NCBI GenBank assembly: GCA_029786595.1
Contig: JAFLXO010000006.1
Location: forward strand, 1 to 48,001
Direction of reading: 5' to 3'
DNA: 48,001 bases
From: Nitrososphaerota archaeon
Lineage (GTDB): Archaea; Thermoproteota; Nitrososphaeria; Conexivisphaerales; UBA164
Under the pieces are notes generated by a model that saw only the letters and a list, made by a program, of their open reading frames with translations, was not told where the DNA came from and made no database searches. Each line of letters starts with the position of its first letter. The stretch's first letter is position 1. Of the stretch, positions 1-48,001 are shown piece after piece. A program made the translations under genes and the position numbers.

Positions 1-1
1 A

Positions 2-247
2 TACGATATTGAAGTTACGAAGGAGTTAACGGAAATCAATGAGATGGTAAAAGCGCTCATTGAAAGGCGTTTTAAGGTTGAAGAAACCATCTTTGAGATC
101 GCCCAAGAAACATTGACAATAGATGTGCCTCAGAGCATGGAACTTATGGATGGGCTCCAGTATATCAAGAGGGCTACCTCAAACGATATATTCGATTTAA
201 TCAAGGGTATAAAGGAAGTAATATATAGAGAGAAGTATCTACCCTAA
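2..247 (+). CDS. C-terminal part of an unidentified protein, truncated by the window start
   Basis: The frame is open from nt 2 (YDIEVTKELTEINEMVKALIERR...) through the stop at 245-247; the ATG at 44 is probably internal. Confidence 0.5.
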   Translation, partial: YDIEVTKELTEINEMVKALIERRFKVEETIFEIAQETLTIDVPQSMELMDGLQYIKRATSNDIFDLIKGIKEVIYREKYLP

Positions 248-254
248 AAATAGG

Positions 255-1535
255 ATGAAGACGCTCTACAGATCAAGGCTTCTTCTTCCAAGCGCGAGCT
301 CTGCAATCATTAAGGATGCCTCAATGATGGTAGAAGATGGCATAATCAAAGGGGTGGGCGCAGATAACGGGTTAGGGAAGGAGTGGAAGCCGGAGAAAAC
401 GGTAGACCTAGGGAATTCCCTGGTAATGCCGAGCTTTTCAAATCTTCATACACACGTAGCCATGGTTATGCTAAGGGGGGCCGCTGAAGGGAAGCCATTA
501 GATCTATGGTTAAATGACATGTGGGCGATCGAGGGCAGGCTTAACCACGATCAGCTCAGGGCTGGAAGCGTAGTTGGGTTATATGACTTGGTGAACTCCG
601 GCATTACATCATTTATAGATTTTTACGATGTAATGCCGATGCTGGAGGCGCTCAAGCTTTTCAAGGTTAAGGCGACCATAGGCCTTCCATTTCTGGAAAG
701 CTATAAAGAGATAAAGGATGAAAGTTGGCGTCGTATAAAAATGGTTAAACATTATGAAGATCTGATAACATCAGCAGGTGCAAGGATGGCACTTGCCCCC
801 CATTCCACTTATAGTTGTAGTGAGGAATTGCTCCGTGAGCTCGCGAAGTTAGATGAATATCCTGTGGAGACTCACGTTTCAGAGACTAATGATGAGGTTT
901 TAAAACTGAAGGAGAGAAGTGGGCTTTCACCATTCAAATATCTAAAAAAGGTTGGATTGTTAAATAATAGATTAATCGCTGCACACGGGGTATATATAAC
1001 GGAGGAGGAGATCGGGCTGGTAAGGGATTCTGGGGCAATATTAGCTCACTGTCCTAGGTCCAACGCTAGGTTGGGCTCGGGGATAGCGCCAGTATCTAAC
1101 CTCTTGGGGGAAGGGATAAGGATCGGTCTAGGGACTGACGGGCCGGCTAGCGGTGAAGACTTCGATATGTTCGAAGAGATGAGAATGGCGGTTTACCTTT
1201 CAAGGGCATCCACAGGGAACCCTTCAGCATTGGGGATCAGGGAAGTGCTCTATATGGCCACTGAAGCTGGTCACCATGCGTTGGGCGTGGGCTCGGGAAA
1301 GTTGGAAAACGGTTATCCAGCTGATTTTATATCGATAGGGCTGGATAGGCTTCCTGTTACGTGGGACCTGCTTTCATCAATTGTATACGGCGGTAGTTCT
1401 TCGATTATCAAGGATGTTTATCTAGACGGCAATCCTATTAAATTTGATTACCGCGTGCGAGTTTCAGACCAAATGGCATTGAAGGATAGTATTGAGGAAG
1501 TGAAGGCGTTCATGAACGGTGGAAAGGGTATCTAG
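255..1535 (+). CDS. Amidohydrolase family protein (SAH/MTA deaminase or chlorohydrolase-like)
   Basis: NLHTHVAM metal-binding HxH, VETHVSET, GLGTDGPAS motifs; about 426 aa. Confidence 0.85.
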   Translation: MKTLYRSRLLLPSASSAIIKDASMMVEDGIIKGVGADNGLGKEWKPEKTVDLGNSLVMPSFSNLHTHVAMVMLRGAAEGKPLDLWLNDMWAIEGRLNHDQLRAGSVVGLYDLVNSGITSFIDFYDVMPMLEALKLFKVKATIGLPFLESYKEIKDESWRRIKMVKHYEDLITSAGARMALAPHSTYSCSEELLRELAKLDEYPVETHVSETNDEVLKLKERSGLSPFKYLKKVGLLNNRLIAAHGVYITEEEIGLVRDSGAILAHCPRSNARLGSGIAPVSNLLGEGIRIGLGTDGPASGEDFDMFEEMRMAVYLSRASTGNPSALGIREVLYMATEAGHHALGVGSGKLENGYPADFISIGLDRLPVTWDLLSSIVYGGSSSIIKDVYLDGNPIKFDYRVRVSDQMALKDSIEEVKAFMNGGKGI

Positions 1536-1536
1536 T

Positions 1537-2574
1537 ATGGACCATCTGATGGAGCTCCCCAGTATGGTACTGATGGGGGAAGGGATCCTGGATAATTCGG
1601 AGCTCATTTCTAAGACATTTAAAATGGGGAGACGGGGGCTGGTCGTAACAGGGCCTCATGTTTGGCCGTTGTTTGGTAAAAAACTTTCAAATGGCTTGGG
1701 TGGGGTAGATCTTGAGATAGAAATGGTCGAAGAGCCAACAGTGGAGGTCGTGGAAACTCTAACCTCTAATTATATTGGAAAGGGGATAAATTTCATAGTA
1801 GGATTGGGTGGTGGCAAGAATATGGATGTTGCCAAGGTGGTTTCATACAGGCTCAGTGTACCATATATAAGTGTTCCAACCAACTCTTCACAGGACGGTA
1901 TAGCAAGCCCCATGGCTTCCCTAAGGGGGGCTGATAAACCATATTCACTCAAGGTGAGACCGCCGGTAGCAGTATTGGCTGACACCGATGTAATCCGTAG
2001 TGCACCAAAAGATCAGATAATAAGTGGTGTAGGCGAACTGATGGCCAAGGTGACAGCGGTACGAGATTGGCGCTTAGCTAGAGGAGATGTGGGGGAGTAT
2101 TATGGTGATTACGCTGCTAGGTTGGCACTGACAAGCGCCAATCACGCTATGCATAATGCCGCCAAAATAAATCAGCTCAATGAAGAAGGAATAAGGGGTC
2201 TAGTAGAAGCTTTGATAAGCGCTGGCGTAGCAGCAGGGATAGCTGGGTCTAGCAGGCCGTGTAGCGGTAGCGAGCATCTAATTTCTCATGCTTTAGGGGA
2301 AATCGCTCCACAAAAGGGGGTGCACGGCGAAAAGGTTGGGCTTGCAGCGGTATTAATAAGCTATTTTTATGGAATGAATTGGAGGCTTCTGATAGAAAAG
2401 CTGAAGGCCGCAGGCCTTCCGATCAAGTTCTCGGATATGGGAATAACAAAGGATGAACTCATTGAGGCCGTTGTGAGGGCGCCTGACCTCAGGCCAGACA
2501 GATATACTATATTACACAAGCTCAGGCCAGATCGTTCTAGAGTAGCCGTATCAATTGAAGCTGTTGATATATGA
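1537..2574 (+). CDS. egsA: sn-glycerol-1-phosphate dehydrogenase (archaeal lipid biosynthesis)
   Basis: VGLGGGKNMDVAK, SVPTNSSQDGIASPMASL and SGSEHLISHAL...HGEKVG motifs; the ATG at 1537 is preferred over the GTG at 1519. Confidence 0.88.
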   Translation: MDHLMELPSMVLMGEGILDNSELISKTFKMGRRGLVVTGPHVWPLFGKKLSNGLGGVDLEIEMVEEPTVEVVETLTSNYIGKGINFIVGLGGGKNMDVAKVVSYRLSVPYISVPTNSSQDGIASPMASLRGADKPYSLKVRPPVAVLADTDVIRSAPKDQIISGVGELMAKVTAVRDWRLARGDVGEYYGDYAARLALTSANHAMHNAAKINQLNEEGIRGLVEALISAGVAAGIAGSSRPCSGSEHLISHALGEIAPQKGVHGEKVGLAAVLISYFYGMNWRLLIEKLKAAGLPIKFSDMGITKDELIEAVVRAPDLRPDRYTILHKLRPDRSRVAVSIEAVDI

Positions 2575-3326
2575 TTATTGATGCAGTAACCGAGGATGAT
2601 CTTAAATATCTTTCTTTCCCGCTGTTTAACAGCGAAAGAGCGTTATCTATTTTAGGCCGACTGTCATCAGTAGGGATTATTGATATCGAGCTAAAAAGAA
2701 TAGTTGGTAAGGGGCATAAGAGCGTAGTTCTAAGCGGTTCGTTATCAGGTGGAAAAAGGGTTGCCATAAAGGTACTGCGGACGGATACTATGGAAGATCG
2801 GCTTATCAGGGAAGCCAAATTCCTTAAAATGGCTAATTCTATCAGCATCGGGCCAAGGCTGATAGCGACGGATAAATATTTCATCATAATGGAAATGATC
2901 GAAGGAGAAAGGTTTACGGGTTGGCTTAAACGGGAAACTAAACCGGAGATAATAAAAGAGGTTGTTGGGAGTGCGTTATATCAAACATGGAAGCTCGACT
3001 CCATCGGCTTGGATCATGGGGAACTGAGTAACCCTGATGATCATCTTATAGTCGGTGAAACGAGCGTTACCATATTGGACTTTGAATCAGGCAGTGTTAT
3101 GAGGAGGCCTAAGAATTTTACATCCCTTTTCCAGTATCTTTTTGTACGGAGCTCAAGGGCGACCGAACTGGGATGGTTTTTTGGCATATCAGGTCAGGAA
3201 GAGGCAATATCGATAGCAAAAGATTACCGTAGGTCGCGTCCAAGCGATGCTATCGAATGCTTGAACCATATGTCCGATACAGGTCCAGCGTCAGCCCCTA
3301 AAGGGCCTTTTGGCTTAACGCCTTGA
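2571..3326 (+). CDS. Predicted archaeal Ser/Thr protein kinase (COG2112-like)
   Basis: VAIKVLR lysine motif, LDHGELSNPDDHL catalytic-loop-like motif, ILDFESGS metal-binding DFE; overlaps the egsA stop by 4 nt (ATGA). Confidence 0.75.
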   Translation: MIIDAVTEDDLKYLSFPLFNSERALSILGRLSSVGIIDIELKRIVGKGHKSVVLSGSLSGGKRVAIKVLRTDTMEDRLIREAKFLKMANSISIGPRLIATDKYFIIMEMIEGERFTGWLKRETKPEIIKEVVGSALYQTWKLDSIGLDHGELSNPDDHLIVGETSVTILDFESGSVMRRPKNFTSLFQYLFVRSSRATELGWFFGISGQEEAISIAKDYRRSRPSDAIECLNHMSDTGPASAPKGPFGLTP

Positions 3327-4077
3327 TTTCCTTGAGCAGAGAATCTTCTTTAAATATATCTTCTCCGGAAAGCCAAGTCCTACCTAACCGCGGTATCTGC
3401 TCTGGGTTCAGCAGTTGTAGAGAGTGCATCAAGTAGAAGTTAGCTTCGGGATTACGGCCGCTCTTAAAATGATCCTGAAACTTCCCTATAAACAGCTCAC
3501 CATCTGTTCTGTTCAACGCCCTTCGAATGGCAGTCGCCCTTCCCAACAATAGCGACCCAAAGGCGACGTCCTCTTCGAATACCTTGGAAAGGATAAGGAC
3601 TTTATCAGGGGCGGTTTCATTTAACTGCCTGTAAATATGAGATGGTGAAGGCATTTCCATCTTCGACAGTAGGTAAGCGTCAGCTAAGTATGTTGCAGCC
3701 ATTATGACGAACGGCCTCCTCATATCGATATCTAGTTGACGGCCAAGTACCAAGGCCCTGATAGCTGATTCCAGTGACGCGCGCAAGGCCTTTCCATAGA
3801 ACCTGCCTTCATCTCTATCAACCAATTCGTTGTACTTGAAGTCAAAATCTCTTATAGGAACGCTATGGCTGGCCGGTAAACTGAGGGGTATATTTGTGGG
3901 AATGAACTCGACCAACGATTTCCCGCTTCTAACCACCTTTCTTTCCCCAGTTGCTGGATAAACTAGTACATTAATTTCACAGCTGGGCCCAGCCTTGGGT
4001 GTCATATGGCAACCGGTCAACGCCAGTACCCTGTTACCGTAGAAAAGGTCCGCATACTGGATGATGATTTCGTTCAC
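3298..4077 (-). CDS. Conserved-looking hypothetical protein (259 aa)
   Basis: Long ORF with no recognised motif; its 3' end overlaps the convergent kinase gene by about 29 nt. Confidence 0.6.
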   Translation of the reverse strand: MNEIIIQYADLFYGNRVLALTGCHMTPKAGPSCEINVLVYPATGERKVVRSGKSLVEFIPTNIPLSLPASHSVPIRDFDFKYNELVDRDEGRFYGKALRASLESAIRALVLGRQLDIDMRRPFVIMAATYLADAYLLSKMEMPSPSHIYRQLNETAPDKVLILSKVFEEDVAFGSLLLGRATAIRRALNRTDGELFIGKFQDHFKSGRNPEANFYLMHSLQLLNPEQIPRLGRTWLSGEDIFKEDSLLKEIKALSQKAL

Positions 4078-4132
4078 GCGGTCGTTATAACCAGCATAGA
4101 TATAAGGTTTAAGAATAGCTGATTAGTAGGAA

Positions 4133-5800
4133 GTGGATATAATGTCCAAGCTTGACGAAGTGTTAAACCTCGCAAAGATTAAAGGTTATTTCTGGCCCGC
4201 CTACGATGTATATGGTGGTTCAAGCGGGTTCTATGTACTTGGTCCTTACGGGGTTATACTGACTAATGGTATTACATCGCTCTGGCGCCAGCTCTTTGTG
4301 AGGCCTATGGGATTTCTTGAGATAGATGCGCCATCTGTAACTCCGTATAAGGTGCTTAAATCATCCGGTCACGTCGATAACTTCAAGGATCCGATGGCGG
4401 AGTGCTCGAACTGCCATAATAAATATCGGGCCGATAATCTTCTTTCGGAGGCAGGGAAGGAGATCAGTGAAAGCGCATCTCCTGAGGCCATGCAACTGGC
4501 CTTAAATGATGACCATATCAGATGCCCAAACTGCGGATTCACAAACTGGGTGGTCAAGCCCTTTATGACCATGTTTTCAACTAACATAGGGCCCTATGAG
4601 AACAGCGAGGGTTTTCTCAGGCCTGAGACAGCCCAGGGGATATTCGTAGAATTTCAGAGGTTGCTCAGCCTGAACAGAGGTAAATTACCGATGGGCGTCA
4701 GTCAGGCCGGAAGAGGCTTCAGAAATGAAATCTCCCCCCGGCAGTCGATAATCAGGCTTAGGGAGTTTCATATGTTGGAAGTGGAACTGTTCATAGATCC
4801 GGCGGCTAAGGTTTCTGTTATTCGCCCCTCTGAGAAAAGGCTGCCAATCCTTCATGAGGCCATCCTCTCAGCTGGTAGGGCTGAACCCGATCATTTAACT
4901 TTGGTGGAGGCCTTAGATAAGGGAATAGTGAAGAATGAATGGCTTGGAATGTTTATGCAGCTTTCGCTTGAGCTCCTGTGCAACCTCGGTGTGCCCGTTG
5001 AAAGACAGCGGTTTAGGGAGAAGCTCAAGGGGGAAAGGGCCCACTATTCAGCTCAAACCTTTGACCATGAGGTGTTCATCGAGGAAGTGGGCTGGCTTGA
5101 AGTGGCCGGTCACGCCTACAGGACGGACTATGATCTGAAGTCACATATGAAGGGCAGTGGACAGGACATGACCGTCTCGGTAGATCTAGAGTCACCGATC
5201 AGCGTACCAAAGAAGAAGGTAAATTTCAGGATTGATGCCCTTAAACTAAGGTACCCAGAATCTTGGCAGGGTATACTGGCCGGGGGATATAGGCTGGATG
5301 AAAATGGCGTCCTATTCAACGGCACCCCAATAGATAGGGATGTATATACCATTAATGAGACCGTGGAAGTCGTGAAAGTACGGAAGATCATACCTCATGT
5401 AGTTGAACCAAGTTTTGGGCTCGAGAGGCTCATGCTAGCCTGCATGTACTTTGCTTATCAGAAGAAAGATGATAGGATAGTCCTCAGCGTACCTGGTGGT
5501 GTAATTAAAAGAGTAGCGGCCGTCTTTCCACTTCTTAGTAAGCCGGAACTTACACTAAGGGCTCAAGAAGTAAGGGAAAGGCTCCTTAAAGCCGGCATAG
5601 ACGTAATTTATGATGATTCAGGGTCTATAGGAAGAAGATATGCGCGGGTAGATGAGGCAGGAGTACCGATCGCCATAACCATTGATCATCAGTCGCTCGA
5701 AGATGGGACAGTGACCGTAAGGAACAGGGATACATGGGAACAAGTAAGGAAACCAGAGGACCAGCTTGTATCCTTTATGGAATCGTTAAGCCTATATTAG
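4133..5800 (+). CDS. glyS: Glycyl-tRNA synthetase (archaeal/eukaryotic type)
   Basis: FLRPETAQGIFVEF motif 2 region, zinc site CSNC...CPNCG, VVEPSFGLERL motif 3, anticodon-binding C-terminus. ATG at 4133 or 4142. Confidence 0.93.
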   Translation: MDIMSKLDEVLNLAKIKGYFWPAYDVYGGSSGFYVLGPYGVILTNGITSLWRQLFVRPMGFLEIDAPSVTPYKVLKSSGHVDNFKDPMAECSNCHNKYRADNLLSEAGKEISESASPEAMQLALNDDHIRCPNCGFTNWVVKPFMTMFSTNIGPYENSEGFLRPETAQGIFVEFQRLLSLNRGKLPMGVSQAGRGFRNEISPRQSIIRLREFHMLEVELFIDPAAKVSVIRPSEKRLPILHEAILSAGRAEPDHLTLVEALDKGIVKNEWLGMFMQLSLELLCNLGVPVERQRFREKLKGERAHYSAQTFDHEVFIEEVGWLEVAGHAYRTDYDLKSHMKGSGQDMTVSVDLESPISVPKKKVNFRIDALKLRYPESWQGILAGGYRLDENGVLFNGTPIDRDVYTINETVEVVKVRKIIPHVVEPSFGLERLMLACMYFAYQKKDDRIVLSVPGGVIKRVAAVFPLLSKPELTLRAQEVRERLLKAGIDVIYDDSGSIGRRYARVDEAGVPIAITIDHQSLEDGTVTVRNRDTWEQVRKPEDQLVSFMESLSLY

Positions 5801-6040
5801 AGGTACACTGTAATGAGTACCCTATATCGGCATAAACGGATTTCAGGCATATATTCTAACCTACAAAGTGTGTAATCTAGCCTATAGAATCAACCTCAGA
5901 TTGAGCTGTATTAAGGCGATAGAAGTTATCTATGAATTTTAACCCATACTAGTGCTTATGGTTGGCGTTTTACTAGAAAGCGTGCGCCTATTGATGTTTA
6001 GGAGAAGAGTATTTAAGACAGAAAATTACTTAACTACTTA

Positions 6041-6403
6041 ATGGAAGAAGAAGATCTGATAAGCCTTGTTTACAAATTGGTCCTAGAAAACGGTGAACCG
6101 GGGATACTCCAAAGCGAACTATGGAAGAAGCTAGATCTGACTAGTAGAGATGGCTCAAGAATAGCCACTAGGTTGGAGAAACGTAGGCTGATTAAAAGGG
6201 AGAGGGTGCTTGAAGAGGGCAGATGGACGTATAGGCTCAAGTCACTGGTTATACCAGTAGCTACAAAGAGCATAGAGGAGGCTCCATGTATAACCTGCAC
6301 TGACCTGTATAGGTGTAGCATAGATGGTATAATATCCCCCCTGACCTGTGACAAGATTGAAAGGTGGGTCATTGAAGAATACCGGGCGGCGTCTGTGGCA
6401 TGA
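6041..6403 (+). CDS. Winged-helix protein with C-terminal Cys cluster, RPC34/hRPC39-like
   Basis: N-terminal wHTH followed by CITCTDLYRCSIDGIISPLTCDKI, resembling the Fe-S Cys motif of archaeal RPC34 homologues. TATA-like gtatttaag lies about 26 nt upstream of the ATG. Confidence 0.6.
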   Translation: MEEEDLISLVYKLVLENGEPGILQSELWKKLDLTSRDGSRIATRLEKRRLIKRERVLEEGRWTYRLKSLVIPVATKSIEEAPCITCTDLYRCSIDGIISPLTCDKIERWVIEEYRAASVA

Positions 6404-6987
6404 GGCTCAGCGAAGCGAAAAGGGACCATTATAGGAAGCTGGCCAGAAAACAGGGCTTCAGGAGCCGCGCGGCTTACAAACTGCTGCAGCTGAATAAGAA
6501 GTACAACTTCTTAGCGGAGGGTAACCGTGTATTGGACCTTGGGGCCTCTCCGGGCGGCTGGTCTCAGGCTGCATCAGACGCTATAGGTGAAAAAGGATTC
6601 GTAATGGCCGTTGACCTGAGGCCGGTGAACGTAAACCGCCAGAACATAGGCGCTATCAAGGGAAACGTGTTCGACGATAAAACGCTCTTGGACATAGGAG
6701 ATGGTTTCGATGTAGTCCTATCAGATATGGCTCCCCATATGACTGGTGTGTGGGAACACGACCAGATGAGGCAGGAAAATCTGGCTAGGCGGGCTTCTGA
6801 AATTGCCTTACGAACTTTGAAACCAGGCGGCTCGTTCATTTGTAAGGTGTTCGATGGTGAAGGGATCGTTGAACTTGTGAGGGATCTCAGGAAAGGCTTC
6901 GATTTTGTTAATATGACAAAGCCCAAGGCCAGCAGGAGGGAGAGCAGCGAACTCTATGTAGTGTGCAAAGGGCGACATGTTAACTGA
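6400..6987 (+). CDS. rlmE: 23S rRNA (uridine-2'-O-)-methyltransferase, RlmE/FtsJ family
   Basis: RSRAAYKLLQLN, VLDLGASPGGWSQ, VLSDMAPHMTG, LKPGGSFICKVF motifs. Confidence 0.9.
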   Translation: MRLSEAKRDHYRKLARKQGFRSRAAYKLLQLNKKYNFLAEGNRVLDLGASPGGWSQAASDAIGEKGFVMAVDLRPVNVNRQNIGAIKGNVFDDKTLLDIGDGFDVVLSDMAPHMTGVWEHDQMRQENLARRASEIALRTLKPGGSFICKVFDGEGIVELVRDLRKGFDFVNMTKPKASRRESSELYVVCKGRHVN

Positions 6988-6997
6988 CCAGTGTTTG

Positions 6998-8047
6998 TTA
7001 TGTGTTTTCTATCAGCTGTGCGTAGTCGGGATCGTTTAATAACGATTTCCTGTACGGCGAAACCATAGAATCAATATAGCTGGCCAGCGACCCTTTGAGA
7101 TCCATGGGATGTAGTTTCCTGTTTACTAACGCTTCTTCAACTTCTTGATAACTGTTAAACTCGATATCGCCTCCATATTTAGCCGACCTTTCAACCTTCA
7201 TCAATTTGAACTCGTGGAACACTAGATATCTAGTCATCTCCAGCACCGGGTTTCCGATGGTCTTGTCGAGAGGACACCAGGCCCTGGCTAGCTTATCCCT
7301 GATTGACGCCGTGCTATCGTGAATGAATATGGCTGACCCAGGCTTTGATTTGCTCATCTTGGAAAATTCCACATCATCTATTTTTGTAGGTTGTTCCAAG
7401 CTTGGGAGCAAATGGTGGTGGACGGCCACAGGCGGCTTCCATCCCAACCTTGGAAATATATCCCTGACTAACATGTGAACCTTCCTCTGGTCCATGCCAG
7501 CGTGGGCTATATCAACACGCAACGCCCTTATATCGTTAGCCTGCATTACCGGGTATAGATACTGTGACATATCCAAGTTATCACCATCGGATCTACCCAT
7601 TATGGTAAGCGTTCTCTTTGCCCTGTTCATATTAACCTGCTTTGAGAGTTGTATTAGATTCTTCCAGTATTCATCATTTCCCTTATAGAGTTCACTTCCT
7701 AGCAACGTGTTTACACCAGGAGCAAACGCCTTGAATGCCCTTTCATAGGATCTCGATGCCGCCACTATCCTGTCCCAGTTCCCGCCAAGTTTGTCGTTTA
7801 TATAACTGTGCCAGTCTGCTAGAAAGATAGTTACATCAACGCCAGCTTCCAAAAAATCTCTAAGTTTAAGCCCAGTTATTAGTAGGCTTCCCAAGTGCAG
7901 AGGGCCAGAAATCTCCAACCCTATGTAATGTTTCAGCCTAAATCCGCCAGCAAGTTCAGCCTTCAGTTCATCAATGCCCACCACTTCTTCTGTGGGCTCC
8001 TTGCTTATCAGGTCCATTCTTTGTTCTGTATTCATTAATGAGGGCAC
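6998..8047 (-). CDS. tyrS: Tyrosyl-tRNA synthetase (archaeal type)
   Basis: SGPLHLGSLL HIGH-like, HAGMDQRKVHMLVRD, KMSKSKPGSAIF KMSKS motif. Confidence 0.9.
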   Translation of the reverse strand: MPSLMNTEQRMDLISKEPTEEVVGIDELKAELAGGFRLKHYIGLEISGPLHLGSLLITGLKLRDFLEAGVDVTIFLADWHSYINDKLGGNWDRIVAASRSYERAFKAFAPGVNTLLGSELYKGNDEYWKNLIQLSKQVNMNRAKRTLTIMGRSDGDNLDMSQYLYPVMQANDIRALRVDIAHAGMDQRKVHMLVRDIFPRLGWKPPVAVHHHLLPSLEQPTKIDDVEFSKMSKSKPGSAIFIHDSTASIRDKLARAWCPLDKTIGNPVLEMTRYLVFHEFKLMKVERSAKYGGDIEFNSYQEVEEALVNRKLHPMDLKGSLASYIDSMVSPYRKSLLNDPDYAQLIENT

Positions 8048-8077
8048 CGAGGTTGTTGTTTTTTCACATTCTGCAGC

Positions 8078-9055
8078 TTATTTCTTCCGTTCCTCTGGAG
8101 GATCATCTACGCCTTTTTCATTTATTATAAAAAGCGCTTCCTTCTCTGCATGATATGGACTATCCACCATTCTGGCGATCCTCATCTTTGATGATTTTCT
8201 GAGATATATCCTATAAGTAGTTAGATGTGCTACTACGTGGCCACCCGTGGCCCTAGTTGGGTCCCCGAAGAAGAAATCTGGCGCAGCCTGCACCTGATTT
8301 GTAACTACAACAGCTACATTATATATCTCGGCCAGCCGTAGCAATTGATGCATAAAGCTATTGAGCCTCTGTTGTCTCTCGGCCAGCGTCCCACGACCTA
8401 GATAGTCTGCCCTATAATGTGATACAACTGAGTCCACTACAATGAGCTTCACTTTTTCCTTTTCTATGAACTTTCCAAGCTCTTTCAGTATGAGCTCTTG
8501 ATGCGAACTATTATAGGCCTTTGCTACAGTGATCCCCTCTAACAGCTTTTCCGTATCCAATCCCCTTGCCCTGGCTATTTCAGCTATCCTTTCTGGTCTG
8601 AAAGTATTTTCAGTGTCAAGATATATTACTCCACCATTTACTCCGCCCTGTTCTTTGGGCAGCTGTGCTATGACCGCAAGCGTACAACAAATCTGGGTCT
8701 TGCCGCTGCCAAATTCTCCATACAGTTCTGTCACCGCGCCGCTCTCGACCCCCCCGTCGAGCAGATTATCAAGGTTCTTTGATCCTGTAGATATCCTTTC
8801 TATTTGAAGCCTAAACTTGTACAGTTCGCTGGCCTGTATGAATTCCTTTGTGAGCAACCCTTTGTCTATAAGATAGTTCCGGGCTTTGTTTATCAATTCT
8901 GAGGCCTTCTCATTGTCTCCTCCCAGCATATCCGATATATCGCTCATTCCTCTCGATGCTAGATCGATTATATCGTAAACGCCAGCGTTGCCCAGTTTCT
9001 GCTTGGTTACGGGGCCTACACCTTCTAGTAAGTCAATTTCCAAACCTTCGGACAT
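8078..9055 (-). CDS. radA: DNA repair and recombination protein RadA
   Basis: HhH N-terminus GVGPVTKQKL, Walker A GEFGSGKTQ, LIVVDSVVSHYRADYLGRGTLAERQQRLN, VVVTNQVQ. Confidence 0.95.
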   Translation of the reverse strand: MSEGLEIDLLEGVGPVTKQKLGNAGVYDIIDLASRGMSDISDMLGGDNEKASELINKARNYLIDKGLLTKEFIQASELYKFRLQIERISTGSKNLDNLLDGGVESGAVTELYGEFGSGKTQICCTLAVIAQLPKEQGGVNGGVIYLDTENTFRPERIAEIARARGLDTEKLLEGITVAKAYNSSHQELILKELGKFIEKEKVKLIVVDSVVSHYRADYLGRGTLAERQQRLNSFMHQLLRLAEIYNVAVVVTNQVQAAPDFFFGDPTRATGGHVVAHLTTYRIYLRKSSKMRIARMVDSPYHAEKEALFIINEKGVDDPPEERKK

Positions 9056-9174
9056 ATGTTAGCTTCATCTTCATCAGATAATTAAATGTATTGGTTGGTG
9101 AGAACGCTGGGCCCTCGTTTTATGCAAAGCATCAAATGAATGGCGCAGTTCGTATTACAGATTTTATTAAAACA

Positions 9175-9600
9175 CTAAATTCGGAAGCAAGGGTACGGCT
9201 TTCCTAAGTTTATATTGGCCATGGCCCTCTCAATGAGTAGATCATCTACATCGATCCTCTTCGCATCCCAATCTATATTTGTAGGTATTTGCTCCTCAGT
9301 TCCATCGCTATTTATCAACACGGTCCATTCGACCTTCCCAAAGAAAGGCTTTATTAACTTGGCTTCATTATATTCACACCTAAGCCTGCTACCATGGGCT
9401 TTAAAGTACTTACACGTACTGCAAAAGGGTGAAAGCCAAACAATCTCACGGGAAGTCTTGTAGTTCTTGAAAAGTTCAAGAGGCTGTCTTCTCTCATTTT
9501 CAATGACTGTGAGTAAGGATTTACTCATTCCTTCCTTGGAACCAAGTTTATGATCAGGCTCTACCCCATCGCTGCGGAAATTAGCCTTTCTATACATCAA
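9175..9600 (-). CDS. Hypothetical protein with four-Cys putative metal site
   Basis: CSTCKYFKAHGSRLRC ... PYPCFRI; 141 aa. Confidence 0.55.
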   Translation of the reverse strand: MMYRKANFRSDGVEPDHKLGSKEGMSKSLLTVIENERRQPLELFKNYKTSREIVWLSPFCSTCKYFKAHGSRLRCEYNEAKLIKPFFGKVEWTVLINSDGTEEQIPTNIDWDAKRIDVDDLLIERAMANINLGKPYPCFRI

Positions 9601-9728
9601 ATGTTTTGGGAACGCATTAGTTTTAAGCTTTGCTGGCTAATTTACTAAACTTTGACAAATTCCGGTTCACCAGTTTGCCGGATAATTTTGTTGTCGCTGA
9701 TTTTATAGGTGGATGGCTGAAATAATCC

Positions 9729-10077
9729 ATGATAGTTGAGTATCAGTCGGTGGTTTCCTCATACCTGCCTGTCTTTGATGGCGTGTTCTCTAAACCACAG
9801 ATGAAAGATTTCGCAGGGTATATCACAGGCCTAATGATATCCAGCGATAGAATGGTTTCAGCGATGAACTACCTGTTCTATCTATTTTCATAATGACCAG
9901 AGCGCCCCGAACAATCTTATCACCGACTCCACATGAGATGATGAAATACTGGATAAATCTAGGCATCAGGTCATACTAGATGGCCTGAAGAGGAGCGGCT
10001 GGCTGGATACAGACGGGATGGCATCTTCGTTCCTCCCATCAAGAAACAAAAGAGGAGCAAGTTTTGCCAAAGTTTAG
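9729..10077 (+). pseudogene. Decayed transposase N-terminal fragment, IS701/IS4 (DDE_5)-like
   Basis: Conceptual translation MIVEYQSVVSSYLPVFDGVFSKPQMKDFAGYITGLMISSDRMVSAMNYLFYLFS / frameshift / NDQSAPNNLITDST*DDEILDKSRHQVILDGLKRSGWLDTDGMASSFLPSRNKRGASFAKV*; one frameshift, one internal stop, no catalytic region. Confidence 0.7.
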
Positions 10078-10130
10078 TAATTTTATAGATTTATAGTTCA
10101 AAATATTGAATAATTAATATGCTTCAGCTT

Positions 10131-10175
10131 GGCTTACCTCCTTAAGCCAGTGTTTGATAAGCGCGTCTACACGCG
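10131..10175. repeat. Two adjacent perfect hairpins (GGCTTA-CCTCCT-TAAGCC and CGCGT-CTAC-ACGCG)
   Basis: Read directly: ggcttacctccttaagcc (10131-10148) and cgcgtctacacgcg (10162-10175). Confidence 0.6.
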
Positions 10176-10258
10176 GTAGTCGCAGCATTTCAGTTAACGC
10201 ATTTTATACATTTATCTTCGTATAATTTTTATAAATATCTAATTCTCTGTTAGCCATC

Positions 10259-10464
10259 ATGATTTTAAGGAGTGGCATCCCGAATAGTGTCTGGACGTCG
10301 GTTTTATTATCTTTGGAAACCGGGTTTACATCGAGATTTTCATAGTACTGCCTGATATCCACGGATTAGGCGCCATTAAAACGATCATAAGTGCCGGTGT
10401 CCCTACTGTGAGCAAGAGAACTGACCACTTTAAATCTTCAAGTAATACAGGCACATTCCTGTAA
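10259..10464 (+). pseudogene. Frameshifted ORF relic of unknown identity
   Basis: Strong TATA-like tttttataaatat precedes ATG 10259. MILRSGIPNSVWTSVLLSLETGFTSRFS* continues in another frame as FIVLPDIHGLGAIKTIISAGVPTVSKRTDHFKSSSNTGTFL*. Confidence 0.3.
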
Positions 10465-10510
10465 TTTATTTAATTAAACATATTTATCCCTAAAGAAGGA
10501 ATGGCTGTCT

Positions 10511-11071
10511 ATGGATATGGAGTTGGGTGATCTAGTCATACTTGATAGTGGCAGTTCGTTTATTGATGCACTTACATCTGCGGTCTATAGAATAACAAAA
10601 ACACCCCCAAAGGTCGTAAGGTTCCCAGACCTTGAAATCGGGAAACCCGGAAATATCATATTCTCTGGTCGTGCAATAGCTTCTAAACTGATAGATAAAT
10701 GGGCCTTTAAATTGCTCAATATGACTGAAGGATCAAGGTCGTTGAACATATGTTATGGCGCAGAGGCACTGAACCTGTACAGGGGCGGCTCGCTGGTCAA
10801 GCTGCCGGTGTCGATATCAGGTATTAGGCCGGTCAATTTTTTTGAGAAGAACCAGCTCGGCATTACAGGGGAGGTGCGTGTTTATGAATCTCGCAAGTAT
10901 GGAATAGGAAAGCTTGGTAAGGGGTTGCGGGCTATAGCCAATGGAAATGGCATTGAAGGCTTCGTCGATGAAGAAAGCAGAAGGATAGGGCTTATGTTCC
11001 ACCCTGAAAGGAGCGGGAAGGATGGGGACGCAATACTTTCATCGTTTTTATTGTTAAGCCAAAAGCTTTAA
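10511..11071 (+). CDS. Class I glutamine amidotransferase-like protein (second GATase of the his locus)
   Basis: Nucleophile elbow ICYGAEAL and C-terminal IGLMFHPERSG triad motif; directly upstream of hisG. Confidence 0.7.
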   Translation: MDMELGDLVILDSGSSFIDALTSAVYRITKTPPKVVRFPDLEIGKPGNIIFSGRAIASKLIDKWAFKLLNMTEGSRSLNICYGAEALNLYRGGSLVKLPVSISGIRPVNFFEKNQLGITGEVRVYESRKYGIGKLGKGLRAIANGNGIEGFVDEESRRIGLMFHPERSGKDGDAILSSFLLLSQKL

Positions 11072-11127
11072 ATTAACCAAGAGCGCCAGAGGTACGGCGA
11101 TGTTTCTTCATCAATACTGGTGATGGT

Positions 11128-12093
11128 TTGAAAAAGGTAACTATGGCTCTACCTAAGGGATCGCTTGAAAAAGACACCTTTGATTTTCTAAGAAGGTCGG
11201 CCTTCGAAATCGTTGGGGAGGATAGAAGTTACAGGCCCATCATAGATGACAGAGAAATGGCTATCAAGATATTGAGGCCTCAGGAGATCCCAACATATGT
11301 TCAGCAAGGGTTCTATGACCTAGGCATAAGCGGGTTGGACTGGATAAAAGAAAGCGGTAGCGATGTAAAAGATTTACTTGATCTCGAGTATGGATGGGTT
11401 AAGCTGGTCGTAGGAGCGCCAAAACAGGTGTACGGAAATAGCGATGATATAATCGAAAGAAATGCTGGAAAGAGGCTACGGATTTCAACAGAGTATCCGA
11501 AGTTGACTTCCTCCTTCCTTATGGGGCTTAAATCCTACAAATCGCTCTATGGGGATCGGAAGCCCGTTATATACACACCTTGGTGGAAGATGGGCGAAAA
11601 TGACGATGTGGCTATCTACCTTTCATTCGGCGCCACCGAAGCAAAACCTCCTGAGGAGGCGGACCTGGTAGTGGACGTAACCCAAACCGGAGCAACGCTG
11701 GAGCAGAATGACCTAAAACCAATAGATGTGGTGACAGAATCGACAGCTCACTTGATAGCCAACAGGGACTCTCTCAAGGATAGCAAAAAAAGGGAAAAGA
11801 TATTAGATATAGTTGCCCTGTTTAAGGGTACGTTGGAAAGTAGAAAGAAATATCATATATTTGTGAACGTAAAAGAGAAGAACCTTCAGGAGCTGCTGGA
11901 CGCGCTTCCCTCATTAAAGGGTCCCACAGTCAACAAGCTCTCAAAGCCCGGCTGGTATGCCGTAAATACTGTTATAGATAAGGCTGAATACAGGAAGCTA
12001 TTGCCGACATTCAGGAGGCTGGCTCAGGGGCTGGTCATACACTCCCCACGGTCGATAATGTCGTTGGAGGCACTTGAAGATGAAATCAGGTGA
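11128..12093 (+). CDS. hisG: ATP phosphoribosyltransferase
   Basis: MALPKGSLEKDTFDFL, GISGLDWI, ADLVVDVTQTGATLEQNDL motifs; C-terminal regulatory-like domain. Confidence 0.92.
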   Translation: MKKVTMALPKGSLEKDTFDFLRRSAFEIVGEDRSYRPIIDDREMAIKILRPQEIPTYVQQGFYDLGISGLDWIKESGSDVKDLLDLEYGWVKLVVGAPKQVYGNSDDIIERNAGKRLRISTEYPKLTSSFLMGLKSYKSLYGDRKPVIYTPWWKMGENDDVAIYLSFGATEAKPPEEADLVVDVTQTGATLEQNDLKPIDVVTESTAHLIANRDSLKDSKKREKILDIVALFKGTLESRKKYHIFVNVKEKNLQELLDALPSLKGPTVNKLSKPGWYAVNTVIDKAEYRKLLPTFRRLAQGLVIHSPRSIMSLEALEDEIR

Positions 12094-12655
12094 GCGTTCA
12101 GCAAAACTGGAGAGGAGGACTTCTGAGACCAATATATCGATCGCCATAAACATAGATGGAAAAGGCAGGGCATCGATCTCTACAGGTATTCCTTTCCTTG
12201 ATCATATGTTAAGGACGCTCGTCTTTTACGCGGGGTTCGATGCAGAAATTAGTGCCAGCGGTGATCTACGGCATCACATAATTGAAGATGTAGCGATAAC
12301 GTTTGGCGAGACGGTTAACAGCGCGCTTGGAGAGCGAAAGAACATAAGGAGGTTTGGGTACAGCTTAGTGCCCATGGATGACTCACTGGCGTTGGCGGCC
12401 GTGGATATGGTTAAGAGGCCCTATTCAGTAATATCCATACCTAACGGAGATATAGACGGTGTACCGGTGAGCCTTATTGCTCACTTCATCAGGTCGTTCT
12501 CCACGTCAACTATGGCTACTTTACATATAAAGGTACTATATGGCGACGACCCACACCACTCCGTTGAAGCCGCTTTTAAGGCGTTGGGGCTGGCTATGAA
12601 GGAAGCCTTAAGCTCAGAAGAAAGGGCTGTAAACAGCACAAAGGGAAAGATATAG
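12074..12655 (+). CDS. hisB: Imidazoleglycerol-phosphate dehydratase
   Basis: GIPFLDHMLRTL, HHIIEDVAITFGE, DDPHHSVEAAFKALG motifs. Confidence 0.93.
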   Translation: MKMKSGERSAKLERRTSETNISIAINIDGKGRASISTGIPFLDHMLRTLVFYAGFDAEISASGDLRHHIIEDVAITFGETVNSALGERKNIRRFGYSLVPMDDSLALAAVDMVKRPYSVISIPNGDIDGVPVSLIAHFIRSFSTSTMATLHIKVLYGDDPHHSVEAAFKALGLAMKEALSSEERAVNSTKGKI

Positions 12656-12658
12656 TGG

Positions 12659-13258
12659 ATGTACATAGGCGTCATTGATTATGGTGCAAGCAACCTTTTC
12701 GGGGTAGCCGAGGCCCTGAGGAGAGAGGGCGCATCGGTCAGTATGATAAAAGGAAGATTCTTACCTTCCAGATTTGACCTGCTGGTGTTACCGGGTGTAG
12801 GTAGCTTCCCCTATGCTGTAAATGGGCTCAAGGACGCTAAGGAAAGCATTATTGAATTCAGGTCGAACGGCGGCATTATATTTGGAATATGTCTTGGGCT
12901 TCATCTCTTCTTTATGTCAAGCGAGGAAGGTAATGGAAAGGGCCTTGCCTTCTTAGATGGCAAGGTTAGGAGGATAACGGGTATTGTCAAGGTGCCCCAT
13001 ATGGGATGGAGTAATACCAAGCTAAGTCAGCCCACCGAACTATGGGATGGAATGCACGAGGAAGAGTGGTTCTACTATGCGCATTCCTATTTTGCCGATC
13101 CGCCACCTGGCACCGTTAAGGCCAGGGTTGATTATGGCATAAACATGGCCGCTGTTGTTGTGGAAAAGAACGTGATAGGCGTACAATTTCATCCAGAGAA
13201 GTCAGCTACCGCTGGGAAAAAATTGCTTAGAAATCTGTTGATGATGGTTAGAAGATGA
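12659..13258 (+). CDS. hisH: Imidazole glycerol phosphate synthase subunit HisH
   Basis: IDYGASNLFGVAEAL, GICLGLHLFF, VPHMGWSNTK, GVQFHPEKS. Confidence 0.93.
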   Translation: MYIGVIDYGASNLFGVAEALRREGASVSMIKGRFLPSRFDLLVLPGVGSFPYAVNGLKDAKESIIEFRSNGGIIFGICLGLHLFFMSSEEGNGKGLAFLDGKVRRITGIVKVPHMGWSNTKLSQPTELWDGMHEEEWFYYAHSYFADPPPGTVKARVDYGINMAAVVVEKNVIGVQFHPEKSATAGKKLLRNLLMMVRR

Positions 13259-13953
13259 GTTTTAAGATTCTCGTTTCCCTAGACATACTCGCTGGCCGGG
13301 TGGTGCGCCTTGTCAATGGCAGGGAGGACGCGTTGACGGTATATAGCGACGATCCAGTTGCAGTAGCACGCTTCTGGATAGGGCGAGGCTTTGATGGCTT
13401 GCACATAGTGGATTTGGATGCGGCACTTGGTAGGGGCAACAATTGGTCAGTGATAGACAGCGTTCTATCGTTACGAGGCATATTCAAGGAGGTTGGAGGT
13501 GGAATCAGAGATATCTCTAGAATAGAGATGATGTTATCGAATGGGGCAGACAGGGTGGTGTTGGGTACCGGGGCCATCAAGGGGACTATCGACCTCCGCA
13601 AGATCAAACAAAAGGATAGGACGGTAATAGCGCTGGATAAGCTGGGCAACTCTGTAGCAATAGAGGGATGGAAGGCAACAGAGAACCATCACCCACTGGA
13701 GCTTCTTCCCGAGTTCCTGGATATGGGTTTTACAAATTTCCTCATAACTAATGTGGAGGCCGATGGGACTAAAAGGGGGATTAATATTGAGGAGATAACC
13801 TCAGTGAGCCCTAAATACAGAAGTTACATATATCTCTCAGGGGGCATATTGTTTGATGATCTAGAAGCCGTAAAGTCATTAGGGTACGCTGGAGCGATTA
13901 TAGGTAAAGCAGCGTACGATAAATTCCTTTCAGGGAACGAGAGGTTGAAGTAA
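13255..13953 (+). CDS. hisA: Phosphoribosylformimino-5-aminoimidazole carboxamide ribotide isomerase
   Basis: Position between hisH and his[34 protein letters not shown] motifs; ATGA overlap with hisH. Confidence 0.88.
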
Positions 13954-13956
13954 AGA

Positions 13957-14730
13957 ATGGCCGTTGCAAAGAGGATAATCCCATGTCTTGACGTAGACGG
14001 GGGAAGTGTTGTCAAGGGTATTAACTTTAAGGGCCTTAAAGGCGCTGGGGATCCAGTTGAGCTCGCTTCGAGGTACAGGGATCAGGGGGCTGACGAACTA
14101 GTTTTCCTTGATATAACAGCAACAGTGGAAGCTAGGCGAATTATGTTTGATGTGGTAAAAGATGTCGCTAAGGTCCTTGATATACCCTTTACCGTTGGTG
14201 GAGGCATCAGGACGTTCGAAGACGCTAGGGCCATTCTGTGGAGCGGTGCTGATAAGGTATCCATAAACACCGTAGCTGTGCAGGACCCATCAGTAATAAC
14301 AAAGCTTTCTGATGCATATGGGGCCCAGTGTATAGTGCTAGCTGTCGACGCCAAGTGGGTTTCCAATGATAAACGGGGTGGCAATTATCAAGTATATACC
14401 CATGGCGGCAGAGTTAATTCAGGGCTTGACGTGATAAATTGGATAAGGAAAGGGGTGGAACTGGGAGCTGGAGAAGTGCTCCTTACATCAATAGACCGTG
14501 ATGGTACCCAGAGCGGATATGATATTGAGCTAACAAAGAAGGTCACTGGGGCGGTAGAAGCCCCGGTTATAGCCAGTGGAGGTTGCGGATCGCCCGAACA
14601 CATTCTAGACGTACTGAAGGCCGGCAATGCAGACGCCGCCTTAGCTGCATCCATATTCCACTACGGGAAGTATACCCCAGAAGAAGTAAAGCTATATTTA
14701 AAAAACAGGGGGTTGATTGTCCGCGCATGA
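13957..14730 (+). CDS. hisF: Imidazole glycerol phosphate synthase subunit HisF
   Basis: [57 protein letters not shown]. Confidence 0.95.
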
Positions 14731-15689
14731 AAGCGGAAGTCGGTATGGAAAGCATAAAGTTTGATGAGAGAGGGCTAGTCCCGGTCATAGTACATGACTT
14801 CATCAGCGGGAAGGTGCTCATGCAGGCCTATGCGAATTCAGAAGCGATCAGGCTTACCGCTGAAACTGGATACTCGCACTTCTGGAGCAGGTCGAGGAAA
14901 GAGCTGTGGTTAAAGGGTGAAACGTCCGGTAACAGGCAGAGGGTGCATTCGATACTGGTTGACTGCGATGGAGACAGCATAATTTACAGCGTGGACTCAC
15001 CGGGCCCTGCGTGCCACACGGGCAACAGGTCCTGCTTTTACAGGGAGCTTTCGGTATTCAACCACAGTTACGATGATGAGATAATCTCCGAGATATTGGG
15101 ATATTATGATAGCGCCAAGGAGATCAGGAAGAAATGGGTCAGAGATGACTCGCTTAGGTCCTACAGGTTTATTCTCAACCCCATCACTGAGAATGTTCCA
15201 CCGCCGTCGCCGCGAGCCATAGCCTGGATCGTCGATAAGATGGATAAAATGATGGGCTCGGATATTGATAAAATCGTAGTGCCAGAGTCACTTGGGCTTC
15301 CAGTGGGTGCTCTTATTGCAGAAAAGAAGGGCAGGCCACTCGCTATAGTACGAAAGAGGAGCTTGGGTTCGGAATATGCGCTGCTGAGCAAAGTCGACTA
15401 TAGGTCCGGTTATGAAACCGGAACATATTACATCTATGGCGTCACGCCAGGTGAGCGAATAGCATTGATAGATGATACCATTTCTACCGGCGGTACGATA
15501 GAGGCGCTTTTAGATGTGTTTCAAAGGGAGGGAGTTAAGGTTGCTGATGTTGGATGTATAATGAGTAAGGAGATGTATGGCGGGAGGGAGTTGATAAGAA
15601 AGAAGTTTAATGTTGATGTCCACACGCTTATCCACCTATCAGAAAAGGGAGATGGATCAATAATGGCCAGATTGGCAGAGCTGACCTGA
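14727..15689 (+). CDS. hisI: Fusion: phosphoribosyl-AMP cyclohydrolase (HisI) + archaeal Hpt/GfcR-like phosphoribosyltransferase domain
   Basis: HisI part: [22 protein letters not shown]...[21 protein letters not shown] part: [12 protein letters not shown]...[32 protein letters not shown]...[17 protein letters not shown] overlap with hisF. Confidence 0.85.
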
Positions 15690-15732
15690 ATTCTTCTGTA
15701 ACACTTAAATTTATTGACTACGTTAAAATCAC

Positions 15733-16008
15733 ATGCCTCTTGTCAAGGTGAGGGTATTTTTTGAGCTTTTTAACAAAATGCAACAGGATGAGTTGTACAT
15801 TAATGCAGGAAATCCAAAGGGGTTGATCGATAATATCATCCGTAAATATGGAGACGATATGAAGTCAACCTTCTTCAATGGGGATTCATTAAGGCGCTAT
15901 TTCCTCATATACGTGAACGGGAAACCTATAAATTATACTCAAAATTACCTCATGCCACTGAAGGAGGGTGATGTTGTGCTTTTGATACCGCCGGTGGGAG
16001 GGGGATAG
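15733..16008 (+). CDS. MoaD/ThiS/SAMP-like ubiquitin-fold sulfur carrier
   Basis: About 91 aa, C-terminal VVLLIPPVGGG tail ending in Gly-Gly; 6 nt before the molybdenum hydroxylase genes. Confidence 0.82.
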   Translation: MPLVKVRVFFELFNKMQQDELYINAGNPKGLIDNIIRKYGDDMKSTFFNGDSLRRYFLIYVNGKPINYTQNYLMPLKEGDVVLLIPPVGGG

Positions 16009-16014
16009 GACGGC

Positions 16015-16902
16015 ATGACGGAAGTGCTTATGCCTAATACCTTGGCAGAGGCCCTATCTATGATTTCGAAAGATGGGCATGATGTCCTAATTTTAGGTAG
16101 TGGTAGTGACGTAATTCCTAGAATCAGGGAACGCGAGATCGTGCCGAAAAAGGTGCTAGATCTTTCGGGCTTGGGTAGCGAGTTGAACTACATCAGGATA
16201 GAGGGCAATGTGATAAGAATGGGGGCCCTTGTCACGGTAAGGCAGATAATAGATAATGAACTTTTTAAAGGCAGGCTTGAGGCGTTTCTTCAAGCGGGGC
16301 GGATGTTCGGCGGCCCGCAGATAAGGAATATGGCAACGGTGGGTGGTAACCTGGGCGCTGCCTCAAGTTCTGAAGATCTTATTCCTATTTTTATCGCACT
16401 TGACGCGAAGGTTAAGATGGCGAGCATAGATGGGGATAGGCTAGTGCCGGTGAGCAAGCTGGTGGTGGCAAAAAGACAGATAGATAGGAGGCCTAACGAA
16501 ATAATCAGGGAAATATACTTTGAAATGCCCGATGATAGCAGCTGGACAGCCTTCTTCAAGGCAGGGAGGCGAAATAGCCTGATAATAGATTTGATAAATA
16601 TGGCGATGTACCTGAAGCTCAATATCGATGGCACTAAAATCGAAGATATCAGAATCGCGTTAAACAGGGTAAGGGGCAAGACCCCCGAACGCGCTTACAA
16701 GACCGAGGAATACCTTAGGGGTAAGCGCATAGAGAATGAAACAATAGCTAGGGCACAGGAAGTGCTTGATTCGGAGGTGCAACTCAGTTCAGATTTCCGC
16801 GCTTCAGCGGAGTACAGAAAAAGTTTAGATAAAGTAATATTGGCGAGGCTAATAAACAACTGCAGGGATAGGATAGTGGAGGGAAGGAGGACTGGAAATT
16901 GA
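16015..16902 (+). CDS. Molybdenum hydroxylase FAD-binding subunit (CoxM/CutM-like)
   Basis: FGGPQIRNMATVGGNLGAASSSEDLIP motif. Confidence 0.88.
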   Translation: MTEVLMPNTLAEALSMISKDGHDVLILGSGSDVIPRIREREIVPKKVLDLSGLGSELNYIRIEGNVIRMGALVTVRQIIDNELFKGRLEAFLQAGRMFGGPQIRNMATVGGNLGAASSSEDLIPIFIALDAKVKMASIDGDRLVPVSKLVVAKRQIDRRPNEIIREIYFEMPDDSSWTAFFKAGRRNSLIIDLINMAMYLKLNIDGTKIEDIRIALNRVRGKTPERAYKTEEYLRGKRIENETIARAQEVLDSEVQLSSDFRASAEYRKSLDKVILARLINNCRDRIVEGRRTGN

Positions 16903-17369
16903 AGGACATTCTATTGGAATTTAAGGTTAATGGCCAGCCGAAAAAGGTTTACGTAGATCCAAATGATAGGTTATTGGACGTGCTGCGTGATTACCTTGAT
17001 ATCAAGTCTCCAAAGGAGGGGTGTGGAACTGGGGACTGTGGTCTATGTACGGTTACGCTGGATGGCAAGCCAGTCCTTTCCTGCCTCACTTTTGCATTTC
17101 AGGCTAGGGGAAAGGAGGTGACTACGGTAGAAGGGCTCGGTAACGGCAAAGAATTATCGCCCATGCAACAGGCATTGAGGGATGCGGGAGCTGCACAATG
17201 TGGATTCTGCACGCCGGCTATGGAGATAATGGTGACCGACCTTTTAAAACGGGTTGATAACCCTACCGATAGCCAGATAAAGGAACAGATAAGCGGTACC
17301 CTGTGTCGCTGCACAGGATATTATCCTATAGTTGAAGCTGTAAAAAAGATTAAGGAAGAGGAGAGGTAG
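16899..17369 (+). CDS. Molybdenum hydroxylase [2Fe-2S] subunit (CoxS/CutS-like)
   Basis: SPKEGCGTGDCGLCTVTLDGKPVLSC and AAQCGFCTPAMEI...GTLCRCTGY, two 2Fe-2S motifs. Confidence 0.93.
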   Translation: MKDILLEFKVNGQPKKVYVDPNDRLLDVLRDYLDIKSPKEGCGTGDCGLCTVTLDGKPVLSCLTFAFQARGKEVTTVEGLGNGKELSPMQQALRDAGAAQCGFCTPAMEIMVTDLLKRVDNPTDSQIKEQISGTLCRCTGYYPIVEAVKKIKEEER

Positions 17370-17377
17370 ATTAAGTT

Positions 17378-19705
17378 ATGTCTATGGAAGTTGAATATTT
17401 AATAGAGCAGCTTCAGAAGAAGGCTGAAAGAGGGGAGTTATTATACATAGGGGAAAGCTTGAACAGGGTAGATGATATAGAAAAGATACTTGGTAAGCCG
17501 ATATATACAGCGGACATACTACCCAAACAGACACTCTACGCTAAGCTCGTCCATTCCACCATTCCTCACGGTTACATTAGGTCCATAAACGCCGCAAACG
17601 CGTTAAATAACAGCAAGGTGAAGGCGGTCCTGACTTACAAGGATGTGCCAGGGATAAACGAGTCCAGCGCGGTTATACCGGATAGGCCATTGTTTGCGGA
17701 CAGGAAGGTCAGGTCGACTGGCGATATAGTTGCAGCCGTACTGGCCAATGACTTCAGGGCGGCTACGGAGGCCTCACAGGACATCAAGATAGAATACGAC
17801 CCGCTCAAACCCATATTTGACCCGCTGGAAGCTATGAAAGAAGGGGCACCATTAATTCATGACGCCGGAAACGTAGCCAAGCATATGAAGGTATACAAAG
17901 GGGATGTGCAAAAGGGGTTTGAAGCATCAGATATCATAGTTGAAGGTACATATTCGACTCAATTTCAGGATGCCACTCCCATGGAGCCTGAGCTGGCGTA
18001 CGCAGTGCCAAAGGAGAACGGGAACATCCTAATAGTTGGCTCAATGCAAAGCCCTCATATAACCCAATCAGGGGTGGCGAAGGCTCTAAACCTGCCGCTA
18101 AGCAGGGTAGAAGTGATTCAGGCTGTTACTGGAGGGGCCTTTGGCCCAAAATCAGATGAAACTCCTACTGACCTAGGAGCCATCGCGGCGATAGGCGCGC
18201 TGAAGACCGGAAGGCCGGTCTTCGTGAACATGACAAGAGAGGATTCCATGATAATGCACACTAAAAGACACCCAAGTATTACAAAGCTCAAGACCGGCGC
18301 CACGGCTGATGGTAAGCTCATTGCGTCCCAAGCCGAAATGATAATGGAGACTGGGGCCTATGCTTCACTTGGCGTTCTTGTCATAGTAAGGGCCATGTTC
18401 CATGCTAACGGCGCATATGAAATACCCAACGTTAAGAACGATGGTTACCTAGTTTATACCAATAACACATTTGCAGGCAGTTTCAGGGGCTTTGGAGCGC
18501 CTCAGGCGTTCTTCGCAAGCGAGTCACAGATGGATGAACTTGCTAAGAAGCTCAATATGGACCCCCTGGACCTAAGGCTCATAAATATGCTTAGGCCAGG
18601 TAAAAGGACGTCCACTAACCAACTTATGGATGCGGCGTGCGGGCTACCGGAGTGCGTGGAACAGGTAGTTGCGGCAAGCAATTACAGGAAGAAGGTAAAG
18701 GAATACGCCGAGCAGAAGGGGAACACGAGGAGGGGCGTCGGGATAGCCATTCTGCATCACGGAAATGCTCTGGGGCCTGAAGGTAATGATTATGTCTATG
18801 TCCATTTGAACGTCGACAGGGATGGGATAGTTTACCTCGGGACGGGGCTTACTGAATATGGTACCGGTGCGATATCCGGACTCGCCCAAATAGCGTCAAG
18901 CATTATGGGTTGCAAGCTTGATAGGTTCAGGATAGATAGACCAAACTCGTTAAAGCATAAGGAAAGCGGGCCTACCGTGGCGTCAAGGACTACTGCAATA
19001 GGCGGGAATGGGGCTAGAGATGCGGCGGAGAAGTTGAGAGATAGATTGAATACAGTGGCCGCCAAACTTCTCGATTGTATGACCAGCGAGGTTGTTATAG
19101 TTGATGACATAGCTTACAGTTCATCAGCCCCACAAAAGAGGGTGGGTTGGAATGAAATAGTTGATGAGGCATACAGGTCAGGAGTATCTCTGAATACTAT
19201 TGGCTACTATATGGCGCCGCGCTGTATATGGGATGAACATACAGGTCTTGGCTCCCCCTACTCCCAATTCACATTCGGGGCGGCCGTTGCAGATGTGGAG
19301 GTCGATATTGATACCGGCGTCTACAGCGTCAGGAGTTATTATGTAGCCTTCGATGTGGGAAGGGCCGTGAATCCTAGGAACGTTAAAGGACAACTTTACG
19401 GTGGCACGGTTCAGGGATTAGGCTATGCTACAATGGAGGAATTGGTTCATAAGGACGGCAGGGTTCTAAATCCCAACCTGAAGGATTATTACATCCCCAC
19501 GAGCTTGGACATTCCTGAGGAATTCGTCCCCATAATAGTAGAGAAGGGTGGTGCTATAGGGCCATTCGGAGCAAAGGTTGTAGCTGAACCCCCGATCGTC
19601 CTACCGGGCCCAGCGGTCAGGAACGCCATTCTGAACGCAACCGGTTGGAGCGTGGACAGCCTTCCAATAACTGCAGAAAAGGTGTGGCGGGAAGGGCATA
19701 AGTAG
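17378..19705 (+). CDS. Molybdenum hydroxylase molybdopterin-binding subunit (xanthine dehydrogenase/aldehyde oxidoreductase type)
   Basis: QDATPMEPE, TGGAFGPKSDE, GSFRGFGAPQ, GQLYGGTVQGLGYA, FGAKVVAEPP motifs; lacks the AYRCSFR signature of form I CODH. Confidence 0.88.
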   Translation: MSMEVEYLIEQLQKKAERGELLYIGESLNRVDDIEKILGKPIYTADILPKQTLYAKLVHSTIPHGYIRSINAANALNNSKVKAVLTYKDVPGINESSAVIPDRPLFADRKVRSTGDIVAAVLANDFRAATEASQDIKIEYDPLKPIFDPLEAMKEGAPLIHDAGNVAKHMKVYKGDVQKGFEASDIIVEGTYSTQFQDATPMEPELAYAVPKENGNILIVGSMQSPHITQSGVAKALNLPLSRVEVIQAVTGGAFGPKSDETPTDLGAIAAIGALKTGRPVFVNMTREDSMIMHTKRHPSITKLKTGATADGKLIASQAEMIMETGAYASLGVLVIVRAMFHANGAYEIPNVKNDGYLVYTNNTFAGSFRGFGAPQAFFASESQMDELAKKLNMDPLDLRLINMLRPGKRTSTNQLMDAACGLPECVEQVVAASNYRKKVKEYAEQKGNTRRGVGIAILHHGNALGPEGNDYVYVHLNVDRDGIVYLGTGLTEYGTGAISGLAQIASSIMGCKLDRFRIDRPNSLKHKESGPTVASRTTAIGGNGARDAAEKLRDRLNTVAAKLLDCMTSEVVIVDDIAYSSSAPQKRVGWNEIVDEAYRSGVSLNTIGYYMAPRCIWDEHTGLGSPYSQFTFGAAVADVEVDIDTGVYSVRSYYVAFDVGRAVNPRNVKGQLYGGTVQGLGYATMEELVHKDGRVLNPNLKDYYIPTSLDIPEEFVPIIVEKGGAIGPFGAKVVAEPPIVLPGPAVRNAILNATGWSVDSLPITAEKVWREGHK

Positions 19706-19790
19706 ATTCCCTTTCGAAGGACCTCACCATTTTTTTTCCGGAGATAATAGTCTTTATATAGCGACTCAGAGGTAGTTAATCGCCATTGAG

Positions 19791-20357
19791 ATGAAAAACA
19801 TAATACTTAGTGGCATGCCTGCGGCCGGAAAGAGCACAGTTGCAAACATAATCTCCAAACAGATTAACCTAAAGTATATCGCTGGCGGCAACCTTTTGAA
19901 GGAAATAGCGGCGGAGAGGGGTTATGCTGTAACCGGTGATGAATGGTGGGATACTGATGATGCCAAGAGGTTCGTCCGCGATAGAATGAACGACCCAAGC
20001 ATCGACAGGCAGGTGGACGCGCGGTTAAAGGAGTTGATATCTAATGGAGGGTTCGTGCTCACCAGCTATTCCCTCCCTTGGCTGGTAAATGGGGAAATAA
20101 CCGTCTGGCTGGAAGCTTCGGAGGACAATAGAGCCAAACGTATGGCCAAGAGGGACGGATATACCATCGACAGGGCCCTAAATGTAATAAAACAAAGGGA
20201 TCGGGAGAACATTCAGTATTATAGGCGTATATACGGCTATAATCTGGCAAAGGATCATAAGGTATTTAAAATCGTATTAGATGTAAATGATATAAGCCCT
20301 GAACGGATTGCAGAAATTGTAGTTTTATATTATAGATACTATGGGAAGGACGTTTAG
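19791..20357 (+). CDS. cmk: Cytidylate kinase (archaeal type)
   Basis: ILSGMPAAGKSTVA P-loop, AGGNLLKEIAAERG, DPSIDRQVDARL. Confidence 0.75.
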   Translation: MKNIILSGMPAAGKSTVANIISKQINLKYIAGGNLLKEIAAERGYAVTGDEWWDTDDAKRFVRDRMNDPSIDRQVDARLKELISNGGFVLTSYSLPWLVNGEITVWLEASEDNRAKRMAKRDGYTIDRALNVIKQRDRENIQYYRRIYGYNLAKDHKVFKIVLDVNDISPERIAEIVVLYYRYYGKDV

Positions 20358-20749
20358 TGAACCTTGTAATATATCTTCTTCATAGCAGGCTCCTGCCTCG
20401 ATAGAAGTATCCTTAATTTCTCTGGGTCCATTTCAGCAGCCTTTCTACCAACTGAGGGGGCAGACCTCTGTACTTCATCTAGAGACTGGTTCAGGTAATT
20501 AAGCTTAAATTCATCCTCTTTCCTAAGGCTTGACTTGGGCACACCGGTAACTATTAGCCTCATTACAAAAGGGGAGTCGCCTAGCTTGTGTTCGACCTTC
20601 ACGTTGAGCAAGCCCACCTTCTTCAGGTATCTCTTTATTATGTGTCTCATTATAGTAGGTATTATACTGTCAACCTGCATATCCACCACCTTGATCCTGC
20701 CAGTAACATCAATTTGCTCTAAATTCAGTTCAGAAATTCCAAATCCCAT
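20354..20749 (-). CDS. Hypothetical protein (131 aa)
   Basis: ORF convergent with cmk, stop codons overlapping in a TTAG tetranucleotide. Confidence 0.6.
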   Translation of the reverse strand: MGFGISELNLEQIDVTGRIKVVDMQVDSIIPTIMRHIIKRYLKKVGLLNVKVEHKLGDSPFVMRLIVTGVPKSSLRKEDEFKLNYLNQSLDEVQRSAPSVGRKAAEMDPEKLRILLSRQEPAMKKIYYKVH

Positions 20750-21125
20750 ATTATAACACCGTTATATTTAGCAATAAATATGCCACTATATAAACATAGC
20801 GTTAATGTGTTTCAACCTCTGATCGTCGCTTATCACCTCGATTATTGCATTTTAGGATATCATAACTGTCTTGATCCTACATGTTCAACCTTTGATGACA
20901 TGTTTCCTGACCTTTGGTGCCATTGTTTAAACTGGTCTGGTATATGATTCAAACGATTTTTTATGAATACTTTTAAGCGTCCCCGGCCTTAAATGATAAA
21001 ATAATTGATCGCGTGAATTTAAAGACCTAAAAAGATAGTGCAATCTCTTTTCAGCAGGCTGTCGATGGCTTGCTTGGTCGATTTATCTAATATGTTTATA
21101 TTTACCATTTATTTACATCAGATCA

Positions 21126-22115
21126 ATGGAATCCAGTAAACTGGTCGATTCATTTAACAGAAGGACGACCAAAGTGCGTATTTCGGTTACAGACAAATGT
21201 AACTTCGCATGCTTCTTTTGCATGCCGATCGACCCCATCTGGATGCCTAGGGCTGATGTGCTCACTTATGAAGAGATTGTTCGCGTAGTTAAAGTATTGA
21301 AGCATTTGGGTATTAATGAAGTTAAACTAACCGGGGGGGAGCCGCTTGTCAGGAAGGATATAGAAGTCCTCGTTAATGAGATCAGTCAGGTCATAGAAGA
21401 TATCAGTATGACCACAAACGGCTTCTTCTTAAATGAAAAGGCAAGGCTTTTACATGAAAATGGGTTAAGGAGAGTCACAGTGAGCCTGCATAGTCTTCGC
21501 CGAGAACGCTTTAAATTTATAACTAACGTAGACGCGCTTGAAAGGGTCATCACCGGAATCAGGGCCGCCAAGGATGCTGGCCTATCTCCAGTTAAGATCA
21601 ATTCTACCATTATACGAGGTCGTAATGATGATGAAATACTGGACCTGCTTGAATTTGCAATCAGGGAGGGGGTAAGTATAAGGTATATCGAATTTATGCC
21701 TTTTGATGGAAAGAACTTTTGGAGCCTCGATAAGGTGATTGCAGGTGCCGAAATCAAAAATACCATTGAATCAAGGTATAAACTCATTGAACTCCCAAGA
21801 GGGGTTGGCAGTACCTCCAGCAATTATATGATAAAGGGAACTGACACAACAGTCGGTTTTATAACTTCAGTTACACAGCCGTTTTGTTCAGATTGCGACA
21901 GGATAAGGATAATGGCTAATGGAAGCTTAGTCCCGTGTATGTTCGGCAATATGGAGTTTGATTTTAGGCACCTTCTAAGGGAGGGCGCCTCTGATGATGA
22001 TTTGGAAAAGTTCTTTATCGATAAGGTGGGGAACAAGTTTGCAGGAGTTGAAACCATGGTCCATGAAAAGGCTATACCTTCACATATTAGACCTATGTAT
22101 ACTATTGGGGGCTGA
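21126..22115 (+). CDS. moaA: GTP 3',8-cyclase MoaA (radical SAM)
   Basis: VTDKCNFACFFCMP CxxxCxxC, KLTGGEPLVRKD, C-terminal second cluster CSDCDRIR and RPMYTIGG tail. Confidence 0.92.
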   Translation: MESSKLVDSFNRRTTKVRISVTDKCNFACFFCMPIDPIWMPRADVLTYEEIVRVVKVLKHLGINEVKLTGGEPLVRKDIEVLVNEISQVIEDISMTTNGFFLNEKARLLHENGLRRVTVSLHSLRRERFKFITNVDALERVITGIRAAKDAGLSPVKINSTIIRGRNDDEILDLLEFAIREGVSIRYIEFMPFDGKNFWSLDKVIAGAEIKNTIESRYKLIELPRGVGSTSSNYMIKGTDTTVGFITSVTQPFCSDCDRIRIMANGSLVPCMFGNMEFDFRHLLREGASDDDLEKFFIDKVGNKFAGVETMVHEKAIPSHIRPMYTIGG

Positions 22116-22189
22116 TCCGCGGATCAGGACATTCTAAGCTCATTTTTCGGATTTTTAGCCGTTAATCCAGCTCCACCAATTTTAGGTCA

Positions 22190-22600
22190 TTAGAGGTCCG
22201 CCAGATACTTGATTCGCCACCAACCCCCTTGATGGACTATCTCCATAAGATAATATGTTATGCCCTTAACTTCGGTCTTATATCCATGTCTTTCTTGTTT
22301 ATATGGTTCACCATATCCGGTCGCATTAAGCGTATTGCCGTTTATGCGGACAGAAAACCTGCTAATGGCAAATTCATCTATAGTGAACTTCTGAAGTACG
22401 GCTTCCAACCATCTATAGAGGAGGTTATATTCATCCGATCCGCTTACGCTGAAATGCACTTCAACCTTCGAGTGCACAGCATGTACATCATAGATTAAGT
22501 CTAGAAGAGAGAGTGCCGCGCTTTCAAAACATGTATTTTTTGACCTTCCATATGCTTCGATATATGCGTCACTTACATGTTCCAACCTTTTATAGCCCAT
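22190..22600 (-). CDS. Archease (RtcB cofactor family)
   Basis: LEHVSDAYIEAYG, EFAISRFSVRINGNTLNATGYGEPY, KGITYYLMEI motifs. Confidence 0.85.
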   Translation of the reverse strand: MGYKRLEHVSDAYIEAYGRSKNTCFESAALSLLDLIYDVHAVHSKVEVHFSVSGSDEYNLLYRWLEAVLQKFTIDEFAISRFSVRINGNTLNATGYGEPYKQERHGYKTEVKGITYYLMEIVHQGGWWRIKYLADL

Positions 22601-22770
22601 GGGGCTTGGCTAGCACGACCTTCCGTAAAACCTTTCGCCGATGGACATCCAGCCTCCCAAAAATCAAAATTCTTATATTGGGGCGCGATACAAGGGAGCA
22701 AGGTGGCATGGGTGCTAGAAAATGTCAATATCATTGTCTATAATCTGGCGCCAGAACATTGAATGACAAT

Positions 22771-22858
22771 GCCGCGGTAGCTCAGCCTGACCACTGGGGC
22801 TAAGGAGAGCATCCGGCTGAAGACCGGAGTGTCGCCGGTTCAAACCCGGCCCGCGGCA
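22771..22858 (+). tRNA. tRNA-Phe(GAA) with a 14-nt intron in the D-loop (22790-22803)
   Basis: Acceptor GCCGCGG/CCGCGGC, anticodon stem TCCGG/CCGGA with loop CTGAAGA, T-arm GCCGG-TTCAAAC-CCGGC, discriminator A, no encoded CCA. The D-loop is 23 nt and becomes AGCCTGGGA after intron removal. Confidence 0.9.
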
Positions 22859-23324
22859 AATCATTATACAATTATAATTTCACCCATAACCGTAGGGGAG
22901 TTTAAGATGATATGGGGCCACCGATTGCCGAACGGTTATGACCAGCTAGAGAGGAACAACATAGCTGACGGCTGCCGGCCAAGCGCTTTCTAATAGAAGG
23001 GGATGTTTTGTGATGAATAGTTAAAGCCACTCCATAGGCTTCGATTCGCGCGTGCGACTCGGTAGTTCATGTAATATGATTTATGAATACTTAAGCCGTG
23101 GGTACAGGCGCCAGGCCCAGGCTTTAATGCGCTTGATAGTGACACAGTGGTCAAAGTGGCGCGCCCCAAGCGTGTTAATATTGGAAGAGCTGATCTAAAT
23201 ATAGCCTCTAATCGGGTTGATTAATCATACAAACGGTAATTACCCAGCGTTCGGGCCGCCATTTGAATAGTAAAGCTAGCTTTTGCACATATTATATAGC
23301 GCTTGGAAATGTATCGTTGACTAT

Positions 23325-24605
23325 CTAGTGCCATCCCGCCAGTTTCATAGCCTTGACCACTTTATCCACAGCTATAGCCACTGCCGCCTCCCTCATTTCT
23401 ATATTTTTTAACGCGGCGAATTCAAATATCTGTTTAAATGCGTTTTTCATCTTGACATCCAACTTGGCATTAACTTCGATTTCGCTCCAATGATCTCTAT
23501 TCAGATTCTGCACCCATTCAAAATAGGACACTAGCACACCCCCGGCGTTTGCGAGTACATCAGGGACTATCTTCGCGCCGCCTTTGTATAGTATAGAATC
23601 TGCGCTCGGTGTTATGGGGCCGTTGGCCGCTTCCATTATAAGTTTAGCCTTTATCTTGGACGCATTGTACTCAGTTATCTGCCCCTCCATCGCTGCGGGA
23701 ATGAGAACATCAACATCCATTTCCAACAGCTCTTCATTTGTGATCGGTTCAGCATAAACGAGTGAAGAAATGGAATGTGGATTCACAAGATCGTTGTTCA
23801 ATTTATCAAATGAAACGCCAAACAGCCCACCTTTCGCCTTTGCGGCCCCGTAGATGTTGCTCACGCCAGCTATCTTTGCACCCATATCCATCAGGAAACG
23901 AACGGTATTGGAACCAACGTTACCGAATCCCTGCACCGCTACTGTTACATCATGTAACTCCTTGCCAAGGAACCTTTGAACGGCTTCTCTGGTACAGATT
24001 GCGACGCCCTTGCCTGTGGCCGATAGCCTTCCTTCAGACCCACCCAGCTCGAGCGGTTTTCCAGTAACCACGGCTGGAACATTGAACCCCCTAAGCCTTG
24101 AGTATTCATTCATAATCCATCCCATAATCTGCGGGTTTGTATTTACATCAGGCGCAGGGATATCTATTTCGGGGCCTATATCATCCTTCAACATATCTAC
24201 ATACCTCCTAGTTAGTTGCTCAAGCTCGTCCATGTTCAGTTTATCGGGATCAACAGTTATTCCACCCTTTGCCCCTCCGAATGGGACGTCCATTATCGCC
24301 GTCTTCCAAGTCATCCACATAGAAAGCGCTCTCGCATCGTTCAAGTCCATATTCTTGTGATATCTTATACCCCCTTTGAAAGGCCCTCTGGCATTGTTGT
24401 GTTGAACTCGGTAACCCGTAAATGTTACCACTTCACCTCTTGCTAGCTTTAAGGGAATATGCACAACTAATTCTTTCATCGTTGTCTTCAACACCTCATA
24501 ATATTCCGGTTCCAGATCCAAAAATTCTGCCACAGAAGCCAATTGGGTAAGCGCATTACTATAGGGGTCCTTTTCAAACACTCCCTGGCCTATAGATTCT
24601 ACCAT
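23325..24605 (-). CDS. gdhA: Glutamate dehydrogenase
   Basis: ARGPFKGGIRYHKNMDLNDARALSMWMTWKTAIMDVPFGGAKGGI, VAVQGFGNVGSNT. Confidence 0.93.
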   Translation of the reverse strand: MVESIGQGVFEKDPYSNALTQLASVAEFLDLEPEYYEVLKTTMKELVVHIPLKLARGEVVTFTGYRVQHNNARGPFKGGIRYHKNMDLNDARALSMWMTWKTAIMDVPFGGAKGGITVDPDKLNMDELEQLTRRYVDMLKDDIGPEIDIPAPDVNTNPQIMGWIMNEYSRLRGFNVPAVVTGKPLELGGSEGRLSATGKGVAICTREAVQRFLGKELHDVTVAVQGFGNVGSNTVRFLMDMGAKIAGVSNIYGAAKAKGGLFGVSFDKLNNDLVNPHSISSLVYAEPITNEELLEMDVDVLIPAAMEGQITEYNASKIKAKLIMEAANGPITPSADSILYKGGAKIVPDVLANAGGVLVSYFEWVQNLNRDHWSEIEVNAKLDVKMKNAFKQIFEFAALKNIEMREAAVAIAVDKVVKAMKLAGWH

Positions 24606-24765
24606 GTTATTGTTACCGATGGCCGCGGTTTTAAATTATTTGTACATTTTTGTTATTATATCGGGTTGAATGTTTGGATTCAATTGCAAGGAGTGAAGGG
24701 CTGGATTCTTTTAAATTTACAAGCAACGCTTAAACAAAATAGTTCATAAATTACACCGAATTAAT

Positions 24766-25377
24766 ATGCCGGCATTACTGGGACAGAAGGCACCTGATTT
24801 TGTTGCTAGTACAACAAAGGGACCAGTTACCCTATCCAGCCTTAAAGGGAAATGGGTGGTCCTGTTTTCTCACCCGGGGGATTTCACTCCTGTTTGCACG
24901 ACCGAATTTATGGCCTTTACTAAGAGGTACGATGAATTCAGGAGGCTAGGTGTGGAACTGTTAGGGTTAAGTGTAGACAGTATATACAGCCATATAGCCT
25001 GGGTAAGGGACATCAAGAAAAATCTGGGGGTCGACATTCCCTTCCCTATAATAGCTGATGTAGACAAGGCCATTGCATCTGAATATAACCTGATAGATGT
25101 CAAGGCTGGGAATACGGTCAGGGGTGTCTTTCTTATCGATCCAAATCAAATGGTCAGGTGGATGATTTACTATCCCGCCGAGGTTGGCAGGAACATAGAT
25201 GAAATATTGAGGGTCATAAAGGCCTTTCAATTCAACTGGGATCGCAAATTGGCGACACCGGCCAACTGGCAGCCTGGCCAAGAGGGGATAGAACCTGCTC
25301 CGCTTACAGTTGAGGACAGCGAAAAAAGAGATGGTCACGATGGCACTCAAACCTGGTACCTCAAGTACGTCAAATGA
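24766..25377 (+). CDS. Peroxiredoxin (1-Cys Prx6-like)
   Basis: LFSHPGDFTPVCTTEF; VCTTEF is the only Cys in the protein. Confidence 0.9.
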   Translation: MPALLGQKAPDFVASTTKGPVTLSSLKGKWVVLFSHPGDFTPVCTTEFMAFTKRYDEFRRLGVELLGLSVDSIYSHIAWVRDIKKNLGVDIPFPIIADVDKAIASEYNLIDVKAGNTVRGVFLIDPNQMVRWMIYYPAEVGRNIDEILRVIKAFQFNWDRKLATPANWQPGQEGIEPAPLTVEDSEKRDGHDGTQTWYLKYVK

Positions 25378-25468
25378 GCTTCTGATACATATGCACTAAT
25401 ATGATTGTAATAATTCAATATCGCGGAGCTTATGACTTATTTTCCAGTTCAATGAGTGGGTGCGTTTA

Positions 25469-25714
25469 ATGATCGTGGAGGATCTCAGAAATGTAACTTG
25501 CGGTGATGACCCATTGACGTACTTAAGAAACACCATGAAGTTACTTTATTTTGAATGCACGCCAGGACAGGAGGCCAGCTTCCTGCTCATCAAATCAAGA
25601 TTTCCATACGAAAGGCCGGTTTTCGAAAGCTTGGCCAGTATAAGCAAGTTAGAGATGCTAAATTTTATTGAACAGAATGGCGAAATTAGCGTTCATTTAA
25701 AGAGGAGGGGGTAA
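25469..25714 (+). CDS. Small hypothetical protein
   Basis: About 81 aa ORF between two recognised genes; start ambiguous (GTG 25460 or ATG 25469). Confidence 0.4.
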   Translation: MIVEDLRNVTCGDDPLTYLRNTMKLLYFECTPGQEASFLLIKSRFPYERPVFESLASISKLEMLNFIEQNGEISVHLKRRG

Positions 25715-25722
25715 AACTAAAT

Positions 25723-26286
25723 TTAGCCGCCATCTGCGGCCATCAGATACCCACCGAACGCCAACCCCCAGATTAGGATAGGATACGCTATCATCCTTTC
25801 CATTCCTCCTGGTCCTATCAAGGGATAGAAGTTTAGAGCAAAAAATACCAGCGCAACTAGCCCCAACGATCCAACCAAGGCCGATATAAACGAAAACGGG
25901 GGCTTGACTATGCGGGACGACATGATAGCCGATATGCCCCCAAACGCAAAGGTGATCAGTGAGAACAGGACATGTAGGTTTAAAGGCGATCTTTCATTGA
26001 AAACACCGACTCCGATCGCGCCTATGGCTGTCATCACCAGCGCAAAGGTGAACCATCTTCCAGCCCATGCCTTATCTAGGAGATATGCTGCAAGGAGTAA
26101 GAAAATGCCCAAGAAAATTATTGATGTGTTAAATATCAAGGAAGTTGAGCCAACCCCCAGGTCACTTATGTAATTCCATTGTATACTATAACCTGGATAG
26201 ATAGATTCGGCGACAATCATAGATAACAGGAATTGGAACGCTCCGACAAATATCAGTGCGCCTGCAACCTTTGACCGCTTGAACAT
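25723..26286 (-). CDS. DUF998-like multi-pass membrane protein
   Basis: Several hydrophobic segments; YPGYSIQWNYISDLGVGSTSLIFNTSII resembles DUF998. Confidence 0.65.
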   Translation of the reverse strand: MFKRSKVAGALIFVGAFQFLLSMIVAESIYPGYSIQWNYISDLGVGSTSLIFNTSIIFLGIFLLLAAYLLDKAWAGRWFTFALVMTAIGAIGVGVFNERSPLNLHVLFSLITFAFGGISAIMSSRIVKPPFSFISALVGSLGLVALVFFALNFYPLIGPGGMERMIAYPILIWGLAFGGYLMAADGG

Positions 26287-26382
26287 ATGAAGTCATCATC
26301 AACGGATTGAAATATAAACATGGTGTACGACCCATCAATCCGATTAGGTAATATTATTAAGGTTGTATATTCAAGGTCACTC

Positions 26383-27765
26383 ATGAAAACGATCGTAATG
26401 AAGTTCGGTGGCACGTCAGTTAAGGACGGTGGCTATAACCGGATCGTCGATATATTAAAGCTGTACAAGGAACAAAAGGCCATAATCGTCGTTTCGGCTA
26501 TTAAAGGAGTAACGGATGAGCTTATAGAAGCGGCAAAGGTTGCAGAGAGGGGTGACAATAAGGCGGTTCAGGAGTTCCTAGATAGGAACGCCGAAAGGCA
26601 TAGGAACGAAGCCAAACTGTCAATGAAAGACGTCGACACGGACGTTAGAACAAAGCTTTTGCAGGTGGATGACGAATTAGGGCACATCCTCTATAGCCTT
26701 TGCTATACAAGGGATTTAACGCCGCGCATCCTTGATTATATAATGAGCTTCGGAGAAAGGTACTCATTGGAACTTGCCGCGGCTACACTTAACAGGAGAG
26801 GTATAAAGGCCGTCGGCCTAACGGGTGGAGAGTCAGGCATAATAACCGATGCGGTGTTTGGCGATGCTAACCCGCTTATGAACGCTACTAAGCAGGCGGT
26901 ACATGAAAGGCTGATCCCCATGTTGGAGAAAGGAATAACGCCGGTCGTAGGAGGCTTTGCAGGCATAACCAAGGACGGCATCATCACCACGTTCGGCCGT
27001 GGGGGCAGCGATTATACGGCTACCATTTTGGGCGCCGCGGTGGACGCCGATAAAATAATAATATGGAGCGATGTGGATGGAATGATGACCGCAGATCCCA
27101 AGCTGATAAAATCTAGGACCATTCCTGAGCTCACCTATGATGAAGCCATGGAACTGGCGGCATTTGGGGCCAAGGCATTTCATCCAAAGAGCCTTATACC
27201 GGCAATGGAACACAGGATTCCAATATATGTCAGAAATACGTTCAGGCCAGAAGGCGCGGGGACGCTCATCAGTGAAAGCGGGAAGAAGAGCTATTCAGTA
27301 GATATAGTCAAGGCGGTAGCGGTCCTAAGAGGTATGTCCATAGTTACTATCAAGGGGCCGCTTGTAGGGGGAAACATAGCTACGAAGATTCTTGGTAGGC
27401 TTGCCAATGAGGGTATAAATATCAAGATGATTTCGCAGAGCATGTCCGAGTCCAATCTGAGCTTTGTCATCCCTCAACGATCTTTGGACAGCTGCAAATC
27501 GATAATTGAATTCGAATATCTGGGGAAGGAGATCATGGATATGGATTCCATAAAGGACGTCTGCATAGTCGCTATAATAGGGTCCGGAATGAGAGGGACA
27601 CCTGGCGTGGCTGCAAGGCTGTTTAACTCGTTAGGGGCCCGTAAGATAAACATTGTAATGATAGCTCAGGGTTCGAGCGAATTGAACATAAGCATAGCCA
27701 TTCAGGAGAAAGATCTGCAGAAAAGCGTTGAAGCTATTCACGAGGAATTCATGGGCAGAACCTAG
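26383..27765 (+). CDS. Aspartate kinase
   Basis: VMKFGGTSVKDG, GRGGSDYTATILGAA, SDVDGMMTADP; C-terminal ACT domains. ATG 26383 is more likely than the upstream start at 26320. Confidence 0.92.
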   Translation: MKTIVMKFGGTSVKDGGYNRIVDILKLYKEQKAIIVVSAIKGVTDELIEAAKVAERGDNKAVQEFLDRNAERHRNEAKLSMKDVDTDVRTKLLQVDDELGHILYSLCYTRDLTPRILDYIMSFGERYSLELAAATLNRRGIKAVGLTGGESGIITDAVFGDANPLMNATKQAVHERLIPMLEKGITPVVGGFAGITKDGIITTFGRGGSDYTATILGAAVDADKIIIWSDVDGMMTADPKLIKSRTIPELTYDEAMELAAFGAKAFHPKSLIPAMEHRIPIYVRNTFRPEGAGTLISESGKKSYSVDIVKAVAVLRGMSIVTIKGPLVGGNIATKILGRLANEGINIKMISQSMSESNLSFVIPQRSLDSCKSIIEFEYLGKEIMDMDSIKDVCIVAIIGSGMRGTPGVAARLFNSLGARKINIVMIAQGSSELNISIAIQEKDLQKSVEAIHEEFMGRT

Positions 27766-27798
27766 TTATATATTATTTTACACCCGGAGTTGATGAGC

Positions 27799-28515
27799 TT
27801 AACTAAATCCCGGATAACCCTTCCCGCTATTCAGCGCTACGAGCTTATCCTTGAACGCCTTTACAGTTTGATTATATATATCAGGCTCTAGGGAACCGCC
27901 TATGTAAGGGTCCAGTACGTAACCGTGAGAACCTGATTGATTTAGTATGTTCAGGTCGTCGGGGGTTATATTATATGCTATCTTGAACAGTATGGGTTTA
28001 GATATGGACTTCGTAAGGGCGTTCAACCAAATTACATCTATGAGGTTAAACGGGATTGAACCATCTATCTGTGATTGCGGCAGAAAGATCAGGCCGCTCA
28101 CCCCATTTATATTTGATATGGTGATATAAAGCTCCATGGGCAGCCCTGATGGAGCATATACAAACTTATCTAGGCGATCATCCTCCATGATAAATGGAGG
28201 GACTAAGGATGGGTGAGCAACTATGAAATCAATTTGCAGCTCGACCAGCTTTGACCACTCGTCCCTTGTGATCGCTTTATTGTTGCCTAGCGAGACACCC
28301 TTCGATACGTGAATCCCTTCAAGACTCCTTCTAATGCTTTCTTCCTCAAGATCTAGTTCCCGCGTCGAATTCTGTGAAGGATGTTGATTTGAAACAGAAA
28401 AAATTATGGCATCTGCGCCTCCCTCCTGAGAAGCTAGGGCCAGATCACGGTCGTTCGTAGCTAGTTCAACCATCAAGGGTCGTTCTATTTTGAAAAGGGA
28501 AGAGCCATAGACCAT
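27799..28515 (-). CDS. Putative TIM-barrel protein, function unassigned
   Basis: LALASQEGGADAIIFSV and alternating beta/alpha pattern; no decisive motif. Confidence 0.45.
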   Translation of the reverse strand: MVYGSSLFKIERPLMVELATNDRDLALASQEGGADAIIFSVSNQHPSQNSTRELDLEEESIRRSLEGIHVSKGVSLGNNKAITRDEWSKLVELQIDFIVAHPSLVPPFIMEDDRLDKFVYAPSGLPMELYITISNINGVSGLIFLPQSQIDGSIPFNLIDVIWLNALTKSISKPILFKIAYNITPDDLNILNQSGSHGYVLDPYIGGSLEPDIYNQTVKAFKDKLVALNSGKGYPGFS

Positions 28516-28717
28516 TCGTAATAATTCCTCACTATTCCATCCTATGTAATCCCCCTATTTATTATTTTGTAACTGCGTTGATGCAATCCTGTATAACTAC
28601 AAAAACATAACAAAGCGGCCCTTAGCTATGGACAACTGACGGTCGTCCTGTGGTTCATGAGAAAGAACATGATAACTTTATTAGGGCTTCCCCGATATAT
28701 GTTAGTGGACCGCTATT

Positions 28718-29455
28718 ATGGGCGCAGAGAACGCAGCAGTAATCCTGAGATCGGCATCAAAGGCTATTGCCTTTACTGGTGCTGGCATAAGCACAGCGTC
28801 CGGAATCCCCGATTTTAGGGGCCCAAAGGGGCTCTGGAAGACCTACCCTGAAGAATTTGCATCAATAAATTATCTGTCAGATGACCCACGCGGGTTCTGG
28901 GAATTCTATTCTACACGTATGGGCAGCATCTTTACGGCTGCGCCAAATTTAGGTCACCTCGCTCTGGCCGACCTTGAACGTTTAGGGATAATCAAGGTTG
29001 TTATAACGCAAAACATAGATGGTCTCCATGGGTTGGCAGGGTCTAGGAACGTGATAGAACTGCATGGAAATATGAGAAGATGTTACTGTTCCAAGTGTGG
29101 TGCTCCTTATTCGAGTTCGGAGGTATTAAGGATGATCGGGTCTGGGACCAACCCCCCTTTATGTACGTGCGGGGGCGTCATAAGGCCCGACGTCGTGCTC
29201 TTCGGGGAAGAGGTGAAAATGATGCCAAAAGCTATATCCGCGGCCAACAGTTCTGACTGTGTCCTGGTAGTCGGTTCATCTCTTACCGTCTCACCGGCTA
29301 ATTCAATACCATATCTAGTAAAACAGCATGGCGGTCGCTTGATAATCGTAAATGAGGAAAGGACACCGTTTGATGAAATAGCTGATCTAGTTATTGGTGG
29401 CGCAGCAGAAGATGTTCTGGGCGAACTTGTTGCCTTTATGGCAAATAGGGTTTGA
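28718..29455 (+). CDS. NAD-dependent protein deacylase, Sir2 family
   Basis: AFTGAGISTASGIPDFRGPKGLWK, ITQNIDGLH, CSKC/CTC zinc site, VVGSSLTVSPA. Confidence 0.95.
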   Translation: MGAENAAVILRSASKAIAFTGAGISTASGIPDFRGPKGLWKTYPEEFASINYLSDDPRGFWEFYSTRMGSIFTAAPNLGHLALADLERLGIIKVVITQNIDGLHGLAGSRNVIELHGNMRRCYCSKCGAPYSSSEVLRMIGSGTNPPLCTCGGVIRPDVVLFGEEVKMMPKAISAANSSDCVLVVGSSLTVSPANSIPYLVKQHGGRLIIVNEERTPFDEIADLVIGGAAEDVLGELVAFMANRV

Positions 29456-29554
29456 AGCGGTTAGGACAATATTCATGAAGATTTTTAATTATGGATACCT
29501 GTAATCCTGACATCGGCTCTATCTGGAAAAGATGATGTGGATTGAGGAGGTGAA

Positions 29555-29650
29555 TTGCCAAAAATGGACGGGATCGAACCTAGAAGAATTGGCCCAACTG
29601 GTACGATGGCTATCACTTATAACATCATAAGTAAGGCAAGCTACATTTAG
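29555..29650 (+). CDS. Candidate small protein, 31 aa: (M)PKMDGIEPRRIGPTGTMAITYNIISKASYI
   Basis: TTG start preceded by Shine-Dalgarno-like gaggaggtg; stop overlaps the convergent MBL gene stop in TTAG, as at cmk/20354. Confidence 0.35.
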   Translation: MPKMDGIEPRRIGPTGTMAITYNIISKASYI

Positions 29651-30384
29651 AATAGGAACTCAGCAAGGTCCGAGGCTAGCATGACCCTACCGTGGAAGTT
29701 TTCCTTAGCCTCTTCAAGCATTTCTGCAGCGTTAACTTCCTGTACAGGGGATATATGGACTAATATCAAGTTCTCAACGTCAGCCATGGCGGCAATCCTT
29801 GCGGCATCCACAGATGTGCTGTGCCAGTATGTATGAGCTTCCTTCTCTAGTCTAGCAGGGAAGGAGCTTTCATGTAGAAGCATCTTGCATCCCTTTGCGA
29901 GGGTCGCTGTAGCCAGTACCGGCCTTGTGTCGCCTGTATAACAGAAATCACCCATCCTGTATATCAGGTCATATGCTGCGTGTTCGCCCATTGCAGTCTG
30001 TACAGACCCCCCGTGTATTGTATCTCCGGCGGATACTTCGACTGTCTCGATATCGAACTTCAGGAAGCTAACCGGGGTATTAGCATCAGATAAGACGTGA
30101 GAAATCAGGGCGGCGATGCCCTTTGGTCCATAGACCAAAAGTTTTTCCTTCCTTTCTCTGGTAGCCATACCCCACAGAAATACCCCCAGATCGTACACAT
30201 GGTCCCCGTGGAGATGGGATATGAAAACCGCATTTATCATGTTCTGGTCAAGACCGGCTTTCATTAGGTTCATATAGGATCCTGGCCCTGTATCGAACAG
30301 ATATTTTTCATCAACCAGATACGAAGCGCACGCTCTTCTACTAGAGGGTGACGTAGCCCCGCTCCCAAGGACGTTAACTTTCAT
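29647..30384 (-). CDS. RNase Z-like metallo-beta-lactamase fold hydrolase
   Basis: LGSGATSPSSRR, FISHLHGDHVYDL, CYTGDTRPV, LLHESSF motifs. Confidence 0.82.
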   Translation of the reverse strand: MKVNVLGSGATSPSSRRACASYLVDEKYLFDTGPGSYMNLMKAGLDQNMINAVFISHLHGDHVYDLGVFLWGMATRERKEKLLVYGPKGIAALISHVLSDANTPVSFLKFDIETVEVSAGDTIHGGSVQTAMGEHAAYDLIYRMGDFCYTGDTRPVLATATLAKGCKMLLHESSFPARLEKEAHTYWHSTSVDAARIAAMADVENLILVHISPVQEVNAAEMLEEAKENFHGRVMLASDLAEFLF

Positions 30385-30540
30385 GGTATGAACCTTCTGC
30401 GGCTGTATTTAAACCCTGCCTGATATATGACCTGTGCAAATCGAGTGGGTCGTCTGTTGTGTATTACAGGCACTTATAAATAAAATTAGGGGTTTGGGGG
30501 AAGCAGTAAAACTCCGAAGCCTTAGCCGTGGGTAGGTTCA

Positions 30541-31896
30541 CTAGATCAGGTCGGTCACGTCATCCGTAAGCACCAGTTCCTCCATGGCTAGCTTTGCTGT
30601 AGTCTTCTTTGTTCCCTTAAGTTCATTGATTTGCAGGCCAACAGTTACTACCGATGCCTTTGTGCTATTGGCAATGCCCTTTGATATACCATTCTCTACG
30701 GGCCTTTTCAATATATGTTTGATGATTGCTTCCACGGGTCCCCTCTTTGCCATAGTATAGACGTTTCCGTCATCGCTCACCCATACAAATCGTCTGTTTG
30801 CATGCAGGAACGCGGAAGAATTTTTGGGATCAAAGGCACTGGGCCCCTTTCTTAGCGTTATTATATCATCGGTATTCTGTAGCAGTATTGCAAAAGATGT
30901 CCATTCACCCTTCTCCGATATGATAGCCTTAATCACCGGATACCCCATTTCCTTCAGCCTGCCCGTGATCGCGCTGAGGCTCTTCTTATATTCACCCCAT
31001 CTAATATCTTCGACCTTTTGTGAGGAGGGAAAGATTATCTGAGCCGTATGGTAAACCATATCAGTAAACATGAGATTAACGTCTGCGCCGCCACCCATAG
31101 CCGCCTTCCTAAAGTAGGAAGCCCGAGGTTTCCTTATGAAACTTCTGGAGAGCAGTACGAACTTGCCTATGTTGGCCGGCCTAACGGCCTGCGCTAGGTT
31201 TCTTCTAGGATCTACCGGATCGATTACTATAAGCGGTGCTGTTTGGAAGAGCTGTTTAACAGAAGAGCTGGGACTGTCGATCGTTATCATTTCACCTTTC
31301 TTCCATACTGTGGCAGCCCTGATGAGCTGGAGAAATGACCCATATTTGACTATGAGCACCTCAGTAAGATACCCGCTGAACCCCGCGGTCCTTATCTCTG
31401 CGCCGTAGAGCCCGCGAGCTTTCAGGAATGCCTTCGTAACCCTGACTTCACCTTTCATCTTTTCATTAAGATGTTCCTTCATAAATGCTGAATGGTATCT
31501 GCTCCTGTCCATGCTGGTGACCCAATTGCCAGGCCTGGCGTCAGCGCATGGAACCAGATTGACCCTTATACCCCCTACATACCCCTCCAGGTATGGATGT
31601 TCAGCGAACCTCCTTCTTGTAGTGTAACCCTTTAATACGGTTTCAGCATCCGACATCCCGGCGCGTGCTATGGCTGTAGCTCCCATTTCTGGACTGTACA
31701 GTAAAAAGTAGTCCAGGTCTGCTGAACCAGGGAGCCATGTACCGTGCGCATAGGAACCGCCGAGTTCATAATGAACGGCGGCCCCCTTTAGCCTTGTTTC
31801 TATCTCCTTGGCCGCAGCCTCTACGGCCGACCTTTCGGCATCGGTCGGTTGTAACCTGGACTTGATACCCTCGATTATGGCAGCCATATGGTTCAC
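30541..31896 (-). CDS. cca: CCA-adding enzyme (archaeal class I)
   Basis: GGSYAHGTWLPGSADLDYFLL nucleotidyltransferase signature; KAFLKARGLYGAEIRTAGFSGYLTEVLIVKYGSF. Confidence 0.93.
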   Translation of the reverse strand: MNHMAAIIEGIKSRLQPTDAERSAVEAAAKEIETRLKGAAVHYELGGSYAHGTWLPGSADLDYFLLYSPEMGATAIARAGMSDAETVLKGYTTRRRFAEHPYLEGYVGGIRVNLVPCADARPGNWVTSMDRSRYHSAFMKEHLNEKMKGEVRVTKAFLKARGLYGAEIRTAGFSGYLTEVLIVKYGSFLQLIRAATVWKKGEMITIDSPSSSVKQLFQTAPLIVIDPVDPRRNLAQAVRPANIGKFVLLSRSFIRKPRASYFRKAAMGGGADVNLMFTDMVYHTAQIIFPSSQKVEDIRWGEYKKSLSAITGRLKEMGYPVIKAIISEKGEWTSFAILLQNTDDIITLRKGPSAFDPKNSSAFLHANRRFVWVSDDGNVYTMAKRGPVEAIIKHILKRPVENGISKGIANSTKASVVTVGLQINELKGTKKTTAKLAMEELVLTDDVTDLI

Positions 31897-31897
31897 T

Positions 31898-32446
31898 TTA
31901 TACAGCCCCCCCTAACATATAGCTCTTAAGGATGGTATAAGTTGGATGATCCGGGCCCAACGTACTATGTTTGAGGTTAAATTCTGAAACACTTACCGTC
32001 CCTAGTTCTATTCCCCCGATTTCTTGGACAATCCTTATCAGTTCTTTTTTGTCCCTTACCCACTTTACCCTAGCTATAGTCAGATGCGGGATGAACCCCT
32101 TCTCATCTCCAGCTCCTTCCGTAAGCTTCCTGATCATATGGGCCAGTTCTATCAGCTCAGCACTTTCCCCACCCACCCATATTATGTTTATGTGTTCCAT
32201 GTTAGGAAAAGCACCAACCCCAACCATCCTGATTTTGAATTTTGGGACTGATGTGATGCTGGCCAGTTTCCTATCTATAAGTCCGATCTGGTCATTATCC
32301 AATTCGTCCAGAAATTTGAGAGTAAAGTGCAGGTTTTCCCTTTCTACCGGCTTAACACCATCGATCGCCAGGCGTTCCTGTACCCACGCTATCCTGTCTA
32401 AGACGCCTTCATCCTTGATATCCACTGATACAAAACATCTCGCCAT
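31898..32446 (-). CDS. thpR: RNA 2',3'-cyclic phosphodiesterase / 2'-5' RNA ligase family
   Basis: Two HxT motifs: NLHFTLKFL and IPHLTIARVK. Confidence 0.88.
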   Translation of the reverse strand: MARCFVSVDIKDEGVLDRIAWVQERLAIDGVKPVERENLHFTLKFLDELDNDQIGLIDRKLASITSVPKFKIRMVGVGAFPNMEHINIIWVGGESAELIELAHMIRKLTEGAGDEKGFIPHLTIARVKWVRDKKELIRIVQEIGGIELGTVSVSEFNLKHSTLGPDHPTYTILKSYMLGGAV

Positions 32447-32580
32447 TACAGTACTTATATGCGCTAAATCCGCCTTTAAAGCTTATTATTTCTTAGGTCG
32501 TTTATGCAGTCCGCATCCCCCAAATACATCATGTGTTAGGGGTTGGACCGGATCCTAATCAGTGGTTAAAAGCATTGAAT

Positions 32581-33213
32581 TCAATCGACAAGCTGTCTAC
32601 CGTACCTGCCCCTCCTTTCTATTTCGTTAAGCTTCTTCAATATCTGTGTCAGTCCATGATGGCCCGCGGTTTCCGAATATCCAGTGAGGAAGTGGTTGAA
32701 CGCTTCTTGAAATACGCGCTTGTGTTGCGCCGCGAGCATCTCCTTGACTATATGGATGTCAACCGCGATATCTTCAAGTTCGCTAGAGAAGAAGGACAGG
32801 CCGTAGTCCACCGTATACCATAACCTGTTTGCATCTGAAAGTATGAAGTTGGCGGTATTGGGGTCTCCATGTATTATTCCTGCTGAATGCAGCTTTGACA
32901 GGGTTCTTCCCAGTTCAGCCGCCAGGACAGGCTTGTCATCAAGCATCTCCTTCATTGTAAGCCCCTCGATATACTGCATGACTATGGTAAAGGTCCTTAT
33001 TCCCACATAGAAAATATATGGCGTATTGGCCCCGGCTTTGCGCGCATGCGGCATTACGCTAGCCTCCCTGATGGTTCTAGCCTTCCTCAGCTTTAAATCC
33101 AGTTCTGTTACCATATAAGGTTTAGCTCTCCTTACTTTATACACAGCTCTTAATGGGCCCCACCAACCGAGGAGGATATCGGCCTCCGCGCCCCTTTTTA
33201 TCAGCTTCTCCAA
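32581..33213 (-). CDS. bud32: KEOPS kinase Bud32 (standalone)
   Basis: GAEADILLGWWGPLRAVYKVRRAKPY, GIIHGDPNTANFILSD, VDYGLSFFSSELEDIAVD. Confidence 0.92.
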   Translation of the reverse strand: MEKLIKRGAEADILLGWWGPLRAVYKVRRAKPYMVTELDLKLRKARTIREASVMPHARKAGANTPYIFYVGIRTFTIVMQYIEGLTMKEMLDDKPVLAAELGRTLSKLHSAGIIHGDPNTANFILSDANRLWYTVDYGLSFFSSELEDIAVDIHIVKEMLAAQHKRVFQEAFNHFLTGYSETAGHHGLTQILKKLNEIERRGRYGRQLVD

Positions 33214-34190
33214 GGCACACTCACCCTATCTATACGCCATGACTGATTAACAAAGGCGTCTTCTGCCCTGGCCGATATTCCTGCTTTGTTATAAAGAACC
33301 CCAGGCCACGCTATTTGGGCGCCACAATCCCCCGCGAAAGCTATGGGGATGGGTTTAATCGCCGCCCCCTGCCTATCAGCGACATGATTTAACATTTCTG
33401 AAAGGCGAGCGTTGGCAGCGACTCCACCTACTACCAAAAGTTCCCGCTTACCTGTCAGGGCCAGAGCCCGCTCGCTGACTTCGGCGACCATTGCGAATGC
33501 GGTCTCCTGAAGAGAGAAGGCTAAATCCGCATACGGTCTGGAAAGTTCCTTCTTGATTGAGGTGAGCATACCTGAAAAAGAAAGATCATTTCCCTTTACC
33601 ACGTAAGGGAGCGTGACATACTTCTTACCATCTCTGGCAAGCTTTTCGATCGATGGACCTGCAGGTGAGCTGTAGCCTATGGCCCGCCCAAACTGGTCTA
33701 TCAACTGCCCCAGCGTCAGGTCCAGAGTTTCGCCGAAAACGACCCAGCTTCTTATCCCGGATACCAATATCATCGTATGACCACCGGAAAGCAGTAACAC
33801 TACAGGATCACTCGAGCCTGTAAGAAGACACCCTAGTTCTATATGGCCTACTCCATGATGTACTGGGATAATGGGCTTGTGATAGTACACCGAAAGAGCC
33901 CTTGCTAGCGTGGCACCAACCCTCAGACATGGGCCCAGCCCAGGCCCCGCCGAATAGGCTATGAAATCCATATCATCAATGGTGAGGGAGGCTGCCTTGA
34001 GCGCATCGCCAATCAACTTGGGTGCTTTTTCAGCGTGATGCCTGGAGGCTTCCCTCGGATGAATACCTTTACCAGGGGGCGGCTTGTAAACCTCCTTGAC
34101 ATTCGACAGTATGGTCCCTCTTTCATCTACTACGGAAACTCCGAACGTATGAGCTGTGCTCTCGATCCCCAAGCCTCTTTTATACTTCAT
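33201..34190 (-). CDS. kae1: tRNA t6A threonylcarbamoyltransferase Kae1
   Basis: GIESTAHTFGVSVVD, PREASRHHAEKAP, HHGVGHIELG, SGGHTMI; ATG 34190 overlaps the MoaE stop. Confidence 0.92.
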   Translation of the reverse strand: MKYKRGLGIESTAHTFGVSVVDERGTILSNVKEVYKPPPGKGIHPREASRHHAEKAPKLIGDALKAASLTIDDMDFIAYSAGPGLGPCLRVGATLARALSVYYHKPIIPVHHGVGHIELGCLLTGSSDPVVLLLSGGHTMILVSGIRSWVVFGETLDLTLGQLIDQFGRAIGYSSPAGPSIEKLARDGKKYVTLPYVVKGNDLSFSGMLTSIKKELSRPYADLAFSLQETAFAMVAEVSERALALTGKRELLVVGGVAANARLSEMLNHVADRQGAAIKPIPIAFAGDCGAQIAWPGVLYNKAGISARAEDAFVNQSWRIDRVSVPWRS

Positions 34191-34609
34191 TCCTGTATCC
34201 AGCTGCTCGACCCATCGGTGTAGATTTCCTTTTTCCATATGGTAGGCTCTGATTTATACCTTTTGACGGCCTCCTCCAGCGCTCTAAACGCCGGTTCCCT
34301 GCTGGGGCTCCCGATGATTAGCAGCACCAATGGCTCACCGACTTGGAACTCGCCCACCAGATGGAATATTTCGCACGACGTCAGGCCGTAGCTTTCCTTT
34401 ATCTGGCTGCAGATGGTATCCAGAGCCCTGTCGGCATACTCCTTGTAAGCTTCGATGTTTAGCGCCTTTACCTCCTTTCCACTCTTGCTAATGGCCTTGG
34501 TTGTCCCTACATAGTAAAGTATGATGCCGGTATCTCGCGAAACGTCGTTCATCACCTCTTCGATCTTCTGAATGAAAGAGATCTCCCCCTTATTAAATAC
34601 GCCACCCAT
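34187..34609 (-). CDS. moaE: Molybdopterin synthase catalytic subunit MoaE
   Basis: EIFHLVGEFQVGEPLVLLIIGSPSREPAFRALEEAVKRYKSEPTIWKKEIYTDGSSSW matches the MoaE core. Confidence 0.88.
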   Translation of the reverse strand: MGGVFNKGEISFIQKIEEVMNDVSRDTGIILYYVGTTKAISKSGKEVKALNIEAYKEYADRALDTICSQIKESYGLTSCEIFHLVGEFQVGEPLVLLIIGSPSREPAFRALEEAVKRYKSEPTIWKKEIYTDGSSSWIQE

Positions 34610-34728
34610 GAAAAATATCGAATGTTGAGCATATTTAACTCTTGTTTAATTTGCTGTTATACCTTCTATTGATTCTACAGATCGAACACCCAATAGATAT
34701 TTAAATGTGATTTTAGAGGTTTAAGTAC

Positions 34729-35388
34729 ATGTCCAAGTCCACCATCACCTTGGCTGGCCTAATAGATAAGGCCAAGGAAAGCTCTCCTAAACGTAACTTT
34801 AGTCAGTCTATGGATCTTTATTTAGTGCTTGATAGAAGGAAGGTAAATAAATCAAGCGTAAACATAAATGAAATGGTCGGCCTGCCGCATCCCTTCTTGA
34901 ATTCATCCGATGTAGTGTTCATAGCCGCGGGCGATATTGCAATGAACGCGAAAAAGCTAGGGGCCAAGGTCATAGAGGCCGAGGAGCTTGACAGGTTCGG
35001 AACGAATAAGAAGGCTGCCAAGAAGGTTGCAAGAAGCACATATTCATTTGTAGCCGATGTTACAATGATGGCCAAAGTTGGCAAGGCTCTAGGGCCAGTC
35101 CTCGCTCCCCGTGGCAAGATGCCCAGTCCCATTCCCCAAAATGCTAATGTAGAGACGATTTACAGACGTATGCTGAGCAATACAAGGATGAAGGCAAAGA
35201 ACCAATTTGTTGTCCCGGTCAAGATAGGGACCGAAACAATGGCCAGTAAGGACCTGCTGGACAACGCAAAGGCCGTGGTGGACGCTCTGGACAAAAAGCT
35301 CCCAGGAGGCAAGAGGTCCATAAGCAACGTAATCGTCAAGTTGACCATGGGCAAACCGGTAAAGGCTAAGGCGGCGGAGGTGCTATGA
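34729..35388 (+). CDS. rpl1: Ribosomal protein uL1
   Basis: LGPVLAPRGKMPSPIP signature, 219 aa. Confidence 0.93.
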   Translation: MSKSTITLAGLIDKAKESSPKRNFSQSMDLYLVLDRRKVNKSSVNINEMVGLPHPFLNSSDVVFIAAGDIAMNAKKLGAKVIEAEELDRFGTNKKAAKKVARSTYSFVADVTMMAKVGKALGPVLAPRGKMPSPIPQNANVETIYRRMLSNTRMKAKNQFVVPVKIGTETMASKDLLDNAKAVVDALDKKLPGGKRSISNVIVKLTMGKPVKAKAAEVL

Positions 35389-36254
35389 AAATGCCAAAGA
35401 ATAGAGAGCGCTATCCACAAAAGAAGAAGGACGCCATGGTCAAGATGGAGAAGTTCATATCAGATTATCCGTTCATTTCAATAGTTGACCTTCATAAGGT
35501 AAGGGCGAACCAGATATCCCAGCTCAGGAAGAGGTTCAGGGATAATTTGAAGTTCTACGCTATCAAGAATACGCTGGCTATTAAGACGATTTCCAAGGAT
35601 GAAAGGCTTGCCGGTCTAGTCCAGGGTATAAGGGGGCAGGCGCTATTCATATTCTCCAAGATGGATCCGTTTGAACTTAACATACTGTTCGACAAGAACA
35701 AGGCCCTGATGGCGGCAAAGGGCGGGGACACGGCCACAAATGATGTTATGATACCGGCCGGAAATACGGGCTTGCCGGCAGGCCCAATTCTCAGCGAATT
35801 TAAGGAGGCCAAGGTACCAACCAAGATAGAATCTGGCAGTATATGGGTATCCAGTGATACGATTGTCGTGACTACAGGCGAAAAGATCAGTCCCAAGCTT
35901 GCTTCCCTCTTATCCAAGCTCAATATCAAGGCCATAAGGTCTGGGGTTAGCATACGTACGGCGTATTATAAAGGGCTGACACTGGGTGAAAAGGACATCA
36001 GGGTTGACATAGAGGAAATGAAGGCCAAGTTCGCGACTCTTGGGCGCCAAGGCTTTAACCTTGCATACAGCGCGAGATATCCAGCTAAGGATGTGCTTCC
36101 GCTACTGATTGCAGAGCTTGCAAATAATGGCAGGGCTCTGGCAAGGGCCATTGAATACCCGACCGCCTCGACCATAGGTGGGTTAATTTCAGATCACGTT
36201 GCGCGTGCAGATTCACTTCTGGCCGTAGTCAAGGAAAAGGGATATACTAGCTAG
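35385..36254 (+). CDS. rpl10: Ribosomal protein uL10 (P0) without a recognisable acidic C-terminal tail
   Basis: FYAIKNTLAIKTI, IRGQALFIF, PAGNTGLPAGPILSEFKEAKVPTKIESGSIWV; ATGA overlap with uL1. Confidence 0.92.
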   Translation: MKMPKNRERYPQKKKDAMVKMEKFISDYPFISIVDLHKVRANQISQLRKRFRDNLKFYAIKNTLAIKTISKDERLAGLVQGIRGQALFIFSKMDPFELNILFDKNKALMAAKGGDTATNDVMIPAGNTGLPAGPILSEFKEAKVPTKIESGSIWVSSDTIVVTTGEKISPKLASLLSKLNIKAIRSGVSIRTAYYKGLTLGEKDIRVDIEEMKAKFATLGRQGFNLAYSARYPAKDVLPLLIAELANNGRALARAIEYPTASTIGGLISDHVARADSLLAVVKEKGYTS

Positions 36255-36321
36255 ATAAAACCTACTATAGAACATTGTGGTATTAATCGATCTTAGTCAA
36301 TCAACCGGCAAAGCTACCTTG

Positions 36322-37335
36322 CTAAAGGGGTTTAAAGAGCTCATACAGCTCCTTAAATCCAGCTTTTACTCCGATGTATTTGCTATTTAACCTGATATAT
36401 CTAAAGAGCCCCAAACTGAAAATGACGGTATCGATAAGACCATAGACGTGTTTGCTCTTGTGCAGGATGAACTTGTAAGCATCTTCGTATGCCTTGAATG
36501 TCTTCTTGAGGCTTGACGAGTAGGAATACCTGTCAAAATCGGTCCGCATTAATATATCCGCAGTTAGCATGCTAGGAAGTATACCTTCGCCAACCAGAGG
36601 GAAGACAGCGCCCACGGATTCTCCCACTCCTATCGTATTCATATAATAATGAGGTGTAGCCATGGAAGGTGGTAATAACCTTATGGCCTTTCCTTTGCGG
36701 CTGTTGGGCAGTATTTCCCCCTGGAACTTCTTGATAAAGTTCATCACTTCCGGTTCGTGCGTGTTGAACATATCCCCTCCACCAACAAATGCGGTATTGC
36801 CGCCAAGGGGGAAGAACCAGAGATAACCGCCGTAATTCTTGAAGATGCTTACAAAGAAGTCGTCGTAGGGCATTTCGCTGAACCTGACCTTATATTGAAT
36901 TGTGGGTAGCAAAAGGTCCTGTTTTAACTGTGGGAGAAGCCGCCTGTATACACCGGTAGCATCAATTGCTATTGAGGAACGGCTTTCAAGGTAGCCAGGG
37001 AACACCCGAGTGTTATAATGTACGTTTATACCCTTAGTGATGTCCTTAAGCAGGCGTGGCTTATCAAATGTAGCTAGCCCATCGGACCTGGCCTTAAGAA
37101 GCTTCTTGCCAATTTCAATATACGTATGCTTGCTCTTGTACAGGATATATTCATCGAAGTTGAGCCCTACCTTCCTGGTCAACTCTACAATGCCGCCGGA
37201 CCCTGTCCCCCAGGCGCATATGGACGAGAAATTCTTTTCGGTCTGCATTTCATAAATTTCAATATCGGCCCTGCCGTTCATGGATGCGCCAAGATAGGCT
37301 CCAGCCGGGCCCATGCCAGCAATCGCCAGTTTCAT
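36322..37335 (-). CDS. Geranylgeranyl reductase family FAD-dependent oxidoreductase
   Basis: IAGMGPAGAYLGASM dinucleotide-binding motif, YGGYLWFFPLGGNTAFVGGG, GESVGAVFPLVGEGI. Confidence 0.8.
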   Translation of the reverse strand: MKLAIAGMGPAGAYLGASMNGRADIEIYEMQTEKNFSSICAWGTGSGGIVELTRKVGLNFDEYILYKSKHTYIEIGKKLLKARSDGLATFDKPRLLKDITKGINVHYNTRVFPGYLESRSSIAIDATGVYRRLLPQLKQDLLLPTIQYKVRFSEMPYDDFFVSIFKNYGGYLWFFPLGGNTAFVGGGDMFNTHEPEVMNFIKKFQGEILPNSRKGKAIRLLPPSMATPHYYMNTIGVGESVGAVFPLVGEGILPSMLTADILMRTDFDRYSYSSSLKKTFKAYEDAYKFILHKSKHVYGLIDTVIFSLGLFRYIRLNSKYIGVKAGFKELYELFKPL

Positions 37336-37447
37336 GTTTTAATTCACCGGATAAGCCCTAGAATCCACTGGATTATAAAAGGAGCGCGGTAAATTGCTAC
37401 GATGGGCATTTCGTCAAGGATATTAACGGGTTACGTCGATCGCAAGC

Positions 37448-38485
37448 ATGGCCCTAATAATAGTTGGTGGTGGAGTTAGCCCTCCGGAGACCATTACGCT
37501 CGCTGGGATGGCCGATCTTAAGGGATGCGATAAGATATTGATAGATGTCTATACGACCCAGTGGGATACGGACGCCTTGAGAAGGACTTGTGGTATATTT
37601 CCTGCAGCGGTAAAAAGCGATAGGACGATGTTGGAGGATGTGGAAGGGATCATCAGGGAGTCCAGTGCCAGCTCAGTTGGCATTCTTACGTGCGGCGATC
37701 CGTTCATAGCCACGACACATCAATCGCTAAGGGATGCCTGTATCAGGTCCGGTGTGAAGGTGGTGGTCCATTATTCTTCGAGCTTCCTGAACGTGCTATT
37801 GGGGGAACTGGGGCTGCATATATATAAGATAGGTTTCGTTGGGACCGTGATGAAATCCCCGCCGGATGCGCTTTACCCGATATATGCTGGAGTTAAGGGC
37901 GCATACTTGGCCGGTAAACACTCCATTCTTCTGATGGGTTCAGATGGTAACGGAGACAGGTCGATTACACCCAACATGGCCATTGATATTCTCATGGGCC
38001 TAGATGTACCCTCTGGCGAACGCATGTTCACCCCAGACCTTCCGGCCATAGTTTCCAGCAGGATGGGCCGTCCGACCCAGGAAATTTGGGTTGACACTCT
38101 ATCCAAGCTGTCAGGGCTGGAATTTGGCGAACCTCCTTACAGCATGGTGATACCGGCAAGGTTGCACTTTACAGAACTGGACATTCTGAAAAGGGTTTGC
38201 AATGTTAACCAGGAAGTAGGAGAGCTGATGGGGAGGGAGATAAGGTCCACAGCCCATATTAGAGCGGAAGCTACGATAGCCAAGACAAAGAGCGCCCTTT
38301 TGCATGCCAGGGCAAACGCCGGGGCCGGTCTTACATCTTTGCTCGAAAACGTGGGGCTTTATCTTGATGACGCGGAAACATTTCTCAATCAGGGGAAGGA
38401 TGAGCTGGCTCTAGTTGAAAGCAGCTACGCAGAGGGGCTGCTCGATGCCCTCAGGTTTCAGAACGTCATGGATATCAAGTGGTAG
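37448..38485 (+). CDS. dphB: Diphthine synthase with C-terminal DUF357-like domain
   Basis: DphB: IVGGGVSPPETITLAGMADLKGCDKILIDVYTT, GDPFIATTHQSL, GFVGTVMKSPPDALYPIY. C-terminal YLDDAETFLNQGKDELALVESSYAEGLLDAL is DUF357-like. Confidence 0.88.
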   Translation: MALIIVGGGVSPPETITLAGMADLKGCDKILIDVYTTQWDTDALRRTCGIFPAAVKSDRTMLEDVEGIIRESSASSVGILTCGDPFIATTHQSLRDACIRSGVKVVVHYSSSFLNVLLGELGLHIYKIGFVGTVMKSPPDALYPIYAGVKGAYLAGKHSILLMGSDGNGDRSITPNMAIDILMGLDVPSGERMFTPDLPAIVSSRMGRPTQEIWVDTLSKLSGLEFGEPPYSMVIPARLHFTELDILKRVCNVNQEVGELMGREIRSTAHIRAEATIAKTKSALLHARANAGAGLTSLLENVGLYLDDAETFLNQGKDELALVESSYAEGLLDALRFQNVMDIKW

Positions 38486-38517
38486 GATGATGATAGCTTA
38501 TCAGAAGCGATCTGGCT

Positions 38518-39261
38518 ATGTATGAAGGGATGTTGTACCTGTTCGATTCGTACCTGAAAAGCTTCGATGCTACAGTAACGGCCATTGACCCTGGGATCGA
38601 TGGTGATTTAAGGGTCATTATGAATAGGACAGCGTTCTATCCTACCGGAGGCGGACAGCCATGCGATACGGGGGTCATAGTTATGCCGGATGGGAAGTCC
38701 ATCAGAGTTTTGAGGGTTGAAAAGGCGGATGATGTAATATTTCATTACATTGAAAATCCAGCAGGGCTTGCTTCTGGGGACGTCATAAAGGGCGAGATTG
38801 ATTGGAAGAGGCGCTACGCCCACATGAAGCTTCACACGGCGGTGCATCTTATAGATGCGATAGTGAAAAGAAAACATAACGGAGCGTTCCTGACGGGCGG
38901 TCAGATATATGATAACAGGGCCAGGTTTGACGTGGACTGGCCTGAGCTTGGGAGGGATATGCTTCCGGAATTAGAGGCTGAAACAAATCGGGAGGCGCTA
39001 ATGGGTCACGCCATACTGGTGAAGTTTGTAAAACGCGAAGAAGCCAAGAAGATAGAAGGTCTAGCCCGGACCAAGCCAGGAGAAGAACTGCTCAACAGGC
39101 TAGAAGTGGTCCGGATTGTGGAAATAGAGGGGCTGGATCAGCAGATGGACGGTGGAACACATCTCAATAATACGAAGGAGATGGGAGAAGTCAAGTTTCT
39201 CAATTATGAAAGCAAGGGGAAGCACAATAAAAGGATCGAGTTCACCTTGGCCTCCATCTGA
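38518..39261 (+). CDS. alaX: Alanyl-tRNA editing protein AlaX
   Basis: FYPTGGGQPCDTG, LHTAVHLIDAIV, QQMDGGTHLNNTKEMGEV. Confidence 0.9.
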   Translation: MYEGMLYLFDSYLKSFDATVTAIDPGIDGDLRVIMNRTAFYPTGGGQPCDTGVIVMPDGKSIRVLRVEKADDVIFHYIENPAGLASGDVIKGEIDWKRRYAHMKLHTAVHLIDAIVKRKHNGAFLTGGQIYDNRARFDVDWPELGRDMLPELEAETNREALMGHAILVKFVKREEAKKIEGLARTKPGEELLNRLEVVRIVEIEGLDQQMDGGTHLNNTKEMGEVKFLNYESKGKHNKRIEFTLASI

Positions 39262-39359
39262 GCACTGAATTTTAATGGGAAACGATCAGGTGATTACCTA
39301 AATCAATTTTTACTATACTATAAATAGACTATAAATACCGGCCTCCACATACGATAGGT

Positions 39360-41219
39360 ATGGTCAAGTTTTATTTTATTGGTGTCGACGGTGGAATGGG
39401 TTCCTTTATACGCAAATATGCCAAGGAAGGGCTATTACCAAATATTTCTAAATTGATAGATGAAGGAACCCTGCTAGATACGGTGCCATCAATACCAGTT
39501 GATACACCTACCAACTGGTCTACCTTGATGAGCGGTGCTTCCTCCTTTACCCATGGTGTAATCAGCTTTTCAACCCATTTGCCTGGTGAACAACCTCAGG
39601 AAGGTCAGTATGTAAGGAGGACGCAGGAATCCGGCTTCAGCAAGGCAGAGTTTCTATGGACGACCATGGAAAGGGAGGGCCTCAAGCCTGCAGTTCTAAA
39701 CTATCCCGTCGGGTGGCCGTCCCAGCTGCATAAAGGGTTCGTCATAGGCGGAATGACCCCTGGGGGAGGCCAATGGAGGCTGTACAAGCCTCAGATCTTT
39801 TCAACAGTCGAACCTGTATCAATGGAAAACTGGATCAAAGGGGACAAGCCCGATTATAAAAAGGTAAACCTTGGAGGTGCCGGTTCCAAGTCCACGGTCT
39901 CCATCGATTTAGGAGGCCAGCTGGTCACGGGGGAAATAAGCGCAGATGGACAGTCCATCCTTTTGCATGGGAATGGTATATCGGATAGTGGGTTGGTGTT
40001 ACGGGAGGGTGAGTGGTCACCTTGGGTTTTCGTAATCTACAAAGGCGAAAAGGCGACCTACAAGTTGAAGTTGGAACGATTGAGGAAATCGAGCTCAGGG
40101 CAACAGGAGGTAACCATATATGTTACACAGATCTTTAAGGTCTCCGGCTGGGCTTATCCAGCCGGCACGGAGGACATGATCTGCAAAGTTGCTGGGCCTT
40201 GGGTTGAGGGACTGGATACGCCTTTTATCTCAGACCCTAAAAGGGCATACGGACCCACCAACCTCAGCCCGGAGCTCCAGCTGGAACATGCGCATATGCA
40301 TGCCGAGTGGTTCGTCAGGGCCGCCGAGGCTCTACATAAGAACGGTGGTTATGACGGCCTGATAATGCATTACCATCTAATTGATTCTATAAATCATACT
40401 TACTTGGCGCTGCTTGACAGGGAAAATCCAGAGTACGATGAGAAGAAGGCCGCTGCGGTAGAAAGGGTTTATAGGGAATCATACCAGATAGTTGATTCGA
40501 TGGTGGGCGGCCTCGTCCGGGGGAGGGATCGGCAGGCGCCCGTAATAATTACCTCGGATCACTCGGCACTTCCGTGCTGGAAGTACGTGTCGCTTGAGTC
40601 AGCCCTCACCAGAGCCGGCCTTATGAAATACGAGGACAAGGGGAACGGTAAGTTCACCGTGGACCTCGCAAGGACTTCTGTTTTTCCATATCATGACCCC
40701 GTGCATTTATGGATAAACCTAAGGGGGAGGGAAAAGGGTGGCGCGGTGGATAAAATGGATTACGATAGTGTCATGGATGCGGCAATAGATGCGCTTTACT
40801 CGATAAGGGACCCGGATGACAATTCGAAGGTGATTAAGCTGGCTATGAAGAGAAGGAGCTGGAGCAGGGGAAGGGCTGAAGACCGCTTCGGTGATATACT
40901 TCTGTTCTTCAACTACAGCTATTCTAACTGGGATGGAACAGCTGGGTCGTTAAAGTTTGATGAAATAACTGAGGAAAGACTGCGGAATGAAGTTGTAGAA
41001 AAGCATGATGTAGCAGGTCACCATACCACCTATCTGCCCGAGGATTTCAGATCTGAATTCATGAATAACTCATTTACAATATTTTCCGGAAGCCAGATAA
41101 AGCAAGGTTCAAGGGCGCGACCGCAGCTCCGGGACGTAGCTCCAACGATATCATATTTGGTTAATATAGCCGCGCCAGCTGATGCGGATGGTAACATAAT
41201 ATATGATATCATCAATTGA
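39360..41219 (+). CDS. Alkaline phosphatase superfamily / type I phosphodiesterase
   Basis: FIGVDGGMGSFI, VDTPTNWSTLMSGA, DGLIMHYHLIDSINH, ITSDHSAL, HDVAGHHTTYLPED; TATA-like ctataaatac upstream. Confidence 0.83.
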   Translation: MVKFYFIGVDGGMGSFIRKYAKEGLLPNISKLIDEGTLLDTVPSIPVDTPTNWSTLMSGASSFTHGVISFSTHLPGEQPQEGQYVRRTQESGFSKAEFLWTTMEREGLKPAVLNYPVGWPSQLHKGFVIGGMTPGGGQWRLYKPQIFSTVEPVSMENWIKGDKPDYKKVNLGGAGSKSTVSIDLGGQLVTGEISADGQSILLHGNGISDSGLVLREGEWSPWVFVIYKGEKATYKLKLERLRKSSSGQQEVTIYVTQIFKVSGWAYPAGTEDMICKVAGPWVEGLDTPFISDPKRAYGPTNLSPELQLEHAHMHAEWFVRAAEALHKNGGYDGLIMHYHLIDSINHTYLALLDRENPEYDEKKAAAVERVYRESYQIVDSMVGGLVRGRDRQAPVIITSDHSALPCWKYVSLESALTRAGLMKYEDKGNGKFTVDLARTSVFPYHDPVHLWINLRGREKGGAVDKMDYDSVMDAAIDALYSIRDPDDNSKVIKLAMKRRSWSRGRAEDRFGDILLFFNYSYSNWDGTAGSLKFDEITEERLRNEVVEKHDVAGHHTTYLPEDFRSEFMNNSFTIFSGSQIKQGSRARPQLRDVAPTISYLVNIAAPADADGNIIYDIIN

Positions 41220-41276
41220 TTTTCCTTTAGCACGCTAGCCCTTGGATTAGTGAGTCATGCGATAGATTATAGGGGG

Positions 41277-42062
41277 TTAGATAGTTGGCGTATGTGCCCC
41301 CTTACTCTTTTCTAGAATCTCGATGGCCCTAAGCGCCACTTGGGTTTCCTTCTTCCACCCTTCCTTCAACTGCTCCGGCACCTGTTCCGGAATCATGATC
41401 TTCCTTGAGAAGTTCTCTGACGCTGCCATAATGCTGCCGGCCTTCAGTCTCCTCAATCGCGCGACGGTAAATATAGCCGAACTTTCCATATCGAGGCTCA
41501 GAATGCCCAGGGTTGTAAGCTTCCTGATAAATCTCTGATCCTCAGCGTAAAAGGCATCGTCACTGGATGATATCCCAACGTGATATTTGAAGCCAAGCGT
41601 ATCCTTCATATCTTCAGCAGCTCGAATCAAAGCAGTCAGCACATCGGTGCTCGGGACAGCCGGTATTATCACCGGTTCGTACATGCGCGTGGTACCTTCG
41701 TTTTTAACCGCACCGTTTGGTATTATAAGATCCCCTAAATCTATTTCAGGCTGCAGCGCCCCCGTGCTCCCGGTCCTTATGAACACCTTTGCCCCTATAT
41801 TTGCAAGTTCCTCTATCGCTATTGCAGCGGCAGGACAACCCATCCCCGTGCTCATTATAGTCACCTTTATATCGTTGAAATAGCCAGTCTTGGCTAGATA
41901 TTCCCTGTTGCTACCGCTAAGTGTCACATCCTTCAAGTATGCCGACATGAGATCTACTCTGGCTCGATCACCTGGAAGTAGCACATAGTCCGCTACATCA
42001 CCATTCTTCATCTTCAGATGATATTGTAACCTTCCCTCGCTTATACCCTTCTTTTCGCTCAT
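41277..42062 (-). CDS. udp: Uridine phosphorylase / purine-nucleoside phosphorylase family
   Basis: YVLLPGDRARVDLM, IMSTGMGCPAAAIAIEEL, FIRTGSTGALQ, LSLDMESSAIFTVAR. Confidence 0.9.
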   Translation of the reverse strand: MSEKKGISEGRLQYHLKMKNGDVADYVLLPGDRARVDLMSAYLKDVTLSGSNREYLAKTGYFNDIKVTIMSTGMGCPAAAIAIEELANIGAKVFIRTGSTGALQPEIDLGDLIIPNGAVKNEGTTRMYEPVIIPAVPSTDVLTALIRAAEDMKDTLGFKYHVGISSSDDAFYAEDQRFIRKLTTLGILSLDMESSAIFTVARLRRLKAGSIMAASENFSRKIMIPEQVPEQLKEGWKKETQVALRAIEILEKSKGAHTPTI

Positions 42063-42119
42063 AGTTTACCGTACTCTTTGATCATATTTAAGCGAAGTGG
42101 TAGGCAAGAGCGTGGAAGC

Positions 42120-42722
42120 TATTCTGTACGCGGTAACATCAAAGGAATGCCGGTACGGGGGCCTAGGTCTTATGAAGGACAACCTGTGCTGAGTTGTGAA
42201 GGAGGCGGAGGTGGAGAAGTGCTGGGAAAGAATACTTGGATCCCTCGACAGTATGCAGGCCAAGATCAAAATGGTATCAAGCTGCAACCGTTAGCTCTTC
42301 GCTATCTTTGCATGTGTATGAATTTATGGAATAACTTCAAAAGGGAACTATTCGGAGATCAAGGCCTGATTTATATACCGCAAAAAAGAGCGCGAACAAG
42401 AATGAGTGGCTGAAGCACTTCGAGCAAACCTGCTTCACAGTACAGAAGGTTGACAAGCACTACACGGATAGGCTCAGGGATAGTGCCGACAACTTCCTAG
42501 CCTTCCTCGATCCTTCCTCGATCATTCATCCGAAGTCAGAAGACAGGTCCACACTATGAACGCGGTGGGAAGCATAAACTTATGGTTTGAACATATAAGG
42601 CACGAACTGGAAAGCCACTTCCCGCTGGGGAAGTGTTGGAAGCGAACTATTTTTTCCAGATAGTCAACCTGACGGAGTCCTATTTTAGGATGTGCAATCT
42701 GGTAACTCATAAAAAGAGCTAG
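42120..42722 (+). pseudogene. Decayed IS256 (mutator)-like transposase C-terminal region
   Basis: Frameshifted pieces EWLKHFEQTCFTVQKVDKHYTDRLRDSADNFLAFLD, NAVGSINLWFEHIRHELESHFPLG, VLEANYFFQIVNLTESYFRMCNLVTHKKS* resemble the IS256 C-terminus (TTNxVESIN...ELGGYFP...VLEANLFIQIVNL). Confidence 0.65.
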
Positions 42723-42968
42723 GAGTTAGGCAATTGATAATCATGAGGTTCGACATGAGGTGGGAGAAGGAGGTAGGGGAGCTGTCGCGATGATACCGGC
42801 AAGCTAACTATCACAAGATTTCACACAATTTTAAGGGTAATCTAGAAGCTTAAATGTTGAGGATATCGTAAAGAGCCTATTTAACTGAACAAAACGTGTA
42901 GGGTCAAGATGTTAAGCAACAGAGCGCAATAAGCAAAGTTTAATTAGTTGCATGTGTATATACCTTCG

Positions 42969-45695
42969 ATGACAACTAAAAAGATAAAAAGTATATCTAA
43001 AGCTCTTTCAGCAATTCTTGTCATAATAATAATAATTATAGCTGGTGTAGGAGTATACTACTATTATACTACCACCTTAGTAACCCCTCCATCCAAGATT
43101 ACCGGGTCCATAACTGTAGCGGCAGAAGCAGGATATAATGACGCCGCATTGGAACAGATAGCCAAGGATTATATGGCCGCTAATCCTGGAACTACCATAA
43201 ATGTAGTGACGCTATCCTTTGATACAGCTTTAACAGATTATCAGACGGCGTTCTCTACAAAGACTGATACATACGATGTGGTATTCTTCCCTAATGTTGG
43301 ATACTTGGGCACAATAGATCAGTACTTGGTCAACTTGCAACCATACCTATCTAACACAAACTACTTCCCAGCTTCATATAACGTATCCGATATACTTCCT
43401 TCAATGTTAGCCCCATTTGAAATTAACGGCAACCTGTATGGCCTACCCAACTCTGGTGACGTAATGCTCTTCTACTACAGGCCGTCATACTTCAACAATG
43501 CAACCAATCAACAGTTATTCCAGCAGGAATACGGCTATGCGCTGCCGAACCCAGCGAACACTACACTGACCCTGCAGCAGCTGGTCAATGTCGCCGACTT
43601 CTTCAACGGTCAGCACGGTGCAAAATATGGTATAGTGATGATGACCGGTTCCGGTGACGACGACATGATACAGACCTTTCTCACACTCTTCGGTGGAATC
43701 AGGGTGGCAGATAGTGCGACCTTCGGGCCTGTAACTGGTCCGTATGGAGACATGTTCAGCAGTAATGGCCAGATACTTTCTAACACTTCGATCTTCCAGA
43801 GTACCCTTTCGGCTTTCGCAGATCTAATCAAGGCTAGCGAAGATCCTTTGAGCGCTACCTTTACAACCGTTCCAGGAACCTTCGCCAGTGGAGATGCCCC
43901 CATGATGATCTACTGGACGCCTCCATTGCTCACGCTTGGCAACTCATCAGTGTCTTCGGTTTCCAATGACTGGGCTGTGGCTCCAACAATGCCCGGCGGG
44001 GTTAGTGAAACCGGCGGAGTGGGATTAGGCATATATAATGGCACACACAATTTGCCGTTAGCTCTCTCATTCCTAGAATTTGCAACTAGCCCAAGTGAGT
44101 CAGTGAATTATATGACCATTGATAGCCTGCTACCCTTCAGGTACTCAGGCTTCTCCTATGCTATTTCACACCAATTGCTATCAACACCAATAATAGATGC
44201 TGTACTCAGTAATCTAGAAAACAGCGTCCAGGGTCCGGGTAATGTAGCGTACTGGCCACAAGTTTCGGCAGCCTTCAGGGGCGAAGTTCCATATGTAGTC
44301 GAAGGAACGGCAACTGTGGCCCAAGCAGCTAGTACCATAACAAAGGCAAGTGTGAGCGCTGGAGCGACGGCGTACGTTGGCGTGTCGCCTCCGCCACCAT
44401 TGTCTGGCACGATTAACGTCGTAGCTATGGCTGGATACAATGATGCCGCCCTTAAGCAGATAGCTAGTGACTTTATGGCGCAGCACCCTGGTACAAAGAT
44501 AAACATAGATGAAATACCGTATGGAAGCGTAGTATCCGATGCGCTGACCGCATTCCAAGCAAATCAATCAATTTACGATGTAATAAGCCTTGGAAGCGTT
44601 GGATTCCTTGGACAACTGGGCCCATACCTTCTTAACATTGGCCCATATATGGCATCTTCAGCTTGGTTCCCATCATCCTGGAACTCGTCTGATATGATAA
44701 CATCCTTGATTTCCTTGTATTCATATGGCGGAGTGCCAGTTGGACTACCTGAGGCGGGGGGCGCGATGCTCTTCTACTACAGGCCGTCATACTTCAACAA
44801 TGCAACCAATCAACAGTTATTCCAGCAGGAATACGGCTATGCGCTGCCGAACCCAGCGAACACTACACTGACCCTGCAGCAGCTGGTCAATGTCGCCGAC
44901 TTCTTCAACGGTCAGCACGGTGCAAAATATGGTATAGTGTTGATGACCGGCTCCGGCGATGATGACGCAATACAGACCTATGAAGGGCTAATTGCCGCGG
45001 CAAGGGTGAACGCAACCTCTTCTATGGGTCAGGTAAATTCAGTATACGGGGACCTATTCACTAGCAAAGGAGTACCTATATTCAATACTACAATAGGCGA
45101 AACAGTGATGAGCGATTATCTTAAATTAGCCGCCGCAAGTGAGGATCCAATGACATCAGCATATGAAACAGTACCCGGATACTTTGCTGCGGGAGATGCC
45201 CCAATGATGATCTACTGGAACCCTCCAGCGCTATATCTCAACAACCCGAATAGGAGCGCCATAGTTGGTGATTGGGCGGTAGCCCCGACAATGCCGGGCG
45301 GCGCTAGCATACTTGGCGGTACAGGCCTTGGAATTTACAAATATACGCAGAACCTGCCACTGTCTGTGGCATTTATTGAATTCGCCACTAGCCCAAGCGA
45401 AGCATCAAAGTTTGTTCAGCTTGATAGCCTTATGCCATTCAGATATTCAGTGTTCAACCAGCAGGTACAAGCCAAACCAGCTTACGCTGAAGCGCTATCC
45501 GCGATAGCCAGCACGATGAGCACAAGCATTCCTGGTACAGCTAACGTAGCATATTGGGGACAGGTATCCGCCGCCTTCAGGGGCGAACTTCCAACCATGT
45601 ATTCCGGGCAGGAGAGCATAAGCACAGGTATGACTCACATTGAAACTGCGACCTATCAGGCGGCAATAAGCCAGGCGACAACAGGCAGCGGGTAG
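42969..45695 (+). CDS. Membrane-anchored ABC solute-binding protein with two tandem SBP domains
   Basis: N-terminal TM SAILVIIIIIIAGVGVYYYY; two copies AGYNDAAL(E/K)QIA...GDAPMMIYW...VAPTMPGG joined by a SPPPPLSG linker. Confidence 0.85.
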   Translation: MTTKKIKSISKALSAILVIIIIIIAGVGVYYYYTTTLVTPPSKITGSITVAAEAGYNDAALEQIAKDYMAANPGTTINVVTLSFDTALTDYQTAFSTKTDTYDVVFFPNVGYLGTIDQYLVNLQPYLSNTNYFPASYNVSDILPSMLAPFEINGNLYGLPNSGDVMLFYYRPSYFNNATNQQLFQQEYGYALPNPANTTLTLQQLVNVADFFNGQHGAKYGIVMMTGSGDDDMIQTFLTLFGGIRVADSATFGPVTGPYGDMFSSNGQILSNTSIFQSTLSAFADLIKASEDPLSATFTTVPGTFASGDAPMMIYWTPPLLTLGNSSVSSVSNDWAVAPTMPGGVSETGGVGLGIYNGTHNLPLALSFLEFATSPSESVNYMTIDSLLPFRYSGFSYAISHQLLSTPIIDAVLSNLENSVQGPGNVAYWPQVSAAFRGEVPYVVEGTATVAQAASTITKASVSAGATAYVGVSPPPPLSGTINVVAMAGYNDAALKQIASDFMAQHPGTKINIDEIPYGSVVSDALTAFQANQSIYDVISLGSVGFLGQLGPYLLNIGPYMASSAWFPSSWNSSDMITSLISLYSYGGVPVGLPEAGGAMLFYYRPSYFNNATNQQLFQQEYGYALPNPANTTLTLQQLVNVADFFNGQHGAKYGIVLMTGSGDDDAIQTYEGLIAAARVNATSSMGQVNSVYGDLFTSKGVPIFNTTIGETVMSDYLKLAAASEDPMTSAYETVPGYFAAGDAPMMIYWNPPALYLNNPNRSAIVGDWAVAPTMPGGASILGGTGLGIYKYTQNLPLSVAFIEFATSPSEASKFVQLDSLMPFRYSVFNQQVQAKPAYAEALSAIASTMSTSIPGTANVAYWGQVSAAFRGELPTMYSGQESISTGMTHIETATYQAAISQATTGSG
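43464..43637 (+). repeat. 174-nt perfect direct repeat, copy 1 (inside SBP domain 1)
   Basis: Identical by eye to 44766-44939, offset 1302 nt. Confidence 0.93.
44766..44939 (+). repeat. 174-nt perfect direct repeat, copy 2 (inside SBP domain 2)
   Basis: Identical by eye to 43464-43637. Confidence 0.93.
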
Positions 45696-45702
45696 AACAT
45701 AA

Positions 45703-46581
45703 TTGCGCGTGAACAGGGCTTTCAGAGTGGGCCTTATTCTAGCATTACCAATAATTATTTATTTTTTAATTTTTTTTATTTATCCTCTTATAACGCTTTT
45801 TCAGAGCGCCTTTACGAACACGGCGGGGGCGTATACCCTGGCCAACTTCACCAATATGCTGACCGACCGGGTGCTGAAGATATCCCTTGAGAATACCGCC
45901 TTCTATTTTTTCGGTTCCGTTGCCCTGGAGTATTCAGTGGGGTTTGGCGTCGCGTTCCTCCTTTATAATTACCTGGGGAGGCTGAGGTCGATATTTCGGA
46001 CCATAATATTCCTCCCCCTTATGGTATCGCCCGTGGTGATCGGGCTGATGTGGCTGCTGCTGCTTAATACGAACTATGGGCCCATAGATTACATGATCCG
46101 TCTCCTTGGCCTGCCGCCCGTAAACTGGCTCGGGAACCTGTCCCTGGCCATGCCATCGCTCATAATAGCCAACGGCTGGGAGTACTCCCCCTTCGTCTTC
46201 CTCATAATCTATGCGGGCCTCCAGATGGTCCCCCAGCAACTGTATGAAGCGGCAAGCGTGGACGGCCTTACCAGGTTCCAGACCTTCAGGTACATAACGC
46301 TGCCATCCATCAGGGCCTCCATGATAATCGCCTTCCTCCTTAATTCCATAGGGGTCCTGAAGGGGTTTGACCTGGTCTACGTGCTGACCAACGGCGGCCC
46401 CGGGTACTCCACCTACATACTGAGCTTCTACGAGTACGTCGTAGGCTTTTCGTTCTTTGAAACGCACTACGCTGCGGCCCTGGCGATCCTGTTCCTCATC
46501 GTGATAGGCGCCTTCGTCTTTGTGATGCTCAAGTTCACTTCGGTGGAGGAGTATCTCGGCTTGAGGAGGTTAAAGGAATGA
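45703..46581 (+). CDS. ABC transporter permease (MalF/UgpA-like)
   Basis: Multi-pass; EAASVDGLTRFQTFRYITLPSIR EAA loop. Confidence 0.9.
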   Translation: MRVNRAFRVGLILALPIIIYFLIFFIYPLITLFQSAFTNTAGAYTLANFTNMLTDRVLKISLENTAFYFFGSVALEYSVGFGVAFLLYNYLGRLRSIFRTIIFLPLMVSPVVIGLMWLLLLNTNYGPIDYMIRLLGLPPVNWLGNLSLAMPSLIIANGWEYSPFVFLIIYAGLQMVPQQLYEAASVDGLTRFQTFRYITLPSIRASMIIAFLLNSIGVLKGFDLVYVLTNGGPGYSTYILSFYEYVVGFSFFETHYAAALAILFLIVIGAFVFVMLKFTSVEEYLGLRRLKE

Positions 46582-47432
46582 AGGCCATGACCGTTGTCGT
46601 AATAATTCTGCTGACCATAGTCTCCTTGGTGTACATATTTCCCATATACTGGACGCTGGTGACCGCAGTGAAGACCAGCCTCCAGATATTCACCTATCCC
46701 CCGATATTCTTTCCCACCAGGTTCACGCTCAGCAACTTCTACACCGCCGGGAACATCTTCGGCGCCGTAAGCCAGACAGCAGTCGGCAGCGTTCCCTGGA
46801 TGATCGATAGCACGATCGTAGCCATAATAGCCACACTTGCGAGCACCTTCCTGATAGCCGCGCCCGCTGCTTACTCCCTGGTCAGGTACATAAAGAGCGT
46901 CTGGCTCGGTAGGCTCATACTGTTCATGACGATGATACCCGAGGCGGTCTTCATGGTTCCGTTCTTCCTGATAGTGGTTAAGATAAACCTCCTGAACACC
47001 TGGTGGGGGCTGATCCTTGTCTACATAAGCTTCACTGCGCCGTTCGCGACGTGGCTCCTGATGGGCTTCTTCAACGACATCCCGAAGAGCGTGGAGGAGG
47101 CCGCTGAAATAGACGGCCTGTCGCCTTATCAGATATTCTACAGGATAAGCCTTCGCCTGGTCATACCGGGGATCATCGCGGCGCTCATACTTAACTTCAT
47201 ATCGTGCTGGAACGAGCTCCTCTATGCGCTCATATTGACCTACTCCCCGTTCCCGGCAGGGGCCCAGACGGTCCCGCTGTTTTTAACGAGTTTTATAATA
47301 GTTGAAAAGAGCTTTGCATGGGGCGGGCTGGCCGCGGCCGGGATCTTCACCATGCTGCCCACCATCATACTGGGCATATACGCGCAAAAGTATTTAGCCA
47401 GAGGGCTTACAATGGGCGCTGTTAAGGGCTAG
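46578..47432 (+). CDS. ABC transporter permease (MalG/UgpE-like)
   Basis: Multi-pass; EEAAEIDGLSPYQIFYRISLRLVIPGI EAA loop. Confidence 0.9.
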   Translation: MKAMTVVVIILLTIVSLVYIFPIYWTLVTAVKTSLQIFTYPPIFFPTRFTLSNFYTAGNIFGAVSQTAVGSVPWMIDSTIVAIIATLASTFLIAAPAAYSLVRYIKSVWLGRLILFMTMIPEAVFMVPFFLIVVKINLLNTWWGLILVYISFTAPFATWLLMGFFNDIPKSVEEAAEIDGLSPYQIFYRISLRLVIPGIIAALILNFISCWNELLYALILTYSPFPAGAQTVPLFLTSFIIVEKSFAWGGLAAAGIFTMLPTIILGIYAQKYLARGLTMGAVKG

Positions 47433-47443
47433 GAGGTTATGAT

Positions 47444-48001
47444 ATGTCTGAAGTAGTTGTGGAAAACCTGACGAAGAAGTTCGGCAACAACGTGGTGCTG
47501 GACAATATAGACCTGAAGATAGACGCGAAGGAGTACTTCGTACTGCTGGGCCCATCGGGCTCAGGAAAGACCACGCTGCTGAGGCTGATCGCCGGGCTAG
47601 AAGAAATAACGGCAGGCTCGATATACATAGCCGGCAAGAAGGTTAACGATATGCTGCCAAAGGAGCGGAACGTGGCCATGGTGTTCCAGAATTACGCCCT
47701 CTACCCCCACCTGAACGTGTACGAAAATATCTCCCTGCCATTGAAGGTAAGACACCTTGGCCCTGAAAAGGTGAAGGAAAAGGTTAAGACGGTGGCCGAA
47801 ACCCTCCACATAGAGGACCTTCTCCAGAAGAAGCCCAAGCAGATCAGCGGCGGGCAGCAGCAGAGGGTGGCCCTGGCCAGGGCTCTGGTGAGGGACCCAT
47901 CGGTATTCCTGCTGGACGAGCCGCTCAGCAACCTGGACGCCAAGCTCAGGGTGGAGGCCAGGGTCTTTCTAAAAAAGCTTCAGAAGGAGCTGGGGATCAC
48001 G
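47444..48001 (+). CDS. ABC transporter ATP-binding protein (MalK/UgpC-like), truncated by the window end
   Basis: ATG 47444 after aggaggt; translation GPSGSGKTTLLRLIAGLE, VFQNYALYPHL, SGGQQQRVALARALVRDPSVFLLDEPLSNLDAKLR. Confidence 0.93.
   Translation, partial: MSEVVVENLTKKFGNNVVLDNIDLKIDAKEYFVLLGPSGSGKTTLLRLIAGLEEITAGSIYIAGKKVNDMLPKERNVAMVFQNYALYPHLNVYENISLPLKVRHLGPEKVKEKVKTVAETLHIEDLLQKKPKQISGGQQQRVALARALVRDPSVFLLDEPLSNLDAKLRVEARVFLKKLQKELGIT

Follow-up and report, generated by a model that had tools for sequence, protein, structure and literature searches.

A tRNA-Phe gene with a probable short intron between positions 18 and 19 of its D-loop in Conexivisphaerales

The window, a stretch of 48,001 nt, contains a tRNA-Phe(GAA) gene. 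We conclude, with a probability of about 95%, that it is functional, is probably present in a single copy, and carries a short non-canonical archaeal intron at position 18/19 that is excised by way of a bulge-helix-bulge (BHB) motif. Once this intron is recognised, the genome regains what is apparently its sole tRNA-Phe, a gene overlooked by ARAGORN and misplaced by the Rfam model. The occurrence of an intron at one position of one tRNA in archaea as distant as Conexivisphaerales and Woesearchaeota also bears on how introns are gained and on what exons contribute to the splice motif.

The tRNA-Phe gene and its insert

The gene reads GCCGCGG TA GCTC [AGCCTGACCACTGGGGCTAAGGA] GAGC A TCCGG CTGAAGA CCGGA GTGTC GCCGG TTCAAAC CCGGC CCGCGGC A. 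All four stems are perfect, including the acceptor (GCCGCGG/CCGCGGC), the D-stem (GCTC/GAGC), the anticodon arm (TCCGG-CTGAAGA-CCGGA) and the T arm (GCCGG-TTCAAAC-CCGGC). The sole deviation from a perfect cloverleaf is the unspliced D-loop of 23 nt, AGCCTGACCACTGGGGCTAAGGA. If the mature D-loop is taken to be AGCCTGGGA, a single pair of cut sites is possible; in standard numbering this loop runs A14 G15 C16 C17 U17a G18, then G19 G20 A21, with the insert between G18 and G19. An initial annotation had proposed this 14-nt intron and its excision by cuts leaving AGCCTGGGA. Its coordinates and letters proved correct, and the exact ends hold, given that intronless relatives have the same D-loop, the splicing itself being predicted. 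Upstream of the gene, TCTATAAT is a possible TATA box.

Table 1. Positions of the tRNA-Phe gene, its predicted splice motif and neighbouring features in the window
Feature	Position	Strand	Description	Basis
tRNA-Phe(GAA) gene	22771..22858	+	88-nt precursor, 74-nt mature form	sequence; Rfam RF00005; ARAGORN after splicing
3' terminus of tRNA-Phe gene		+	discriminator A; CCA not encoded	sequence
5' exon	22771..22789	+	5' strands of acceptor and D-stem; D-loop AGCCTG to G18	comparison with intronless relatives
Intron ACCACTGGGGCTAA	22790..22803	+	14 nt, between G18 and G19	intronless orthologues lack it; the order has homologues of 13, 14 and 16 nt
3' exon	22804..22858	+	from G19; holds anticodon GAA	sequence; ARAGORN after splicing
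Central BHB helix, 5' (exon) strand AGCC	22784..22787	+	4 bp; pairs with 22798-22801	GGTT in L008 still pairs
Central BHB helix, 3' (intron) strand GGCT	22798..22801	+		sequence; covariation-supported register
5' bulge TGA	22788..22790	+	predicted cut 22789/22790	BHB register backed by covariation
3' bulge AAG	22802..22804	+	predicted cut 22803/22804	sequence; covariation-supported register
Inner helix CC/GG, loop ACT	22791..22797	+	22791-22792 with 22796-22797	covariation, 72 distinct introns
Possible archaeal TATA box TCTATAAT	22737..22744	+	some 27-34 nt before the tRNA gene	by eye; identical in two congeners
Archease gene	22190..22600	-	divergent neighbour of the tRNA, 170 nt away	Pfam PF01951, E 5.8e-33

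We compared the behaviour of tRNA finders on the precursor and the spliced form. ARAGORN called no tRNA in the unspliced window, and after deletion of 22790-22803 it reported a normal 74-nt tRNA-Phe(gaa); the deletion thus yields a standard tRNA with the D-loop of the intronless orthologues. The Rfam tRNA model RF00005 matched 22790-22858 with 36 bits, a start that falls inside the intron, and mispaired the insert.

A homologue search in 41 genomes recovered the identical 88 nt (100%) from the two congeners. Four genomes of the family have 87-nt versions of the gene, and one genome from another family of the order has a version of 90 nt. The corresponding introns are ACCACTGGGGCTAA in the genus (14 nt), ACGAAAGGGCTAA and ACCAAGGGGCTAA in the family (13 nt) and ACCAATAAGGGGTTAA in the other family (16 nt). 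The five further genomes of the order, with 13- or 16-nt introns, keep the geometry of the splice motif and have intact exons, and the intronless relatives (L012, L014, L015, L017, L018 and L020) have exactly AGCCTGGGA as their D-loop. Across the order the intron loop is variable and the adjoining exons are nearly constant. The intron 3' strand GGCT has become GGTT in one case (L008), with pairing to AGCC retained, and the inner helix is reduced to 1 bp in the relatives with ACGAAAGGGCTAA. By sequence comparison the insert is beyond chance, being identical in two congeners, recurring with different loops in five more genomes from the order and showing the inner-helix covariation described below. 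Inserts elsewhere in tRNA-Phe, in the region of the D-stem and anticodon stem, were seen in other relatives, at L022 (G016) and L016 (G039); there are several insert positions in tRNA-Phe of the class.

A second tRNA-Phe gene, which the initial annotation had raised as a challenge to its own reading, was not detected in this 83%-complete genome, and neither congener has a further tRNA-Phe-like match beside the intron-bearing gene.

Geometry of the predicted splice motif

The precursor contains two 3-nt bulges on opposite strands, TGA and AAG, that flank the 4-bp helix AGCC/GGCT. These elements, as well as the pairs CTC/GAG and CC/GG, are all present where the annotation had placed them. Its description of the motif as a perfect BHB has to be qualified, however, since the outer helix (CTC, 22781-22783, with GAG, 22805-22807) forms only in a register slipped by two nucleotides from the real D-stem, whose 3' strand is 22807-22810, and the inner helix, well supported across homologues, has just 2 bp here. 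Among folds predicted for the isolated precursor RNA, the best one (-41.9 kcal/mol) leaves the true D-stem intact; its central helix has the 4 bp and one additional G-U pair, and its 3' bulge measures 5 nt. The slipped-register BHB (-36.1 kcal/mol) lies 5.8 kcal/mol higher. Given that the naked RNA favours the real D-stem and that the inner helix is so short, both a strict BHB reached by slippage and a relaxed motif are possible.

We carried out a covariation test on 72 distinct introns, pairing intron position 2 onward with position -7 backward, a region in which the scan pattern described below leaves the inner helix unconstrained. A full 3-bp inner helix in the exact BHB register was present in 53 of the 72 introns, compared with 9.4 +/- 2.4 when partners were shuffled (maximum 18 in 2000 shuffles), whereas the six other 3-bp registers tested were paired in 1-7 of 72. 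The inner helix is built from 24 different pair combinations among these introns. This covariation speaks for a bulge-helix-bulge and for the two splice positions that it implies.

The pairs of the central helix are not independent evidence in the GTDB scan, because the search pattern required them. When that requirement was dropped, a search of 400 genomes from the phylum returned four true D-loop inserts, each of which retains 3-4 of the 4 pairs. As a test of whether slippage of the D-stem underlies the limitation to tRNA-Phe, non-slipping D-arms were searched for such introns, and none appeared in 200 genomes. Only about 108 such D-arms, and hence about 3 introns, would be expected there, on the basis of 33 such D-arms in 61 genomes and the tRNA-Phe rate of 4 introns versus roughly 140-150 intronless genes.

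Splicing machinery and alternative explanations

Two genuine splicing endonuclease homologues are encoded in the genome. The nearest match of L001 (178 aa), the alpha subunit, is the crenarchaeal catalytic chain 3p1z_B (E 2e-43); the protein retains Tyr118/His126/Lys157 together with the Crenarchaea-type loop lysine, Lys37 (opposite residue 44 of the chain in the alignment; counted by hand). L002 (180 aa), the beta subunit, aligns to 1a79 and is without the His. The endonuclease type, which the initial annotation had suggested checking, is thus represented by genes for a catalytic alpha and a non-catalytic beta subunit, and at the gene level this matches an alpha2beta2 endonuclease in composition. 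Two papers associate this enzyme type with non-canonical introns (PMC4090602, PMC12397907). The genome also encodes an RtcB-type ligase (PF01139, E 2.1e-170). Archease is an activator of the RtcB tRNA-splicing ligase, and its gene lies beside the intron-bearing tRNA within this genus only; as the adjacency is so confined, we claim no functional coupling between the two.

From the gene, its insert, the homologues, the covariation and the enzyme genes, we infer the cuts, the slipped outer helix, the ligation and the mature tRNA as follows. In the precursor, AGCC of the D-loop would pair with GGCT near the 3' end of the intron to form the 4-bp BHB helix, and CTC of the D-stem would re-pair two nucleotides out of register to form the outer helix. 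The two-subunit endonuclease would then cut each 3-nt bulge after its second nucleotide, and RtcB, aided by archease, would ligate the exons into the normal D-loop. The insert is almost certainly excised by the ordinary archaeal tRNA-splicing enzyme.

Were the insert instead retained, the mature tRNA-Phe would have a 23-nt D-loop in which G18 and G19, needed for the contact between D-loop and T-loop, stand 14 nt apart. The intronless orthologues, the BHB covariation and the genome's complete set of splicing genes also argue against retention, which we consider highly improbable. We attach equally little weight to the idea that this is a decayed copy and that a working gene lies in sequence absent from the assembly. 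The 83% completeness leaves room for such a gene, but every stem is perfect, the identical gene is the sole tRNA-Phe-like match in two congeners, and the intron occurs with intact exons in five more genomes.

A further alternative leaves the intron as it is and concerns the form in which it is cut, namely a relaxed motif (hBH or bulge-helix-loop) with the real D-stem paired, a 5-nt 3' bulge AAGGA and the inner helix unformed. Because of the energy difference between the slipped BHB and the best fold, the enzyme may act on this form; the lowest-energy precursor fold retains the real D-stem, the inner helix is minimal in the genus and its relatives, and relaxed motifs are described as accepted by heterotetrameric endonucleases in the same papers (PMC4090602, PMC12397907). 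Against this, conservation of the inner helix over the 72 introns is strong, and its register is exactly that of the BHB. Cutting of the relaxed form is a tentative proposal to which we give somewhat less than even odds, and excision through the BHB is the reading that we prefer.

Distribution across archaea and relation to known introns

We scanned one genome per GTDB species with the pattern TAGCTCAGCCYG-N(5-35)-GGYTNN-GGAGAG, which allows introns of 11 to 41 nt. This revealed 82 matching stretches, of which 80 are tRNA-Phe on inspection. CTGAAG, the start of the tRNA-Phe anticodon loop, was found within 150 nt in 78 of the 82 (background 8.5%), directly in place in 49 cases and after a second insert in 29. 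The bacterial matches in Nocardia and Gracilimonas (L070, L105) were dismissed as chance. The remaining two of the 80 are the tRNA-Phe genes at L076 and L100, with one intron at 18/19 and the other splitting the GAA anticodon (CTGA...AAGA).

Intron lengths at 18/19 of tRNA-Phe range from 13 to 41 nt across archaea, and the hosts named in record titles include Woesearchaeota, Bathyarchaeota, Nitrososphaerales/Thaumarchaeota, Nanoarchaeota, Micrarchaeota and Diapherotrites. A contig labelled Deltaproteobacteria (L078), probably mis-binned, likewise carries a tRNA-Phe of archaeal appearance with an intron in its D-loop. In this phylum the D-arm TAGCTCAGCCTGGGAGAGC nearly always belongs to tRNA-Phe; the search pattern itself thus accounts for part of the apparent restriction to this tRNA. 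We put at about even the chance that 18/19 of tRNA-Phe is a deep, repeatedly used archaeal intron site, from Nitrososphaeria and Bathyarchaeia to DPANN. Such a site could be ancestral, or could reflect many gains because the conserved D-arm, GCTCAGCCTG followed after the insertion point by GGAGAGC, can slip into a ready-made BHB.

Two other tRNA genes of the genome contain inserts. The D-stem of tRNA-Lys(UUU) (L146, G000:C19:11541-11731) is interrupted at about 22/23 by a 17-nt intron, ACTTGTAAAAGACCTAA, which forms a BHB (AGGT/ACCT, inner CTT/AAG), and the anticodon stem of tRNA-Ile(GAU) (L153, G000:C31:5484-5687) by one of 29 nt at about 30/31, both positions having been assigned by hand. 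ARAGORN miscalled the unspliced tRNA-Ile(GAU) as Ala; with the introns deleted it recognised both tRNAs, so that the genome has at least two further non-canonical introns. These are removable like the one in tRNA-Phe, but lie at other sites.

PMC4090602 reports archaeal tRNA introns that range from 11 to 129 nt, most medians falling within 12-25 nt; 14 nt is therefore an ordinary length, and not the very short one that the initial annotation had made of it. The non-canonical D-arm positions given there include 20/21 and 22/23, and 18/19 is absent from this list, which is non-exhaustive and ends in 'etc.' (PMC4090602). D-arm tRNA introns have been reported in Caldiarchaeum (PMC3293823), and our literature search on tRNA introns of Conexivisphaera or BHB tRNA introns of Woesearchaeota found nothing relevant.

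The tRNA-Phe 18/19 intron belongs to a known kind, the archaeal BHB tRNA introns. With the non-canonical examples from Thermoproteales, Thaumarchaeota and Caldiarchaeum it shares a short insert outside 37/38, a BHB formed between exon and intron, and a two-subunit endonuclease; it differs from them in its host order, Conexivisphaerales, in its site and in its recurrence in one isoacceptor. With the canonical 37/38 introns it has the motif, enzyme and ligase in common, although it is located in the D-loop and its predicted outer helix is a slipped D-stem, whereas theirs is the unchanged anticodon stem. The notable part is the recurrence at one site in tRNA-Phe.
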